Assembly (NCBI GenBank): GCA_017432345.1
Contig: JAFRJI010000009.1
Span: forward strand, 1-64,000
Reading direction: 5' to 3'
Length of the DNA: 64,000 nt
Origin: Bacillota bacterium
Lineage (GTDB): Bacteria; Bacillota; Clostridia; Peptostreptococcales; Anaerovoracaceae
Made by a program: the position numbers and the translations under genes. The notes under the pieces are model-generated. The model did not search any database, had not been told where the DNA came from, and saw only the letters and a list, made by a program, of their open reading frames with translations. Below, piece after piece: positions 1 to 64,000 of this stretch (position 1 is its first letter; every line of letters begins with the position of its first letter).

Positions 1-266
1 GCTTCGAATACCATATGTCTGGAGGTGTTTCCGATCTTATCTATTTCACCATAGGCTTCGATGTAGTCGCCGGCATATGTCGGTGCCAGGAATTCTACGT
101 TGTCATAAGCGCAGAAGAGACCTTCGTCTCCATCGAGCTTGATCAGCAGTTCGGTCGCAACGTCACCAAAGAGGTGTACCATGTGTGCGCCGTCAACCAG
201 TTCGCCGCCGTAGTGTGCATCTTTTGCAGACATTCTGAGTCTTAACGTTGAAGTAATCTTTTCCAT
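1..266 (-). CDS. kal: 3-aminobutyryl-CoA ammonia-lyase, partial (3' end outside window)
   Basis: The visible 88 codons read as the N-terminus of Kal, a hotdog-fold enzyme that removes ammonia from L-3-aminobutyryl-CoA to give crotonyl-CoA late in lysine fermentation. The segments [32 protein letters not shown] and [18 protein letters not shown] match what I know of this family. The ATG at 266 follows an AAGGAG site. The gene runs off the left edge and is divergent from the activator gene at 414, with a sigma-54 promoter between them. kce normally lies near kal and may be just outside the window (inference). Confidence 0.88.
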
Positions 267-336
267 GTTGATCTCCTTTTTCATTTTTAACCATTCCGCC
301 GGAGCGGATCAACTAACCGATACTATTTTAATATAT

Positions 337-353
337 TGCAAAAGCAATGCCAA
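337..353 (-). promoter_or_regulatory. sigma-54 (-24/-12) promoter for kal
   Basis: Read on the - strand this is TTGGCATTGCTTTTGCA, against the sigma-54 consensus TTGGCACGNNNNTTGCW. The GG and GC doublets are intact and the spacing is exact. Transcription would start near 326, about 60 nt before the kal ATG. The divergent gene encodes a sigma-54 activator. Confidence 0.8.
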
Positions 354-381
354 TAGTTTATTATTGGAATTGAGCAAAACT

Positions 382-397
382 GAACCGAAAATGGTTC
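382..397. promoter_or_regulatory. candidate activator-binding dyad (UAS) upstream of kal
   Basis: GAACCGAAAATGGTTC is a dyad, GAACC-N6-GGTTC (one more base pairs on each side). The same 16-bp architecture recurs at 2544-2559 and, with one degenerate half, at 2576-2591, upstream of the other sigma-54 promoter. That makes it the best candidate site for the activator encoded at 414. Confidence 0.55.
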
Positions 398-413
398 ACG
401 AAAGGAAACCGAT

Positions 414-2486
414 ATGAACAGTTACGGACTCGATCGGGTGATCGCACCGAAACAGGTATTCCCCGCATCCGCATGGGAACTGGACAACAGCAGCGAATTG
501 AAATCCGGAGAGATGCGCATCAGCCTGCGACGCATACACGTGGAAAGCACCAGCTTCCGGCAGATCTGCCAGGAGGCGGCCAACGATGAGGAACTGATCG
601 GCGAAAAGATCAAAGACATCGTCATCCGCCGCGGCAAGCTCCATAATCCGGTAACGGACACAGGCGGCCTGTTTTACGGCATCATCGAGGAGATCGATAA
701 GGATTACAACAATGTCAAGGGACTGAAGGTCGGTGACGAAGTCATCTGCAACGCTTCTCTGGCCGGGGTTCCTTTGTATATCAACAGCATCACGTCTATC
801 GACAAGACGTATCCGCAGTTCGAAGCGGAGGGCTACGCGATCTGCCTGCCGGGCGTGCCGGTCATCAAGAAGCCGGACGATATGCCGATCGGGCTTTTGC
901 TTTTCGTCCTGAACGAGTCGGGAACGATCTATAAAGTGGGCCGTGAAGCGGTTGGAAAGCAGCGGTTCGCTGTCATCGGCAACAACATGCTCATGAACCT
1001 GATTTACGGGTATGCGATCCGGAACGCGACCGGCCCGGAAGCGGAGATCTACTGCGTGTTTGACCGGAATACGGAAGTCATGCTGGAAGGAGGAGGCCTC
1101 CAGGAGATCTCGACGCAGGTCTTCAATCAGGTCTCGTATCACAACCTGATGAAACCGGTGGCCTGCCTGCGTAGTTTCAGTGGCTATCCGGGCATCGACA
1201 TGGTGGTCAACTGCGCCGATATTCCGGGCGCGGAAACGGTCAGCGTCATGGCCACGAAGTCCGGCGGAACGGTGGTGTTCGCTAACTTCATGAGCAACTA
1301 CAATATGGCCCTCTACGTTACCGAGGCGATATCCCGGGACATCCGCATCACTTGCGCGGAAGGGTACCTCGAAGAGTACGACGAGTACGACTTCGACATC
1401 GTCCGCGGCATCGCTCCGTTCCTCGAGAACGCGCTGGTCAGCCGGGACAAGATGCGCCGCAAAGGCTACCGTTCCGAAACCGACAAGGCGGTCTTTGATC
1501 ACTACAACCACTATGATCTCTCGACGGCGGAAGATCTGGTGGCGGTCAGCCGCAAAATGCTCTCCGTACTGGACGAGATCATGAGCGTTTCCCGGTATGA
1601 CTGCAACGTTCTGATCACCGGGCAGACCGGCGTCGGCAAAGAAAAAGTGGCGAATATCATACAAAAAAACAGCGCCCGCAAAATGCAGCCGTTCGTCAAG
1701 ATCAACTGCGCGTCCATCTCCCCGAACCTGATGGAATCGGAGTTCTTCGGCTACGAGAAGGGGGCGTTCACCGGCGCTGATACGAAAGGCAAACGGGGCT
1801 ATTTCGAGGTGGCCGAGGGCGGCATCATTTTCCTGGACGAAGTAGGGGAACTGCCGCTGGACATCCAGGCAAAGCTCCTGCGTGTCATCCAGGACGGCGA
1901 ATTCATGCGGGTCGGCGGCACCAAGCCGGTCAAGACCAATGTCCGGATCATCTCCGCGACCAACCGGAATCTGGAGGAACAGGTCGTGAACAAAGCCTTC
2001 CGGCGCGATCTCTATTACCGGCTCAACGTATTCCCGATCAACGTCCCGTCGCTGGACGAGCGGAAGGAAGACATCCCGCCGCTCATCGACAGCTTCATCC
2101 GCAAATACAACGAGAAGTTCGGCGTCCATAAGTTCATCGATGAAGAAGCTAAGGAGTACATGGCCGGATGCAGCTGGCCAGGCAATATCCGGGAACTCGA
2201 GAACGTGACCCAGCGCCTGATGATCTCCAGCCAGAACGATACCATTACGCTGCTGGACGTGATGCGGGAACTGGGCGGCGATGTGATGGGCTCGGTCGAC
2301 ATAGAGAGCCAGATGCAGAAAGTCAATGAAGGTGACATCGACCTGACCAGCATGGTCGAATCCTTCGAGAAGGGGATCCTCCAGCAGGCCTGCGAGAAGT
2401 ACGGATCCACCAGAAAGACAGCGAAGGCCATCGGAATCTCCCAGACGCAGCTAGTCCGAAAGAAGAACAAGTACGGAATCGAGTAG
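414..2486 (+). CDS. sigma-54-dependent activator with a Kdd-like (diaminohexanoate dehydrogenase) sensor domain
   Basis: Predicted activator of the lysine fermentation genes. Residues 1 to about 345 align along their length with Kdd, encoded just downstream: both begin with a YG-x-x-RVI-x-PK motif and share the DDMP segment and overall order. The Rossmann loop that reads GGGGKSG in Kdd is GNNMLMN here (about residues 189-195), so dinucleotide binding is probably lost and the fold reused to sense a pathway intermediate (inference). Residues about 375-610 form an AAA+ sigma-54 interaction domain with Walker A GQTGVGKE (near 400), the sigma-54 contact loop GAFTGA (450-455) and Walker B IIFLDE (near 471). 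The C-terminal 30 residues are a Fis-type helix-turn-helix. No receiver, PAS or GAF domain is visible. It is divergent from kal and upstream of kdd. Confidence 0.9.
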   Translation: MNSYGLDRVIAPKQVFPASAWELDNSSELKSGEMRISLRRIHVESTSFRQICQEAANDEELIGEKIKDIVIRRGKLHNPVTDTGGLFYGIIEEIDKDYNNVKGLKVGDEVICNASLAGVPLYINSITSIDKTYPQFEAEGYAICLPGVPVIKKPDDMPIGLLLFVLNESGTIYKVGREAVGKQRFAVIGNNMLMNLIYGYAIRNATGPEAEIYCVFDRNTEVMLEGGGLQEISTQVFNQVSYHNLMKPVACLRSFSGYPGIDMVVNCADIPGAETVSVMATKSGGTVVFANFMSNYNMALYVTEAISRDIRITCAEGYLEEYDEYDFDIVRGIAPFLENALVSRDKMRRKGYRSETDKAVFDHYNHYDLSTAEDLVAVSRKMLSVLDEIMSVSRYDCNVLITGQTGVGKEKVANIIQKNSARKMQPFVKINCASISPNLMESEFFGYEKGAFTGADTKGKRGYFEVAEGGIIFLDEVGELPLDIQAKLLRVIQDGEFMRVGGTKPVKTNVRIISATNRNLEEQVVNKAFRRDLYYRLNVFPINVPSLDERKEDIPPLIDSFIRKYNEKFGVHKFIDEEAKEYMAGCSWPGNIRELENVTQRLMISSQNDTITLLDVMRELGGDVMGSVDIESQMQKVNEGDIDLTSMVESFEKGILQQACEKYGSTRKTAKAIGISQTQLVRKKNKYGIE

Positions 2487-2530
2487 CGCCGCGGGGACGA
2501 AAAGTTTGTGATAAATATAACGATATGTGA

Positions 2531-2572
2531 ATAAAAAACATGCGAACCGATTTCGGTTCGCATGTTTTTTAT
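2531..2572. terminator. perfect 20-bp-arm hairpin after the activator gene, terminator-like on both strands
   Basis: A 42-nt perfect palindrome (arms 2531-2550 and 2553-2572) with a GC core flanked by A6 and T6, as in a Rho-independent terminator. It lies 44 nt after the activator stop. Its core, GAACCGATTTCGGTTC, has the same dyad found upstream of kal, so it may also be an activator-binding site. Confidence 0.75.
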
Positions 2573-2591
2573 TTAGAACCGAAAACGAATC
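2544..2591. promoter_or_regulatory. candidate pair of activator-binding dyads (UAS) upstream of kdd
   Basis: GAACC-N6-GGTTC at 2544-2559 is followed by GAACC-N6-GAATC at 2576-2591, a degenerate second copy. The copies are 32 bp apart, about three helical turns. They lie about 180-230 bp upstream of the sigma-54 promoter at 2772, a usual range for enhancer-binding proteins. The 2592-2771 stretch shows no other gene or clear element. Confidence 0.5.
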
Positions 2592-2771
2592 GAAATTGAG
2601 GGAAAACTGGCAAATATTGGTTAAAACGGCTAAAAATAAAGCTCGGCAAGGTCCTGAAGCGCCGCGCGCAAAAAAGTTTTTGCATAAACGGAGAAAGAAA
2701 AACGCCGAGAAACCGCTAAAAATAGGGAACGAAGTAGAACCGCCGAAAGTGGCGAAAAGTCTGTTAAATTT

Positions 2772-2788
2772 TTGGCACAACAATTGCT
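2772..2788 (+). promoter_or_regulatory. sigma-54 (-24/-12) promoter for the kdd-kam-ato operon
   Basis: TTGGCACAACAATTGCT matches the sigma-54 consensus TTGGCACGNNNNTTGCW at every fixed base except the final G of the -24 box. The start point would be near 2799, leaving a leader of about 80 nt that contains a short AAAGGC/GCCTTT hairpin and ends in AGGAGG before the kdd ATG. Confidence 0.88.
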
Positions 2789-2880
2789 ACTTTATATAGT
2801 CACGTTAAAGCAGCCTTTGTGATAAAGGCATAAGCCTTTGCATAAGGCTATCAAATAATTATTTTTAGGAGGACTAAAAC

Positions 2881-3942
2881 ATGAAAAAAGGAAACCCTTA
2901 CGGAACACACAGAGTTATCTCACCGAAAGGCGTTCTGCCACAGCCTGCAGACGTAGTCGACAACACGATGGAAATCTATGACAACGAGATCCTGATCGAC
3001 GTCAAGACGCTGAACATCGACTCCGCTTCATTCACAGAAATCTGCAGACAGGTTCTGGGCAAGAAGCCGGCTGAGATCGAAACTCAGGAAGAAAAGGACA
3101 AGGTTGCACAGTGCATGAAGGATATCGTAGCGAAGGCTGGAAAGCACAAGAACCCTTGGACTGGTTCCGGCGGAATGCTGATCGGTACTGTTAAGGAAAT
3201 CGGACCTGAATGGAAGGGTGACCTGAAGGTCGGCGACAAGATCGCAACTCTGGTTTCACTGTCCCTGACTCCGCTGGTCATCGAAGAGATCCACGAGATG
3301 AGACCGGCTATCGACCAGGTCGACATCACTGGACAGGCGATCCTCTTCCAGAGCGGCATCTATGCGAAGCTTCCTGACGACATGCCGGAAGGTCTGGCAC
3401 TGTCCGCACTGGACGTTGCTGGTGCTCCTGCACAGACAGGCAAGCTGGTTCAGCAGGGCCAGAAAGTTCTCGTTATCGGCGGCGGCGGCAAGTCCGGTCT
3501 TCTCTGCCTGTATGAAGCAAAGAAGAGAGCTGGAGTAACTGGTCTGGTTGTTTGCGCAGCTGGTTCCCAGAAGTCCGAAGACAGAGCTAGAGCTCTGGAT
3601 CTGGCAGACGAATACTTCCACATGGACGCTGCTGATGCAGTCGGCATGTATGAGAAGGCTATGGAGCTGACCAATGGCGAACTGTATGACGTAGTTATCA
3701 ACTGCGTATCCATCGAGAACACTGAGATGGGCTCCATCCTCAGCTGCAAGGACGATGGTACTGTATACTTCTTCTCAATGGCTACCAGCTTCACTAAGGC
3801 TGCCCTCGGAGCAGAAGGTGTTGGCAAGGACGTTAACATGATCGTTGGTAACGGATACACGAAGGGTCACGCTGAGATCACTCTTCAGGAGCTGAGAGAG
3901 CACGAAGGCCTCAGAAAGCTCTTTGAAGAAATGTATGCATAA
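2881..3942 (+). CDS. kdd: L-erythro-3,5-diaminohexanoate dehydrogenase
   Basis: Oxidises L-erythro-3,5-diaminohexanoate to 3-keto-5-aminohexanoate (NAD-linked), the third step of lysine fermentation. At 353 residues it has the family length, an N-terminal catalytic part and a Rossmann fold with VIGGGGKSG at about 198-206. The ATG follows AGGAGG at 7-nt spacing. It is the first gene after the sigma-54 promoter, and kamA follows 55 nt later. Arginine is encoded almost entirely by AGA, unlike the CGN-rich activator gene, which suggests very high expression. The paralogous N-terminus of the activator supports the identification. Confidence 0.92.
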   Translation: MKKGNPYGTHRVISPKGVLPQPADVVDNTMEIYDNEILIDVKTLNIDSASFTEICRQVLGKKPAEIETQEEKDKVAQCMKDIVAKAGKHKNPWTGSGGMLIGTVKEIGPEWKGDLKVGDKIATLVSLSLTPLVIEEIHEMRPAIDQVDITGQAILFQSGIYAKLPDDMPEGLALSALDVAGAPAQTGKLVQQGQKVLVIGGGGKSGLLCLYEAKKRAGVTGLVVCAAGSQKSEDRARALDLADEYFHMDAADAVGMYEKAMELTNGELYDVVINCVSIENTEMGSILSCKDDGTVYFFSMATSFTKAALGAEGVGKDVNMIVGNGYTKGHAEITLQELREHEGLRKLFEEMYA

Positions 3943-3997
3943 TCACAGTGCATAATCAGGTATTGAGCAATTAACAAACGATGAAAAGGAGATAAAC

Positions 3998-5257
3998 ATG
4001 GCAATTAGAAACTGGAAAGACATCCCTCTTTTTAAGGATGTAACAGAAGAACAGTGGAACGACTGGCATTGGCAGGTTGCGAACAGACTGGACTCCGTTG
4101 AGAAGATCAAGCAGGTCGTCAACCTGACTCCGGAAGAAGAAGCCGACATCGAGAAAGTTATGCACGGCTTCCGCGTAGGGATCACTCCTTACTATGCTTC
4201 CCTGATGGATCCGGATGATCCTAGCTGCCCGGTCAGAATGCAGGCAGTTCCTACACTGGCTGAGACGCACAGAGGCGAAGCTGACATGCTCGACCCTCTG
4301 CACGAAGACGAAGACTCCCCGGCTCCTGGCCTGACGCACAGATATCCGGACAGAGTCCTCTTCCTGATCACTGACCAGTGCTCCATGTACTGCAGACACT
4401 GCACCAGAAGAAGACTCGCAGGTGAAACCGACGGCGCGAGAAGCATGGAAGACATCAACGCTTGCATCGACTACATCAAGAGAACTCCGGTCGTCAGAGA
4501 CGTACTGCTTTCCGGCGGTGACGCTCTCTGCGTTGAGGACGACGTACTTGAGTACATCATCAGCGAGCTGAGAAAGATCGACCACGTTGAGATCGTACGT
4601 ATCGGATCCAGAACACCGGTCGTTATGCCGCAGAGAATCACGGACAATCTGGTCAACATGCTGAAGAAGTATCACCCGATCTGGCTGAACACGCACTTCA
4701 ACCACCCGAAAGAATGGACTCCGGATGCTGCAGAAGCCTGCCGCAAGCTGGCTGACGCTGGTATTCCTCTCGGCAACCAGTCCGTACTGCTCAGAGGCGT
4801 CAACGATGACGTTCATGTCATGAGAAACCTCGTACACCTCTGCTGCAAGAACAGAGTTCGTCCGTACTACATCTATCAGTGCGACCTGTCACTGGGTATC
4901 GAGCACTTCAGAACTCCGGTATCAAAGGGCATCGAGCTGATCGAAGGACTGAGAGGACACACCTCCGGTTACGCAGTACCGACATTCGTAGTCGATGCTC
5001 CTGGCGGCGGCGGTAAGACTCCGGTAATGCCTCAGTACGTCATTTCCCAGACTCCGGACAAGGTCATCCTGAGAAACTACGAAGGCGTTATCACGACTTA
5101 CACAGAGCCTACCATGCTTCCGAAGCTGCAGTGCAGCTATGAGAACTGCAAGAACGTCGAAGACTATCGTTATGAAGGCGTTGCAGGACTGGCACAGGGC
5201 GAGAGAATGTCCATGGAACCGGCACATCTGCTGAGACACGAAAGAAACAAGAAATAA
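3998..5257 (+). CDS. kamA: lysine 2,3-aminomutase
   Basis: Radical-SAM and PLP enzyme converting L-lysine to L-beta-lysine, the first step of the pathway. The [4Fe-4S]-binding motif is C-SMY-C-RH-C with cysteines at 128, 132 and 135. The PLP lysine lies in the glycine-rich PGGGGKTPV segment at residue 340, equivalent to Lys337 of the Clostridium enzyme as I recall it. The 419-residue length is normal. A GGAG site precedes the ATG. Codon use is AGA-biased, as in kdd and atoDA, consistent with a highly expressed catabolic enzyme. kamB starts only 4 nt after the stop. Confidence 0.96.
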   Translation: MAIRNWKDIPLFKDVTEEQWNDWHWQVANRLDSVEKIKQVVNLTPEEEADIEKVMHGFRVGITPYYASLMDPDDPSCPVRMQAVPTLAETHRGEADMLDPLHEDEDSPAPGLTHRYPDRVLFLITDQCSMYCRHCTRRRLAGETDGARSMEDINACIDYIKRTPVVRDVLLSGGDALCVEDDVLEYIISELRKIDHVEIVRIGSRTPVVMPQRITDNLVNMLKKYHPIWLNTHFNHPKEWTPDAAEACRKLADAGIPLGNQSVLLRGVNDDVHVMRNLVHLCCKNRVRPYYIYQCDLSLGIEHFRTPVSKGIELIEGLRGHTSGYAVPTFVVDAPGGGGKTPVMPQYVISQTPDKVILRNYEGVITTYTEPTMLPKLQCSYENCKNVEDYRYEGVAGLAQGERMSMEPAHLLRHERNKK

Positions 5258-5261
5258 GTAA

Positions 5262-6275
5262 ATGTACCTTTTAGAAGAACTATCGCAGAAATACAAGAGA
5301 ATATCCATCGTAGGCATGGCGAAAAACGCCGGCAAAACGACAGCTCTCAACTATCTTATCGAAGAAGCCATGGATGAAGGTATCGTTCTCGGTATCACAT
5401 CCACCGGCCGGGATGGAGAGGGCACAGACGTTGTCACGGGTACTGACAAACCTCGTGTATTTCTCGATACAGACACTATCGTATCGGTGCCTACGCAGCT
5501 CTATGAACTGGCGGATGCCGGACTCGAGATCGTCAAGATGACCGACTACGGTTCCTCGCTGGGGCAGATCATGCTCTGCAGGGTCGTCAGCAGCGGTTAC
5601 GTACAAGTGGCCGGGCCGGTAATCAACGCCCAACACATAGAGATGTGTGAAGAAATGCTTCGGTTAGGTGCCCAACTGGTGCTTATAGATGGTGCGATAG
5701 ACCGGAAATCTATCGCGGCGCCGGGGACATCTGATGCGATCATCCTGTCCACAGGAGCGGTTTTATCGAGAAAAATGAGCAAGGTCGTAGAGGAGACGGT
5801 CCACACCGTCACCCTCTACCGCCTTCCTTGTCTTGAAGATGGACAGGAGAGAGATTTATTGACCGGAGAAAACGGCGAAAAAATACTGCTCATCAAAGAG
5901 GGCAAAGTGGTGACCCTTGATCGCAGCACCGGCCTGGGCGCAGGGAAATACCTGGACGCGCAGATCGATGACACGGTTTCCCACGTATTTGTTCCGGGAG
6001 CTTTTACACACAGCGTTGTAGCTGACATCAACCCTAAAAAACTGAAACACCTCACTTTCGTGCTGAAAGATCCGACGAAGATTTTCTTCGGCCCGACGAT
6101 GTGGAATCAGTTCCGGAAGAGGGGTCTGGTCGTAAAGGTCCTCGAGAACATCAAAGTGGCGGCGATCACCGTCAACCCGACCTCACCGAGCGGTTATGCA
6201 TTCGATCATGAAGAACTCGTTAACGCTATGCAAGAGGCCATCCCTGATATTCCTGTAATAGATGTGCGAATGTAG
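5262..6275 (+). CDS. kamB: KamB, P-loop protein conserved in lysine fermentation clusters
   Basis: A 337-residue protein of unproven function that accompanies kamD/E in lysine fermenters. A P-loop (GMAKNAGKTT, about residues 18-27) marks it as a nucleotide-binding protein, and I see no signal peptide or membrane segment. It starts 4 nt after kamA with no strong Shine-Dalgarno site, so translation is probably coupled. Together with KamC it could be an ATP-driven chaperone or reactivase for the B12-dependent lysine 5,6-aminomutase, an enzyme prone to suicide inactivation. That role is inferred only from position and nucleotide-binding motifs. Confidence 0.75.
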   Translation: MYLLEELSQKYKRISIVGMAKNAGKTTALNYLIEEAMDEGIVLGITSTGRDGEGTDVVTGTDKPRVFLDTDTIVSVPTQLYELADAGLEIVKMTDYGSSLGQIMLCRVVSSGYVQVAGPVINAQHIEMCEEMLRLGAQLVLIDGAIDRKSIAAPGTSDAIILSTGAVLSRKMSKVVEETVHTVTLYRLPCLEDGQERDLLTGENGEKILLIKEGKVVTLDRSTGLGAGKYLDAQIDDTVSHVFVPGAFTHSVVADINPKKLKHLTFVLKDPTKIFFGPTMWNQFRKRGLVVKVLENIKVAAITVNPTSPSGYAFDHEELVNAMQEAIPDIPVIDVRM

Positions 6276-6287
6276 GAGAATGATCCC

Positions 6288-7925
6288 ATGTCGACAGCAA
6301 ACATGAGACTGGCAAATCAAAAAACAAGACGCGAGACAGGGCTGGATTATGTAGTTTCTGCCATGAACCTGCTGACGCCGTTCGGCACGAAGCAGGTCAA
6401 AGACCAGAAACCGTTCTTCCCGGGGCAGGAGGAGGCCCTGGAACAGGAACTGGACCGGGTCGCGAAAATGGCCGAGACGGCGGAAGAGCATAGCAAGGAC
6501 ATTGGGATTTTGCAAGAGACCTTCATGATGATTAAGGACAATACGTTCACGATCGAGAGAAGTGAAAACTCCGTATTGACCGTCGTTGAGATCTTTGAAG
6601 TGAAGAACCTGATGCTGCTCATGGAGAAACTGAGAACTTTGAGCGGCAGGATCGAACTGCCGGCAGAATACGTACCGGAGGATATCACAGAACTTCTGGA
6701 TGTGCTGGATCCGGGCGGTGACCGGCTGAACACCTTTTATATCTATGATTCGTTCTCGGAAAAGCTCGCGGAGCTGCGCCGGGACAAGAAGAACATGGAA
6801 CGGGAGATCCGCAGCAGGCAAAAGGCTTCACGCGCAGAGATCAAAGATAAGTATGGGCTGATGCTCACACCGAAATTCGACATTACGGTGTCAAAGAGCG
6901 ACAGCGACAGTATAAAAAAGATTGAAGAGATTTCCGAATTGACAAAGTCGGATGAGGACTATATGTCAGTTACCTTCGTCCTCGTGGCGGACGACGCCGT
7001 GCAGGAGATGCTCCGGCAGCTCGACGGCATCACCGCGGACATCGAAGAGGAAGAACTGAACGTACGGGAACGACTGTCAAAAGAGATCCACAAATATGCG
7101 GGCGTTCTTCTCGGGAACTGCGAGCGGATCGGCAGACTTGACATGATTCTCGCAAAGGCTTTGTACGCGAAAGCACATCAGTGCGTACGGCCGGAGATCG
7201 TCAAGGAACACATCGTAGAATTCGAAGAAGGCAGGCATTTGCAGGTTGAAGAGATCATCAAGAAAAAGGGCGGAGAGTACTGTCCGGTCGGCATCTCGCT
7301 TCGCGACGGAGTGACATGCATCACCGGCGCGAACATGGGAGGCAAGACCATCTCCCTGAAACTGACCGGAATGGTCGCGATCCTCGCCCAGTATGGCTAC
7401 TTCGTACCGTGCAAAAAAGCCCGCGTCGGTCTGAGCAATTTCATGCAGATCCTGATCGGAGACAGCCAATCCATCGAACGTGGGTTGTCCAGCTTCGGCA
7501 GCGAGATGGAAGAGCTCAAGGAGATCATCGACAACAGCAAAGACCGATCGCTTCTGCTGATCGACGAGATCGCCAGCGGGACGAATCCGGTGGAAGGACT
7601 GGCTCTTACCAAGAGCATTGTCGATTATCTGAAGACGAAGACATACATTTCCCTGATAACCACGCATTTCGAAACGGTTACAGCGGACAAGGATGTCATC
7701 AATATGCAGGTCACCGGCCTTGCGAATGTGGATTTTGACAAACTGAACAGGGAGATCCGCTACGCCAACCGGCGTGAGAGGATCAACATCATCCAGAAAT
7801 ACATGGATTATAGACTGACCCGTGTGGATGATGCGGCGGAAATCCCGAAAGATGCCTTGAACATCGCGAAAATGCTGGGCATCGATAACAGCATTATAGA
7901 AAAGGCAAAAGAATATATAGTTTAA
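6288..7925 (+). CDS. kamC: KamC, MutS-like ATPase of the lysine fermentation cluster
   Basis: A 545-residue protein whose C-terminal half is a MutS/ABC-type ATPase: Walker A TGANMGGKT (about 346-354), a signature-like region around LSSFGSEMEEL, Walker B LLLIDEIASGTNP and a switch histidine in TTHFE. The mismatch-recognition domains of true MutS are absent, so DNA repair is unlikely. It lies between kamB and kamD, 12 nt after kamB. By analogy with ATP-dependent reactivators of other B12 enzymes it may exchange damaged cofactor on lysine 5,6-aminomutase (inference). The AGGAGA before ATG 6288 supports the start. Confidence 0.78.
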   Translation: MSTANMRLANQKTRRETGLDYVVSAMNLLTPFGTKQVKDQKPFFPGQEEALEQELDRVAKMAETAEEHSKDIGILQETFMMIKDNTFTIERSENSVLTVVEIFEVKNLMLLMEKLRTLSGRIELPAEYVPEDITELLDVLDPGGDRLNTFYIYDSFSEKLAELRRDKKNMEREIRSRQKASRAEIKDKYGLMLTPKFDITVSKSDSDSIKKIEEISELTKSDEDYMSVTFVLVADDAVQEMLRQLDGITADIEEEELNVRERLSKEIHKYAGVLLGNCERIGRLDMILAKALYAKAHQCVRPEIVKEHIVEFEEGRHLQVEEIIKKKGGEYCPVGISLRDGVTCITGANMGGKTISLKLTGMVAILAQYGYFVPCKKARVGLSNFMQILIGDSQSIERGLSSFGSEMEELKEIIDNSKDRSLLLIDEIASGTNPVEGLALTKSIVDYLKTKTYISLITTHFETVTADKDVINMQVTGLANVDFDKLNREIRYANRRERINIIQKYMDYRLTRVDDAAEIPKDALNIAKMLGIDNSIIEKAKEYIV

Positions 7926-7938
7926 AAGGAGAAAAAGG

Positions 7939-9495
7939 ATGAAAAGCAAACTGAACCTGGACCCGAATAAGGTCGATCATGCTCGTAAAAGTGCGAAAAA
8001 GATCGCTGAGAGCATGCAGGAATTCATCGACCGGCACACGACCGTCAGTACCGAGAGAACCATTCTCAGACTGCTGGGCGTAGACGGAGTCGATGAGGTC
8101 GACACACCGCTTCCGAACGTAGTGGTTGACCAGATCCTTGACGCGGGCGGGCTTCCGAGAGGCGTTGCTTACTGGATCGGAAACGCGATGATTCAGACCG
8201 GCAAAGAGCCGCAGGAAATCGCAGAAGAAATGGCTGCGGGCAACCTGGATATCACGAAGCTGCCGCTGGCTTCCAAAGAAGAGGCTGAAGCGAAGATCAT
8301 GCCGAAGGTGCACGACGCACTAAAGACGATCCGCGCGCAGACCGAGAAGAGAAACGAGTATCTGGCGACCATCGGCGAAGGAAGAAGACCGTATCTGTAT
8401 GTTATCGTTGCGACCGGCAACATCTACGAAGACGTTGTTCAGGCGCAGGCGGCGGCACGGCAAGGTGCGGACATCATCGCGGTTATCCGTACAACAGCAC
8501 AGTCCCTGCTGGACTATGTACCATATGGACCGACGACCGAAGGTTTTGGCGGCACCTATGCGACACAGGAAAACTTCAAGATCATGAGAAAAGCGCTGGA
8601 TGAAGTCGGCGAAGAAGTCGGCAGATACATCCGCCTTTGCAACTACTCATCCGGAATGTGCATGCCGGAAATCGCGGCAATGGGAGCTATCGAGCGTCTG
8701 GACGTTATGCTGAACGACGCACTTTACGGAATCCTGTTCCGTGACATTAACATGCAGAGAACGCTGGTCGACCAGTACTTCTCGAGAGTCATCATCGGTT
8801 ACTGCGACATCATCTTCAACTCAGGCGAGGACAACTACCTGACGACAGATGATGCTTATGAAAACGCGCATACCGTTCTGGCTTCCCAGCTGATCAACGA
8901 GCAGTTCGCGGTTCTGGCGAATGTAAGAGAAGAGCAGATGGGTCTCGGCCACGCCTTCGAAATGGATCCGGAAATCGAGAACGGATTCCTCTACGAACTG
9001 GCACAGGCAATCATGGCGCGGGAAATCTTCCCGAACGCCCCTCTGAAGTACATGCCGCCGACCAAGTACATGACCGGAAACATTTTCAAGGGCAATGTAC
9101 AGGACGCGCTGTTCAACATGATCGCGATCTGGTCGGGACAATCGCTGCAGCTGCTCGGCATGCTGACCGAAGCGATCCACACCCCGCATATGCACGACCG
9201 TTATCTCTCCATTGAAAATGCCCAATATATTTTCAACAACATGAGAGACATCGGCAGTGAAGTATACTACAAGGAAGGCGGAATCATCCAGTCCAGAGCG
9301 CAGCTCGTACTCGACAAGGCGGACAAGCTCCTGGAAGAGATCGTTGAAGAAGGTCTGTTCTCCACGATCGAACAGGGTAAGTTCGGCGGCGTCAAGAGAC
9401 CGCGTGACGGAGGCAAAGGCCTGGCAGGCGTGTGCGTAAAGGATGATGAATACTTCAATCCGTTCATTCCACTTATGTTAGGAGGTGCAGAATAA
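7939..9495 (+). CDS. kamD: lysine 5,6-aminomutase, alpha subunit
   Basis: Large subunit of the adenosylcobalamin- and PLP-dependent mutase that moves the 6-amino group of beta-lysine to C5, giving 3,5-diaminohexanoate. The 518-residue length and sequence (for example the VATGNIYEDVVQAQAAARQG and TEGFGGTYATQENFK segments) match KamD. The subunit forms the TIM barrel and most of the PLP pocket, while cobalamin and the PLP lysine come from KamE. AAAAGGAG lies before the ATG. The 3' end carries the ribosome binding site (GGAGGT at 9481) used by kamE, which overlaps this gene. Confidence 0.94.
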   Translation: MKSKLNLDPNKVDHARKSAKKIAESMQEFIDRHTTVSTERTILRLLGVDGVDEVDTPLPNVVVDQILDAGGLPRGVAYWIGNAMIQTGKEPQEIAEEMAAGNLDITKLPLASKEEAEAKIMPKVHDALKTIRAQTEKRNEYLATIGEGRRPYLYVIVATGNIYEDVVQAQAAARQGADIIAVIRTTAQSLLDYVPYGPTTEGFGGTYATQENFKIMRKALDEVGEEVGRYIRLCNYSSGMCMPEIAAMGAIERLDVMLNDALYGILFRDINMQRTLVDQYFSRVIIGYCDIIFNSGEDNYLTTDDAYENAHTVLASQLINEQFAVLANVREEQMGLGHAFEMDPEIENGFLYELAQAIMAREIFPNAPLKYMPPTKYMTGNIFKGNVQDALFNMIAIWSGQSLQLLGMLTEAIHTPHMHDRYLSIENAQYIFNNMRDIGSEVYYKEGGIIQSRAQLVLDKADKLLEEIVEEGLFSTIEQGKFGGVKRPRDGGKGLAGVCVKDDEYFNPFIPLMLGGAE

Positions 9496-10265
9496 CGGCA
9501 GAATGCAATACAGCAGTAGCTCAGATCGATCTGACGAAAGTAAAGCCATATGGCGACACGCTTAACGATGGTATGACGGAAGTAGCGTTCACGCTGCCTG
9601 TCCCTTACGGTGACGAAGCCAATGAAGCAGCAAAGATGCTGGCCAAGAAGATGGGCCTGGATGAGCCGAACGTTGTCTATGCCAAGGAGATGACCAAGGA
9701 ATACACCTTCTTCGTCGTCTACGGCAAGTGCCAGCACACCGTCGACTACACGACGATCAAAGTCGCGAAGGTCGAGGTCGATGTTATGGACAGACTGGAA
9801 TGCGCGGAGTACATCAAAGAGAACATCAAGCGTCCGGTTGTTATCGTCGGCGCTTCCACCGGTACGGACGCCCATACCGTTGGCATCGATGCGATCATGA
9901 ACATGAAGGGTTTCCACGGCCACTTTGGTCTTGAACGTTATGAAGGCATCGAAGCGTACAACTACGGATCACAGGTTCCGAACGAAGATCTGATCGCTCA
10001 CGCGAAAGAACTTCATGCAGACGCGATCCTGGTATCACAGACGGTAACGCAGAAAGACATCCACATCCAGAACCTGACCAACATGGTCGAACTTCTGGAA
10101 GCGGAAGGTATGCGTGACAAGGTCATCCTGGTCTGCGGCGGTCCTAGAATCTCACACGAACTGGCTCAGGAACTGGGTTATGACGCAGGTTTCGGCCAGC
10201 ACAAATATGCGGAAGACGTCGCATCTTTCGTTTTAACGGAAATTGTTAACCGCAACATGGTATAA
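9492..10265 (+). CDS. kamE: lysine 5,6-aminomutase, beta subunit, with apparent AUA start
   Basis: Small subunit with the B12-binding Rossmann domain. His128 in DAHTVGID ligates cobalt and Lys139, eleven residues later, forms the PLP aldimine, matching the His133/Lys144 spacing I recall for the Clostridium sticklandii protein. The first ATG in frame is at 9573, but it has no Shine-Dalgarno site and would delete the conserved KPYGDTLNDG stretch. Upstream in frame there is no ATG, GTG or TTG. An ATA at 9492 overlaps the kamD stop (ATAA) and sits 5 nt after a perfect GGAGGT, exactly where an ATGA overlap would be expected. I place the start there, giving 257 residues. A sequencing error of one base would explain it equally well. 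Confidence 0.88.
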   Translation: MTAECNTAVAQIDLTKVKPYGDTLNDGMTEVAFTLPVPYGDEANEAAKMLAKKMGLDEPNVVYAKEMTKEYTFFVVYGKCQHTVDYTTIKVAKVEVDVMDRLECAEYIKENIKRPVVIVGASTGTDAHTVGIDAIMNMKGFHGHFGLERYEGIEAYNYGSQVPNEDLIAHAKELHADAILVSQTVTQKDIHIQNLTNMVELLEAEGMRDKVILVCGGPRISHELAQELGYDAGFGQHKYAEDVASFVLTEIVNRNMV

Positions 10266-10330
10266 ATATGGTATAATAAACCATTACATATCATTGGAAA
10301 CTAACACAAACAAACGAGAAAGGTAAAGCT

Positions 10331-11056
10331 ATGTTCAACAAAATCGTAACAGCTGATGAAGCGGTTGCAGGTGTACAGGACGGCATGACCATCATGGTCG
10401 GCGGATTCCTGGGAACAGGATCCCCGGAAGTTCTGATGGATGCACTCGTCAGAAAAGGTGTCAAGCATCTGACTGTAATCGGCAACGACGGCGGTCTGGC
10501 AGAAGGCCAGCCTGCAGGCGAATTCGCAGGCAAAACCCCTAGAGGTATTGGGAAACTTCTGGAGCATCACATGGTAGATCACGTTATCATGTCACACGTA
10601 GGCGTTAACCCTCGTCTGAACGAGCAGTTCGCTGAGGGAACTCTGACTTACACGCTGGTACCACAGGGCACACTGGCAGAGAAGATCAGAGCGGCAGCTT
10701 ACGGACTCGGCGGAGTCCTCACTCCGGTAGGACTGGGAACACCGATGGAAACGGAACTGGATGAGCTCGGCAGAAAGAAGGAAGTTATGGAAATCGATGG
10801 CAAGAAGTACCTCTTCGAGAGACCTCTGCGCGCTGACTACTCTTTCATCAGAGCATCCCTGGCTGACGAATTCGGCAACTACATGTGCTCAAAGGCAACG
10901 AGAAACTTCAACATCGTTATGGCTGGAGCTTCCGACCACACCGTTATTGCAGCAGAAAAACTGGTTCCGGTCGGCCAAGAAGATCCTGACATCTGGCAGG
11001 TTGCCGGCGTACTGGTTGAATCAGTAGTGGAAGGAGAACCAAAATGGCAGATTTAA
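10331..11056 (+). CDS. atoD: butyrate-acetoacetate CoA-transferase, alpha subunit
   Basis: Alpha subunit of a family I CoA-transferase. In lysine fermentation it moves CoA from butyryl-CoA to acetoacetate, releasing butyrate and regenerating acetoacetyl-CoA. The 241-residue protein has the glycine-rich CoA loop (MVGGFLGTGSPE) and the GNDGGLAEG segment. AGAAAGG lies before the ATG. A TATAAT-like box at 10271-10276 in the gap after kamE has no good -35 partner. The beta-subunit gene overlaps the end by 13 nt, indicating coupled translation. Confidence 0.9.
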   Translation: MFNKIVTADEAVAGVQDGMTIMVGGFLGTGSPEVLMDALVRKGVKHLTVIGNDGGLAEGQPAGEFAGKTPRGIGKLLEHHMVDHVIMSHVGVNPRLNEQFAEGTLTYTLVPQGTLAEKIRAAAYGLGGVLTPVGLGTPMETELDELGRKKEVMEIDGKKYLFERPLRADYSFIRASLADEFGNYMCSKATRNFNIVMAGASDHTVIAAEKLVPVGQEDPDIWQVAGVLVESVVEGEPKWQI

Positions 11057-11700
11057 AAGAAAGAATCGCGAAAAGATGTGCGAAGCATTTTGAGGACGGC
11101 GATTTCATCAATCTCGGAATTGGCCTTCCAACTATGGTAGCTGACTATCTTCCGGAAGACGTCATCATCACCTGCCACTCCGAGAACGGATTCGCAGGCA
11201 TCGATATCCTGGCTGATCAGGATACGCTGGACGTGAACATCATCAACTCCGGCGGACAGTATGTCACTGCTCTTCCACGGGCAAAGTATTTTGACACAGC
11301 TGAGTCATTCGGTCTGGTAAGAGGCGGTCACGTAAAGGCGACCGTACTGGGCGCGATGGAAGTTGCTGAGAACGGCGACCTGGCGAACTGGATCATTCCG
11401 GGTAAAAAAGTCGCCGGCATGGGCGGTGCTATGGACCTCTGTGTAGGTTGTCCGGAAGTAATTATCACGATGTTGCACACGCAGAAGGGCGCACACAAGA
11501 TCAAGAAAGAGTGCACGCTTCCGCTGACCGCAGAAAAGTGCGTAACGGCGATCATCACGGAAATGGCAGTCATGCACGTTACCGATGAAGGCATCGTTGT
11601 CACGGAACTGCATCCTGACTACACGAAGGAAGAAGTGCAGGCAGCGACCGGTGTTCCTCTCATCTGGTCACCTGACCTGAAGCCGTACGATGAGACCTAA
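11044..11700 (+). CDS. atoA: butyrate-acetoacetate CoA-transferase, beta subunit
   Basis: Beta subunit carrying the catalytic glutamate, here Glu47 in the S-E-N-G motif, which forms the glutamyl-CoA intermediate. It has the NLGIGLPTMVADYLP segment and a normal length of 218 residues. Its ATG lies inside the 3' end of atoD after a GGAGAA site. It is the last gene of the fermentation operon and a hairpin follows. Other acyl-CoA/acid pairs are possible substrates, but the operon context favours acetoacetate and butyrate. Confidence 0.92.
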   Translation: MADLKERIAKRCAKHFEDGDFINLGIGLPTMVADYLPEDVIITCHSENGFAGIDILADQDTLDVNIINSGGQYVTALPRAKYFDTAESFGLVRGGHVKATVLGAMEVAENGDLANWIIPGKKVAGMGGAMDLCVGCPEVIITMLHTQKGAHKIKKECTLPLTAEKCVTAIITEMAVMHVTDEGIVVTELHPDYTKEEVQAATGVPLIWSPDLKPYDET

Positions 11701-11715
11701 TTAAATCAATTTTTG

Positions 11716-11747
11716 CAAAAGCCGCGGGACCACTCCGTGGCTTTTGT
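11716..11747 (+). terminator. hairpin after atoA
   Basis: A 12-bp stem (11716-11727 with 11735-11746, one G-U pair) whose 3' arm ends in CTTTTG. The U tract is short, so termination may be partial. The hairpin ends just before the Shine-Dalgarno site of the next gene. Confidence 0.55.
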
Positions 11748-11770
11748 TATGGAAAGGGGAGACGAGAAAT

Positions 11771-12982
11771 TTGAAATATGATTTCACGAGCATCCTGGAT
11801 AGAAGAGGTCTGGATGCCATTGCCGTTGCACCGGAAGAAGATCCATACGGCATCGCGCCGCGCGGAAACATCAAAGAAGGATTCGATCTGATCCCGATGT
11901 GGGTCGCCGATATGAACTTTCCGACCGCGCCTGCGATCTGCGAATTGGTCATCCAGCGGGCGGAACATCCGGCGTTCGGGTATTTCAATCTGCGGCCGGA
12001 ATACTTTGACAGCATCTGCAGGTGGCAGGAAACCAGAAACCACGTCACAGGTCTTGAACCGAAGCATATCGGATACCAGAACGGCGTGCTGGGCGGCGTA
12101 CTGAGCGCGCTCAAAGTCCTTTGCTCGGACGGTGACAATGTGCTGGTCCACGCACCGACTTACGTCGGATTTCTGGAGGAAGTCGGACGCGTCGGATATC
12201 ACCTGATCGGAAGCGACCTGAAGAAGGACGCCGATGGTATCTGGCGGATGGACTACGAGGACATGGACCGGAAGATCAAGAAGTATCATATCCATACAGC
12301 GATCTTCTGTTCGCCACACAATCCGACGGGCCGCGTCTGGACCCGGGAAGAGTTGGAAAAGGCGTTCGATGTATTCCGCGAAAACGATGTCTATGTGATT
12401 TCCGATGAGATATGGTCCGACCTGATCATCGACGGGCATACGCATACGCCTTCCCAAATGATTTCGGAAGATGCCAGAAACAGGACGGTCGCTTTTTACG
12501 CGCCGTCCAAGACGTTCAACCTGGCTGGTCTGGTGGGAAGCTACCACATTATTTACAACGACTACCTGAGAGCGCGAATCGAGCGCCAGTCGTCCCTGAC
12601 TGTGTACAATGCACCGAACGTTCTCTCGATGTATGCCCTCATTGGTGCGTATAAAGAGGAGAGCGAAGAATGGCTGGAAGAGCTACGGATCGTGTTGTCG
12701 GAGAACCTGCACTTTGCCTGCGATTTCATCAAAGCGAACTTCAAAGGCGTCGATGTGTCGCTCCCGGAGGGCACATATATGCTGCTTTTGGATTGCGGGC
12801 AGTGGCTCAAGGAGCAAGGGCTGAGCATTGACGAGCTTTTGCTGCGGGGTGTTGAGGTCGGCGTTCTGTGGCAGGACGGCAGACAGTTCAACCGGCCGGA
12901 TTCCATACGCATGAATCTGGCGCTGCCGCATGCGAGGGTGCAGGAGGCATTCCGGCGGCTGGCAAAGTATGCTTTTATATAG
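11771..12982 (+). CDS. PatB/MalY-type PLP enzyme (cystathionine beta-lyase-like aminotransferase)
   Basis: Fold-type I PLP enzyme resembling MalY/PatB C-S lyases, which cleave cystathionine or cysteine to thiol, pyruvate and ammonia. Motifs include ADMNFPTAPAI near the start, SPHNPTGRVW, the SDEIWSDLI aspartate and the Schiff-base lysine 247 in APSKTFNLAG. I chose TTG at 11771 because AAGGGGAG lies 9 nt before it; an earlier in-frame TTG at 11744 falls inside the atoA hairpin. The length is then about 403 residues, normal for the family. It may share readthrough with atoA. The exact substrate cannot be told. Confidence 0.82.
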   Translation: MKYDFTSILDRRGLDAIAVAPEEDPYGIAPRGNIKEGFDLIPMWVADMNFPTAPAICELVIQRAEHPAFGYFNLRPEYFDSICRWQETRNHVTGLEPKHIGYQNGVLGGVLSALKVLCSDGDNVLVHAPTYVGFLEEVGRVGYHLIGSDLKKDADGIWRMDYEDMDRKIKKYHIHTAIFCSPHNPTGRVWTREELEKAFDVFRENDVYVISDEIWSDLIIDGHTHTPSQMISEDARNRTVAFYAPSKTFNLAGLVGSYHIIYNDYLRARIERQSSLTVYNAPNVLSMYALIGAYKEESEEWLEELRIVLSENLHFACDFIKANFKGVDVSLPEGTYMLLLDCGQWLKEQGLSIDELLLRGVEVGVLWQDGRQFNRPDSIRMNLALPHARVQEAFRRLAKYAFI

Positions 12983-12993
12983 AAAAAAGCAGG

Positions 12994-13022
12994 TTGACTA
13001 ATCTTGACTAAAATAGTATAAT
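12994..13022 (+). promoter_or_regulatory. sigma-A promoter for the rubrerythrin gene
   Basis: TTGACT (12994-12999), a 17-bp spacer and TATAAT (13017-13022). It is near-perfect and 47 nt upstream of the ATG. Confidence 0.82.
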
Positions 13023-13068
13023 ATAGACAATCAATCAAGAGTATTAATTAGCAAGGAGGAAATATATT

Positions 13069-13608
13069 ATGAAATGGACATGTTCAGTATGCGGATACAC
13101 TCATGAAGGCGATGCGGCACCGGAAAGATGCCCACAGTGCGGTGTTCCTGCAGAGAAATTCAACAAGGTAGAAGAAGGCGAAAGAGAATGGGCGGCAGAG
13201 CACGTTGTAGGCGTTGCAGCTGGCGTTGATGAAGAAATCATTCAGGGCCTGAGAGACAACTTCAACGGCGAATGCTCCGAGGTTGGTATGTATCTGGCCA
13301 TGTCAAGAGTAGCTCACAGAGAAGGCTATCCGGAAATCGGCCTGTACTGGGAAAAGGCTGCTTTTGAAGAAGCAGAACACGCTGCAAAGTTCGCAGAACT
13401 TCTGGGTGAAGTTGTTACCGATTCCACGAAGAAGAATCTCGAAATGAGAGTTGACGCTGAGTGCGGCGCAACGGCTGGCAAGACAGCTCTGGCTAAGAGA
13501 GCGAAGGAACTGGGCTTGGATGCAATCCATGACACAGTACACGAAATGGCAAGAGACGAGGCAAGACACGGCAAGGCATTTGAAGGACTGCTGAAGAGAT
13601 ACTTCTAA
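13069..13608 (+). CDS. reverse rubrerythrin (N-terminal rubredoxin, C-terminal diiron domain)
   Basis: Peroxide-reducing oxygen-defence protein of anaerobes. The rubredoxin domain is at the N-terminus (C-SVC-GY near residues 5-10 and C-PQC-GVP near 25-30), the reverse of classical rubrerythrin. The ferritin-like diiron domain follows (about 50-179), with glutamate and E-x-x-H ligands in [20 protein letters not shown] and ARDEARHGK. The length is 179 residues. AAGGAGG precedes the ATG, and the gene has its own strong promoter and terminator. AGA-biased codons suggest high expression. Function follows the known revRbr family, which reduces H2O2 with NADH via partner proteins. Confidence 0.9.
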
Positions 13609-13634
13609 GCAAAAGCCTGAATAGAAGCAAAAAC

Positions 13635-13666
13635 AAAGAACCGTCATTCATTTGGCGGTTCTTTTC
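13635..13666 (+). terminator. Rho-independent terminator after rubrerythrin
   Basis: Stem AAAGAACCG (13635-13643) pairs with CGGTTCTTT (13656-13664), followed by a T-rich tail. Confidence 0.75.
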
Positions 13667-13718
13667 TTGTGCTCCCGCCCCGGCGGGGCACAGGATAAGA
13701 ATTGCTAATGCACAACGC

Positions 13719-15413
13719 TTATTTGATCTTCTTGCTGATCGTTATCTTGGTCCACTTGCTGTTGAGCGTGCGCTCTGCGGTGGTTTTGCAGGAGCGTGCC
13801 CGGACCTGGTACTTCTTACCCGACTTCAGGTTCTTGATGACGAGCGACTGCTGATCCGTGGAAACGGTTTTCCACTTGGACGTGCCCTTGACTCTGTAAG
13901 CGATCTGATAAGACATGGCGCCGACAGAGGCAGGATCCGCGTTCATATTGACCGTCAATTTCTTCTTGCCGACTTTCACTTTGGCGATGGCCGGCTTTTC
14001 CGGTGGCGCGTTTGGATCCGGTATGGTCACGCCATAATAGCTATCCATAAATTCGGTTCTCGCGTCAATGTAATCGAGGATCTGCTGCTGCTGATCCACA
14101 TCATTGTTCGGCACATCCTTCCACTTGATTCTCTCTGCTTTATACATCTGGCTGGAGACACTGTCAAAGAATGCTTCGAAATGATTCCTGAGGTTGTCTC
14201 TGGACAGGACCGTCTCGCGCAGCTGAACATATCTCGCCAGAATTTCATCAGAGCAATTGTCGAGGAGTCTCTTGAACAGCAAATTGTCCGCGGCAGGAGT
14301 GAAGTCATTCGCAGGAAGGGTAAGGCTTCCATCCCAGTACATTCCCCAGGTCCCATCCATGTCGTAGACGGAAGGGATCCAGCGGACACCGTCATAGGTC
14401 GCCCAGACAATATTCTTCGCCACATTGTCATTGGCGTGGATGAAATAGGTGTACAGCATCACGTCGATCGCCCGGTCGACATCCGTATATTGACTGATTC
14501 CTGCCTTAAATGCTTCGCCGTCATTGGCGTTCAGGAACGCGATGAACTCATTCATGCTTTCAGCCACCCATGCCGTACCGACAGCAGGGTCGTCTTCGGT
14601 GGAGCAGTACTCCAGTTCCCAGCCGCTGCTTTCCACATTGTTGACATCGGTGATGGGCTGCCTCAGGAAGACTGAATCTTTCCAGTCGTCTCCGAACATC
14701 AAAGCCTGTCGAAGCGTTTCGTCTTTCATCCCGAACATCCACTTATCCTTTGGAATGTTCAGGGTATAGAGTCCCAGATACTTTCCGTTCAAATAGAGTG
14801 CGACCGGATAGCCGTCGACGACGCCGCCGTTTGGCAGCGCGTTCAGCTCATCGTCTATGCCTCTGGAATGAACGATCTCATTGAAGATGCGCCCGGAGAC
14901 GACGTTTCGGCTTTGGGAATAGTCAATATAATTTGCCTTCAGACAGTACTTGCTCTGCTTTCCCCAGGCATCGACGATGGCCACTTTGTTTTTGCTTCCC
15001 GACGACTTGATGAACTGGATCGTAAAGTTCTTCTTAGGATAATAAATGGACGAACCACCTTGCCATTTTATAGTTGCGTCGCTTTCAAAGTTCCCATCGC
15101 CAGACATATACGAAATGCTGACCGTTTTCTTCACGGTCTTTGACACTCCATCCAATGACCCGGAAATATCCATGATCGGCATACCGAGATCATCCGGCGT
15201 AAGCGAATCATAATAGAAGCTATGGCAGTCTTTGCAAAAGAATCTGCCGCAGTATGGGATGTCGGCTCCAATGTTTCCTGTCGTTACATCGATCAGTTTC
15301 GGAGAATGCTGATGATCATTAGTATCAGCATCATCAGCAAATACTGTGAGCGGTATCATCACCGCTGCAATACTTAAAACCAGTATCAGGATCTTTACTT
15401 TGAAAGAAGTCAT
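13719..15413 (-). CDS. secreted CotH-kinase family protein with C-terminal Fn3-like module
   Basis: A signal peptide (hydrophobic residues about 7-25, cleaved near VFA-DD) leads to a CotH-type kinase domain at about residues 90-470. Family marks are KWQGGSSIYYPKKNF, LKANYIDYSQSRN and the DMDGTWG metal site. Known CotH proteins phosphorylate spore-coat proteins; secreted versions are common in Clostridia and their targets are mostly unknown. The last 85 residues form a lysine-rich Fn3-like module ending in SKWTKITISKKIK, shared with the 54-63 kb proteins. It is downstream of the 1402-residue surface protein in an apparent two-gene operon (22 nt gap, AGGAGGA before the ATG). Confidence 0.85.
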   Translation of the reverse strand: MTSFKVKILILVLSIAAVMIPLTVFADDADTNDHQHSPKLIDVTTGNIGADIPYCGRFFCKDCHSFYYDSLTPDDLGMPIMDISGSLDGVSKTVKKTVSISYMSGDGNFESDATIKWQGGSSIYYPKKNFTIQFIKSSGSKNKVAIVDAWGKQSKYCLKANYIDYSQSRNVVSGRIFNEIVHSRGIDDELNALPNGGVVDGYPVALYLNGKYLGLYTLNIPKDKWMFGMKDETLRQALMFGDDWKDSVFLRQPITDVNNVESSGWELEYCSTEDDPAVGTAWVAESMNEFIAFLNANDGEAFKAGISQYTDVDRAIDVMLYTYFIHANDNVAKNIVWATYDGVRWIPSVYDMDGTWGMYWDGSLTLPANDFTPAADNLLFKRLLDNCSDEILARYVQLRETVLSRDNLRNHFEAFFDSVSSQMYKAERIKWKDVPNNDVDQQQQILDYIDARTEFMDSYYGVTIPDPNAPPEKPAIAKVKVGKKKLTVNMNADPASVGAMSYQIAYRVKGTSKWKTVSTDQQSLVIKNLKSGKKYQVRARSCKTTAERTLNSKWTKITISKKIK

Positions 15414-15435
15414 TGTTCCTCCTCCTTATCTGGGA

Positions 15436-18400
15436 TCATTCCACAGTGACGGTGATCTTCTTGGATACGCCGTTATGCGCGTAGACGTATACGTCGCAGG
15501 TGCCGGCTGCAACAGCATTGATCGTGCCGCTATTCGTTACCGTCGCGATATTGGCATCCGTGCTCAGATAACGCAGCTTCGGCATGAGTTTCTTCGGCAT
15601 CAGCTTCTTGCCTTTCTTCATAGGCTTAACGCTGGCTTTGATCTTGAAGGTCTGTCCCGCCGCAAGGGTGACGCTTGTCTTCTTCACCGTCACTTTTTTG
15701 GCGTTGGTGAACTTCTTCGTTCCGTTGCCCGCATACGCGCGTACATCAGGGCTTTCCTTGACGTACAGTTTCTCACTGTCTTGCATGATGTAGGCTTTGA
15801 CAGAAGCATTGTAGGATTTACCCTTCTTCAGCTTGCCCTTGGTCCACTTGACGGTGTCGCTGCCTTCGAAGGTCTTGACCAGCTTTCCCTTGAAGAAGAC
15901 ATCGTAGCCGTCAGCGGCCGGTATCTTGGTCCAGGAGATGATCATCTTTTTCTTGCCCTTGGCCTTCATCTTGGCCATGAGCGTTCCCGCCACGGACCAC
16001 TTCGCGTAGACATCGGTATCCTGAGTGATCTCCTGATCGAAATCGAACGGCGTGGTGAGGGCCTCGTCGGCATACCAGCCATCGAAGTCGTAGCCGTCGC
16101 GGGTCGGATCCTCAGGTCTTTGCGCCTTCTTGTGGATCGGTACGATCTGCGGATCGGTTCCGGTGCCGCCGTTGTCCACAAAGGTCACTTTGTATTGCTT
16201 GATTGACCAGACCGCATTATACGCTCTGTTTCCGGTGGAGCCCTTTTCGATGGTGACTTCCTTCGTCGGCGTGCTCAGGTCTGTCCCGAGCCATCCTGTG
16301 AAGTCGTAGTCGATCTTTTCCGGATCATTCAGAGTAACCGTATCAAAAACGGTGTACTTGTCCGGATTCTCTTTTCCAGCCGGAAGGGCGCCTCCGGCAA
16401 GGTCATACGCAATATCATACTTCGTGATGTCCCACTGGGCGTAGAGGGTGATGGTGCTTCCGTTTTCCGGATAGCCAAGACTTTGCCATGTATCCGTATT
16501 GAACTGTGCCCCATCATCAAAGGTCGTTCCGCTGCCATCCGCCTCCGTATCCCAACCTTTGAAGGTCGCGCCGACGAATTCGAACTGGTTGGCGAACAGG
16601 TTCTGCGGTTCATCATAGACCATGTCCTGATCGTTCATCTGGCCCGTTACGCCGTCCGCGTTCGCGTCAAAGTGCACCGTATATACATTGGCGTCAAGGT
16701 GTGTCATCAGTTCCACGGCACCCTGTACCAGGAATGATTGCTTGGCCCCCGTGGTTGTTGTCCATATCGGAGTGGTTCCGCAAGTGGAATAGCCATCAAA
16801 GTGGTATCCTTTGTTGCTCACTACCGTATTGACTGTCACTTCCGCGTCATCCGGCACGAGATCGACAGGGCCCGTTTTGGTGAGCGGCCTAATTTTCTCT
16901 CCGGAGAGCATGACAGAGCAGTCTTCCTCATAGACCGGATCTTTCACGGCACTGATGGTATAGTAATCAAATATGATGTTGATGGCGTCGCTCCCATACG
17001 TGATGTCCCGCGACCATGGCGCATAGATATTCAGATCATCCGGACCATCGCTGGTGTCAAACCAAAATTCATAGTCTCCCTCCGGGAGCGATCCCGCAAT
17101 GCCTGAAGTTGTTGCCGCGGACGGATCAAATACATAGGAACCATCGGTCAGCTCCTGTGCCGGCATAGTGTAGATGTCGCCGCCCTCCTTGCTCACAAGG
17201 TAGAAATAATCGCCCAGACCTTTTACCGGCTCGCTGTCCTTTGTCACCGTAGCGATGATCTGAACTGTTTCGAGCCATTCCGCATTCAAGGCTTTTCCCT
17301 GCGGATCTCCACTTCCATCCAGATCGCAAAGATTGGTGAAATCTTCGCCATCATCATAGAAGGAACCAAATCCGTAACCTCTCCAGCCCTTCAGTGTAGT
17401 GCCGCCTTCGAGTATCCATGGAATGTTCGGACTCTTCAGGTTCTTCAGCTTTTCAATCGTAATGAGTTTTCCCGGCTGATCGAATTCCGCCTTCTGGTTA
17501 TAGGAATAATCCTTGGAAATACCGCCTGTCTCGACTGTGCCGGTTAGAGTAATATAATACGTCTTCGGTTTCCACTGTGCGAAGAGGGTGACCGTATCAC
17601 CATCCTTTACCGTCAGGTTTTTCACTTCCGCCTTATCCGCATATGGGTCTCCCAATCCGTTGGCTTTGGTGTTCCAACCGTCAAATTCGTATCCGGGCAG
17701 GGCGAACCGGTTATCGGAGAGAGTAAATCCGGTATTGCATTCGCACCCCGTCATGTCGGTCATTTCCCCGGTGACCTTTGTAGACGCGCCACGCGGCTGG
17801 TTGCTGTCGAAATGTACGGTGTACTTGCATGGGCGGGTCACGGCTGTCAGCGTAGTCTCTGCGCCGTCGAAGTTCCAATTCCCGTCTTCATCCGTATAAC
17901 CATCCACACCCTTGCTCAACTTTCCATCTGCGTCAGCTACTTGTTTGTTATCCGAATTATTGTAACCCGTGATCAACGTTCCACTTTCCGCGACCGGTGC
18001 TATCAGATTTAACAGATGATCCTGGCCTGCAGTGCCCTCCGCAGATCCCCTCTTGTTATTTCCATTGGTCAGAGTGACAGCTGTCGAAGGTTCCATAGAT
18101 CCTTCTGTGTCGCTGAATTTAAAATCGCCGTAATAAGCAGCCTCTTTTGTCACAGACTGTTCGGCAATCTCCATCGTAACCTGCAAGAGCTTTTCGTCGG
18201 TATCCGTAAACCACGGATAGAACATACCTGTTTGGCTCGACGGATCATTGTTAAACAAAACAACGTCTTTCATTCCATACGTATACCGATCGGAAAAAAC
18301 AGGATCCTTGAGTGCAAAAGTTATTCCGTCTTTTGAGAGGTTTTTGCAAGTCACATCAACTTTGTGCACGGCCTCATTTTTGTCATTCACGACCGTTCCC

Positions 18401-19644
18401 GGGATGCGATTCGCATACACCGAACCTCCGGTTATCACAACAGTTCCGTCTCCATTATTTCCGATATCTTTATTTTTGCCACTTGCAACGATCGTACCCC
18501 CGCTGATGGAGATCTTGCTGTGTGCTGTCGATTTGGCCCCCACACCGATTCCGGGGCTTCCCCACTCGCTTTCCGCTTGTACGAAACCACCGGTGATCGA
18601 AATCGTGCAGAACGTTCCATAGAGCCCGGTTCCAATACCGGCACCTCCGCCTTTGTTCTTCGCCAGAACGGTGCCACCATTGATCTGCAGATTACTCATA
18701 CTGCAATTTTGATTGGAACCAATGGCAGCGCCTTCATGTTCATTGATGGCAGTGACTTCACCGCCATTGATGATGATGTTGCTTGTGGTAGCCTCTTCAC
18801 CGATACCGGAACCGATACAGGCCGGTTCTTTTGATCCAACCTCACCCTGATCATTTTTTTTACTCTCGGCATAGACCGTACCGCCATTGATAACGATGCC
18901 ATCTACAGTGCCATACCAACCGCTGCCTATAGCAGCCGAGTAGTCTCCCTTAACGTAAGCTTGTATGTTTCCGCCGTTGATGGTAATGTTACAGACACTT
19001 GAGTTATCTGAACCTCCTATTGCGGCTCCGTGGTGTGTGCCCGTGGCGATGATGTTTCCTCCATTAAATGTGATGTTTCCCATGGTGTTATCAACATAAT
19101 ATGTGACGGTACCAATGGCAGCGCTTTTCGTTCCGGCCGTGGCCGTGATCGTTCCCGGAGCATCCGGATCTTCTGTATCAAATACGAGCTTAGACTTCGT
19201 TCCCTCTTTTCGGATCGCGGGAGCCAAATAGCCTTCAAGATATATATTGGCATTTTTTTTAGAAATGATCGTGATCGTGCCGTCCACATCCTTGACCCAG
19301 ATCGGCGCGGTGCGCGATCCGGTATAGGAATGGATGCCGCAGTTGATATTTAATCCGTCCGCGAGATAAACGTTGGCGCCTCCGTGCTCTACAAGGACAC
19401 GCACATGCTCACTCTGTCCTTTTAAGGTGTAGTCGCCGGCTTCTGTAATATATACCGTGGTATTCCATTTCGCGTCGGTGACATCATAGGTGTCGCCAGG
19501 TTTCATATCCACCTCGTGCCAAACCAACGAATCCGCGTGCACCTTGTCCGCACCTGCAATGCCCACCGCCATGAACACGAGCAAAAGCAATGCAGGCAAA
19601 AACAGCCTCTTTCCTTTAATCAATGATTTTAATCCGCTCACCAT
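15436..19644 (-). CDS. large secreted adhesin-like protein with InlB-type repeats
   Basis: A 1402-residue protein with a signal peptide (hydrophobic about 14-32). Residues about 45-440 are rich in short repeats of the form INGG-x-(V/I)-x-A, typical of a right-handed beta-helix. Residues about 610-1190 contain several copies of a Listeria-Bacteroides (InlB B-repeat-like) module marked by F-D-G-W and LFAQW or YAQW motifs. An Fn3-like segment follows at about 1205-1305, and the end is a Big_2-like bacterial Ig domain (SVTLAAGQTFKIKASV, INAVAAGTCDVYVY). No LPXTG motif. GAGGGGAGG precedes ATG 19644. The architecture implies adhesion or matrix binding; no enzyme domain is visible. Confidence 0.8.
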   Translation of the reverse strand: MVSGLKSLIKGKRLFLPALLLLVFMAVGIAGADKVHADSLVWHEVDMKPGDTYDVTDAKWNTTVYITEAGDYTLKGQSEHVRVLVEHGGANVYLADGLNINCGIHSYTGSRTAPIWVKDVDGTITIISKKNANIYLEGYLAPAIRKEGTKSKLVFDTEDPDAPGTITATAGTKSAAIGTVTYYVDNTMGNITFNGGNIIATGTHHGAAIGGSDNSSVCNITINGGNIQAYVKGDYSAAIGSGWYGTVDGIVINGGTVYAESKKNDQGEVGSKEPACIGSGIGEEATTSNIIINGGEVTAINEHEGAAIGSNQNCSMSNLQINGGTVLAKNKGGGAGIGTGLYGTFCTISITGGFVQAESEWGSPGIGVGAKSTAHSKISISGGTIVASGKNKDIGNNGDGTVVITGGSVYANRIPGTVVNDKNEAVHKVDVTCKNLSKDGITFALKDPVFSDRYTYGMKDVVLFNNDPSSQTGMFYPWFTDTDEKLLQVTMEIAEQSVTKEAAYYGDFKFSDTEGSMEPSTAVTLTNGNNKRGSAEGTAGQDHLLNLIAPVAESGTLITGYNNSDNKQVADADGKLSKGVDGYTDEDGNWNFDGAETTLTAVTRPCKYTVHFDSNQPRGASTKVTGEMTDMTGCECNTGFTLSDNRFALPGYEFDGWNTKANGLGDPYADKAEVKNLTVKDGDTVTLFAQWKPKTYYITLTGTVETGGISKDYSYNQKAEFDQPGKLITIEKLKNLKSPNIPWILEGGTTLKGWRGYGFGSFYDDGEDFTNLCDLDGSGDPQGKALNAEWLETVQIIATVTKDSEPVKGLGDYFYLVSKEGGDIYTMPAQELTDGSYVFDPSAATTSGIAGSLPEGDYEFWFDTSDGPDDLNIYAPWSRDITYGSDAINIIFDYYTISAVKDPVYEEDCSVMLSGEKIRPLTKTGPVDLVPDDAEVTVNTVVSNKGYHFDGYSTCGTTPIWTTTTGAKQSFLVQGAVELMTHLDANVYTVHFDANADGVTGQMNDQDMVYDEPQNLFANQFEFVGATFKGWDTEADGSGTTFDDGAQFNTDTWQSLGYPENGSTITLYAQWDITKYDIAYDLAGGALPAGKENPDKYTVFDTVTLNDPEKIDYDFTGWLGTDLSTPTKEVTIEKGSTGNRAYNAVWSIKQYKVTFVDNGGTGTDPQIVPIHKKAQRPEDPTRDGYDFDGWYADEALTTPFDFDQEITQDTDVYAKWSVAGTLMAKMKAKGKKKMIISWTKIPAADGYDVFFKGKLVKTFEGSDTVKWTKGKLKKGKSYNASVKAYIMQDSEKLYVKESPDVRAYAGNGTKKFTNAKKVTVKKTSVTLAAGQTFKIKASVKPMKKGKKLMPKKLMPKLRYLSTDANIATVTNSGTINAVAAGTCDVYVYAHNGVSKKITVTVE

Positions 19645-19795
19645 AATCCTCCCCTCAGTTCAAATCATTTTAATATCCTTGCATTTATTTTAATGCACTA
19701 ACATTTTATCAAGATAAAGCCTCGTGGTCAACGCAAGATGCTTTTTCCTTGACGTGAAACGGCGTGCCATTGATAATAGCAATAGGAGCATTTCA

Positions 19796-20419
19796 ATGGA
19801 TAATTTGATTACAAAGACAACTGAGTTGGCGCTGCATTTGATCCAGCCATATATTAAAAACGCACCTGCGCCAGCCTTCATCATCGATGCGACTTGCGGC
19901 AATGGGCACGACACGCTGGCACTTGCAAAAATGCTGTTCGGATCAAATACCGGCGTTGTGCAGCATACCCCGGCACGCCTGCTTGCCATTGACATCCAGC
20001 CGGAGGCCATCGCCCAAACGGAAGCGCTTCTTTGCGAAGCGGGTTTTTCCGGAGAAGTGGCGGATGGCCGCATCTCTTTGATTTGCGGTTCCCATGCGGA
20101 CCTGACGGACTTCTTCCCTTCCGATGCAGAGGCTGCCGCCATAATCTTTAATCTGGGTTATCTCCCGGGCAGCGACAAGACGATCACGACGACAGCGGAG
20201 ACAACGGTCAAAGCCGCGGAAGCGGCACTGGGGGCTTTGCAGGAAAACGGAATCCTGTCGATCACCATATACAGCGGTCACGAAGCTGGCGCCAGAGAAA
20301 AGGAAGCCCTGATGGCATTTGCGTCAGAGCTCGATCCCCATCTATATCATGTTGCGTATGTCAGTATGCCGAACCAGCGGAATCATCCGCCGGAGATCCT
20401 GCTGATCACGAAGAAATGA
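19796..20419 (+). CDS. mnmM: MnmM (YtqB)-type tRNA methyltransferase
   Basis: Class I SAM methyltransferase of the YtqB family, now known as MnmM, which methylates the aminomethyl group of tRNA wobble uridines. Motif I is DATCGNGHDT near residues 25-34, and NLGYLPGSDKTITT is the family mark. I chose ATG 19796 because ATAGGAGC lies 8 nt before it. An upstream in-frame GTG at 19724 has no ribosome binding site and would add 24 residues. The length is 207 residues. It is a single gene, divergent from the surface protein. Confidence 0.82.
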   Translation: MDNLITKTTELALHLIQPYIKNAPAPAFIIDATCGNGHDTLALAKMLFGSNTGVVQHTPARLLAIDIQPEAIAQTEALLCEAGFSGEVADGRISLICGSHADLTDFFPSDAEAAAIIFNLGYLPGSDKTITTTAETTVKAAEAALGALQENGILSITIYSGHEAGAREKEALMAFASELDPHLYHVAYVSMPNQRNHPPEILLITKK

Positions 20420-20544
20420 ATTCGTGAAAAAGTTAGCAATAAAAAAACGGAAACCTGCATTTTCCTAATAGAAAGCGAGGCGCAATAGAGGTATAATATA
20501 GGGGACAAGTCATATCTATACTGTTGTAGAGGAAAAACTGCCCC

Positions 20545-21102
20545 GTGGAAAGAACAGCAATCCCTCCAGAGCTGCTGCCGCAGATTGCTGCAGGAGATGA
20601 AGGTGCATTTGAGCGACTGTACCGAGCGACCTATCGCCAAGTGTACTCTTTTTTGCTGTCCTTAACCATGAATCAGGATGATGCGAAAGACCTGTTGCAG
20701 GAGACGTATATCCGTGTCCACGGATCGGCGCATCTGTATCGGGAGCAGGGCAATCCGATGGCCTGGATCATGAAGATCGGGCGGAACCTGTTTCTCATGG
20801 AGAAGAGAAAAAAGACCGCGATCCCGATCGATACCGATACGATCCAGATGCAGAAGGAACTTTCCTTTGACAACATCACCAACGTTGAATCGAAGCTCTA
20901 TCTAGAAGAATTGTTCACTATCCTCACAGAAGAAGAACGGACCATTGTTGTTTTGCATTCGGCTGCGGGATTCCGTCACAGGGAAATTGCGGAGTTCCTT
21001 GATATGCCGCTTGGAACGGTCCTTTCAAAGTACAACCGCGCGATGAAAAAGCTGGAAGCGGCGGCGAAGAAATCCATGTCAGGAGGTTCGGATGTTCGAT
21101 AG
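20545..21102 (+). CDS. ECF-type RNA polymerase sigma factor
   Basis: A 185-residue extracytoplasmic-function sigma factor. Region 2 lies at about residues 12-85 (FERLYRATYRQVYSF, DAKDLLQETYIRVH) and region 4 at about 120-180 (LTEEERTIVVLHSAAGFRHREIAEF, then GTVLSKYNRAMKKL). The start is GTG with GAGGA upstream at rather long spacing. A TATAAT box at 20492-20497 lacks a clear -35. Its last 11 nt overlap the membrane protein at 21092, its presumed anti-sigma factor. The target regulon is unknown; the nearby secreted proteins are a possibility only. Confidence 0.88.
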   Translation: MERTAIPPELLPQIAAGDEGAFERLYRATYRQVYSFLLSLTMNQDDAKDLLQETYIRVHGSAHLYREQGNPMAWIMKIGRNLFLMEKRKKTAIPIDTDTIQMQKELSFDNITNVESKLYLEELFTILTEEERTIVVLHSAAGFRHREIAEFLDMPLGTVLSKYNRAMKKLEAAAKKSMSGGSDVR

Positions 21103-22579
21103 TACAACCGAAATAATTAGAAGAGGGTTTGACGAGATCACACCTGACATATTTGACGAGATCATGGCCAGGGAGCCGGTATGCATCGAAGAGGAAGTCT
21201 TCGTGCCGAAGTTTGTCCCGAAGGCCGCCTCGGAGCCTTCCGCAAAGTCCGGGACGAAGAGCGCTTTTAAAGCGACACCGAAGTCGAAGGGACTGATTGC
21301 GTTCGCGGCTGTGGCGGCTGCCTTTGTATGCGTCTTCTCAGGGGTTTTATATAATCAGAATCACATTACTGAAACGCTGTATCTAGACGTGAACCCATCC
21401 ATTTCCATCAGCCTGAACAAGGACGGGGAAGTGGTCAAAGTCGACGATGAAAACGACGACGGGGCGATGGTCATAGAACAGGCGGAACAGGAGCTTAGCG
21501 AGGCAGATGATCTTTCGTCGACCGTGATCGCGCTCCTGAAAGAAATCAAGAACGAGGGATATTTCAAGAACGACAAGGCGGACGTGCTGCTTTCGCTGCA
21601 GTATTCGGACGAAGAACGGCAGAAGGTTCTGGATCCGATCGCGGAATCGGTGAACGATTTCATGGATGATGAAAATCTGGAAGCCGTCGTGATCCTGCAC
21701 CGGTTTGAGGAAGAAGCGGCGCTGGAAGAAGTAGCGAACAAGAAGCACCTGTCGCTTGGGAAGCACATGTTCCTCAAGAAGTTGGCGGAGGCCAACCATT
21801 TGAGCGAAAAGGCAAAGAAGAAGTTGGCGGAAGGATCCATCGCGGACATTGAGACATTCATCGAATCTCAGGAGCTGAAGATAACCGATGAGATCGAGAT
21901 CATCAAGAATGAAGCGGGAGACAACAGTTCATCCACTAGTGGCTCGCAGGGATCCGCTGCGGCGCCGGCAGCCGAGCAGGCTTCGAACACTCCGGTCTTG
22001 CCTGAAATACCGGTTGCTTCTGAAACACCGACCACTGCTGAAGTGCCGTTCTACATAGAGCAGTCTCCAGCAAGCACTGAGCCGGCCACACCGGCCGCGC
22101 CACAAAAACAGGATACCGCAGATACCCCGGCAACTGCTGAAACGCCGGGGACTTCTGGCGTACAGGGATCAACTGAAGTGCAGGTGACCGAACCTGAACC
22201 GGCCGCCCCGACTACGACAAGTAAGCAGGAAACCACCGAGACTCCGGAAGCAACCGCTGACACTCCGGAGCTAATCGTCGACACTCTTGTGCCAACCGCT
22301 GATACTCTGGAGCCGAATTGTACGCTGGATGCAACGGTCGTTTCGGAACCAACAGCCGACACTTTGGAGCCAGTTGCTGACACTCCGGTAGTTGAGCCAA
22401 CGACCGACACTCCGGAGCCAGTTGCTGACACTCCGGCAGTTGAGCCAGCAGCCGATCCTCCGGCACCAGCAGCCGATTCTCCGGCACCCCTTGCAAAAGT
22501 CCCGGCCTCCGGGAATCATAGCAATACTGTGAAAGAAGAGGCCGCAGAAGCAGACGCGAATGACGAGGCGGGACAATAA
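21092..22579 (+). CDS. RsgI-like membrane anti-sigma factor with Pro/Thr/Glu-rich tail
   Basis: Presumed anti-sigma partner of the preceding ECF factor (11-nt overlap, AGGAGG before the ATG). A cytoplasmic N-terminus of about 65 residues precedes one membrane helix (about 70-90). The outer segment starts with LDVNPSISISLNKDGEV, the hallmark of RsgI periplasmic domains; RsgI proteins self-cleave between Asn and Pro, here Asn101-Pro102. After about 260 the chain becomes a low-complexity tail of TPE/ADTP repeats (residues about 290-470), which may span or sense the wall. RsgI normally partners SigI, so pairing with an ECF factor is notable. No carbohydrate-binding domain is visible. Confidence 0.8.
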   Translation: MFDSTTEIIRRGFDEITPDIFDEIMAREPVCIEEEVFVPKFVPKAASEPSAKSGTKSAFKATPKSKGLIAFAAVAAAFVCVFSGVLYNQNHITETLYLDVNPSISISLNKDGEVVKVDDENDDGAMVIEQAEQELSEADDLSSTVIALLKEIKNEGYFKNDKADVLLSLQYSDEERQKVLDPIAESVNDFMDDENLEAVVILHRFEEEAALEEVANKKHLSLGKHMFLKKLAEANHLSEKAKKKLAEGSIADIETFIESQELKITDEIEIIKNEAGDNSSSTSGSQGSAAAPAAEQASNTPVLPEIPVASETPTTAEVPFYIEQSPASTEPATPAAPQKQDTADTPATAETPGTSGVQGSTEVQVTEPEPAAPTTTSKQETTETPEATADTPELIVDTLVPTADTLEPNCTLDATVVSEPTADTLEPVADTPVVEPTTDTPEPVADTPAVEPAADPPAPAADSPAPLAKVPASGNHSNTVKEEAAEADANDEAGQ

Positions 22580-22705
22580 TATCAGAGCTGGAAATATTTG
22601 TTATTTAAAATTTTTTCCGCGTGCGTCTCTCCATTTCAATGGTTTCAGAGATCGTGCCGCTGAAAGTGAAGAATCAATCTTCCTTTGACAATCCAAAATA
22701 AGGGC

Positions 22706-22743
22706 AAGAGGCTTTGGATATTGTAACCAAAGTCTCTTTTTTT
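22706..22743 (+). terminator. Rho-independent terminator after the anti-sigma gene
   Basis: AAGAGGCTTTGG (22706-22717) pairs with CCAAAGTCTCTT, followed by a run of T residues. The rest of the 22580-22878 gap shows no gene. Confidence 0.8.
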
Positions 22744-22878
22744 CATGTTTGGAGGATCTTTCGTTACAAAATTGCCCAGTTGCAAGGTAATATTTCCAGA
22801 AGTTTCAGCGTTGCAAAGCCCTTAGCACCGCGAAACGCGGAAATAATCTCTAAGGACAAAATAATCAAGAAAAAATGC

Positions 22879-22908
22879 TTGACAGTGTACTATGTGTAGT
22901 AGTACACT
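22879..22908 (+). promoter_or_regulatory. sigma-A promoter with GntR (YtrA-type) operator
   Basis: TTGACA at 22879-22884 and a weak -10 TACACT at 22903-22908, with an 18-bp spacer. A perfect inverted repeat with 9-bp arms (AGTGTACTA at 22884-22892 and TAGTACACT at 22900-22908, 7-bp centre) covers the spacer and -10. A bound dimer would block polymerase, so the downstream GntR protein probably represses its own operon. Confidence 0.72.
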
Positions 22909-22931
22909 TGTGCACGAAAGGAGGTTGCGCT

Positions 22932-23315
22932 ATGTTTGAACTGGATATGAAAAGCCGAAAGGCCATCAGCGACCAAATCATCGAGAACATGAAAGAGCTG
23001 ATCGTTTCCGGCGTACTGAAGCCGGACGACCGGATCCCGTCAGTGCGGGAACTGGCCGGGCAGCTGCTGGTCAATCCGAACACGGTGGCGAAGGCCTATC
23101 GGATATTAGAAGCGCAGGGATACATTTTTACCGTTAAGGGCAGGGGAACCTTTGTGGCAGACACCCAGTCAATGCCTGTCGACAGCAGAGAACTCAAAGA
23201 AGCGGAGACCCACATCCGGGACAGCATCAACAAGCTGTACTACCTGGGGATCAGCAAAGAACGGGCAAAAGAGATTATCGACAAAATCGTTGAAGAAAGG
23301 GGTGACTGGAAATGA
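22932..23315 (+). CDS. GntR-family (YtrA subfamily) repressor
   Basis: A 127-residue regulator with an N-terminal winged helix-turn-helix (RKAISDQIIENMKELI, then DRIPSVRELAGQLLVNPNTVAKAYRILE) and the short C-terminal helical dimer domain of the YtrA subfamily. I start it at ATG 22932, which has AAGGAGG in front; an upstream in-frame ATG at 22875 lies inside the promoter. It heads an operon with an ABC ATPase and permease, the usual YtrA arrangement for repressors of envelope-stress ABC transporters. Confidence 0.88.
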   Translation: MFELDMKSRKAISDQIIENMKELIVSGVLKPDDRIPSVRELAGQLLVNPNTVAKAYRILEAQGYIFTVKGRGTFVADTQSMPVDSRELKEAETHIRDSINKLYYLGISKERAKEIIDKIVEERGDWK

Positions 23316-24220
23316 TTCGTGTGCAGAATGCGGATAAAAGTTACGAAAAAGGGGCAAAGGCTTTGGACGGTCTTTGCATAAATGTTGAAAGGGGATCTAT
23401 ATACGGACTGGTCGGCACCAACGGCGCCGGCAAGACCACGGTAATCAAAAGCATTATGGGGATTCTCAAGCTGGATGCCGGTGAGATCACGGTTGGCGGC
23501 GAATCGGTCTACGACAACGAGCTGGTAAAGCAAAAGCTCGGATACGTATCGGACGATCCATTTGCTTTCCGCGGCTACACGCTGAACGAAATGGGCGCGT
23601 ATAATGCGGGAATCTTCGAGTACTGGAACGAAGAGAGATTCCAGACCATGATCAGCGACTATAATCTGAACGGCAAGGCCAAGCTTTCATCCTTTTCCAA
23701 AGGCATGCGAAAGCAGGCGGCATTCATCCTGGCGATGTCCGTCATGCCGGAGTACCTGATCCTGGACGAGCCGATCGACGGACTCGATCCGCTGGTCAGA
23801 AGAAAGACCTGGAAGTACATCATCGACGACGTGGCGGAACGGGAAATGACAGTCCTCGTTTCCTCTCACAACCTGCGTGAGATGGAAGGCTACTGCGACC
23901 ACATCGGCATCATCTCCGAGGGCCGCATGGTCATCGAGAGAGACCTGGAAGACCTCAAGTCCGACGTTCACAAAGTGCAGGTGGCGTTCCGTGACGAAGC
24001 GGACGATACCTTTGCAAAGGCTTTCGAGTCGATGAAGGTGATGCATCATGAAAAGCGCGGTTCCGTGCACATTGCCATCGTGCGTGAATCCGCGGAGAAG
24101 ATCCAGCAGACGCTGCAGGGATATGAGACTCCGGTCTTGGACCTGCTGCCGCTTACGCTGGAAGAAATATTCGTTTATGAGTTAGGAGGTGACAGCCATG
24201 AGATCACAGGCATCATCTAG
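23312..24220 (+). CDS. ABC transporter ATP-binding protein (YtrB-like)
   Basis: A 302-residue ATPase with Walker A GTNGAGKTT (about 34-42), signature FSKGMRKQ and Walker B YLILDEPIDGLDP, then the H-loop SSHNLRE. It overlaps the repressor by 4 nt (ATGA) and the permease by 23 nt. Resembles export or antimicrobial-resistance ATPases of the YtrB/BcrA type; the substrate cannot be inferred. The C-terminal 80 residues are a family-typical accessory region. Confidence 0.88.
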   Translation: MIRVQNADKSYEKGAKALDGLCINVERGSIYGLVGTNGAGKTTVIKSIMGILKLDAGEITVGGESVYDNELVKQKLGYVSDDPFAFRGYTLNEMGAYNAGIFEYWNEERFQTMISDYNLNGKAKLSSFSKGMRKQAAFILAMSVMPEYLILDEPIDGLDPLVRRKTWKYIIDDVAEREMTVLVSSHNLREMEGYCDHIGIISEGRMVIERDLEDLKSDVHKVQVAFRDEADDTFAKAFESMKVMHHEKRGSVHIAIVRESAEKIQQTLQGYETPVLDLLPLTLEEIFVYELGGDSHEITGII

Positions 24221-25982
24221 CGAGATCAAGACGATTGTAAGAGACAATTTCAAAAAGTTCTGGACCGTGCCTGCTTTTGGCCTGTTCTGGTTCCTGGTGT
24301 GGGGACTGATCCCGGTCCTGCTGGGCTCTTCAGAGGGCATGATGGATGATCTGGCGGCGCTCGCTTCCAATACGAACATCGGCTATCCGATCGCCATCCT
24401 GTTCGTACCGCTCATCAGCGGCATGACGGTGTTCTCATTCCTGCAAAACCCTAGCTCCGCAAATTACATGCACAGCTTGCCGCTCAGCCGCGGGAAACTG
24501 TTCGGGGCGAACGTACTCAGCGGGCTTTTGATGATCGCCGCGCCAATCGTAGTGAACGGGATCATCATGACCATCTGTGCCGGCAATCTGATGTTCGTGA
24601 AATGGATGGTCGTTACATTCGTATGCTGCGCAGCGATCTTCGCAATCACAGTCTTTGCAGCAATGATCAGTGGGAATACGCTCATGCATCTGTTCAATGC
24701 GTGTTTCTTCAACGGAGTGCTGGCGCTGTTGCTGATGGTCTTCATTGACTTAAGCGATGCGATGCTGCTCGGATACGAAACACCGGACGCAATCATGACA
24801 TTCTTACTCAGATCCAACGCGCTTACGGCGTCCATCGGCGAATCGTCAAGGGTGCTGATCTGCGCGGTATATCTGGCGGTCACGATCGCCGCACTTCTCA
24901 TCGCATGGGCAATCTACCGGAAGCGTCCGATCGAGAGGACCGGGGATTCCGTGATCTTCTCATGGACCAGAGCCCTGCTTTTCCTGATCTGTGTATTCAG
25001 CGGATCGATGCTGGCAGGCCTGTTCAACGCAACGATCATGTCGGGCAATTCCATCAAATTTGATCACAACATGATCATCGGGATGGTCATCGGCGCGCTG
25101 GCGGTCTTCGTCATAGGAAGCATCCTGATCGACCGGTCGGCCAGGATCTTCACGAAGAGGAACCTGCTGCCGGCAGCGATCGCGCTGGCGTTGGCCTTCG
25201 CAGTATCAGGAGCCGTCAACGCAGACGTATTCGGCTACTGCAAATACGTTCCGGATGCGGGAGATGTCAAGTCGGTCTATATGGACGCCACAAATTCTGT
25301 GCTGTTCACAGTTTACGATGACGAAGGCTGGGGAAGCGCGTTCCGCGGCAACGCCGGTTATTATAAGGACGTAAAAGATGTGCGGGAAATAAACGACGAG
25401 AATTATCCAGGTTTCAGCAGTGAGGAAAGCATCGAGGCGATTACCGCACTGCAGCAAACGCTGATCGATCAAAAGAGAGAGGGCATGGACTATTACGATG
25501 GCGTCAGGATCATCTACGAACTGAAAAACGGCAAGACGGTCAGGAGAAGCTACGACATTTATGTCACGCCGGACAGCAACGAAATGGCCACCGACCTCGA
25601 CCCGAAAATCCGCGAAGCCGCAGCCGCGCTGTACGATTCAAAGGAGTTCAGGACAGTATACAGTCTCAACAATCTGAAACCGGAATATTTCGAGAAAGGC
25701 AGCATACAGTTCTATGATGATCCTTTCGGAGAAGGCGAGCAATTTGCCATCTCGAACGAGGACGCAAAAGAATTGAAGGCAGCCATGGAAAAGGACTTCC
25801 AGAAGCTGGGTTACGATAAAGCTATGCAATACAGCGGTGAAATCAGCGTATCACGCAAAAGCACGCCGCTGATGGAGGAAGCCGCCGGGGAATACCGTTT
25901 AGAAGTGCTGGAACTCCCGATTCCAAAGACCGCTAAGAACACACGCGGTTGGCTCAGAGAGAATGGATATTCGGTGAAATAA
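24198..25982 (+). CDS. ABC transporter permease with large extracytoplasmic domain
   Basis: Membrane partner of the preceding ATPase. Nine or so hydrophobic segments lie between residue 20 and about 345. The remaining 250 residues form a soluble domain, presumably outside the membrane, with alternating Asp/Lys-rich stretches and no motif I recognise. ATG 24198 is 8 nt after AGGAGG; an in-frame GTG at 24189 overlaps that site and is unlikely. A terminator follows. Confidence 0.8.
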   Translation: MRSQASSSEIKTIVRDNFKKFWTVPAFGLFWFLVWGLIPVLLGSSEGMMDDLAALASNTNIGYPIAILFVPLISGMTVFSFLQNPSSANYMHSLPLSRGKLFGANVLSGLLMIAAPIVVNGIIMTICAGNLMFVKWMVVTFVCCAAIFAITVFAAMISGNTLMHLFNACFFNGVLALLLMVFIDLSDAMLLGYETPDAIMTFLLRSNALTASIGESSRVLICAVYLAVTIAALLIAWAIYRKRPIERTGDSVIFSWTRALLFLICVFSGSMLAGLFNATIMSGNSIKFDHNMIIGMVIGALAVFVIGSILIDRSARIFTKRNLLPAAIALALAFAVSGAVNADVFGYCKYVPDAGDVKSVYMDATNSVLFTVYDDEGWGSAFRGNAGYYKDVKDVREINDENYPGFSSEESIEAITALQQTLIDQKREGMDYYDGVRIIYELKNGKTVRRSYDIYVTPDSNEMATDLDPKIREAAAALYDSKEFRTVYSLNNLKPEYFEKGSIQFYDDPFGEGEQFAISNEDAKELKAAMEKDFQKLGYDKAMQYSGEISVSRKSTPLMEEAAGEYRLEVLELPIPKTAKNTRGWLRENGYSVK

Positions 25983-26000
25983 TTATAGAAACTGAACATG

Positions 26001-26037
26001 AAACCGCCGATTCCCTCCAACGGGGACGGCGGTTTTT
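26001..26037 (+). terminator. Rho-independent terminator after the ABC operon
   Basis: AAACCGCCG (26001-26009) pairs with CGGCGGTTT (26027-26035), then T residues. Confidence 0.82.
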
Positions 26038-26042
26038 CTGTC

Positions 26043-26071
26043 TTTACCTTTCTGGGTAATAAAGGTATAAT
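26043..26071 (+). promoter_or_regulatory. sigma-A promoter for the substrate-binding protein
   Basis: TTTACC (26043-26048), a 17-bp spacer and TATAAT (26066-26071). The start point would be near 26078. Confidence 0.6.
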
Positions 26072-26103
26072 AACTATGTATGCAGCATAACGAGGTAAGG
26101 GAT

Positions 26104-27321
26104 TTGAACATTAAAAAAATCGTTACAATTTCATTGATCGCCGCGCTTACAGCGCTCAGTCTTTGCGGCTGTACGACCTTTGATAATTTCAAAAAAGCGT
26201 TCATCGACAAACCGCAGGAGCAGACGGCGACGATCCAGATCGGCGTATTCGAGCCGATGTCCGGCGCGGACCGCGAAGCCGCGTCCCACGAAGTCGAGGG
26301 CATCGAACTGGCCCACGAAATGTATCCATCAGTCGGCGGCAACGCCATCGAACTGGTCTATGCCGACAATAAATCCGACATCGACGCGGCGGAAACGGCC
26401 ATCCAGACACTGATCTCACGTGAACCGGTGTTCATTCTGGGAAGCTACGGGAACGTATACTCGCTGACGGCCAGCAATTACATCAACGAGGCAAAGATCC
26501 CGACGATCGCCATCACCAATTCCAATCCGCTGGTCACCCGGAACTACAAGTATTACACCCGGGTCTGCTACGTGGATTCGAACCAGGGCGACCTGCTGGC
26601 GCAGTATGTCCTGAACGACCAGAAAGAGAAGACGGCCGGTGTCCTTGTTCCAAAGGACGACGACGCGGCGCTGGCTCTGGCCACATCGTTCACGGACCGG
26701 ATGCGTGCGGATACGGGAAACGATGACGCGATCACCGTGTATGAGGATTTTGAAGCGGGCAGCCAGGATTTCTCGAAGCAACTCCGGAAGATCCAGAGGG
26801 CAGGCGTCAAGCACGTCATCATCGCGGGCGACACGCTCGATGCGGTGAACATCATCAACCAGGCGGTGGAGATGAATCTGGACGTACAGTTCCTCGGCAC
26901 GACGGATTGGGGCACGGAAGAATTCCGGGACGCATTGGCCGTTACGACGACTTCGGACCGGATCGCATTCGTGCAGTTCTTTGCTTCGGATGGAGAGGAC
27001 GCGACGGTGACCGTCAGCAAGGAGAAAGAAACGTTCCTGAACGCCTATAAGGAAAAGCACGGGCAGGACGCGGAACCGAAAGACGCGGTCGCGCTGGGAT
27101 ACGACGCATACTGCCTGGCGCTGGACGTGATCAGCAAAATGCCGGAGGGCGCGAATTCCAAGGACATGATCGACCTGATGACGGGACCGCAGTACCAGTT
27201 TGAAGGCGCGTCCGGACTGATCAACTTCAGCAGCATCGGTGACCCGATTGCGACGGCATATATCAGCACATGGGTCGGAGGGACCATCAGTACGATTTAT
27301 ACGATCGAACCGGTCGAATAA
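26104..27321 (+). CDS. branched-chain-amino-acid-type substrate-binding lipoprotein
   Basis: Periplasmic-binding-protein type I (LivJ/Peripl_BP_6-like) protein of about 405 residues. The N-terminus is a lipoprotein signal, with the lipobox reading L-C-G-C before TTFDNFKK. The mature protein begins IQIGVFEPMSGADREAA, typical of amino-acid receptors, and contains TASNYINEAKIPTIAITNSNP. The start chosen is TTG 26104, preceded by GAGGTAAGG; an in-frame ATG at 26080 lies only a few nt after the predicted transcription start and has no ribosome binding site. No LivHMGF transporter genes lie nearby, so it either serves a distant transporter or acts in sensing. Confidence 0.82.
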   Translation: MNIKKIVTISLIAALTALSLCGCTTFDNFKKAFIDKPQEQTATIQIGVFEPMSGADREAASHEVEGIELAHEMYPSVGGNAIELVYADNKSDIDAAETAIQTLISREPVFILGSYGNVYSLTASNYINEAKIPTIAITNSNPLVTRNYKYYTRVCYVDSNQGDLLAQYVLNDQKEKTAGVLVPKDDDAALALATSFTDRMRADTGNDDAITVYEDFEAGSQDFSKQLRKIQRAGVKHVIIAGDTLDAVNIINQAVEMNLDVQFLGTTDWGTEEFRDALAVTTTSDRIAFVQFFASDGEDATVTVSKEKETFLNAYKEKHGQDAEPKDAVALGYDAYCLALDVISKMPEGANSKDMIDLMTGPQYQFEGASGLINFSSIGDPIATAYISTWVGGTISTIYTIEPVE

Positions 27322-27375
27322 ATAGAGATAGTCAAATCATCAATACATGAAAGAAAACATAAAAGGAGAAAAATA

Positions 27376-27600
27376 ATGGAACAGAAAATCAAAGATGCAT
27401 TGGATCAGATCAGACCTTTCCTGCAGAGAGACGGCGGCGACATCGAATTCGTCGAATACACGGAAGATCACATCGTGAAAGTCCGGCTGCAGGGCCACTG
27501 TGCCGGATGTCCGGGCGCGCAGATGACCATCAAGGGTGTCGTTGAAAGGATCCTCAAGGAAAGCTATCCGGAAGTAGCAGGAGTAGAAGCCGTTATGTAA
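27376..27600 (+). CDS. NifU C-terminal-domain (Nfu-type) Fe-S scaffold protein
   Basis: A 74-residue stand-alone Nfu domain with the GH-CAGC-PGAQMTIKG motif, whose two cysteines hold a transient [4Fe-4S] cluster for delivery to apo-proteins. AAAAGGAG precedes the ATG. The dipeptidase follows 21 nt later, probably in one transcript. The window encodes radical-SAM and rubredoxin-type iron proteins that could need such a carrier. Confidence 0.88.
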   Translation: MEQKIKDALDQIRPFLQRDGGDIEFVEYTEDHIVKVRLQGHCAGCPGAQMTIKGVVERILKESYPEVAGVEAVM

Positions 27601-27621
27601 TCAAGCGGACGGGAAACAGAC

Positions 27622-29052
27622 ATGAATTTTTTAGAACAACTGAACCATCAAATCGAAACAAACAAGGCAGAGATGATTTCATCTCTGTCTAAGCTTATAT
27701 CCATACCGAGCGTCGCCACCGACGAGAAAGGTGTGCGGCCGTTTGGCGAGCTCGTGCAAAATGCTTACGAGCAGATGCTCGCGATGGCGCGGGCAGACGG
27801 ATTCGAAGTGTTCGACGCCGACCGGTTCGGCGGGCACATCGATTTTCCGGGCAGTGGCGACGGCATCGTCGGGATCGTCGGCCATCTGGACGTTGTCCCC
27901 GAAGGGGAAGGCTGGAATTTTGCACCTTATGGCGGCGACGTGATCGATGGCTATGTCTGCGGACGCGGAACGGTGGATGACAAGGGGCCGGTGATGGCGT
28001 CGTATTATGCGATGAAAGCGCTCAAGGAGTGTGGCTACGAACCGGCGAAGACTATCCGCCTGATTCTCGGTCTGGACGAAGAGACCAACTGGGAAGGCAT
28101 GCAGTACTATCTTTCGCGTGTGAAAGACCTGCCGGACTGCGGCTTCACGCCGGACGGCGATTTCCCGGTCATTCACGCGGAGATGGGGATCCTCGTTTTT
28201 GACATCGTCAAGAAGCTGCCGTCAGCCAGGGGCAAGGGCATTGAACTGAGTTCCATCAAAGGCGGAACGGCGGCGAATTCCGTTGCGGATCACGCACGCG
28301 CGGTCATCAACGATACGACGGGCACCGGGTACGGGTTCGTCAAGGAAATGATCGCGAACGCCCGCAAGGAGAAGGGCTGGAAGATCAACGGCAAAGGCGT
28401 CGGCAAGAGTTTTGAGATCTCGGTCGCCGGCGTGTCTGCTCACGGCGCGCATCCGGAGCGCGGGGTAAACGCGATCAGCATCCTGATGGATTTCCTCGGG
28501 GATCTGAATTTCCTGAACGACGGCGTGGCGGATTTCATCGATTTCTACAACCGCTGCATCGGGTACGACCTGCATGGAAAGAATCTCGGATGCTACATGG
28601 AAGACGAGCTTTCCGGCGGACTGGTCCTGAACGTGGGCATGATCGAAGTGGACCGCCAGACGGCGAAGATCACGGTGAACGTGCGCTATCCGGTGACCTG
28701 CGAAGGGGAAGACGTGTATGAGAAGATGCTGCCGGTGATGACCCGGTACAACATGGGGATCGTGAAAGGCAAGCATCAGTGGCCTTTGCATGTGGCAAAA
28801 GACAGTCACCTGATTTCGGTGCTGATGGAGATCTACCGCAAGCACACGGGCGATACGGAAAGCCAGCCGCTGGTGATCGGCGGCGGGACGTACGCCAGGG
28901 CGATGGACAACATCGTAGCTTTCGGGGCGCGGTTCCCGGATCAGGAGGAACTGGGGCACCAGAAGAACGAGCGCATTTCCGTGGATGAGCTGATGAAACT
29001 GGCGAAGATTTACGCTGAAGCGGCCTATGAATTATCTAAAGTCGAAGTATAA
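27622..29052 (+). CDS. M20-family dipeptidase (PepV-like)
   Basis: Zinc-dependent dipeptidase releasing amino acids from peptides in the cytoplasm. Metal and catalytic motifs are GHLDVVPEG (His88, Asp90), GRGTVDDKGP, LDEETNW and the lid segment SAHGAHPERGVN. The 476-residue length fits PepV. In an amino-acid fermenter it would feed catabolism (inference). The weak GGACGGGAAA lies upstream of ATG 27622. Its last 26 nt overlap the next gene in another frame. Confidence 0.87.
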   Translation: MNFLEQLNHQIETNKAEMISSLSKLISIPSVATDEKGVRPFGELVQNAYEQMLAMARADGFEVFDADRFGGHIDFPGSGDGIVGIVGHLDVVPEGEGWNFAPYGGDVIDGYVCGRGTVDDKGPVMASYYAMKALKECGYEPAKTIRLILGLDEETNWEGMQYYLSRVKDLPDCGFTPDGDFPVIHAEMGILVFDIVKKLPSARGKGIELSSIKGGTAANSVADHARAVINDTTGTGYGFVKEMIANARKEKGWKINGKGVGKSFEISVAGVSAHGAHPERGVNAISILMDFLGDLNFLNDGVADFIDFYNRCIGYDLHGKNLGCYMEDELSGGLVLNVGMIEVDRQTAKITVNVRYPVTCEGEDVYEKMLPVMTRYNMGIVKGKHQWPLHVAKDSHLISVLMEIYRKHTGDTESQPLVIGGGTYARAMDNIVAFGARFPDQEELGHQKNERISVDELMKLAKIYAEAAYELSKVEV

Positions 29053-29830
29053 CAGCAGAAGAACATTTATCAAGGTACTGTCCTGCGCGATCGCGTTCAA
29101 CTTGCTGCTGGTCGGAGCGCTGGTGTTTGTTGAAATCAGTGTCAAAGACATCACGGTCACCGTCAACGGCAAGACCGCCCAGTACAAGACCACGAAGCAG
29201 TCGGTCGACAAGATGCTGAATGGCTGGCAAGTCGATCTGGACAAAAAGGACGTGGTCGACCCGGGCAAGAAGGCGAAGCTGGAAGACGGCATGGATGTCA
29301 ACATCAAGCTCTTTGAGGTGCAGAAAGAAACGGTCGAGGAGAAGACCAAGTTCGATACGACCGAGTCGTACACTTCTGAGATCATGGAGGGCGAATCGCG
29401 TGTCGTAAAGAAGGGCAAGAAGGGCATCGACGAGGTGACCTACAAGGTGACGTACCTTGGCGGTGAGGAGCAGAGCCGCAAGGAAATCGCGCGCAAGACC
29501 ATCAAGGAGCCGGTCACCGAAGAGGTCGAGCTGGGCACAGCTGTCGCTTACAACGGCGAGAAGTACAGCAGGGTGCTCACGGTCGTTGCCACGGGCTATA
29601 CGCACACCGGACACAGGACGGCGACCGGAACCTACCCGCACCGGGGGACCATGGCGGTCGACCGGGGCGTCATCGCGATGGGATCCTACGGGTATGTGCC
29701 GGGCTACGGCGCGGTGCACGCGGAGGATACGGGCGGCGCCATCCGGGGCAACCGGATCGATCTGTTCTTCGAAACGAGAGGGCAGGCGATCTCATGGGGC
29801 CGCCGGACCGTGCTGCTGTATATCAAATAG
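29027..29830 (+). CDS. secreted DUF348-G5-3D domain cell wall protein (YabE-like)
   Basis: A 267-residue protein with an N-terminal membrane or signal helix (about 16-36), a DUF348-type ubiquitin-like segment (about 38-90), a G5-like domain (about 95-170) and a C-terminal 3D domain (about 180-265). The 3D marks are VATGYTHTG, MAVDRGVIAMG and EDTGGAIRGNRIDLFF, with the conserved aspartates present. 3D domains are lytic or transglycosylase-like peptidoglycan enzymes related to resuscitation factors. It is shorter than YabE, with one DUF348 copy. It overlaps the pepV-like gene, so the pair is translationally coupled. A terminator follows. Confidence 0.87.
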   Translation: MNYLKSKYNSRRTFIKVLSCAIAFNLLLVGALVFVEISVKDITVTVNGKTAQYKTTKQSVDKMLNGWQVDLDKKDVVDPGKKAKLEDGMDVNIKLFEVQKETVEEKTKFDTTESYTSEIMEGESRVVKKGKKGIDEVTYKVTYLGGEEQSRKEIARKTIKEPVTEEVELGTAVAYNGEKYSRVLTVVATGYTHTGHRTATGTYPHRGTMAVDRGVIAMGSYGYVPGYGAVHAEDTGGAIRGNRIDLFFETRGQAISWGRRTVLLYIK

Positions 29831-29867
29831 AAGCTTATCGTTCGAGCAAAGACTTTATTATTCAAGC

Positions 29868-29895
29868 AAAAACCCCGCAGTGAGCGGGGTTTTTT
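29868..29895 (+). terminator. Rho-independent terminator after the 3D protein
   Basis: ACCCCGC (29872-29878) pairs with GCGGGGT (29884-29890), followed by T6; an A run 5' and T run 3' make it potentially bidirectional, serving alaX as well. Confidence 0.85.
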
Positions 29896-29918
29896 GATGG
29901 CGCTCTATATTGCATTCT

Positions 29919-31220
29919 TCATTGAAGGTGCTTGGCCAGCAGATCCGCGAAGAGCATGGCGTCTTCTTCCGAGGTGAAGATGGCGCGGGCGCTGACGTCG
30001 TTGCCGCCGCCTTTGCCTTTGTAGAAGTTGGCGTACTCCCGCACGAGCTGGCCGCACTTGATAGCTCCGTCGGAAACGAGAATGAAGGATGTTGCCGGCA
30101 CGGAGTAGAGCAGGATCAGTTTGCCGCATGTCCGCTCGCTGCCCATGTATGCTTTGGCCATGTGGAAGGCGTCGTCCATGGAGAAGTGCTCCAGCCGGTG
30201 TACGACGACCGGCTCGTTTGCGCCGGAAGCGTCCGAAGCTTTTGCAAGCGCGGCGTCGAGGCCGGCACACTCGATATCCGTGAAGGCCTTCTTCAAGTGG
30301 AACAGATCGTTCTTTAACGATGCGATCGTCTCTTCCTGGGACGATATTTTTTTCGGGAAATCCTCGACGGAGCAGGAGTAGCGGTTGGACAGATCCGTCA
30401 GCATATCGTGCTTGAAATCGTAGTCCAGCAAAGCGCGCTGTCCCGCTTCAAAGTAGATCCGGAACATTTCTTTGTATTTCTCGACTTTGAAAATCTTGAT
30501 CAGGCCGACCTGGCCGGCGGTGTTCGGGTGCGTTCCGCAGCAGGCCACGCAGTCCGCGGCGTTTTCGATGGAGCCGACGCAGACGATCGAGATGTCTTCG
30601 TCGAATGCCAGTTTTTTACGCAAAGGCAGTTTTTCCGCTTCTTCGCGGGAATCGAAACGCATGACTGTGACCGGCGCGTTGGACCAGACGACCTGGTTGG
30701 CTAGAAGCTCGCAGTGCAGGGCCGTCTCCATGGTGATCTCGGAAGGACGTGCCGCTTCCGGGTTCGTCGGTTCATCCTCGAGACTGATGTCGATGGTCAT
30801 GTAATCCTCGCCCATGTGGAAGCCGCGGTTCACGCCGCCGCATTCCTGATAGAAGATGCCAGAGAGGATGTGTTCGCCGCAGTGGCGCTGCATGTTGTCA
30901 AAGCGCCGCGGCCAGTCGAGTTCGCATTCGACCTGATCGCCGGCCTTGAAAACGTCAATGCCGGAACCCTCGCCGCCTTCAACACGGATCGTATGGGCCA
31001 CTTCATCGCCGCTTTCCTGCACATCGACGACGAGCGCCGAAACAGGTGCCCCGTCAGCAGGATCAACCAAAGTGATCCGCCCAATGTCGCAGCTCTGACC
31101 ACCGCCTTCCGGGAAGAAGGCACTTTCTTTCAGAAAAACCAGGTCATTTTCCACGCGATCGACGGTTGTCTGCCAATTTTTTACATATACGTCGGTTTGA
31201 TATAATTTTGTTGTCTTCAT
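29919..31220 (-). CDS. AlaX-type alanyl-tRNA editing protein with DHHA1 domain
   Basis: Trans-editing protein that hydrolyses mischarged Ser- or Gly-tRNA(Ala). It carries the AlaRS-like editing domain with zinc motifs H-CGE-H (in RHCGEHILSG) and C-CGT-H, and a C-terminal DHHA1 domain (about residues 290-433, with the GKGGGND glycine motif). The start is ATG 31220, which has GAGGTGA upstream and a good promoter. An in-frame ATG at 31337 would add 39 hydrophobic residues and lies upstream of that promoter. The length is 433 residues. Confidence 0.87.
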   Translation of the reverse strand: MKTTKLYQTDVYVKNWQTTVDRVENDLVFLKESAFFPEGGGQSCDIGRITLVDPADGAPVSALVVDVQESGDEVAHTIRVEGGEGSGIDVFKAGDQVECELDWPRRFDNMQRHCGEHILSGIFYQECGGVNRGFHMGEDYMTIDISLEDEPTNPEAARPSEITMETALHCELLANQVVWSNAPVTVMRFDSREEAEKLPLRKKLAFDEDISIVCVGSIENAADCVACCGTHPNTAGQVGLIKIFKVEKYKEMFRIYFEAGQRALLDYDFKHDMLTDLSNRYSCSVEDFPKKISSQEETIASLKNDLFHLKKAFTDIECAGLDAALAKASDASGANEPVVVHRLEHFSMDDAFHMAKAYMGSERTCGKLILLYSVPATSFILVSDGAIKCGQLVREYANFYKGKGGGNDVSARAIFTSEEDAMLFADLLAKHLQ

Positions 31221-31260
31221 TTTTTCGTCACCTCGTGATAATAGCAAGTCTATGAGTAGA

Positions 31261-31289
31261 AGTTTAAGTCTGATAAGCAAAAAAGTCAA
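31261..31289 (-). promoter_or_regulatory. sigma-A promoter for the alaX gene
   Basis: On the - strand: TTGACT (31284-31289), a 17-bp spacer and TAAACT (31261-31266). Confidence 0.65.
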
Positions 31290-31477
31290 ATTTATCGTTG
31301 TGAAACCCATGTAATGAGGAGTATAATAGCTGTGCACGTATTAGTTTGCGGTCTAATTTGGTAAAGAATAAAAAAATAACAATCTTGGGCAAGAACGTGT
31401 GAAAAACAGGGAAAACCGCGGAAATTCATGGGTTTGAGGCATTTTGCTTAATAATTGATAATAATGTTCGTCAAACC

Positions 31478-31608
31478 TGTGGATAATCAAGTATCAAAAA
31501 TAAAACTTGACAAGTACAAGCGTTGAAATTTCAACAATAGTAAAAATTTGGTTATCCACAGAGGGTGTTGGATAAGATTGTATACAATCTCAGATTTTCT
31601 GTGGATAA
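31478..31608. other. cluster of three perfect DnaA boxes in an AT-rich gap
   Basis: The DnaA box TTATCCACA occurs exactly three times within 131 bp: - strand at 31478-31486, + strand at 31552-31560 and - strand at 31600-31608. Two perfect palindromes lie among them: GTTGAAATTTCAAC (31522-31535) and a 16-bp one centred on GTATAC (31575-31590). The 31340-31720 gap is strongly AT-rich. No replication gene flanks it, so a DnaA-titration or DnaA-regulated region is as likely as an origin. Confidence 0.6.
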
Positions 31609-31727
31609 ACCCTCAAATGCCCAAAAAATACGGCATTTTGGATTGTTGAACCAAATATTTACAAAAAAGAACATCGGTTGACATAAAACCAAAAAAACAC
31701 AGACATTCTCAACGGAGCGCGAAAAAA

Positions 31728-33263
31728 ATGTTAAAAGAAAAAATCCTCTACAAAGATGAGCTGCCAATCAACGTGACAACAGCAAATATAACCGAATATC
31801 CGATCCATTTTCACGATGACATGGAAGTCGTCTATGTGCTGGAGGGCAACATCACCCTGCGCAACGGGTATTACACCTACAATCTGAAGCAGGGCGACAT
31901 CTACATCATCAACGACCGTGAGATGCACAGCTTCGAGAGCACCGATGAGGACAACATGATCATGATGCTCCAGCTGGACCTGTCTTATTTCTCGCGCTAC
32001 TACGACAACCTGCGGAACAACTTTTTCGTGACCGACATGGAGGACGACAGTGACGAGAGCATCGATGTACTGAAGAACATCCTGGCGAGGATCATGATGG
32101 AAGTCCTGCAGAAGGGCTACGGCTACGAGCACAAAGTCATCGAGAGCACTCACAATCTCATCGCGTGCCTCATGTCCAACTTCCAGTACTTCGTCATGGA
32201 GGACGGCAAGTTCAAGAACGAATCCAAGAACAAGGGCAACAAAATTCTCGCAGGCCGGCTCAACCGGATCACCGACTACATGTACGACAACTACAGCAGG
32301 AAGCTTACGCTGAGCGAGATTGCCGAGCGCGAGCACCTGAGCATCTATTACCTGTCCCATATAATAAAGGAAGCGACCGGACTCAGCTTCCAGGATCTGC
32401 TGAGCTACATCCGGGTGGAAGAATCCGAAAAGCTTTTGCTCGGCACCAATAAGAAAATCGGCGCGATCGCCGACGAAACGGGATTCTCGGCAGTCCGGTA
32501 CTACATCAAGCACTTCGAGCACTGGTTCGGCATGCACCCGCTGGAATACCGCAAGAAATACATCGGCAAGATCATCAGCCGGGAAATCGAGGCCAAATAC
32601 ACGCTCTGCAGTCCGGCGAAAATCGAAGAAGCCATCCGCCACCAGGTCAAGGGCGTCTACGCGGATTACGCGGACAAGCTCCGGACCAAACCGATCATCG
32701 TCGACGTGGACGTGTACGATGATTACGCGGAAGTCAAGAAGGGCGAACCGGAACTTGCGGAAATCATGGACCGCGACGTCAACAGCGTGCTGGCGCGGCC
32801 TTACAAAATGCTCATGAGCATGAAGGAGAACCTCATCGCATCCGGCAGCAAATATGTCGTAACGACCAAGTGTCCGTTCCCGAGCGAGCTGAACAGCCTG
32901 AGCATCCTCGTGTACAATTTTGACGACAACATTTTCAAAGCGCTGAAGCGGGGCGGAACCGACAGCGACCTTCAGAAGCTGGTAAAAAGCTATGAAGGAG
33001 AGGCGGAATTTCTCATCCGCTGCACGGGCATGTCCGGGGAGTTCCGGATTCTCCGTTACCGGCTGGAGAGCGACATCATCCTCCGCCGGATCGAGGAAAA
33101 GAGCGGCGCCGCGGACGATATGCCGACCCGGGACGCGATGATCAGCAAAATTCTTACAGAGCCGATCATCAGCACCGCCACCCAAACCAGCTCCGACGCC
33201 ATGAGCATCCGCACCATATTCAAAGGCATCGGCGCGGAACTCATCCTCATAGACAGCAAATAA
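31728..33263 (+). CDS. AraC-family transcriptional regulator with cupin and long C-terminal domain
   Basis: A 511-residue regulator. Residues 1 to about 110 are a cupin sensor (HFHDDMEVVYVLEGN, GDIYIINDREMHSF). A double helix-turn-helix of the AraC type lies at about 178-272 (LTLSEIAEREHLSIYYLSHIIKEATG, then AIADETGFSAVRYYIKHFEHWFG). The remaining 235 residues form a separate domain I cannot assign; similar extra domains in other AraC proteins resemble glycoside hydrolases, but no catalytic residues are evident here. A weak TTGACA-based promoter at 31678 and the DnaA-box cluster lie upstream. The next gene, 112 nt on, is a plausible target. Confidence 0.83.
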   Translation: MLKEKILYKDELPINVTTANITEYPIHFHDDMEVVYVLEGNITLRNGYYTYNLKQGDIYIINDREMHSFESTDEDNMIMMLQLDLSYFSRYYDNLRNNFFVTDMEDDSDESIDVLKNILARIMMEVLQKGYGYEHKVIESTHNLIACLMSNFQYFVMEDGKFKNESKNKGNKILAGRLNRITDYMYDNYSRKLTLSEIAEREHLSIYYLSHIIKEATGLSFQDLLSYIRVEESEKLLLGTNKKIGAIADETGFSAVRYYIKHFEHWFGMHPLEYRKKYIGKIISREIEAKYTLCSPAKIEEAIRHQVKGVYADYADKLRTKPIIVDVDVYDDYAEVKKGEPELAEIMDRDVNSVLARPYKMLMSMKENLIASGSKYVVTTKCPFPSELNSLSILVYNFDDNIFKALKRGGTDSDLQKLVKSYEGEAEFLIRCTGMSGEFRILRYRLESDIILRRIEEKSGAADDMPTRDAMISKILTEPIISTATQTSSDAMSIRTIFKGIGAELILIDSK

Positions 33264-33375
33264 GTACTTTTTTTAAGCAAAACGCTCATTGCAAAGGCAA
33301 CCCAAAAAGCATAAAATAAATTTGCAGATAATTGCAAAAAATATTTGGTGAATATTTTGATATGGAGGTAACACT

Positions 33376-34662
33376 ATGAAATTACTTATCATCGGAGCTG
33401 GCGGAGTAGGAACTTCAGCTGCAAAGATCATCGAGAGAGCCGGAGCAGACGGCGACTGGGCAGAAAAAGTCGTAGTAGCGGACTATGACCTGGCCAGAGC
33501 TGAAAAAGTAGCCAACGAAATCTGCGGCGGCGGCAAGTTCGTTCCTGCGCAGATCAACGCGATGGATCCTGAAAGCATCAAGGCAGTCGTTGAAGAACAC
33601 GGATGCGACTTCGCAATGAACGCTTGCGATCCAAGAATGAACGAGACGATCTTCGACACATGCCTGGCGCTGAAAATCGGATATCTTGACTGTGCAATGA
33701 CTCTGGGTACAGAGCACCCTGAGAAGCCTTATGAACTGTCCTACATCAAACTGGGCGACTATCAGTTCGCGAAGCAGAAGGAATGGGAAGCTTCCGGCAA
33801 GATCGCTGTTTGCGGATCCGGCGTAGAGCCAGGTATGGCTGACGTATTCGCAAAGTATGCAGCAGTACACCTCTTCGACAAGATCGACAGAGTAGACGTA
33901 CGTGACGGCGACAACTATGGCAACACAGATTCCGACTTCGGATTCTCCGTATGGACGACCATCGAAGAATGCCTGCAGCCACCGGTCATCTGGGAAAAGA
34001 ACGAAGAATTCCCAGAAGGGCACTGGTTCTGCACCGAGCCATTCTCAGAGCCTGAGATCTTCAACTTCCCTGGCGGCATCGGCGACGTAGAAGTTGTAAA
34101 CGTAGAGCACGAAGAAGTACTCCTCGTTCCGAGAGAAATCGACTGCAACAGAGTTACATTCAAGTATGGCGTACCTAGAGAATTCAGAGCGAAGCTGCTG
34201 ACCCTCCACGGATGGGGCCTCGACAACAAGAGAGACAAGATCAAGGTCGGCGACAGCGAGATCACACCGAGAGACTTTGTCTGCAAGGTCATCCCTTCAC
34301 CGGTTGGCGCAACAGACGAAATGACCGGTAAAGGCTGCGCAGGTACTTGGGTAACCGGCTGGAAGGATGGCAAGTATAGATCCGTATACCTGTATCAGGT
34401 AGCAGACAACCAGGAATGCATCAAGAAGTACACCACGAACTCCGTCGTTGCTCAGACTGCAGTAGGTCCTGTCATCATGATGGAACTGATCGCGAAGGGC
34501 ATCTGGAGCGAACCAGGCGCTTGGGGTCCGGAACACTTCGATCCAGATCCATTCGTCGAAAGACTGGCTAAGTATGAATTCCCGGCTGGAATCAAGGAAA
34601 TGGATTCCGAATATGCTGACGAGCTGTCCGAAAAGGCGTTCCTGGAAGCAGTCAGCAAATAA
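33376..34662 (+). CDS. saccharopine dehydrogenase-like oxidoreductase
   Basis: A 428-residue NAD(P)-dependent oxidoreductase with an N-terminal Rossmann loop, IIGAGGVGTSAAKI. The order and length match the LYS9/carboxynorspermidine dehydrogenase superfamily. Saccharopine dehydrogenases act on a lysine/2-oxoglutarate adduct; in a lysine-fermenting organism a role in lysine or polyamine metabolism is attractive but unproven. TGGAGGTAA lies before the ATG. Arginine codons are almost all AGA, as in kdd, kamA and atoDA, suggesting similarly high expression. It has its own terminator. Confidence 0.8.
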   Translation: MKLLIIGAGGVGTSAAKIIERAGADGDWAEKVVVADYDLARAEKVANEICGGGKFVPAQINAMDPESIKAVVEEHGCDFAMNACDPRMNETIFDTCLALKIGYLDCAMTLGTEHPEKPYELSYIKLGDYQFAKQKEWEASGKIAVCGSGVEPGMADVFAKYAAVHLFDKIDRVDVRDGDNYGNTDSDFGFSVWTTIEECLQPPVIWEKNEEFPEGHWFCTEPFSEPEIFNFPGGIGDVEVVNVEHEEVLLVPREIDCNRVTFKYGVPREFRAKLLTLHGWGLDNKRDKIKVGDSEITPRDFVCKVIPSPVGATDEMTGKGCAGTWVTGWKDGKYRSVYLYQVADNQECIKKYTTNSVVAQTAVGPVIMMELIAKGIWSEPGAWGPEHFDPDPFVERLAKYEFPAGIKEMDSEYADELSEKAFLEAVSK

Positions 34663-34725
34663 ACGCAAACAAATCCGAAGATAATTAGGCAGGGCCTAAT
34701 CGGATAGTACAAATGTAAAAGCAGT

Positions 34726-34760
34726 AAAGAGACTGCCGCTTGTTGCGGCAGTCTCTTTTA
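34726..34760 (+). terminator. strong Rho-independent terminator after the saccharopine dehydrogenase gene
   Basis: Fourteen-bp stem AAAGAGACTGCCGC (34726-34739) with GCGGCAGTCTCTTT (34745-34758), then T residues. A smaller hairpin (ATTAGGC/GCCTAAT, 34684-34700) precedes it. Confidence 0.9.
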
Positions 34761-34764
34761 TTAT

Positions 34765-34792
34765 TATGCAGGCAACTTTATGCAGGCAACTT
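34765..34792. repeat. two tandem 14-bp repeats
   Basis: TATGCAGGCAACTT occurs twice back to back (34765-34778, 34779-34792), directly after the terminator and at the left edge of an AT-rich segment. Confidence 0.8.
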
Positions 34793-35382
34793 TGATTCCA
34801 TATGGCGGCCCTTTTCTTCGTATTGAGCTACCCACGTGATTCATCAATATGAGCCGGCGATGACCAAAAGGGTGCAACTTTAGTTGCTAACCAAACGTAA
34901 TGCCACCGTTTCAGTAAGGATATTACAATCCTCCCTTCAGGTGCGAGGTATTATATTACAATAATGACATAATTTAACAATCACCGAAGAGTTTATGGTA
35001 GAATATTGGACAAGGAAGACATGAACAATAAAGGAGAAAGAACGAAATCCTCATATCTGAACAATAAGGTTGAAAAATGAGGGATTTGCGTAGCCTGAAC
35101 CTTTGGAAATCGTTCATAATCCTCAAATCACATGCGATTAAGTAAATAATGCGGAGTATTGGCTCGATAGAGAGGCGTTGGGGGAGCCAAAAGCCTCAAA
35201 ACAATTCAAGTTAGTTGTGAAATGTGGAATATGAAACCTAGATTCAGAGAGACAGCATGGTTATTCCTCACAAACGACTTGTTGGAATAATAAATGAGTA
35301 AAGCAGGTAGCGATAATCAAAAAAGATAAACAAGAAGCCAAACACAAGATACTAAAAGGGAATTAGGAAACTGGTAGGGTAA
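34793..35382. other. 590-nt AT-rich non-coding stretch, no gene seen
   Basis: No reading frame of credible length on either strand. The base composition is clearly lower in GC than the flanking genes. It has imperfect inverted repeats, for example AAATCCTCAT (about 35046) with ATGAGGGATTT (about 35078) and AAGGTT with AACCTT. These could fold as an RNA, but I cannot match it to a known RNA family or mobile element. Confidence 0.5.
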
Positions 35383-36213
35383 ATGGATATCTATAGGGAA
35401 CAGATGGAAAAAGTCAAATTAGAGATGATGCGCTTAAGTGATCAATGTGAAAGAGAATTGAGCATATTGCCGAAAGGCAATTTAACTCATCGCGTCAGGG
35501 GAGATGCGACATATTATCTTCAAGGGGTGCATCAAGACGGAAAACTGATAAGAAGAGGAATCAACAAAGAACCCGAGTTGGTTGCAAAGTTGGCAAGGAA
35601 GGATTATCTAATCAAGACTCAAAATGCAGTATCAAAGAATTTGACTTTATTGAACCGGATGTTAATGAATTACTGGCCATTGGATCCGGAGAGTCTGCTT
35701 CAACAAATGAGTCCAGCAGGGAAAACTGTTCCCGTCCAACAGATTCTTCAGGGGATGATTGATACGGATACGAATATCGATCAACGCATGAAACAACATC
35801 GGAAATGGGCACAGGCCAATTATCAGCAGAACACCTTTCGGCCAGAGGATAAGAAACATTTGACTTCATCTGGTATTTGGGTCAGATCCAAATCAGAGGT
35901 ATTAATTGCAGAAAAACTGTTTGATTACGGCATTCCTTTTCGGTATGAGCAATTGATTCAGATAGACGGGCAATGGTATGCTCCTGATTTTACGATTCAA
36001 GACAGAGAGTTCGCATTGATTTATTGGGAACACGCTGGAATGATGGATGATCCAAAATATGTGAGAAACCACACCCTCAAAATGAGCAAGTATCAGTATG
36101 CGGGCATCGTTCCATGGAAGAATCTCATTGTCACATATGACAAGGATGATGGGGGTATTGACATGGAAGAAATCAATTTTTATATCCGCCACATTATACT
36201 AAAACGGCTGTAG
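35383..36213 (+). CDS. hypothetical protein with PD-(D/E)XK nuclease-like C-terminus
   Basis: A 276-residue protein of unknown role. The N-terminal 120 residues are helical (MEKVKLEMMRLSDQCERELSIL). The C-terminal part has RSKSEVLIAEKLFDYGIPFRYEQ, APDFTI and ALIYWEHAG, which together resemble the glutamate, aspartate and acidic positions of a PD-(D/E)XK fold, although the final lysine is replaced (WEH). Its composition is AT-rich, unlike its neighbours, and the ribosome binding site is poor (GGTAGGG). With the non-coding block upstream it looks horizontally acquired. Nuclease activity is inferred from pattern only. Confidence 0.62.
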   Translation: MDIYREQMEKVKLEMMRLSDQCERELSILPKGNLTHRVRGDATYYLQGVHQDGKLIRRGINKEPELVAKLARKDYLIKTQNAVSKNLTLLNRMLMNYWPLDPESLLQQMSPAGKTVPVQQILQGMIDTDTNIDQRMKQHRKWAQANYQQNTFRPEDKKHLTSSGIWVRSKSEVLIAEKLFDYGIPFRYEQLIQIDGQWYAPDFTIQDREFALIYWEHAGMMDDPKYVRNHTLKMSKYQYAGIVPWKNLIVTYDKDDGGIDMEEINFYIRHIILKRL

Positions 36214-36231
36214 CAGCTGAACTGCAATTTA

Positions 36232-36260
36232 TTGACACCTAAATTGAATGGAATTACAAT
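36232..36260 (+). promoter_or_regulatory. sigma-A promoter predicting a leaderless mRNA
   Basis: TTGACA (36232-36237), a 17-bp spacer and TACAAT (36255-36260). The start point, seven nt after the -10 box, falls at about 36267, which is the A of the glycosyltransferase ATG. Confidence 0.72.
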
Positions 36261-36266
36261 AACAGC

Positions 36267-37406
36267 ATGGACAGCAAACGCATCGATATCATCGTTCCCT
36301 GCTATAACGAGGAACCGATCATAGAAGAATTTTTCGAGAACGTACAGGCTGTAGCGAAGCAGATCAACGAGAGCGGAGACTTCGCGAACAGCTATGATTT
36401 TAGTTACATTTTTATCGATGACGGGAGCACAGACGGGACGCTCGAGCAGATCAAGCTGTTGGCCGACCGAGGAGTTGAGGACCTGACTGCCGTCAAGTAC
36501 ATTTCTTTCAGCCGCAACTTCGGCAAAGAAGCGGCCATGTACGCCGGCATCAAGGCTTCTGCAAAAGGCCCTGAGGGCGGCAGCCCGAGTGATCTGGCGG
36601 TCATCATCGACGCGGACTTGCAGCACCCGCCGCAGCTGATTGCGGAAATGCTCCACAAGATGGAGGAAACGGGCTGCGATACCGTTGCCGCCAGACGCGT
36701 CAACCGCAAAGGCGAACCGAAACTGCGGAGTGCTTTCGCGCGATGCTTCTACAAGATCATGAACCGGTACTGCGACATCGAGATCGCAGACGGCGCGGTG
36801 GACTTCCGTCTGATGAACCACGCGATGGTGCAGGCCATCGCGGACATGCCGGAAACCCAGCGCTTCAGCAAAGGGCTTTTTGCATGGGTCGGATTCAACA
36901 CCGAATGGGTCGAGTTCGAGAACGTGAAGCGGATCGCAGGAGAAAGCAAGTGGTCCGTGTGGAGGCTGACGAAATACGCCATCGACGGGTTTATTGATTT
37001 TGCGGATTCTCCGCTGAAATTCGTCGGTGCGTTTGGAGGCGTCATTGCCGTGGGATCAGCGATCTATCTGATCGTGGAGGTCGTCAAGGTCCTCGTGATG
37101 GGCAAGGACACGCCGGGTTACGCGTCGACCATCTGCCTGATCCTGTTCTTCGGTGGCATGATCATCCTGATCCTGGGCGTCATTGGAGAATACATCGGCC
37201 GCATGTACATGGAGACGAAGCGGCGGCCGGTCTATATAAAACGGGAGAGCAACATCGATTCCGAGGGCAAGATCGTCCCGGAAATCAAGGGCGCTCCAAA
37301 GAGAACCTTTTCTCCGGATATCGGAATCGGTGCGGACACCGAGATCGCTCTGGAGAACAACGCCGCAGACAATGAAGACGAAACCGAAGAATCTATTTCT
37401 GAATAA
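36267..37406 (+). CDS. GT2 glycosyltransferase (CsbB/GtrB-type polyprenyl-phosphate sugar transferase)
   Basis: A 379-residue membrane-bound family 2 glycosyltransferase with IDIIVPCYNEEPIIEEF, DDGSTDGT, the IDADLQHP metal motif and two C-terminal membrane helices (about 255-320). Such enzymes load a sugar onto undecaprenyl phosphate. The partner gene downstream encodes a YfhO protein, as in the CsbB-YfhO pair that glycosylates lipoteichoic acid in Bacillus. The ATG has no Shine-Dalgarno site and a promoter places the transcript start on it. An extra acidic tail of about 60 residues follows the membrane part. No GtcA-type flippase is adjacent. Confidence 0.87.
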   Translation: MDSKRIDIIVPCYNEEPIIEEFFENVQAVAKQINESGDFANSYDFSYIFIDDGSTDGTLEQIKLLADRGVEDLTAVKYISFSRNFGKEAAMYAGIKASAKGPEGGSPSDLAVIIDADLQHPPQLIAEMLHKMEETGCDTVAARRVNRKGEPKLRSAFARCFYKIMNRYCDIEIADGAVDFRLMNHAMVQAIADMPETQRFSKGLFAWVGFNTEWVEFENVKRIAGESKWSVWRLTKYAIDGFIDFADSPLKFVGAFGGVIAVGSAIYLIVEVVKVLVMGKDTPGYASTICLILFFGGMIILILGVIGEYIGRMYMETKRRPVYIKRESNIDSEGKIVPEIKGAPKRTFSPDIGIGADTEIALENNAADNEDETEESISE

Positions 37407-40125
37407 CAGGCATGTCTATGCCGCTTTTTTCCTGCCGGTACTGATCGTGGTACTGGCTTTTGCTGTTACCGGCATTTATCCATTCGGCGACAGCCAGATC
37501 GCGATCATCGATATGTACCACCAGTACGTGCCGTTCCTGAGCGAACTGCAGAACAAGTTGCAGCACGGCGGAAGCCTGCTCTACACATGGAACGGCGCCG
37601 GCGGGTGCAACTTCTGGTGCCTGCTGGCGTACTACTGCGCGAGCCCGCTGAACCTGCTGCTTGTGCTGTTCCCGGCCAAACTGATTATGGAAGGGATCAC
37701 CAGCGTGCTCCTGATCAAGATGGGACTGGCCGGCAGCTTCATGTGCTATTTTCTCACCAAGACCAACGCCCCGAAGGCAGAATCCGGTGCGGGCGAACAG
37801 CTTGCCCTGGATCTGGAAACGACTTCACTGATCGTTCCGTCCACGACATGTCCGCCCGCCGGTCTGTCCGAAGCGGCGCGCTGGCAGTTCACAGCACTCT
37901 CCAGTCTGTATGCGTTGAGCGCCTATGTCATGGGCTACTTCTGGTGCATCATGTGGATGGACGCCATCATGCTGCTGCCGCTCTGCATGCTGGGCCTTTC
38001 GCAGCTCATCGACGGCAAAAGCCCCGTTCTCTACACCGTCACGCTGGCGCTGATCATCGTCTGCAACTATTACATCGGGATCATGGTGTGCATCTTCATC
38101 GCCCTGTATTACCCGGTGATGTACTTCATCCACCACAAGGGCGCTGGTGCAAAATTCTGCGTCAAGACGACGGTGAAAGCAGCCGCCTACTCGGTGATCG
38201 CCGCCGGAATCTCGGCGTTCATGCTGCTGCCGACGTATTTCACCATGCAGAACACCTATTACATCTCCTCGGATCTGCCGGATCACTGGACGTTCCTGAA
38301 CGATCCGCTGGATGTGGTGAACCAGGTACTTCCGGCGACACAGCTGACGTTCCGGGAAGGTCTGCCGAACCTCTACTGCGGCATGGCAACGGTCATCCTG
38401 TTCGTGCTGTTCCTGGTCAACAACAGGGTGCCTTTGCGGGAGAAGATCCTCAACGGCGCGTTTCTGGTATTCCTGTTTTTCAGTCTGAACGTCAACTATC
38501 TGGACTACTTCTGGCATGGGTGCCATTTCCCGAATCAGTTGCCGTTCCGATATTCCTTTGTCGCATGCTTCCTGCTCGTCGCCATCGCCGGCAGGAGCCT
38601 GTCACTGATCGACGCGATCCGGCCGAAGGTCATTCTGGCCATCATCGCGGTGGGAACCGGTTACTATCTGATTGCGAACAAGATCCTGACGGACAAGCTG
38701 GACGACACGAACGTGTTCTTCTATTTCGGGATCGCGGCACTGGCCGCCTATGGCATTTTGCTGGTTCTCTGGCGCAACAAGAAGATTGGCGCGCTGGCCT
38801 TTACCCTGATGCTGCTGGTGTTCGTGACGGGAGAACTGTCAGTGAACACGATCCTCTCGTTTGAAAAGACCGGGAACACGACGCGGTCGCTGTTCTTTGA
38901 GAATGCCGAGGACATCGAAACGCTCGTGGGAAGGGTGAACGGGGAAGCCTTCGCGCGGACCGAACTGAATAAAAACAATACGCTGAACAGCCCGGCGCTG
39001 TATCATTACAAAGGGCTGTCGCAGTTCTCCTCGTCGATCAATTCCAACTTGACGAGCTTTATGGAGGACATGGGCTTCGAAGGATCGCCGGCGAAGAACC
39101 GGACCAATTACAATCCGAAAGATCCGGTGTCCAACGCGCTGTTCGGCGTGAAATATCTGATTGCCAAGAGCGGGCCGCTGCGCGACAGCGACTTCACACA
39201 GATCGCCAAATCGGGCAGCTCGCGGCTCTACGAGAACAACTACCCGCTGTCTGTGGGATATCTGCTTCCGGACAGCATCCGCCTGTGGGATGTGTACAGC
39301 ACCAATCCGTTCAACAACCTCGAGGATTACGTGCGGACCGCTACAAACGGCGAGTGCAATAGACTGTTCCACGCGGTCAACGGGTACAAAGTCACCGCAT
39401 CCGACATGATCTTTACGGACGAGAAATACGGGCAGGTGAACGCGGAAGTCAAGAGCCTTTCCGCGACGGGCGAAATCACTCTGCGGTACCGGGCGGACCG
39501 GACCTGCAAACACTACGTATACGTGGAAGTGGACAACGCGGAGTCCATTACAGTTGAACGCAAAAACTCCGCGAACGATATCGATGTCCGCGAAGACAGT
39601 GGTTCCATCATCAACATCGGGAAGGTGAAGAAAGGGGAGAAGTTCAAGATTCACATCGTTTTCGAGCCGGGTAAGGACGGCACGATCTACAGCTACGTCC
39701 GCACGCTGAACCAGCGCGTTTGGGACAAAGCTTACGGGATGATGTCCAGCGACATGCTGAACATCACGCAGTACACCGACCGCAGTATCACCGGCCATAT
39801 CGACGCGACCAAAGACGGGATCCTCGTTCTGTCGATACCGTATGAACAGGGCTGGACGCTAAAAGTGGACGGCAAGGGAAGGACCATCTCTGAACAGATC
39901 GGTGATGTGTGGATCACGACGGATCTGACGAGGGGAAGCCACGAGATCGAACTGGTCTTCCTGCCGCCGGGATTGAAAGCAGGCATCCTGATTTCAATCG
40001 TCTCGATTCTGCTGCTCGCGGCGCTGGAGCTGCTGTTCCGCCGGCGCAGAGCGCGAATCGACGCGGCAGATTCAGCCGCGCCAGAGGAGGACGAGCCGCT
40101 CAATGACGTCTTCGATCTGCCCTAA
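37372..40125 (+). CDS. YfhO-family membrane glycosyltransferase
   Basis: A large polytopic membrane protein of about 917 residues. About a dozen membrane helices lie in the first 530 residues, with the family signature FGDSQIAIIDMYHQYVPF near the start. A soluble outer domain of about 330 residues follows, then a last helix near the end (about 870-892). YfhO proteins transfer the sugar from polyprenyl phosphate to teichoic acid or a similar outer polymer. I start at ATG 37372, inside the glycosyltransferase gene, just before the hydrophobic segment; GTG 37330 is possible. The last 54 nt overlap the convergent MocR gene. Confidence 0.83.
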   Translation: MKTKPKNLFLNNRHVYAAFFLPVLIVVLAFAVTGIYPFGDSQIAIIDMYHQYVPFLSELQNKLQHGGSLLYTWNGAGGCNFWCLLAYYCASPLNLLLVLFPAKLIMEGITSVLLIKMGLAGSFMCYFLTKTNAPKAESGAGEQLALDLETTSLIVPSTTCPPAGLSEAARWQFTALSSLYALSAYVMGYFWCIMWMDAIMLLPLCMLGLSQLIDGKSPVLYTVTLALIIVCNYYIGIMVCIFIALYYPVMYFIHHKGAGAKFCVKTTVKAAAYSVIAAGISAFMLLPTYFTMQNTYYISSDLPDHWTFLNDPLDVVNQVLPATQLTFREGLPNLYCGMATVILFVLFLVNNRVPLREKILNGAFLVFLFFSLNVNYLDYFWHGCHFPNQLPFRYSFVACFLLVAIAGRSLSLIDAIRPKVILAIIAVGTGYYLIANKILTDKLDDTNVFFYFGIAALAAYGILLVLWRNKKIGALAFTLMLLVFVTGELSVNTILSFEKTGNTTRSLFFENAEDIETLVGRVNGEAFARTELNKNNTLNSPALYHYKGLSQFSSSINSNLTSFMEDMGFEGSPAKNRTNYNPKDPVSNALFGVKYLIAKSGPLRDSDFTQIAKSGSSRLYENNYPLSVGYLLPDSIRLWDVYSTNPFNNLEDYVRTATNGECNRLFHAVNGYKVTASDMIFTDEKYGQVNAEVKSLSATGEITLRYRADRTCKHYVYVEVDNAESITVERKNSANDIDVREDSGSIINIGKVKKGEKFKIHIVFEPGKDGTIYSYVRTLNQRVWDKAYGMMSSDMLNITQYTDRSITGHIDATKDGILVLSIPYEQGWTLKVDGKGRTISEQIGDVWITTDLTRGSHEIELVFLPPGLKAGILISIVSILLLAALELLFRRRRARIDAADSAAPEEDEPLNDVFDLP

Positions 40126-41478
40126 CGGAATCTGATTGTAATAGAAGATCAGATTCGACACATACCCATCCTTCACGGAGGAACTATTCAGAACCACCAG
40201 AGGAAGTCCTGTCGACAGGGCTTCCTTTTTCAATTGCAGCCCGGTCTTTTTCGAGCGGACGCGCAGCGGGATGTTGATGCCCGACGCGGTGTCCGTCGTT
40301 TCCACGAAATCCGGCGCATACTTACGGAACGCTTCCGTGACCCGGGTCAGCTTCTGCGAATACAGCTTGCGGATCTTCTTGATATGCGTCTGGTAATATC
40401 CCGTCTCCATGAACATCGCCAGCGTCAACTGCTCCATTTTCGAGCAGGTCTGCGAGTAATCCTTCACAATCGCGGCGAAGACTTTTGCAAAGGCTTCGGG
40501 GAGGACCATGTAGCTGATTCGGACGGCGGCGAACAGGGTACTCGAAAACGACCCCAGATAGATAACGCGCTCATGCTCGTCGAGGCTTTTGAGCGGAGGA
40601 ATCGGGCGGCCGAAATAGCGGAGCTCGCTGTCATAGTCGTCCTCGATGATGACGCTGTCGTTGGCTTCGGCCCAGTGCAGCAGCTCGTAGCGCCGGCCGA
40701 TCGGCATGACCGAACCGGTGAAGGCGTTGTTCGACGGGCTGACGTAAGCGGCGGCGCGGATGTTGGCCGGAAGTTTTTCGATGGCCAGTCCGTCCGAGGC
40801 GACTTTGACCGGCGTGATCGCGAAGCCCCGGTCGCGGAAGGTGTTGCGGACTGGGAGATACCCCGGATCCTCCAAAGCGACGTGGTCGATGGACAGTTTC
40901 CGGAGAAGCGTCGCCAGCTGTCCGGTGATCTGCTGGGTGCCGGCGCCGATGACGATCTGGTCCGGCCGGCAGGAAACGCCGCGGGACAGATAGAGGTATT
41001 TGGAGATCTCCGTGCGCAGCCCGGCTTCCCCCTGGGGATCGCCCTCGACGAGAAGCGCCGGGGAGAATTCGTTGAGAATTTTGTTCATGCATTTCTTCCA
41101 CTTGTTGAAATCAAAGCATTCCGGGTCATACTGCAGTTCCGGGACCTCCGATTCGATGGCGTCTTCCAGCGTGGACAATTTTTGCGACAAAACCTCCTGT
41201 GTTTCGGGTACAGTTTGACGGCCGCCGGAAAAAACGCGGCTGACGTAATAGCCGGAATTGGCTTTGCTGTATATATAGCCCTCCACAAGAAGCTGATTGT
41301 AGGACTGCTCAATGGTCGTAATGCTCAAACCCGTTGATTTTGCAAGGTTTCTGAGGGATGGGAGCTTTTCACCTTCCTGGATTTCACCGGCGAGGATCGC
41401 CGCCTTGATGTAATCATATAACTGCATGTAGTAGGGCTGTTTTCTCTGCTCATCGAACACCGGAACGAGGGCTTTCAT
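40072..41478 (-). CDS. MocR/PdxR-type regulator (GntR-aminotransferase fusion) lacking the PLP lysine
   Basis: A 468-residue regulator. Residues about 10-80 are a GntR winged helix (ILAGEIQEGEKLPSLRNLAKSTGLSITTIEQSYNQL), and about 110-468 a class I aminotransferase-like sensor. The usual Schiff-base motif S-F-S-K reads S-F-S-S here (Ser313), so PLP could not bind covalently. Other aminotransferase features are retained (VIEDDYDSELRYFG). It is divergent from an ECF transporter S-component gene, a typical MocR target for vitamin B6 uptake. The 116-bp shared gap has two GTATAC/ATATAC elements that could be operators. Its 3' end overlaps the yfhO-like gene. Confidence 0.87.
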   Translation of the reverse strand: MKALVPVFDEQRKQPYYMQLYDYIKAAILAGEIQEGEKLPSLRNLAKSTGLSITTIEQSYNQLLVEGYIYSKANSGYYVSRVFSGGRQTVPETQEVLSQKLSTLEDAIESEVPELQYDPECFDFNKWKKCMNKILNEFSPALLVEGDPQGEAGLRTEISKYLYLSRGVSCRPDQIVIGAGTQQITGQLATLLRKLSIDHVALEDPGYLPVRNTFRDRGFAITPVKVASDGLAIEKLPANIRAAAYVSPSNNAFTGSVMPIGRRYELLHWAEANDSVIIEDDYDSELRYFGRPIPPLKSLDEHERVIYLGSFSSTLFAAVRISYMVLPEAFAKVFAAIVKDYSQTCSKMEQLTLAMFMETGYYQTHIKKIRKLYSQKLTRVTEAFRKYAPDFVETTDTASGINIPLRVRSKKTGLQLKKEALSTGLPLVVLNSSSVKDGYVSNLIFYYNQIPLGQIEDVIERLVLLWRG

Positions 41479-41594
41479 AACGTGATCTCCTTACTGTACT
41501 TATTAAAAAAAATATTTTTGTCTATTTAATTATATACAATAATCGTTTAACATAGTATACAGCAAACAGAATCACTTGAAAAGGAGGTTTAATT

Positions 41595-42158
41595 ATGCAG
41601 ACAAATTTTGAAACCTCGAAAACATCAAAACTAGTGATGACTGCCATGACTATGTGCATGATCATGGTGGCGATATTTCTGTTCCGTGTCCCGATTCCGT
41701 TTACGCAGGGATATGTGAATCTGAGTGACGCCATCATCTTTATCGGAATAATGGTTTTAGGCTGGAAATACGGAGCGGCCGCTGCGGCGCTCGGCAGCAT
41801 GCTGGGCGATATTCTGGGCGGCTTTGCCATGTGGGCGCCGTGGACCTTTGCGATCAAAGGCGGCATGGCGATCATAGCGGGACTCCTGATCTGCAGCCTT
41901 TGCAAGAAAGAGCACCTGTCGGATCGCGCGTTCGTAGCGCTGGAGATCCTGGCGATGGTCGCGGGAGGCCTGTTCATGACGGCCGGTTACTTTGTCGGCG
42001 AAGGCATCATGTACGGCAACTGGGTCGTCGCCGCGCTGGGCGTGCCGTGGAATCTCTGTCAGTTCGCCGTCGGCATCATGCTGGCGCTGGTCCTGACCGA
42101 GGCACTCAAGAAGACCGCATTCCGGAAATACTTTATCTACAGGAAACGAGTTGGTTAA
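41595..42158 (+). CDS. ECF transporter substrate-binding (S) component
   Basis: A 187-residue membrane protein with five or six hydrophobic helices, of the ECF S-component type (FTQGYVNLSDAIIFIGIMVLGWKYG, then LGSMLGDILGGF). S components bind one vitamin or metal and dock onto the EcfA1-A2-T module, whose genes follow after aroD. The divergent MocR-type regulator suggests a B6 vitamer or related compound (inference). AAAAGGAGG precedes the ATG. It ends directly next to the aroD start. Confidence 0.82.
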   Translation: MQTNFETSKTSKLVMTAMTMCMIMVAIFLFRVPIPFTQGYVNLSDAIIFIGIMVLGWKYGAAAAALGSMLGDILGGFAMWAPWTFAIKGGMAIIAGLLICSLCKKEHLSDRAFVALEILAMVAGGLFMTAGYFVGEGIMYGNWVVAALGVPWNLCQFAVGIMLALVLTEALKKTAFRKYFIYRKRVG

Positions 42159-42962
42159 ATGAAAAAACTAGTGGTAGGAAACCTGGAGCTGGATATGGGC
42201 AGACCAAAGGTCGCCGTTCCGCTCACCGGGAAAACACATGAAGAAATCATCGAGCAGTGTAAAAAGCTGCTCGATTTGCCGTGCGACATTATTGAATGGC
42301 GCGTGGACTTTTTTCTGGATAATATCGAGGACCTCGAGCGCAAACTCGCCATCGATGAAGTGCATGCGGAAGTGATCCGCATCCTGGACGACATCGATTA
42401 CATCACGGGCAGCATGCCGGTGATCTTCACCGTCCGAAGCAAAAGCCAGGGCGGTCGCTGCACGCTGAACAAAGAGCAGGTCTATGACCTGAACAGCCTG
42501 GCGGCGCAGTCGCAGCTCGTCAAGTTCGTCGATGTGGAACTGTTCGATGACCACAACAAGGTGGTCCGCGACGTCATCGTCGGGCATGTGGATGACATCC
42601 ACAGTTTCGGCTGCAAAGTCATCATGTCGTTCCATGATTTCAAGTCGATGCCGAAGAGCGAAGAGATTCTCAATATCGTGGATGTCATGCGCAGTTTCGG
42701 CGCCGACATCGCGAAGGTCGTGGCCTTTGCGCACAACAAGAAAGACGCCGTGAACATGATCAAATGTTCCAATACGCTGACACAGGGCGACAAGGATCCG
42801 GTCATCCTGATCGGTATGGGCAAGAATGGTCTGCTGACGCGGATCATCGGCGGCCAGTACGGATCGGCGATCACGTTCGCGTCGCTGGAAGAAACGACCG
42901 CACATGGACAGATGGATGTCAAGACCGTCCATCGTCTGTTGGATGAATACTATACGGCATGA
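42159..42962 (+). CDS. aroD: 3-dehydroquinate dehydratase, type I
   Basis: Shikimate-pathway enzyme removing water from 3-dehydroquinate through a Schiff base. Motifs are EWRVDFF near residue 46, [11 protein letters not shown], the catalytic histidine in MSFHDF (about 151) and the Schiff-base lysine in AKVVAFAHN (about 187). The length of 267 residues is slightly above the usual 250. It starts right after the S-component stop and overlaps ecfA1 by 4 nt (ATGA), so it sits inside the transporter operon; no other aromatic-biosynthesis gene is near. Confidence 0.93.
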
Positions 42963-43798
42963 ACTATTTCGAAGCAAAAAATCTGGTATTCGACTACGTA
43001 AAAAGTGATGAGAACGGTCTCGTCACCACAAACAGGGCACTGGATGGCTTGAACTTCGTCATCGAAAAGGGCAAGTTCACAGCGATCATCGGGCAGAACG
43101 GTTCCGGCAAGTCCACTCTTGCCAAGAACATGAACGCGCTGCTGGTGCCGACGGAGGGAACCATGCTGGTGGACGGCATGGATACTTGTGATGCGGAAAA
43201 TACCTGGAAGGTGCGCCAGCGCGTCGCGATGGTCTTCCAGAATCCGGACAACCAGATCGTCTCCGCCATCGTTGAAGACGACGTGGCCTTCGGACCGGAG
43301 ACCCTCGGCATCGATCCGGACGAGATCCGCGTGCGGGTCGACGAAGCGCTCATGGGCGTTGAGATGATCGACTACAAGAAGAAAGCGCCGCACCTGCTTT
43401 CCGGCGGGCAAAAGCAGCGGATCGCCATTGCCGGCGCCGTCGCCATGCAGCCGGAGTGCATCGTCTTTGACGAACCGACCGCGATGCTGGACCCGAAAGG
43501 CCGCCAGGAAGTCCTGAAGGTCATCGGCCAGCTCAATGCCAAGGGCATCACGACGGTCCTGATCACGCACTTTATGGAGGAAGCGGCTCTGGCGGACAAG
43601 ATCATCGTCCTTGACGGCGGCAGGATCCAGATGGAAGGAACTCCGGTCGAGGTGTTCCGCCGGGCAGATGAACTGAAGGCGCTGTCCCTTGGCGTGCCGC
43701 CAGCCGTGGAACTGGGACTGGAGTTGAAAGAGCGGGGCATCGACGCTCCGGACGACATCATGACGATCGATGAAATGGTGGATTATCTATGTCAATAG
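42959..43798 (+). CDS. ecfA1: ECF transporter ATP-binding protein A1
   Basis: First ATPase of the energising module: Walker [10 protein letters not shown] (about 42-50), Q-loop FQNPDNQ, signature LSGGQKQR and Walker [14 protein letters not shown]. The 279-residue length is normal. It overlaps aroD by 4 nt and ecfA2 by 10 nt, indicating coupled synthesis. Confidence 0.92.
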
Positions 43799-44637
43799 AA
43801 GTACGCAACCTGACACATGTATATAGCGAGGGAATGCCGCACGAGTCGCTCGCCCTGGACGATATCAGTTTCCGGGTCGAAGACGGCGAGTTCGTCGGCA
43901 TCATCGGACACACCGGGAGCGGCAAGTCGACGCTGCTGCAGCACCTGAACGGGCTGCTCAAACCGAAGTCCGGATCCATTATCATTGACGGCACGGACAT
44001 CACGTCGCCGGGTGTTTCCATGCGCGAGATCCGCTGCAAGGTGGGTCTGGTGTTCCAGTATCCGGAGTACCAGCTCTTTGAAGAGACCGTGGCCAAGGAC
44101 GTGGCTTTCGGACCGTCCAACCTGGGCCTTTCACAGGAAGAGATAGACGCCCGCGTCGAAGAAGCGATCCGGCTGGTCGGCCTCGACTACGAGCGGCTCA
44201 AAGACGTTTCGCCGTTCGAACTGTCCGGCGGGCAAAAGCGGCGTGTCGCCATCGCCGGCGTTATCGCCATGAAGCCGCAGGCACTGATCCTGGACGAACC
44301 GACGGCGGGCCTCAATCCAAAGGCCCACGCCGACATCCTCGATATGGTCAACACGATCCACCGGACCGAAAGCAACATCATCCTCTTTGTTTCCCACAAC
44401 ATGAACGACATCGCCCGGATGTCCGACCGAATCCTGGTCATGGATCACGGAAGGCTGGCCATGAACGGCACGCCGGAAGAAGTCTTCACCCGGGAAGAGG
44501 AACTGAAACAGATGGGACTGGCCCTTCCGGACGCCATGGAACTCACCATGCGGCTCCGCCGAAAGGGCATGAATATAGAGCAGAACTGCCTGGAGATCAG
44601 CGCACTGGCCGACGCCATCGCGCAGCTCCGGGGATAA
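43789..44637 (+). CDS. ecfA2: ECF transporter ATP-binding protein A2
   Basis: Second ATPase of the module: Walker [10 protein letters not shown] (about 41-49), Q-loop [13 protein letters not shown] (typical of EcfA2), signature LSGGQKRR and Walker [14 protein letters not shown]. The length is 282 residues. EcfT follows 9 nt later. Confidence 0.92.
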
Positions 44638-44646
44638 CGACAAGGC

Positions 44647-45447
44647 ATGATTCGGGACATCACACTGGGACAATACTATCCGGGGAATTCGTGGGTACAT
44701 AAACTCGACCCGCGCCTCAAGATCATCGCAACGCTGCTGTACATAGTGGCGCTGTTTGTGGTGCACGATTTCATCGGATTCGCGATTGCCTTCCTGGCAC
44801 TGGCGGTGGTGATCGCCATTTCCAGAGTGCCTTTGAAGTTCATTCTCAAAGGCCTGAAGCCGGTGTTCATCATCATCGTGTTCACCTTGATGGTCAACCT
44901 GTTCATGGTCAAGGGCGACATCCTGGTGCAGTTCTGGATCTTTCACATCACGAGACAGGGGCTGCGGATGGCTGCCTTCATGGGCATCCGTCTGGTATTG
45001 CTCATCATCGGCTCGTCCGTGCTGACGCTGACGACCCGGCCGATTGGGCTGACCGACGGCATCGAAGCGCTGCTGTCCCCATTCAAAAAGATCGGCGTGC
45101 CGGCCCACGAACTGGCGATGATGATGACCATCGCGCTCCGTTTCATCCCGACGCTGCTCGAAGAGACGGACAAGATCATCAAAGCCCAGCAGGCCCGCGG
45201 CGCGGACTTCGAAAGCGGGAACATTCTCCGCCGGGCCAAAGCGCTCATTCCGATCCTGGTGCCTTTGTTCATCAGTGCCTTCCGGATCGCGCAGGATCTG
45301 GCGATGGCCATGGAGGCCAGGTGCTACGGCAGCGGCATCAAGCGGACGCGCATGAACGCAATGAAATTCGCGAAACGCGATCTGGTTGGAGGAATTTTGC
45401 TCGTCGCGTTCCTGGCCATCATCGTGTTAGAACGCGTGCTGATATGA
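44647..45447 (+). CDS. ecfT: ECF transporter transmembrane protein T
   Basis: Membrane scaffold that couples the two ATPases to S components. It has the N-terminal KLDPRLKII motif, about six hydrophobic helices, and the two coupling Ala-Arg-Gly-like motifs (QQARGAD and MEARCYG). The length is 266 residues. It completes a full A1-A2-T set in this operon; trmB follows 31 nt downstream. Confidence 0.92.
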   Translation: MIRDITLGQYYPGNSWVHKLDPRLKIIATLLYIVALFVVHDFIGFAIAFLALAVVIAISRVPLKFILKGLKPVFIIIVFTLMVNLFMVKGDILVQFWIFHITRQGLRMAAFMGIRLVLLIIGSSVLTLTTRPIGLTDGIEALLSPFKKIGVPAHELAMMMTIALRFIPTLLEETDKIIKAQQARGADFESGNILRRAKALIPILVPLFISAFRIAQDLAMAMEARCYGSGIKRTRMNAMKFAKRDLVGGILLVAFLAIIVLERVLI

Positions 45448-45478
45448 GGCGGAAGAAGCGGAACGTGAGGGAAACGGC

Positions 45479-46186
45479 ATGAGACAGCGAAAAGCAAAAG
45501 ATATGGAAGCGCGGCTGGCCAGCTTGAGCGACCTGCTGGTGGCAGGCCCGTCACCGGACGCGTGGGACGCCGCTTTCGGACGCGCGGCCAACAACGATGC
45601 ACCGCGCGACCTCTATCTCGAGATCGGTTGCGGCAAAGGCCAGTTCATCATAGAGAAAGCGATCGCCGATCCGGGCAGCGACTACCTCGCCATAGAAGGG
45701 CAGGAGACCGTGATCCTGCGGGCACTGGAAAAAACGCGGGCCGCCACCGGACAGCCGGTGATCAACGACAAGCTCGCGATTGCGGAGACAGAGCGGGAGA
45801 TCCCGAATCTGAAATTCGCCTGCACCTTCGTGGAAAACATGGCGGAGCTGTTCCGGGAGAACCAGCTTTCCGGGATCTACCTGAACTTCAGCGATCCATG
45901 GCCGAAGGCGCGGCACGCGAAACGCCGCCTGACCTACCGGGAACGATTGCTGGATTACGCGTGGGCGCTGCGGGACGGCGGATTCATCGAGATCAAGACC
46001 GACAACGACGGGCTCTTCGACTTCACGCTGGAAGAGATTGAGGCCGTCAATCTGGAAATCGCGGAGCAGACGCGCGACCTCCACAACAGCGACTTCGAAT
46101 CGAAACATTTCATGACCGAATACGAAGAGAAGTTCGCCGCCACCGGCAAGAACATCAATTACGTCAAAGTTATCGTCCGGAAGTGA
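45479..46186 (+). CDS. trmB: tRNA (guanine-N7)-methyltransferase
   Basis: SAM-dependent enzyme making m7G46 in tRNA. Motifs are LEIGCGKGQFI (about 41-51) and the family-specific NFSDPWPKARHAKRRL (about 138-153). The length of 235 residues is normal. GTGAGGG precedes the ATG. It probably lies at the end of the ECF operon or is transcribed by readthrough; the next gene is 39 nt away. Confidence 0.93.
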   Translation: MRQRKAKDMEARLASLSDLLVAGPSPDAWDAAFGRAANNDAPRDLYLEIGCGKGQFIIEKAIADPGSDYLAIEGQETVILRALEKTRAATGQPVINDKLAIAETEREIPNLKFACTFVENMAELFRENQLSGIYLNFSDPWPKARHAKRRLTYRERLLDYAWALRDGGFIEIKTDNDGLFDFTLEEIEAVNLEIAEQTRDLHNSDFESKHFMTEYEEKFAATGKNINYVKVIVRK

Positions 46187-46225
46187 GACCTTCCGGATAA
46201 TGTGAAGAATGCAGAGGAGAGAACA

Positions 46226-47464
46226 GTGGGAGAATTCATTTTAGCCAGAGGAAATGGCAGACACATTCCGCAGGAAGACAAGATCTTCGGGATCAGCAAC
46301 CGGGCCAAGGCGGCCATCGCCGAAAAAGGCTACGATAAAGTCGTCAACGGTACCATCGGGGCTTTGCTCGATAACGATGGAAATCTGGTCGTGCTGGAGT
46401 CCGTCGACAAGGTATTCAAGGAACTGGCCCCGACGGACTATGCAGAGTACGCGCCGATCGGCGGCATCAAGCCGTTTCGTGAATACGTCCAAAAAGCGGC
46501 GTTCGGGAACCGCGCGCCAAAGGGCTTCAAGGAAGCCGTTGCGACACCGGGCGGCACCGGATCGCTGCGGAACACCGTCGCCAACTATTCCGATGTCGGC
46601 GATCAGATCCTGACCAGCGACTGGCACTGGGCCCCGTACAACACCATCGCGGGAGAAATCGGCCGTAGCGTCGCGACCTTCGAACTGTTCACAGAAGACG
46701 GCAAGTTCAACATCGCGTCGTTCCGCGCAAAATCCTCTGAGCTTCTCGCGAAGCAGGAGAGTCTGGTCATCATCCTGAACACGCCGGCCCACAACCCGAC
46801 GGGATACTCGCTGACGGTGGAAGACTGGGAGAACGTCATCGAAGCGCTTTGCGAGGAAGCGGAATGCGGGAAAACCATCTCGCTGCTCATCGACGTGGCG
46901 TACATCGATTTCGCGGGCGACGAAGACGAGTACCGGAGATTCCTTCCGCTGCTCGAGCGGCTGCCGGAGAACGTGATCAGCATCGTAGCGTACTCGCTGA
47001 GCAAGACCTTCACACTGTATGGAACGCGCTGCGGCGCGATGATCTGTGTCGCTAAAACACAGGAAATCGCCGATGAATTCAGACGCGTCTGCGAATACTC
47101 GTCCCGTGGATCCTGGTCGAACACCGCCAGAATCGCACAGGTCATCCTGTCGAAGATCTACAGCGATCCGGAGCTTTTGCGGCTGGTAGACGAAGAGCGC
47201 GCGAAATACCGGAACATGCTGCTCGCCAGAGGCAAAGCCTTCAGCGAAGCGGCCAAAGAGTGCGGTCTGGAGATCGTTCCGTACGACGCGGGATTCTTCA
47301 TCAGCGTTCCGTGCGACGATCCGGACAAGTACAGCAAAATTCTCGAAGCCGAAGACGTCTTCCTCGTGCCGCTGGCAAAGGGCCTCCGTATCTCGGTCGC
47401 CTCGGTGTCGGAAGACAAGTGCCGGACCCTGCCGGCGATCATCAAACACGCGATGGAAAAATAG
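46226..47464 (+). CDS. class I/II PLP aminotransferase
   Basis: Fold-type I aminotransferase of about 412 residues with the ATPGGTGSLRN turn, the NTPAHNPTGYSL motif, the LLIDVAYIDF aspartate and the PLP lysine in YSLSKTFTLYG. It resembles aromatic or aspartate aminotransferases, but I cannot name the substrate. I start at GTG 46226, six nt after AGGAG. The in-frame GTG at 46202 has no ribosome binding site. A large inverted repeat follows the stop. Confidence 0.8.
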   Translation: MGEFILARGNGRHIPQEDKIFGISNRAKAAIAEKGYDKVVNGTIGALLDNDGNLVVLESVDKVFKELAPTDYAEYAPIGGIKPFREYVQKAAFGNRAPKGFKEAVATPGGTGSLRNTVANYSDVGDQILTSDWHWAPYNTIAGEIGRSVATFELFTEDGKFNIASFRAKSSELLAKQESLVIILNTPAHNPTGYSLTVEDWENVIEALCEEAECGKTISLLIDVAYIDFAGDEDEYRRFLPLLERLPENVISIVAYSLSKTFTLYGTRCGAMICVAKTQEIADEFRRVCEYSSRGSWSNTARIAQVILSKIYSDPELLRLVDEERAKYRNMLLARGKAFSEAAKECGLEIVPYDAGFFISVPCDDPDKYSKILEAEDVFLVPLAKGLRISVASVSEDKCRTLPAIIKHAMEK

Positions 47465-47490
47465 AGGCAATTTCATAAACTGGGCAGAAC

Positions 47491-47537
47491 AAACTGGAAA
47501 ATATTGGTTGACAATATTTTCCAGTTTTTGGTATAAT
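47491..47537 (+). promoter_or_regulatory. promoter for ydbC-like gene overlapping a 15-bp inverted repeat
   Basis: AAACTGGAAAATATT (47491-47505) is repeated inverted at 47513-47527 and followed by T residues, so it can act as the terminator of the aminotransferase gene. The same stretch holds TTGACA (47508-47513) and, 18 bp on, TATAAT (47532-47537). The repeat therefore covers the -35 box and spacer, and could also be an operator. Confidence 0.72.
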
Positions 47538-47589
47538 GACTCCTGAAAGAGGTAATGCGCAGTACATGCGCGGAAAGGAGATCAATGAA

Positions 47590-48114
47590 ATGCCAACAAA
47601 TTATGATGACAGGCCAGTCAGCTTCGAAATCTTAGAAGAGATCGGAGTGCTCAGCACGTATTCGACCGGATGGGCGAAAGAACTCAATCTAGTCAGTTGG
47701 AATGGGGGACAGCCACGCTACGATATCAGAGATTGGGATCCCCAGCACAGGCGGATGTCCAGAGGCATCACCCTTCAGGAACAGGAGATGCGCACGCTGG
47801 TCGACAGCTTGAGGAGACGTCGCAATGGGGCACATTCATCCAGAGCGCCGCAAGCCACACCGCCGCGTCCACAGGAGGCGCCGCTGGGACATATGGCAAA
47901 CAGACCGCCGGAGCGTACGGTAAACGCCCCACTGGAAGCAGATGCGGAAAGCTCCGCTCCGTTGGAAGCAGATCCGGAAAACACCGCTCCGTTGGAAACC
48001 GATCCGATGCAGGCGGGAAGCGGCGACATGTCGGTCGCCGAGCATCTGTCTGATGCAGAGGATCTCTGTGCCGACGAAGTCGATGAAGCAGAAGAAACGG
48101 AAGAAAGATTTTAA
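47590..48114 (+). CDS. YdbC/PC4-type single-stranded-DNA-binding protein with acidic tail
   Basis: The first 80 residues match the YdbC family of PC4-like transcription coactivators (KELNLVSWNGGQPRYDIRDWD, then GITLQEQEMRTLVDSL), small proteins that bind single-stranded DNA as dimers. Typical members end there; this one has about 90 further residues, with Pro- and then Asp/Glu-rich sequence and imperfect repeats of APLEADPE type. I start at ATG 47590, preceded by AAAGGAG; an upstream in-frame ATG at 47536 overlaps the -10 box. The tail could mediate protein contacts (inference). Confidence 0.8.
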   Translation: MPTNYDDRPVSFEILEEIGVLSTYSTGWAKELNLVSWNGGQPRYDIRDWDPQHRRMSRGITLQEQEMRTLVDSLRRRRNGAHSSRAPQATPPRPQEAPLGHMANRPPERTVNAPLEADAESSAPLEADPENTAPLETDPMQAGSGDMSVAEHLSDAEDLCADEVDEAEETEERF

Positions 48115-48163
48115 AGCGAACGCCCTTACGCAAAGGGCATATGTACACCGCACGAAACAATAG

Positions 48164-48204
48164 AAACGGCACGGCTTACAGTATATTAAAGCCGTGCCGT
48201 TTTA
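48164..48204 (+). terminator. Rho-independent terminator after the ydbC-like gene
   Basis: Stem AAACGGCACGGCTT (48164-48177) pairs with AAGCCGTGCCGTTT (48189-48202), then T residues. Confidence 0.9.
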
Positions 48205-48234
48205 TTGGCGAATATTGCGGCTCTATGGTATACT
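48205..48234 (+). promoter_or_regulatory. probable sigma-A promoter for the nucleoside kinase
   Basis: TTGGCG (48205-48210), an 18-bp spacer and TATACT (48229-48234), overlapping a 12-bp palindrome TACTTTAAAGTA (48231-48242). Confidence 0.5.
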
Positions 48235-48276
48235 TTAAAGTACTGTAAAAAATCCACAACAAAGAGGTAACACACT

Positions 48277-49965
48277 ATGTTATTAAAAGTAAAAATAGAG
48301 AAGAACCGTTATAAAAGAATCGACGTGGATCCGAAGACAACGCTGGAAGAAATCGCAAAAGAATTCCAGAAGGATCGTCCATACCGGATCCTGCTGGCCA
48401 GGGTCAACGGCGATGACCGGGAACTGATCGACACGGTCGAGCAGGTCGTCTGGGATACCCCGGGCGACGAGCTGTTCGTCGACTTCCTCGACATGCGGAC
48501 ACACAGTGCGGATATCATGTACCAGCGCGGTCTTTCCATGATCTATCTGAAGGCCGTCCGGGACCTGTTCGACGCGGAAGCCGTCATCGACAACACGCTG
48601 AACAAAGGCTTCTACACGAAAGTCCGTCTCGGCCGTGATCTGAGCGATGAGGACGTGGAGAAAATCGAAGCGCGCATGCGCCAGATCGTAGCGGACGACC
48701 TGCCGATCAAGCGCATATACATGTCAAAGAAAGACGGCATCCAGTGCTGGAAAGAAGAAGGCTACGAGCGCAAGGCGGGCATGCTGGAAAACATCATGGA
48801 CGAACAGTTCCGGCCGGTGTTCTACGAACTGGATGGATACACCAACTACTTCTTCGGTCCGATGGTTCCATCCACTGGATACATCGAAGTGTTCGAACTG
48901 AAGAAATACGACGAGCGCGGCCTGCTGCTCCGCTTCCCGTACCACGGCAAGCCGGATGAACTGCCGGAATACGTCAACGACCGGCTGATCTACGAAGCGT
49001 TCCGGGAGACCCACGACTGGCTGGCACTGCTCAAGTCGCAGTACCTGGATGATTTCAACAAGATCGTCAAGAACGGCGGCGTCAAAGAGCTGATTCTGCT
49101 CTCGGAAGCTTTGCATGAGAAAAAGGTCGCCGAGATCGCCGACGAGATCACGAGAAGGGGCAAGCGGATCGTGCTGATCGCAGGTCCGTCATCCTCCGGG
49201 AAGACGACCTTCGCAAGACGGCTCTGCATTCAGTTGCGGGTCAACGGACTGCAGCCGCTTTACATGGGTACCGATGACTACTTCGTCGAGCGGGTCGATA
49301 CGCCGAAGGACGAAGAAGGCAACTACAATTACGAAGGGCTGGACGCAATCGACATCGACCTGTTCAACAGCAACATGAACGACCTGCTTGCCGGCAAACA
49401 GGTAGACCTGCCGGAATTCGACTTCATCAAAGGCGTCAAGCATTTCGGCCGACGCATCACGTCCATCAAGGACAACCAGCCGATCGTCATCGAAGGGATC
49501 CACGCGCTCAACAACAAACTGACCGAGCAAATCGCGGACGAACACAAATACAAGATCTACATCAGCCCGCTGACGCAGATGAACATCGACATCCACAACC
49601 GCGTCCCGTCCACCGACGGCCGGATGCTGCGCCGGATGGTTCGCGATTTCAAATACCGGAACCACAGTGCCGCCGAGACCATCGAGCTTTGGCCAAAGGT
49701 CCGCGCGGGCGAGAACGAAAATATATTCCCGTACACCAACGAAGCGAACGTGCTGTTCAATTCCAACCTTTGCTACGAGACAGCGCTCCTGAAGAAGTAC
49801 GCCGAGCCGCTTCTCAAACAGATCAACCCGGGCTCCCCGCAGTACAGCGAAGCGCAAAGGCTTTTGGAGTTCCTCAAGTTCTATGAGGTGATCGAAGAAG
49901 AACAGTACGTGCCGAACAATTCGATCATGCGGGAGTTCATCGGTGGCAGCGTATTCACGGAATAA
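48277..49965 (+). CDS. uridine kinase-like protein fused to threonyl-tRNA synthetase-like N-terminus
   Basis: A 562-residue fusion found in many Firmicutes. Residues 1 to about 60 are TGS-like, and about 70-230 resemble the second additional domain of ThrRS/AlaRS. The C-terminal half is a uridine kinase/phosphoribulokinase-type P-loop kinase: Walker A AGPSSSGKT (about 302-310), then YMGTDDYFVERVDTPKDEEG and the IVIEGIHALN segment. It phosphorylates a nucleoside or related compound; which one is not evident. GAGGTAA precedes the ATG. The next gene starts close by. Confidence 0.85.
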   Translation: MLLKVKIEKNRYKRIDVDPKTTLEEIAKEFQKDRPYRILLARVNGDDRELIDTVEQVVWDTPGDELFVDFLDMRTHSADIMYQRGLSMIYLKAVRDLFDAEAVIDNTLNKGFYTKVRLGRDLSDEDVEKIEARMRQIVADDLPIKRIYMSKKDGIQCWKEEGYERKAGMLENIMDEQFRPVFYELDGYTNYFFGPMVPSTGYIEVFELKKYDERGLLLRFPYHGKPDELPEYVNDRLIYEAFRETHDWLALLKSQYLDDFNKIVKNGGVKELILLSEALHEKKVAEIADEITRRGKRIVLIAGPSSSGKTTFARRLCIQLRVNGLQPLYMGTDDYFVERVDTPKDEEGNYNYEGLDAIDIDLFNSNMNDLLAGKQVDLPEFDFIKGVKHFGRRITSIKDNQPIVIEGIHALNNKLTEQIADEHKYKIYISPLTQMNIDIHNRVPSTDGRMLRRMVRDFKYRNHSAAETIELWPKVRAGENENIFPYTNEANVLFNSNLCYETALLKKYAEPLLKQINPGSPQYSEAQRLLEFLKFYEVIEEEQYVPNNSIMREFIGGSVFTE

Positions 49966-49984
49966 AAAATCAACGGAGAAACAC

Positions 49985-51040
49985 ATGATAGCAGTTATTG
50001 GCGGAATAAAGATAAAAATCGAGATCAAGATGAAACTGCCGGAGGCGCCGAAACAGGACAACTGGGCGGCGCAGCTGGAGAAGGAACTCCAGCAGGAGGA
50101 TGCCTTTGAAGCCATGCAGGCGCAGATGCGCGCCGAGCAGCAGCGGTTCTGGCAAGGCGACGGGAATAACCAGCAGACCGGGATAATGGGGCAGGTCTCC
50201 ATGACCAACGGCGATGAGGACGAAATCACCGTCACCAGCAGCGGCTGCGCGCTCAATGTCGCCAAGCACCTTGCCGGCATGGGTGATGAAGTGCGTCTGA
50301 TCACCGTGATAGGAACGGATCCTCTTGGCCTGGCGGTCCGCGAAGAGATCCGTGCCCACGGCATCGATACCGCGTTGGTTCGCCGGATCGACGGGCAGAC
50401 CCCGGTGCATTTTGAGGTTAAGAATTTTGCAGGCGAAGTCGAATTCGCACGGGCCGGCGAAGCACTCCACAAAGAACTTTCCCCACAGCAGATCGACGCT
50501 GCCGGGGAGACCCTCGCAAAAGCCGACGCCATCCTGATCGACGGCAGCCTTCCGCAGGAGACCATGCAGTACATCACCGAGAAGTACGGTGACAAGACCA
50601 AGATCTTCTTCGACCCGGCGTCACGTGCGGGCGGCGCGAAGGTGTGCGGCGAGGACGAGACCGGACGCGCCATCCTGCAAAAGCTCTATTGCGTCCTTCC
50701 GGGACGGGTGGAGGCCGAGAAGATGGCTCACATGATCATCCTCGGACCGGATCAGCTGCAAGCGGCCGCCAACTATTTCGCGGAATGCGGCGTGCGGAAA
50801 TCGATCATTACGATCAAAGGCGGCGGTATCTATTACATGGATGCCGACGATGAAGAAGGCAAATCCGTCCGTCCGAACCGGGTGCTCCGTTTCGCGGAGA
50901 CCACCGGCGCGGGCGATGTCGTGTCCGCGACCGTGATCCACGAGATGCTGGAGGGCGCCGATCTGAGAGGCGCCGTTGAAGCGGCCATGGCGGCAGCGGC
51001 AGAGTTCCTTGCCGAACTGCCGGATGAGCGGCCGTACTAA
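49985..51040 (+). CDS. PfkB-family sugar/nucleoside kinase with unusual N-terminal insertion
   Basis: Ribokinase-type fold: the start MIAVIGGI, the substrate-binding turn SSGCALNVAKHLAGMGDEV and the ATP-site motif ETTGAGDVVSATV with catalytic aspartate near residue 321. Between the first strand and the SSGCALN turn there are about 60 extra residues, rich in Gln and Glu (about 20-75), where normal members carry a short lid. The true start is ATG 49985, with GGAGAAA before it. PfkB kinases phosphorylate sugars or nucleosides such as pseudouridine; the substrate here is unknown. It lies 19 nt after the nucleoside kinase. Confidence 0.8.
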   Translation: MIAVIGGIKIKIEIKMKLPEAPKQDNWAAQLEKELQQEDAFEAMQAQMRAEQQRFWQGDGNNQQTGIMGQVSMTNGDEDEITVTSSGCALNVAKHLAGMGDEVRLITVIGTDPLGLAVREEIRAHGIDTALVRRIDGQTPVHFEVKNFAGEVEFARAGEALHKELSPQQIDAAGETLAKADAILIDGSLPQETMQYITEKYGDKTKIFFDPASRAGGAKVCGEDETGRAILQKLYCVLPGRVEAEKMAHMIILGPDQLQAAANYFAECGVRKSIITIKGGGIYYMDADDEEGKSVRPNRVLRFAETTGAGDVVSATVIHEMLEGADLRGAVEAAMAAAAEFLAELPDERPY

Positions 51041-51084
51041 ATAGATAAGTGGAATCTAAACGAACGCATAAAGGAGGAACAGCG

Positions 51085-51729
51085 ATGTTACCAGATAACG
51101 TAAAGAAAGCGAATAAAGTCAAGATCGAGACCGTCATCAAGGCGCTCGAGAGAAGAGGAATGAAGGGTTATTATGCTGAGGACGGCGAAGACGCCCTCGC
51201 GCAGATCCTCGCCATGATCCCGGAAGGCTCGTCTGTCGGCCGGGGCGGCTCCGAAACGTTGAACCAGATCGGCGTTTTTGAAGCGCTGCATGAAGGCAAT
51301 TACACTTGTTATGAGCCATTCAAAGAACCGGATCCGGTCAAGGGCAAGCAGATCCGCCGCGCGATTTTTTCCGCGGACTTCATGCTGACCAGCGCCAACG
51401 CCGTGACGATGGACGGTGAGATCGTCAACATCGACGGCACGGGCAACCGTATGGCGGCCGTGATTTGGGGACCGGACAAAGTCCTCTATGTGGTCGGCGC
51501 CAACAAGCTGGTCGGATCGCTGGATGAAGCGGAAGCCCGGATCAAGTCCGATGCCTGTCCGCCGAACTGCATCCGCCTGGCCAAGAAGACGCCTTGCGCC
51601 GCAACGGGCAAATGCGGCAATTGCCTGTCACCGGGCAATACGGTATGCTGCCACACGGTCGTAACGCGCTTCAATTCTGTCGAAGACCGCGTCCACGTCA
51701 TCTTCGTCAACGAGAATCTGGGATTCTAA
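51085..51729 (+). CDS. LUD-domain protein (LutC/YkgG-like)
   Basis: A 214-residue protein of the LUD family (formerly DUF162), seen in LutC-type lactate-utilisation subunits and many stand-alone clostridial proteins. Typical segments are EGSSVGRGGSETLNQIGVFEAL and FMLTSANAVTMDGEIVNIDGTGNRMA, and the C-terminal region has cysteines (CPPNC, CAATGKCGNC). LutA and LutB partners are absent. AAGGAGGA before ATG 51085 decides the start over an in-frame ATG at 51049. Confidence 0.85.
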   Translation: MLPDNVKKANKVKIETVIKALERRGMKGYYAEDGEDALAQILAMIPEGSSVGRGGSETLNQIGVFEALHEGNYTCYEPFKEPDPVKGKQIRRAIFSADFMLTSANAVTMDGEIVNIDGTGNRMAAVIWGPDKVLYVVGANKLVGSLDEAEARIKSDACPPNCIRLAKKTPCAATGKCGNCLSPGNTVCCHTVVTRFNSVEDRVHVIFVNENLGF

Positions 51730-51740
51730 CAATCTGATCT

Positions 51741-53813
51741 ATGCTCAGCAGTTTCTATTCCGGCGTCATCAAATACAGGAAGATCATCTTTCTCATATTT
51801 ATCGCGGCAGCGATCGCAGGGGCTTTGATGAAGCCCCTTGTTGGCGTGAACTACGATATGAAGGATTACCTGCCGGAAGAAACTCCGTCGACACAGGCCA
51901 TGAAGGTCATGACGGACGAGTTCGGCGGGAGCATGCCGAACGCCCGCGTCATGGTCAAGGACGTGACCGTTCGCGAGGCGAGGCAGTATAAAGAGAAAAT
52001 CGAAAACGTGGATGGCGTCGAGGAAGTATCATGGGTGGATGACGCCAACCTTCTGGCGAACATGCCGATGTCCTTCACCGACAACGACACGCTGAGCAAC
52101 TATTTCATTTGGAACGAAGACGGGAAAACGGGCAGTGCCCTCATGATCGTCACCATCGATAAAAACAAGCGGCTGTCCGCCGTTGCGCAGATCCGTGAAA
52201 TCGTCGGCGACGACAACTGCATGACCGGCGACGCCGTATCCACCGCCGTCGCCACCGAATCGACCGTCAAAGAAATCGCCAAGACAGCCGCCGTATCGGT
52301 GCTGCTGGTTCTGCTGATCCTCGTACTGACGACCATGTCATGGCTGGAACCGATTATCATTCTGGCCGGGATCGGCGTGGCGATCATCATCAATAACGGA
52401 ACGAATCTGATCTTCGGGGAAGTCTCGTTCGTTACCAACGCTTCCGGAAGCATCCTGCAGTTGGCGGTGTCGCTGGACTATTCCGTGTTTCTCATCCACC
52501 GGTTCGAGGAATGCCGCCAGAACAAACCGCTGGAAGAGGCCATGGTCGAAGCACTTTGCAAAAGCACCAGTTCCATCGCGTCCAGCGGCCTGACGACCGT
52601 CATCGGTTTCATGGCGCTGATCCTCATGCGGTTCCAGATCGGACCGGATATGGGGCTCGCGCTGGCGAAGGGCGTCGTCATCAGCCTGATCACGGTGTTC
52701 ACGTTCACCCCGGCGATGATCCTGATGCTCAGCAAGTGGACGGACAAGACGCGGCACAAGCGCTTCCTGCCGGACTTCAGTATATTCGGGCGGCTCGTGA
52801 AGAAAGTCATGATCCCGGCCGTGGTCGTTTTTGCGGTGGCCATCGTGCCGGCGTTCGTGCTGGCCAATCACAATGACTATTACTTCGGGGCATCGCACAT
52901 CTTCGGGCCGGGGACGCAGGTCGGTGACGACAAAGAAGAAATCAGCGAAGTCTTTGGAACGAAAGACACCTATGCGATTCTGGTCCCAAAAGGTCATCAC
53001 CACCAAGAAAAAGAACTGATCCAACAGCTCAAAGCCGTCCCGGAGATCAAAGAAATCAAATCCTATGGGGAGACGCTCAGTTCGGTCATTCCGAGCAATG
53101 TCATGCCGAACAGCATCGGCGAACTTCTCATATCTGACAAATATTCGCGGATCGTACTGACCGTGGAAGCGGAGTACGAAGGTGAAGATACATTTGCTCT
53201 GGTTCAGGAACTGCGCGAGATCTGTCACGATGTCTACGGCAACGACTATTACCTCGCCGGCGAAGGCGTCAGCACGTACGATCTGATGGATACCGTCACC
53301 TCCGACATGCTGAAGATCAACCTGGCCGCAGTGCTGGCCGTATTCCTGATCCTCATGATCATGTTCCGGAAATTGCTGTTGCCGCTTCTTCTGGTGGCGA
53401 GTATCGAATCCGCGATCTGGATCAACGTGGCGATTCCGTGCGTCATCGGGCATCCCGTCTTTTATATCGCATACCTGATCATCAGTTCCGTACAGCTGGG
53501 CGCGACCGTGGACTACGCCATCCTGCTGACCAACCGCTACCGGGAGAACCGGCTGACGATGGAGAAGCAGGAGGCGGTCATCGAAACCATCCGCAACGTG
53601 ACCGCGTCGATCTGCACATCCGGCAGCGCGCTGATCATCGTCGGTTTCCTGATGGGCTTCCTGTCATCCCACGGAATCCTGGCGCAGCTCGGCATCTTCA
53701 TCGGCCGGGGCGCCATCTGCTCGCTGCTCATCGTATTTCTGGTTCTGCCGGGCCTGCTCTACATCTTCGACCGGTACGTGGTCACCAAGCCGCATAACAA
53801 TGCAAAACCCTGA
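51741..53813 (+). CDS. MMPL/RND-family membrane transporter
   Basis: A 690-residue RND-type protein with two repeats: a helix (about 14-30), an outer domain to about 170 and five helices, then a seventh helix (about 355-372), a second outer domain and five more helices. Charged residues in the pore include LAVSLDYSVFLIHRFEE and LGATVDYAILLTNRYRE, the Asp-Tyr motif of MMPL proteins. Such proteins use the proton gradient to export lipids or other hydrophobic molecules. It starts 11 nt after the LUD gene stop. Its closeness to the acyl-activating and secreted SGNH-like genes downstream hints at shared lipid work (inference). Confidence 0.85.
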   Translation: MLSSFYSGVIKYRKIIFLIFIAAAIAGALMKPLVGVNYDMKDYLPEETPSTQAMKVMTDEFGGSMPNARVMVKDVTVREARQYKEKIENVDGVEEVSWVDDANLLANMPMSFTDNDTLSNYFIWNEDGKTGSALMIVTIDKNKRLSAVAQIREIVGDDNCMTGDAVSTAVATESTVKEIAKTAAVSVLLVLLILVLTTMSWLEPIIILAGIGVAIIINNGTNLIFGEVSFVTNASGSILQLAVSLDYSVFLIHRFEECRQNKPLEEAMVEALCKSTSSIASSGLTTVIGFMALILMRFQIGPDMGLALAKGVVISLITVFTFTPAMILMLSKWTDKTRHKRFLPDFSIFGRLVKKVMIPAVVVFAVAIVPAFVLANHNDYYFGASHIFGPGTQVGDDKEEISEVFGTKDTYAILVPKGHHHQEKELIQQLKAVPEIKEIKSYGETLSSVIPSNVMPNSIGELLISDKYSRIVLTVEAEYEGEDTFALVQELREICHDVYGNDYYLAGEGVSTYDLMDTVTSDMLKINLAAVLAVFLILMIMFRKLLLPLLLVASIESAIWINVAIPCVIGHPVFYIAYLIISSVQLGATVDYAILLTNRYRENRLTMEKQEAVIETIRNVTASICTSGSALIIVGFLMGFLSSHGILAQLGIFIGRGAICSLLIVFLVLPGLLYIFDRYVVTKPHNNAKP

Positions 53814-53910
53814 ATTTGGAGGGTGACTCAAGGTAATGATAATACCTCAAAATTTATATTCATTGATAGAGCAAAATTGTAAGCAAAAATGGCAGATAAA
53901 TACGGTCATT

Positions 53911-53976
53911 CTTAATAAACATTGAATAAGGAAAACCTTAATAAACATTGACTAACTGAGGCTTGAATGTTAAAAT
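53911..53976 (+). promoter_or_regulatory. sigma-A promoter with a direct repeat over the -35 box
   Basis: TTGACT (53948-53953), a 17-bp spacer and TAAAAT (53971-53976). The 15-mer CTTAATAAACATTGA occurs at 53911-53925 and 53937-53951, 26 bp apart, and the second copy overlaps the -35 box, as expected for a regulator-binding site. Confidence 0.68.
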
Positions 53977-54021
53977 TCTTACATACTATTATTAAGCTAT
54001 TTTTTTTGATAGGAGGGTAAC

Positions 54022-55365
54022 ATGAAGAAAAAGGTATTGGCAATTGTTATGTCACTGGCAATGGCAGTAGCATTCATGCCGACATTTGCTTTCGCAGCAC
54101 CTAACCCTGGTGGCCCTGGCGATGGACTCTCTGAAGAAGAGATCATTGCAGAAGTTGATGGCAAGAGTGCTGAATTGTTGGCTAATCTGGATGTTCTGAA
54201 CGACTTCCTGATCGCTCAGCTGGCATCTTTGGACTATGCTGCCGCAATGAATGCAACAAAGGAATTCCTCGCAGAGTATGGTGAATATATTGAAACCGCT
54301 CTTAAGGCATGGGCTTTACTTGCCGAAGCAGGAGATGATACTGCAGCAAAAGAGGAAATACTAAAGGGTCTTGAGGATTACATTGCTGGAATTCTGGAAG
54401 AGTTCGATGCATATCAGGATGCGATCGCATATCTGGATATGCCGGAAGTAAAGATCGCATTAGCAGGCGTTTATGATGCACTGGAAGCATTGAATGAGCT
54501 TCTGGAAAATCCGGAAACCACGGAAGATGCAATTGCAGCAGCACAGGCGAAAGTAGAAGAAGCAATGGCTGCTCTGCAGGAAGCAATTGCAGAAGCGACG
54601 GTTGATGAGGTCTTCGAATATCTGGAAGAAGCGATTGCAGCTGCAAAGGACTTTATTGAAAACAACCCGGATATGGATGAGGATGTAAAGGCAGCACTTC
54701 TGGATGCAATCGAGGCAGCAGAAGACAGCATCGCTAAGGCAAAGGAATATGCAGACGATCCACAGGCACTGGTTGACGACATCGCTGCTATCATTGCAGA
54801 ACAGTATGAGATGCTTTCCGAAATGTGGGTAACCGGTCAGTTCGATGAGATTCTGGCAGAGTACGGCATTGATGGAGAAGCGCTTCGTGATCTGATCGAA
54901 GACGTCATGGCTTATGCTGAAGGTTACTTGAACGGCGAAGGCTATCGTGACCTGCAGGATGAAGTTCAGACTCTGAAAGAAGACCTGTTCGTAGCTGAAG
55001 AAGAACTGCTGATGGCTGGTATCGATCTGGCGAACTTCCAGAACGGCTATGCACTGAGCCAGGCGAAAGTAAAGCTCGCTAAGAAGGCTACCAAGGCTAA
55101 GAAGAGAAAAGTAACGGTCAAGTGGGCTGGCCTGGGAGAAGACATGGCTATTTCCAAGTTCCAGGTAAGCTACAAGGTTGGCAAGAAAAAGGCTAAAGTT
55201 GTTGACGTAGCAAACGATCAGCTGAGCCTGAAGATCAAGAAAAAGTTCAAGAAGGGTAAGAAGGTTACCGTTAAGGTAAGAGCCGTCTTCGAATTCGACT
55301 TTGATGGACAGACTTACACATTCAACAGCAAGTGGTCAAAGGCCAAGAAGGTCAAGGTAAAATAA
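54022..55365 (+). CDS. secreted helical protein with lysine-rich Fn3-like C-terminus
   Basis: A signal peptide (residues 1-25, cleaved after AFA) is followed by about 315 residues that are almost entirely Ala/Glu-rich helix, probably coiled coil (for example EDAIAAAQAKVEEAMAALQ). The last 95 residues are a basic Fn3-like module ending in SKWSKAKKVKVK. No enzyme motif and no LPXTG. The acidic helical part and basic end module give a strongly split charge. AGGAGG lies before the ATG, and the gene has its own promoter and a strong hairpin after it, so it is probably an abundant surface protein. The function is unknown. Confidence 0.75.
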   Translation: MKKKVLAIVMSLAMAVAFMPTFAFAAPNPGGPGDGLSEEEIIAEVDGKSAELLANLDVLNDFLIAQLASLDYAAAMNATKEFLAEYGEYIETALKAWALLAEAGDDTAAKEEILKGLEDYIAGILEEFDAYQDAIAYLDMPEVKIALAGVYDALEALNELLENPETTEDAIAAAQAKVEEAMAALQEAIAEATVDEVFEYLEEAIAAAKDFIENNPDMDEDVKAALLDAIEAAEDSIAKAKEYADDPQALVDDIAAIIAEQYEMLSEMWVTGQFDEILAEYGIDGEALRDLIEDVMAYAEGYLNGEGYRDLQDEVQTLKEDLFVAEEELLMAGIDLANFQNGYALSQAKVKLAKKATKAKKRKVTVKWAGLGEDMAISKFQVSYKVGKKKAKVVDVANDQLSLKIKKKFKKGKKVTVKVRAVFEFDFDGQTYTFNSKWSKAKKVKVK

Positions 55366-55419
55366 GCGATTGAAAAACCGCAATTCTTGACAAGAAACCC
55401 CATGGGTTAAAGTGAGTAT

Positions 55420-55460
55420 CGGGCGGGTATCTGTTACGGCGGATACCCGCCCGTTCTAAC
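55420..55460 (+). terminator. GC-rich hairpin after the helical surface protein
   Basis: Twelve-bp perfect stem CGGGCGGGTATC (55420-55431) with GATACCCGCCCG (55442-55453); the following sequence is TTCTAACTGTTTC, a weak U tract. Confidence 0.65.
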
Positions 55461-55494
55461 TGTTTCTTAACTATTTCCGACCAGGAGGTAAGGG

Positions 55495-57522
55495 ATGAGA
55501 AAAAAACTGGCAGCAATTATTACATGCATCGTTATGGCCGTGGCATTCATGCCAACGTACGCCTTTGCACTGACCAGCACCCCGGATGCACAGACGACCC
55601 CGTTCCATTACGTGGCGTTGGGTGACGCATCAGCAGCAGGCTTCGGCATGGCAGAGGAAATCGGCTACCAGCAGGTTGCGGAAGGATCGTATCCGGATCT
55701 GATCCGTGATGCGCTTACGGAGAACCAGTTCGACGTGACGCTGGACCAGATGGCCATGAATGGAATGCGCGTGGAGGAGTTGAGATACCTTCTCGACGAC
55801 AGCTATAACGGAGATGCATATCTTGCAGACAACTTCGAAGGATTGTCGACGCTGAGGCCAGATTACAGAGCGAGCATCGCGGATGCCGATCTGATCACCT
55901 ACGGACTTGGCGCGGTGGACTTTGGATCGTTTATCATCTATGCGGCTAAAGATATTGAAGGCAGCTGCAACGACAATGCAATCAAGGCTTTGGCAGATGC
56001 GGATGCTGAGGGCATCAAAGCATCTTTGAAACAAGCTCTAACAGACGAGGCCGCTAAGATCAACAGTGCGGCTCGCAGCGCGGCGCAGGCTATGGGCTAT
56101 GACATCGACGAGATGATCAACGAATACAGCGACGATTATATCGCAGCAGCAGCGTACGTTTACTATTCGTTCTGCACGAGCTTCGATGAATCGATCCGCC
56201 TAATCAAAGAACAAAACCCGAACGCAGATATTCTCGTGCTGAAACTGCACAATATGCTGGGGAATCTTACTCTCAAGGCATTTGGCGCTGAATTCGCGAT
56301 CGGAGCATTATATAACACGCAGCTGATTGAAAAAGCCAATGCGCATATGCAGAGTGTGGCTGGCATCTACGGCTTCATTGATACAGCAGATGTCCAGACA
56401 TTCTTGGGTGAAGTTGCAGCATATGACGGAAATCCGGATTCAATAACCGATCAATTCAAGTACTACTGCGATGTCCTGGAGGATGACTTCCTGCTCGAAG
56501 CATCGTTGAAAGATACGCTGAAGGGCTACACCGGTACGAGAAAAAAGATGGGCATGAACGGTGCTTATGACACAGCGGAGCAAGCTTTGCGCAGCGTGGC
56601 GAATCTGAGCAAAGTGACAATTACAACCGATAATTTGACTTGGGCGATGGACAACATTGAGACCATTAAAGCCATGCCGGCGAAACTGATGGCAGGCATT
56701 AAAGCCAAATGCCTGGAGAATGCTGCAACAGCGGCAAGAACCAACAGCACGAACGGATATCAGGGAACACTGGCACTCTTTGTTGATACCCAGGGACCAA
56801 TGTATGGAACAGACAAAGATACGGATCGTCCAATTGGCAATATCATCATGGCCGTCGGCATCCGTACGCAGATGGGCGACGGATTCTTCCAGCATCCTTC
56901 CGCATTAGGACATTCTCAAATCAAGGACAAAGTTCTGAACGCATATAAGGATAAGGACATCCACTTCGGACAGCAGGATCCGACTTGTACGCACGCCGGC
57001 AGCAAGTCAGAATGCTGGCTGAATGTTGTAACGGGTAAGTGCTATGCGGACGCAGCGCACACGCAGGAAGTCGTATGGGCGGACCTCATCATTCCGGCGA
57101 CCGGACATGAATTCGGAGAGATTACGGTCATTACCCCGGCCGAATTCTGTAAGGATGGAGTCGGTTCGCATGAATGCAGCAAGTGCCATACAGTTGAAAA
57201 AGTCGTTCTTGACGGACTCGGTCCTAAGAACACAAAGTTGCTGAAGCCGAAGGCCGGCAAGAAGTCATTCACTGCCAAGTGGAAGAAGCCGTCCAAGGCG
57301 AACCTGAAGAAGACGACCGGTTACGAACTTCGCTATGACACGTCTAAGAAAATGGCAAACGCCAAGACGGTGGTAATCAAGAAGAACAAGACCGTATCCA
57401 CGACCGTCAAGAAACTTAAAGCAAAGAAAAAGTACTTCATACAGATTCGGACTTATAAGACCTTCGAGGGAAAGAATTATTATTCCAAGTGGAGTGCCGC
57501 TAAGTCCGTGAAGACCAAATAA
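55495..57522 (+). CDS. secreted SGNH-hydrolase-like protein with altered catalytic motifs
   Basis: The signal peptide (1-25) resembles that of the preceding protein. Residues about 38-485 follow the SGNH/GDSL order, but key residues differ. Block I reads GDASAAG (43-49), with Ala45 where the nucleophilic serine belongs. Block II has the NGMR glycine (89-92). Block III is GAVD (139-142) instead of G-x-N-D. Block V is HPSALGH with His467, but the aspartate three residues earlier is Phe. It may be a binding protein rather than an enzyme, or use Ser46. A Cys-containing HECSKCHTVEK segment and the basic Fn3-like module (about 580-675) follow. AGGAGG precedes the ATG. Confidence 0.72.
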   Translation: MRKKLAAIITCIVMAVAFMPTYAFALTSTPDAQTTPFHYVALGDASAAGFGMAEEIGYQQVAEGSYPDLIRDALTENQFDVTLDQMAMNGMRVEELRYLLDDSYNGDAYLADNFEGLSTLRPDYRASIADADLITYGLGAVDFGSFIIYAAKDIEGSCNDNAIKALADADAEGIKASLKQALTDEAAKINSAARSAAQAMGYDIDEMINEYSDDYIAAAAYVYYSFCTSFDESIRLIKEQNPNADILVLKLHNMLGNLTLKAFGAEFAIGALYNTQLIEKANAHMQSVAGIYGFIDTADVQTFLGEVAAYDGNPDSITDQFKYYCDVLEDDFLLEASLKDTLKGYTGTRKKMGMNGAYDTAEQALRSVANLSKVTITTDNLTWAMDNIETIKAMPAKLMAGIKAKCLENAATAARTNSTNGYQGTLALFVDTQGPMYGTDKDTDRPIGNIIMAVGIRTQMGDGFFQHPSALGHSQIKDKVLNAYKDKDIHFGQQDPTCTHAGSKSECWLNVVTGKCYADAAHTQEVVWADLIIPATGHEFGEITVITPAEFCKDGVGSHECSKCHTVEKVVLDGLGPKNTKLLKPKAGKKSFTAKWKKPSKANLKKTTGYELRYDTSKKMANAKTVVIKKNKTVSTTVKKLKAKKKYFIQIRTYKTFEGKNYYSKWSAAKSVKTK

Positions 57523-57575
57523 TGACACTTTAAGAATTGACAGACAAAGAAGATATTACTAGTGAGGGAAAAAAA

Positions 57576-59309
57576 TTGGACAGTTGTAACAAACCAAGTG
57601 TCGTAAAGCCTTGGTTAAAACATTACAATCCGGAATGGATCGATCGGCCGCTGCCGAAACGCAGCCTGTACAGTCAGCTGAAGGAAAGTAGCGGCAACTG
57701 TCCGGATCAGACGGCTCTCAGCTACTACGGCACCGAGGTCTCCTATCTTGAGATGATCAAGATGATCGATCAGTACGCTGCCGCATACAAAGAACTGGGA
57801 GTAAAAGAAGGCGACTATGTTTCCTTCTTTACCGTTTCTCTTCCGGAGACGATTTATTCTATATATGGTTTAAATAAAATCGGCGCCGTCTGCAATCTGA
57901 TCGACATCCGGACGGATAAAGACCACACGAAGGGATTTATTGCAAAGGCAAAATCCGATGTGTTGATCATTCTCGACATTGCATGGCCGAAGGTCAAGGA
58001 TTCCCTTGATGAACTGGGCATCCGCAAGGTCATCGTCCAGTCAGCCGGCGACTCCCTATCATTCTTTAAGAGAATGGCGATCAAGCGCAAGGTCGATGTC
58101 AAAGTGCCGTTCGACGGCAAGCGGATCATCCGCGACAAGGATCTGGCGGCAATGGGCGTTGGCAAAAGCGTCGATGAGATCCCATACGAAGAGGATCGAC
58201 CGGCAATCGTCACGAGAACTGGAGGAACGACCGGTGTGTCGAAGGGTGTAATTCTCACCAACGACAGTCTCAATGCGGTCTATGCAAATTTCCGCGATGT
58301 GGTAGGAACCGGACTGGGGGACAGCTTCCTGAACTTCCTTCCGCTCGCTGCGTCCTACGGAATTGCGTGCGGCATCCACATGGGGCTTTGCATGAACGTC
58401 ATCGATATCCTGATTCCGAAGTTTTCGCCGGATGAATTCGCGGATCTGATCTATGAGCATAAGCCGAATTATATCATCGGTGTGCCGATCTTCTATGAGA
58501 ATCTGATTCACAGCCCGAAGATGAAAGACTTTGATCTTTCTTTCATTAAGGCGATGGCAGCCGGCGGAGACTCGGCCAACATCGGGTTCGAGAGACGACT
58601 CCGGAAGTTCACGAGTGACCGCCACGCGAAATACCCGTTGGCGCAGGGCTACGGCATGTCGGAAGGATCATCGGCAGTCGCTTTTGGAGTATTTGACATT
58701 CACAAGGACGGCAGTGCCGGGATCCCGTGCGTGCATACAACAATCAGCGTATTCAAACCGGGCACGACCGAAGAACTGGACATCGGGGAAGCCGGCGAGG
58801 TCTGCATCACCGGGCCGACGCTCATGAAGGAGTATCTGGATGAGCCGGAAGAGACGGCGCACGTCATGTGGGAGCATCCGGATGGGCAGAAATGGATCCA
58901 CAGTGGCGATGTTGGTTATATCGATGAAGATGGATTCCTCTTTCTCAAAGGCAGGATGAAGCGTTCCGTCGTTCGTTTTGACGGACACAAATCCTATCCG
59001 GTTCAGATCGAAGCAGTCGTCCAAAAGCACCCTGACGTCAAGAACTGCTGTGTCGTTGCGATACAGGACAGGACGCATGACCAGGGCGAATGGCCGCTGG
59101 TCATCGCAGAACCGCCGGAGGAATTCGACGGTGATCCAAAGGAACTCCGTGAGGAGATTCTGGAACTTTGTGCGGAAGGCATCGAAGAACGGAGCCAACC
59201 GGTCGGCGTCGTCATCGTGGACAAGATTCCGCTGACCGACTTTGGTAAGGTGGACGTTAAAGCATTATCGGAGGAGTATAAAAAATATAACTATTTAGAA
59301 GAAAACTGA
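57576..59309 (+). CDS. adenylate-forming acyl-CoA synthetase/ligase-like enzyme
   Basis: ANL-superfamily enzyme of about 577 residues that activates an acid as acyl-AMP. The ATP loop is RTGGTTGVSKG, the A5 region is GYGMSEGSS, the A7 region is HSGDVGYID, the hinge is GRMKRSVVRFDGHKSYP, and the C-terminal lysine lies in TDFGKVD. No carrier domain or signal peptide is present, so it is cytoplasmic. I start at TTG 57576, seven nt after GAGGG; an upstream in-frame TTG at 57537 has no ribosome binding site. It lies 53 nt after one SGNH-like gene and 84 nt before another, which is odd for a CoA ligase and suggests it prepares an acyl group for the surface locus (inference). Confidence 0.83.
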   Translation: MDSCNKPSVVKPWLKHYNPEWIDRPLPKRSLYSQLKESSGNCPDQTALSYYGTEVSYLEMIKMIDQYAAAYKELGVKEGDYVSFFTVSLPETIYSIYGLNKIGAVCNLIDIRTDKDHTKGFIAKAKSDVLIILDIAWPKVKDSLDELGIRKVIVQSAGDSLSFFKRMAIKRKVDVKVPFDGKRIIRDKDLAAMGVGKSVDEIPYEEDRPAIVTRTGGTTGVSKGVILTNDSLNAVYANFRDVVGTGLGDSFLNFLPLAASYGIACGIHMGLCMNVIDILIPKFSPDEFADLIYEHKPNYIIGVPIFYENLIHSPKMKDFDLSFIKAMAAGGDSANIGFERRLRKFTSDRHAKYPLAQGYGMSEGSSAVAFGVFDIHKDGSAGIPCVHTTISVFKPGTTEELDIGEAGEVCITGPTLMKEYLDEPEETAHVMWEHPDGQKWIHSGDVGYIDEDGFLFLKGRMKRSVVRFDGHKSYPVQIEAVVQKHPDVKNCCVVAIQDRTHDQGEWPLVIAEPPEEFDGDPKELREEILELCAEGIEERSQPVGVVIVDKIPLTDFGKVDVKALSEEYKKYNYLEEN

Positions 59310-59393
59310 TTATGATTCGATGTGAACGAGACACACATCGTTTGATAATACAATCGTTATTAACTCTTACTTCATTAGCAAGGGGGACAAAAG

Positions 59394-62300
59394 ATGAAAA
59401 AAAGTAAAATGAGTAGAGCGCTAGCAGTGTTCCTCGCAGTCGTGATGTGCTTCACTATGACCACCACGATATCGTTCGCGGACCACAATTCAAGCACAGA
59501 TCAGACTAAAAACCTGCTCGTGTTTGGCGCTTCGACGTCGATGGGTTATGGGTTGTCGAATTTCTACAATACTAATGCTGGATTTGCGGTTCAAAATAAT
59601 GATCTTGAGAACTGGACTGTTGAAAAAGCAAAAAGAGCTGATAGAGGAAGAATTTCAGAAGATTCATATCCATGGCAGTTGAAACAGTACATTCAGAGGA
59701 CTGAGGGAGTTGACGTCGACTTATCATCCATGTGTCTGAATGGTATGCGTACAAATGAACTTCATGCACTGCTGGATGAAGAGTATTATGAAGAAGTTTA
59801 CGAGTTGGAAAAGTCAAAGACCGCTCCTAGTTATAATTTGGGAGGCGCAGATCCTAATGATGATATTGGCTTTCTGACAAACCACATCAGAAGTTTCGTC
59901 AGACATCTTGGATGGGGAGGCGCAGAAGTAAACGGACAAGCCGTTTCTAATTCTTCTGACCCTAACGGAGATGGTATTGCTGATGGTAGTTGGCCAGCAT
60001 GGTCAGTGGGCCTGCCAGGAACCGAAAACTATAAGCGGGCATCTGAATATGTAAAGAAAGAAATCGAGAACGCCGATATCATCGTTGTCGACATCTGTAT
60101 GAATAACTTTGGTACCTATATGGCAGAGCGTCTTGCTGGAAAGCATAATGTTCCGAGTAAAGAATATGCAGAGAACTACTGGAAACAAGATAAAGAAGAT
60201 ATCGTTGGGGTTTCACCTAAAACGCTCGAACTTGCAGATAAACTGAAAAAGACAATGACATTAATGGTTAGCGCATTGAGTAGCGAGAATGCGCAGGAAT
60301 TCCTTGATTTGTTTATCTACTGCTATGCAGACTGTATCACGAACTTCAGTGCAGATATTGAATTGATTAGAGACATCAATCCAGATGCAAAGATTATTGC
60401 AGTCGGTGTTTACAATACGCTTGATGGAATCAACTTGATTCTCGATGGCAAGAAAATCGATTTCGGTGATGTTGCAGCAAAGGGTTTCGATCTTGTTAAT
60501 GCCCATATCAAAGGATTGGATAAGAACAGCAATAACTACTATTTTGCAGATGTTTCCGGAGGAATTGAAACGTTCATGAATCAAATCAGGAATAAAGAAT
60601 CATTCGAATCATTAATGTCAGATGAGAGTGGCAAATTCTTGATGGATAGCATGTATTCCGGTTATAGTACAAGCTTTATCGAGAGCTTTGTTAAAACAGC
60701 AAATTTGAACGCCATGATCGATCAGCAGAGTCAGGGGAACTACGACGATCAGCTGAAAGCGTCATATGCTGGACAAGGCATAAAGTTGCCAGATTGGCAT
60801 CCATCAGATGAAAAGGTTGTTGGAACTACATATCTGGGATCGAATCTTTCCCGTAATACTGAAGCACCTAGTGGAGAAGCTGCAATGACAAAGCAGGTGG
60901 TTGTAAATGCGGCAAACATCCCTTACCAGGAAACCACACTTCTTCAGAAATGGAAAGACGGCGTAATTAATGAACTGGGAGATCAGTTGCCACAGAATGT
61001 ACAGGACGCAATTAATAATGCAGATTCGGGCACAGCGTTCTATGGCATTTTGAGCAGCATATTAAGCAGCAATGGAATTGCGCTTGTTGATCTTGATACT
61101 ATTAGCGATACAGATGTTATTTACGGAACAACGTATGTTACATTTAATGCTGAAGCAGAAGCTGCGGCAGATATGTTTGCACCTATCGCAGAGGATAATG
61201 ATGAGGGAGTTACTTATCTCACACAGAATTTGTTTAAGCAATTTGTTGCTGATACTATAAAAGAGCGCGTGCAGAGGCTGCTCTACAATGCGGGTAAGGT
61301 TACGGATATTCATTTAGATGAATTGATGGATAACCTGCAGAATATGGATAATATGACAGACGAAATAGTAGCGGCACTTTCAAGTGGAGAAAATCCAAGC
61401 GAGCCAACAATGGAACTTCTCCAGATTGTTGACAGATTTATTCTGTATCAGGGTGTTGGTCAACATCCAAGCTTGAAAGGTTGTAGGGCGATGTCAGAGG
61501 ATGTCATTGCAGCTTATGGAAAGTTAGCGGCTGGCGGCAATACGGCATATGAAGATTTTAAGGAAGCCCTTTTGTCACTGCTTGACGGCACACCAGCTGG
61601 CGATGAGCTTAAGGAACTTCTTCAGATGAAAGAGGAAGCTGCCCCATTGCTCGAGAGAATGGATGAGATCAAAGCACTCATGGCCGTAATCGATGAGAAT
61701 AATTTAACGGCTGATCAGCTGAACGAGTTCTTCGAATTGAAGGCAAAGTATGAAGAACAAATGACCAAGATACTCGAAGCCTTTGGTATGACGGTTGACG
61801 AGCTTACGGCGATGATGGACGAGACAGCCAATGATCCGGTGAAGCTGCAGGCGCTCGTTGCAAGAGTTAATCAGATGCAGGCACTGCTCGCTCTCATAGA
61901 TGAAGAGGGTCTGACGGTGGATCAGCTGAAGGAAGCCCTCCAGTTGAAGAGAAATCTGGAAGCTCGTATGAACGAGACCTTAGAAGCTCTGGGCATTACG
62001 ATGGACGAACTAATGGCAGCGCTCGACGAAAATGCGACACCGGAAAAGATCAAGGAATACATCGCGAGATACGAGCAGATCAGTGCCGTTCTGGCAGTCA
62101 TCGACGAAGAAGGACTTACAGCAGAGCAACTGAGAGAACTGTTCCAGATGAAGAGAGATCTGGAAGCCTATATGAATGAAGTACTGGATGCCCTTGGAAT
62201 CACGATGGACGATGTGATCGCAGAGGCACTGGCAATCAAGGATGCAGTCGATCTGCAGCAGGTCGCTCAGGCGATCCAGTGGATCAAGGAAGCCATCGGG

Positions 62301-63215
62301 ATGATGCCGACATCACGGGAAGAACTGGTTGCATTGCTTCAGGAAAAGCTGGATGAAGCCCAGAAGATCCTGGAAGAGAAGGCGGCAGGAATCCTGTCCG
62401 ATGATATTATGGCACAGATCCGTGAGATCAACCAGAAGCTGAAGAAGGCAATCGACGAGAATGACTTTAGTGAAATCATTGAAGAACTGATGCCGATTGG
62501 CGCTAAGCTGCTGAAGATTGGTGAAGCCGTTGCAGGACTGCCTGAATATCAGGATGCAATGGATGCCTATGTTGAGTCAAGCAATATAGCAATTGCAGGA
62601 CTCGAAGGCAGAGTCTCCGCACTGGAAGCACAAATCGATAAGCTGACTGCGAAGTCCATCGATGTGGATCTCTATTCAGATCTCACATTCCCACAGAATA
62701 CTGTAACGATCAATGTTGTTTGGGAAATCGATGAAGACGCAGCGGGATATAAGCTGGCGGTGAATGGAGAAGAGGCTGACTTTGAAGAAAGTGAAGATGG
62801 AGTGCTCATCTCTTACGCTTTAGAGAATGCACAGATTGGAGAAGTATACCAGTTCGAAGTCACTCCGTATGTAATTTCATCCGATGGCAAGTTCGTATAC
62901 GGTAAGACCTTCCAACAGACGGTAGTTCCTCAGGTAACACTGAAGAAGGTCGCTCTCAAGAAGGTTAAGCCTGCCAAGAAGGCGTTCACTGCGAAGTGGA
63001 AGGCCGTTGCCAATGCAGATGGATATCAGATCTACTACAAGGCGAAAGGCAAAAAAGCTAAGTACAAGAATGTCGCAGATCCTGCGAAGCTCTCACAGAA
63101 AGTGAAGAAACTGAAGAGCAAGAAGTACACCGTCAAAGTACGTGCATACCAGACGCTGTATGATACTCCGTACTATGGCGCTTGGTCCAAGGCCAAGAAG
63201 GTAAAAGTTAAGTAG
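59394..63215 (+). CDS. large secreted SGNH-like protein with helical repeats and Fn3-like C-terminus
   Basis: A 1273-residue protein. The signal peptide (about 1-30) is followed by an SGNH-like region: GASTSMG (45-51) at block I, with the Asp of GDS replaced by Ala but the serine kept; LNGMRTNEL at block II; CMNNFGTY at block III; and QHPSLKG at block V without the Asp-x-x-His aspartate. Residues about 740-1100 are long acidic helices with three tandem 68-residue repeats, then a coiled coil (ALEAQIDKL). Two Fn3-like segments close the protein; the last is lysine-rich and ends in WSKAKKVKVK. Its plan resembles the 55495 gene, so the two are paralogues. An AAGGGGG site precedes the ATG. Confidence 0.75.
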   Translation: MKKSKMSRALAVFLAVVMCFTMTTTISFADHNSSTDQTKNLLVFGASTSMGYGLSNFYNTNAGFAVQNNDLENWTVEKAKRADRGRISEDSYPWQLKQYIQRTEGVDVDLSSMCLNGMRTNELHALLDEEYYEEVYELEKSKTAPSYNLGGADPNDDIGFLTNHIRSFVRHLGWGGAEVNGQAVSNSSDPNGDGIADGSWPAWSVGLPGTENYKRASEYVKKEIENADIIVVDICMNNFGTYMAERLAGKHNVPSKEYAENYWKQDKEDIVGVSPKTLELADKLKKTMTLMVSALSSENAQEFLDLFIYCYADCITNFSADIELIRDINPDAKIIAVGVYNTLDGINLILDGKKIDFGDVAAKGFDLVNAHIKGLDKNSNNYYFADVSGGIETFMNQIRNKESFESLMSDESGKFLMDSMYSGYSTSFIESFVKTANLNAMIDQQSQGNYDDQLKASYAGQGIKLPDWHPSDEKVVGTTYLGSNLSRNTEAPSGEAAMTKQVVVNAANIPYQETTLLQKWKDGVINELGDQLPQNVQDAINNADSGTAFYGILSSILSSNGIALVDLDTISDTDVIYGTTYVTFNAEAEAAADMFAPIAEDNDEGVTYLTQNLFKQFVADTIKERVQRLLYNAGKVTDIHLDELMDNLQNMDNMTDEIVAALSSGENPSEPTMELLQIVDRFILYQGVGQHPSLKGCRAMSEDVIAAYGKLAAGGNTAYEDFKEALLSLLDGTPAGDELKELLQMKEEAAPLLERMDEIKALMAVIDENNLTADQLNEFFELKAKYEEQMTKILEAFGMTVDELTAMMDETANDPVKLQALVARVNQMQALLALIDEEGLTVDQLKEALQLKRNLEARMNETLEALGITMDELMAALDENATPEKIKEYIARYEQISAVLAVIDEEGLTAEQLRELFQMKRDLEAYMNEVLDALGITMDDVIAEALAIKDAVDLQQVAQAIQWIKEAIGMMPTSREELVALLQEKLDEAQKILEEKAAGILSDDIMAQIREINQKLKKAIDENDFSEIIEELMPIGAKLLKIGEAVAGLPEYQDAMDAYVESSNIAIAGLEGRVSALEAQIDKLTAKSIDVDLYSDLTFPQNTVTINVVWEIDEDAAGYKLAVNGEEADFEESEDGVLISYALENAQIGEVYQFEVTPYVISSDGKFVYGKTFQQTVVPQVTLKKVALKKVKPAKKAFTAKWKAVANADGYQIYYKAKGKKAKYKNVADPAKLSQKVKKLKSKKYTVKVRAYQTLYDTPYYGAWSKAKKVKVK
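61672..62283 (+). repeat. three tandem 204-bp (68-residue) coding repeats
   Basis: Units begin near 61672, 61876 and 62080. Each encodes a pattern like LA-x-IDEEGLT-x-(D/E)QL, then LEALGIT-MDEL and a helix, with substitutions between copies; the third copy diverges at its end. Confidence 0.8.
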
Positions 63216-63251
63216 GCTGATTTAAGTCAGCAGACAACACAAAGTAAAATG

Positions 63252-63283
63252 ACAGGAGGTCTGAAATCGGACCTCCTGTTTTG
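63252..63283 (+). terminator. Rho-independent terminator after the large SGNH-like gene
   Basis: Stem ACAGGAGGTC (63252-63261) pairs with GACCTCCTGT (63270-63279), followed by TTT. Confidence 0.82.
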
Positions 63284-63311
63284 GTGTCTGAGGCAAGGGA
63301 CAATACAGCAA

Positions 63312-63340
63312 TTGACATGCGTTTCCTGCGCCAGTAAACT
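63312..63340 (+). promoter_or_regulatory. sigma-A promoter for the lipase gene
   Basis: TTGACA (63312-63317), a 17-bp spacer and TAAACT (63335-63340), 38 nt upstream of the ATG. Confidence 0.6.
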
Positions 63341-63378
63341 ATTGATATAGGTAAGTATTATACGCGGAGGGTGGTTCT

Positions 63379-64000
63379 ATGTCTAGAAAGCATTTCAGAT
63401 TAATCAGCGTGATTCTGGCAGTGATGCTCATGATTACTGGGGCGCCTATTGGAGCTTATGCTGCAGATACAGCAGTTGATTCTCAAGGAGCCCTCTATGA
63501 AAAGAGCAATACCATCACTTTTAAAAAATCATATTTCCAACAATCTTCCTTTTCGAAGAACATTTTCCTTGCTAAATTGTCAGCGCAAACCGCTTTAGCA
63601 TCTGCGAGCTATTTTGATCCCGGCCATGACCCGCGGCAAACAGATCCGTCTACAGGCGCGTATAATATTATCAATATGCTGACCGATAAAGGGTTCCGTA
63701 ATGTGAAAGCCAATCAATACTATTCAATTGAAAAAATCGAAAATTCAATTGGCGTCGCGGTCGGACGCATGACCATAAAACAGAAAGGCAAAAAATACAC
63801 GCTCCTTGCCGTTATTCCAAGAAGTGTAGGTTACGGACAGGAGTGGGCTGGAAATTTCGAAGTTGGAAATGGAGATATCCACAACGGATTCAAGGCAGGC
63901 AGAGACGAGGTCCTGCGATTTGTCAAGCAGTACATTCAAGATAACCACATTACCGGAAATCTGAAAGTATGGATTACCGGGCACAGCAGAGGGGCAGCAA
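63379..64000 (+). CDS. secreted class-3 lipase-like protein, partial (3' end outside window)
   Basis: About 207 residues are visible before the window ends, in an open frame. A signal peptide (about 1-30, cleaved near AYA-AD) leads to a lipase_3-type alpha/beta hydrolase domain: a central segment with VGNGDIHNGFKAGRDEVL, then the nucleophile elbow GHSRGAA at the very edge of the window. This fits secreted triacylglycerol or phospholipid lipases. GGAGGG precedes the ATG. It continues the secreted-protein locus; whether it ends in the lysine-rich module cannot be seen. Confidence 0.8.
   Translation, partial: MSRKHFRLISVILAVMLMITGAPIGAYAADTAVDSQGALYEKSNTITFKKSYFQQSSFSKNIFLAKLSAQTALASASYFDPGHDPRQTDPSTGAYNIINMLTDKGFRNVKANQYYSIEKIENSIGVAVGRMTIKQKGKKYTLLAVIPRSVGYGQEWAGNFEVGNGDIHNGFKAGRDEVLRFVKQYIQDNHITGNLKVWITGHSRGAA

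Follow-up and report, generated by a model that had tools for sequence, protein, structure and literature searches.

A sigma-54 activator with a putative sensor domain of the 3,5-diaminohexanoate dehydrogenase fold beside the lysine fermentation genes of an Anaerovoracaceae bacterium

Next to the lysine fermentation genes of a Bacillota bacterium (Clostridia, Peptostreptococcales, Anaerovoracaceae in GTDB) lies a gene whose product is probably a one-component sigma-54 activator with a sensor derived from L-erythro-3,5-diaminohexanoate dehydrogenase (Kdd); ATP-driven activation of RNA polymerase is predicted for it from sequence. The evidence, obtained in silico, comprises homology, predicted fold, domain architecture, synteny, operator dyads, promoter sites and the joint loss, in relatives, of a loop of the protein and of its promoter sites. 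In the host, an old copy of a lysine fermentation enzyme appears to have been recruited as sensor for a gene switch that lies between the lysine fermentation genes.

The gene was analyzed within a stretch of 64,000 nt (positions 1 to 64,000, forward strand, of contig JAFRJI010000009.1, assembly GCA_017432345.1), referred to below as the window. The host is related to gut and rumen species.

Architecture of the regulator and its Kdd-type domain

The regulator gene and the parts of its product are as follows:

414..2486, + strand: gene of the Kdd-domain sigma-54 activator, ATG to TAG, open reading frame of 690 aa
414..1448, + strand: N-terminal Kdd-fold domain, residues 1-345, proposed sensor (homology, predicted fold)
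978..998, + strand: GNNMLMN, residues 189-195, in the place of the Kdd glycine loop (alignment)
1323..1325, + strand: E304, aligned with Glu310 of CcKdd
1362..1364, + strand: G317, aligned with Gly323 of CcKdd
1539..2039, + strand: AAA+ sigma-54 interaction domain (Sigma54_activat)
1620..1643, + strand: Walker A motif GQTGVGKE, residues 403-410
1761..1778, + strand: GAFTGA sigma-54 contact loop, residues 450-455
2337..2480, + strand: C-terminal helix-turn-helix (HTH_50, Pfam), residues 642-689

Pfam analysis of the protein placed Sigma54_activat (PF00158, 226 bits) at residues 376-542 and the AAA lid at residues 549-620, which, together with HTH_50, confirmed the proposal of the initial annotation that a Kdd-type domain is fused to an AAA+/HTH activator. 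With a Walker A motif, GAFTGA, a helix-turn-helix (HTH) and upstream dyads, the protein has the features of a sigma-54 activator; sigma-54 is encoded in the host genome, and −24/−12 promoter-like sites are present at both presumed targets. The AAA+ domain, GAFTGA and HTH are shared with the one-component sigma-54 activators of Clostridia that carry PAS, GAF, PrpR_N, ACT and other sensors, and there, too, dyads lie upstream of the sigma-54 promoters of neighbouring fermentation genes (PMC6615313). In contrast, a Kdd-type sensor is not among the domain types named in the accessible part of that paper, and its Table 1 contains no lysine/kam regulon. Neither a Kdd-type activator sensor nor a regulator of such kind for lysine-to-butyrate fermentation was found in the passages of open-access articles that the search covered.

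Residues 1-345 matched the Kdd encoded in the window with 27% identity over 340 residues (BLASTP, E 1e-40). The NCBIfam Kdd model NF052381 recognized the domain with E 8.7e-37; the score of 126.8 bits falls short of the curated cut-off (200), which the window kdd product exceeds (245 bits). Comparison with the solved structure of CcKdd, the Cloacimonas enzyme (7dl3), gave E 1.1e-28, and the predicted fold is that of Kdd over the whole length. The regulator thus resembles Kdd (PDB 7dl0, 7dl1, 7dl3, 7dl7) in its full-length fold and in many invariant residues, including the equivalents of E310 and G323, but differs in the fused activator, in the missing dinucleotide glycine loop and in scoring below the Kdd cut-off. 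Homology of the N-terminal ~345 residues to Kdd, as first proposed, withstood all four comparisons, including the test set for it beforehand, and shared fold and descent are practically certain.

The glycine loop had been described as changed from GGGGKSG to GNNMLMN. This holds for the window, where the GxxGxxG dinucleotide loop of the aligned window-type Kdds is gone, and for the main set, in which all three motif glycines were present in 88/88 Kdds and in none of 112 regulator domains; in the lysine clade, other residues stand in place of the loop residues G202, K203 and G205. It does not hold for every regulator: of two domains outside the 112, L197 keeps all three glycines (GANGKVG) and L198 has GASSKIG, which softens the contrast between regulators and Kdds. 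The loops form a series from CcKdd (GANGKSG) through L197, L198 and L041 (GAWTKLG; 39% identity of the domain to Kdd) to the window.

Gene neighbourhood, operators and promoters

The regulator is flanked by the following genes and sites:

1..266, − strand: kal (3-aminobutyryl-CoA ammonia lyase), divergent, truncated at the end of the contig; name taken from the orthologue in L020
337..353, − strand: sigma-54 promoter-like site TTGGCATTGCTTTTGCA towards kal, match to TTGGCAYN5TTGCW
382..397, unstranded: operator dyad GAACCGAAAATGGTTC, exact GAACC-N6-GGTTC
2544..2559, unstranded: operator dyad GAACCGATTTCGGTTC, GAACC-N6-GGTTC, in a terminator-like hairpin 3′ of the regulator gene
2576..2591, unstranded: weaker second dyad GAACCGAAAACGAATC, 32 bp further on, with two mismatches and so under the counting threshold
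2772..2788, + strand: sigma-54 promoter-like site TTGGCACAACAATTGCT towards kdd
2881..3942, + strand: kdd, L-erythro-3,5-diaminohexanoate dehydrogenase (NF052381)
3998..5257, + strand: kamA, lysine 2,3-aminomutase (profile)
5262..7925, + strand: kamB and kamC, aminomutase reactivase genes (profile)
7939..10265, + strand: kamD and kamE, lysine 5,6-aminomutase (profile)
10331..11700, + strand: CoA-transferase subunits A and B

The gap between the regulator gene and kdd is 394 nt, as initially given. The pathway leads from lysine via beta-lysine, 3,5-diaminohexanoate and 3-keto-5-aminohexanoate on to butyrate (PMC3149608).

This arrangement recurs in relatives, taken as the best 80 of 307 stretches by similarity to the query, a set that leans to the lysine clade: kal was found on the opposite strand in 75, kdd in 69 and kamA in 56 of the best 80, which bears out the suspected linkage of the Kdd-AAA-HTH architecture to kam genes. 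Loci without kal, kdd or kamA are mostly on short contigs; apparent true exceptions are L096 (no kal within 17 kb) and L149 (no kdd within 8 kb downstream). Among the named members of the best 80 are Emergencia timonensis, Aminicella lysinilytica, Clostridium aminobutyricum, Sinanaerobacter and [Eubacterium] infirmum. With a threshold set to exclude plain Kdds, such regulators turned up in 7/391 genomes of the class, two of which do not belong to the order, and in 1/398 of the phylum sample, the host's own genome. Two kdd genes follow the regulator in an Emergencia-like group (L121, L124, L130, L132, L137, L153, L161 and others).

Other families of the order have a different activator of ~465 aa before kdd in seven loci (L042, L043, L045, L046, L048, L049, L050). 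Pfam identified a PAS-AAA-HTH architecture in each of the four of these to which it was applied (L042, L045, L048, L050; 463-476 aa), which occupy the same gene position in the same pathway as the window regulator but have PAS where the latter has the Kdd domain. No activator was seen before kdd in L044, L047 and L051. In Bacilli, COG1509 (lysine 2,3-aminomutase) has been named as sigma-54-regulated (PMC12316311).

The consensus TTGGCAYN5TTGCW has nine matches in the 1.8-Mb assembly, and the exact dyad GAACC-N6-GGTTC five, among them one in each gap flanking the regulator. The other three exact dyads could not be called as targets: two are located in coding sequence, and the third, at L194:5121 (G000:C10:9120), precedes genes of secreted-looking proteins, with a sigma-54-like site of the weaker kind at a distance of 112 bp.

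Dyads were counted in 77 loci, i.e. the window and 76 of the best 80 of 307 (four without a full-length regulator were omitted, and L149 provides no gap). With up to one mismatch they occur in 122/142 gaps, against 11/2840 shuffled ones, and are missing in 20/142; exact copies are present in 87 of the 142 gaps and in none of the 2840 shuffled ones. On the kdd side, 72 distances between dyad and promoter show a phasing of 11.0 bp. Adjoining dyads are mostly 31-33 bp apart (in a set with some contigs counted twice), and on the kal side the 46 dyads counted are 36-37 bp away from the −24 element. The kdd of L198, a locus from another family, is preceded by two dyads of this type and a sigma-54-like site. 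Dyads are part of terminator-like hairpins on the kdd side of 17/60 loci with dyads, against 0/62 on the kal side, and their conservation on the kdd side may therefore in part serve termination.

Presumably these dyads are bound by the regulator, which, judging from its sites, very probably controls kdd and kal. Control of its own pathway, as first proposed, is favoured by synteny, sigma-54 sites, dyads and the joint loss described below; the second refuting condition of the initial annotation, control of unrelated genes, is addressed by the site evidence only.

The GAFTGA loop is lost in 11/77 loci (L120, L132, L135, L138, L139, L141, L143, L145, L150, L162, L163), and with it the sigma-54 sites at both promoters. 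On the kdd side these sites are present in 60/60 loci with GAFTGA and 0/10 without, and on the kal side in 56/61 and 0/11, respectively (absent despite GAFTGA in L136, L147, L152, L158 and L159); Fisher values on such counts overstate the evidence, since related loci are not independent. The dyads are retained in the GAFTGA-less gaps (9/10 on the kdd side, 11/11 on the kal side). Using author-set weights based on consensus sequences for both sigma factors, we obtained higher sigma-70 scores on the kdd side of GAFTGA-less loci than of the others (median z 2.87 vs 0.23, p 1.6e-6). There was no clear difference on the kal side (1.89 vs 0.92, p 0.053), where 3/11 sides were unconvincing singly. 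All 11 GAFTGA-less genomes encode sigma-54, as do 29/30 genomes examined, the remaining one being that of L146, whose regulator has GAFTGA.

On a 34-row tree built without the loop columns, loss of GAFTGA amounts to three changes, and grouping of all 11 GAFTGA-less rows is rejected (p-AU 0.0039); two of the three separations are on well-supported branches, that of L163 not. A pairs test on the two supported contrasts only (three on the best tree) gave the expected direction in 2/2 cases on the kdd side and in 1.5/2 on average on the kal side, numbers too small to attain significance. By eye, the Walker B aspartate is replaced by N in L132, L135, L139 and L150.

GAFTGA-less activators acting at sigma-70 promoters have been described: NtrC of Caulobacter and R. 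capsulatus, and VspR (PMC10274813). The same loop is lost there, but here the tree requires three changes in a single regulator family, the loci concerned also differ in their target promoters, and the enzyme-type sensor is kept. Because GAFTGA and the sigma-54 sites of two promoters disappear together, a change from one polymerase type to another becomes an event that can be observed and tested.

The pocket and its candidate ligands

Among the residues common to nearly all aligned Kdds and regulators (R8, P12, N25, E33, F48, G74, K75, T81, G85, P120, D262, E274 and E304), E304 occurs in 100% of the 77 lysine-clade regulators, 94% of the 35 others and 100% of the 88 Kdds. G317 is present in 100% of the lysine-clade regulators and Kdds; the 35 others have Q (60%), E (20%) or G (14%). 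The residues H42, E44, N113, S115, E168, N291, Y301, T303, E304 and G317, as well as T46, are invariant or almost invariant in the lysine clade; H42, T46, N113, N291, Y301 and T303 differ from Kdd, N113, N291, Y301, T303 and G317 differ in the other regulators, and Kdd V178 is replaced by E in 77/77 lysine-clade regulators. Apart from E304 and G317, these fixed residues may also line the pocket. We read the pattern as that of a reused pocket, which does not by itself give the identity of the ligand.

In CcKdd, E310 and G323 are located at the nicotinamide amide, Glu310 contacting that of NADPH, and the E310G exchange alters substrate scope (PMC9902596). In view of this contact, E310 was dropped as a substrate residue. 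As both residues are positioned at the nicotinamide site, retention of E304 and G317 is an argument for substrate binding and, equally, for some part played by a nucleotide. A domain that has retained binding of NAD(H) or NADP(H) and acts as a redox sensor would fit both this and the intact loop of the early-branching L197. Such a redox sensor is nevertheless unlikely, given the absence of the three glycines from all main-set regulator domains, the replaced loop residues of the lysine clade and the Q or E that most of the other regulators have in place of G317. With the loop lost and the pocket kept, the domain most likely binds a diamino acid instead of converting it, and there is a strong case, from its residues, for a ligand sensor without catalysis.

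A second, equally improbable alternative is that the domain forms a complex with the Kdd enzyme and monitors how much of that enzyme is present or occupied, binding no free metabolite. The two proteins do share their fold over the whole length, and the earliest branches (L041, L197, L198) also lie near kdd, in L198 with one intervening gene; the identity to the window Kdd is only 27%, though, and many paralogues are in stretches without kdd. Kdd-like enzymes are multimers and activators require oligomerisation, so that the domain might be a mere oligomerisation scaffold without signal input, which is very unlikely in view of the nearly fixed residue set of the lysine clade and its differences from other regulators. 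A working bifunctional enzyme and regulator, for which the fold and many conserved residues common with Kdd might speak, is hardly credible with the dinucleotide loop gone and an intact kdd next door.

If free ligand is sensed, the candidates among the pathway compounds are lysine, beta-lysine, 3,5-diaminohexanoate and 3-keto-5-aminohexanoate, and the ligand is fairly likely to be one of the first three. Beta-lysine was added to the three candidates of the initial annotation because of L040, where two related regulators lie beside a kamA-like gene, a CoA-transferase, a thiolase and an aminotransferase. No kdd or kamDE is present in the 15 kb of L040 (the same genome has kdd elsewhere, in L041), a neighbourhood that points to lysine or beta-lysine as a possible ligand of that branch. 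The regulators of L041, L181 and L197 neighbour a Kdd gene (46-48% identity to the window Kdd in L041 and L181), BKACE-type genes and a TRAP transporter, with kal also in L041 and L197; no kamA is found in these three stretches, and the context is perhaps that of uptake of a pathway intermediate.

Genomes of the family have up to five matches, Kdds included, among the best five candidates scored per genome. Contexts of the paralogues (34 loci) include (i) CoA-transferase, thiolase and aminotransferase, (ii) a B3/4-domain protein and an EamA permease, (iii) NhaC-like and amino-acid permeases, and (iv) histidinol-dehydrogenase-like, D-serine-ammonia-lyase-like and pyruvate-oxidoreductase-like genes, most of them named by profile on one representative and the last by eye. 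Sigma-54 sites are found close to many of the paralogues, and the same dyad as at the window regulator is present in L038 and L191. Since many paralogues adjoin genes without a seen tie to lysine, the fold alone does not fix the ligand.

Three groups of Kdd-domain activators were also observed. Those of L164, L169, L173 and L176 are accompanied by CoA-transferase, thiolase and aminotransferase genes and by one more protein of similar size (DUF2889 in L164), which together may represent a pathway for a beta-amino acid. Those of L166, L168, L178, L179, L180, L182, L186 and L190 are found by an EamA-type permease and/or a B3/4-domain protein (profiled on L166 only; the group also occurs in a second family of the order). 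A third group adjoins a protein of ~1600 aa (L172:2240-7051, L175:14086-18900, L192:9690-14486) that, outside a cytidylyltransferase-like segment (profiled in L172 alone), belongs to no clear family.

Origin of the domain and proposed mechanism

In a tree of 38 regulator domains and 16 Kdds, the two sets are split by a branch with 100/100 support, found in 100% of 200 bootstrap trees, so that a single fusion suffices. The tree has no outgroup and its root was chosen by hand; a version rooted with zinc alcohol dehydrogenase, whose end branch was 8.7 changes per column long and in which the Kdds fell inside the regulators, was discarded. We infer the direction from Kdd to regulator from the loop series and from the fold family being one of enzymes. 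The order of the early branches (L197, L198, L041) is partly supported.

The initial annotation had called the domain a decayed copy of Kdd. This was not upheld: in 6/11 close pairs the domain has dN/dS values from 0.03 to 0.08 (dS being saturated in the other five), as under purifying selection, it has its own residue set, and the window Kdd is 53% identical to CcKdd but 27% to the regulator domain. Together, these results indicate an old, conserved relative that is maintained and evolves on its own, rather than a recent duplicate of the adjoining gene. Reuse of an enzyme fold as a sensor is also known from MocR-type regulators, with an aminotransferase-like sensor on a GntR HTH; their enzyme fold and DNA-binding family are different, and characterised members bind PLP (PMC5320631).

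In the proposed mechanism, a Kdd-like domain would have been placed once before an AAA+/HTH activator. In the lysine clade it would have kept the Kdd fold and pocket (E304, G317 and the other Kdd-shared residues), lost the dinucleotide loop, and would most likely bind a diamino acid of the lysine-to-butyrate pathway without turnover. The AAA+ ring would sit at the GAACC-N6-GGTTC dyads in the two gaps, and binding of the ligand would enable it to open sigma-54 RNA polymerase at two promoters, that of kdd-kamABCDE and the divergent one of kal.

We somewhat favour reading the family as a fossil series from enzyme to sensor, in which one Kdd fusion was followed by early branches that keep the NADP loop wholly or partly and lie near kdd, by the lysine clade, in which the loop was lost, by a radiation into paralogues of other amino-acid pathways, and, within the lysine clade, by two or three moves of the regulator from sigma-54 to sigma-70 promoters, both target promoters changing in step. 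For the family, this would be a branching series from a metabolic enzyme towards a sensor of its own pathway, with a short and readily assayable list of ligands; for lysine-to-butyrate fermentation, it names a candidate regulator, its operator and its promoters.
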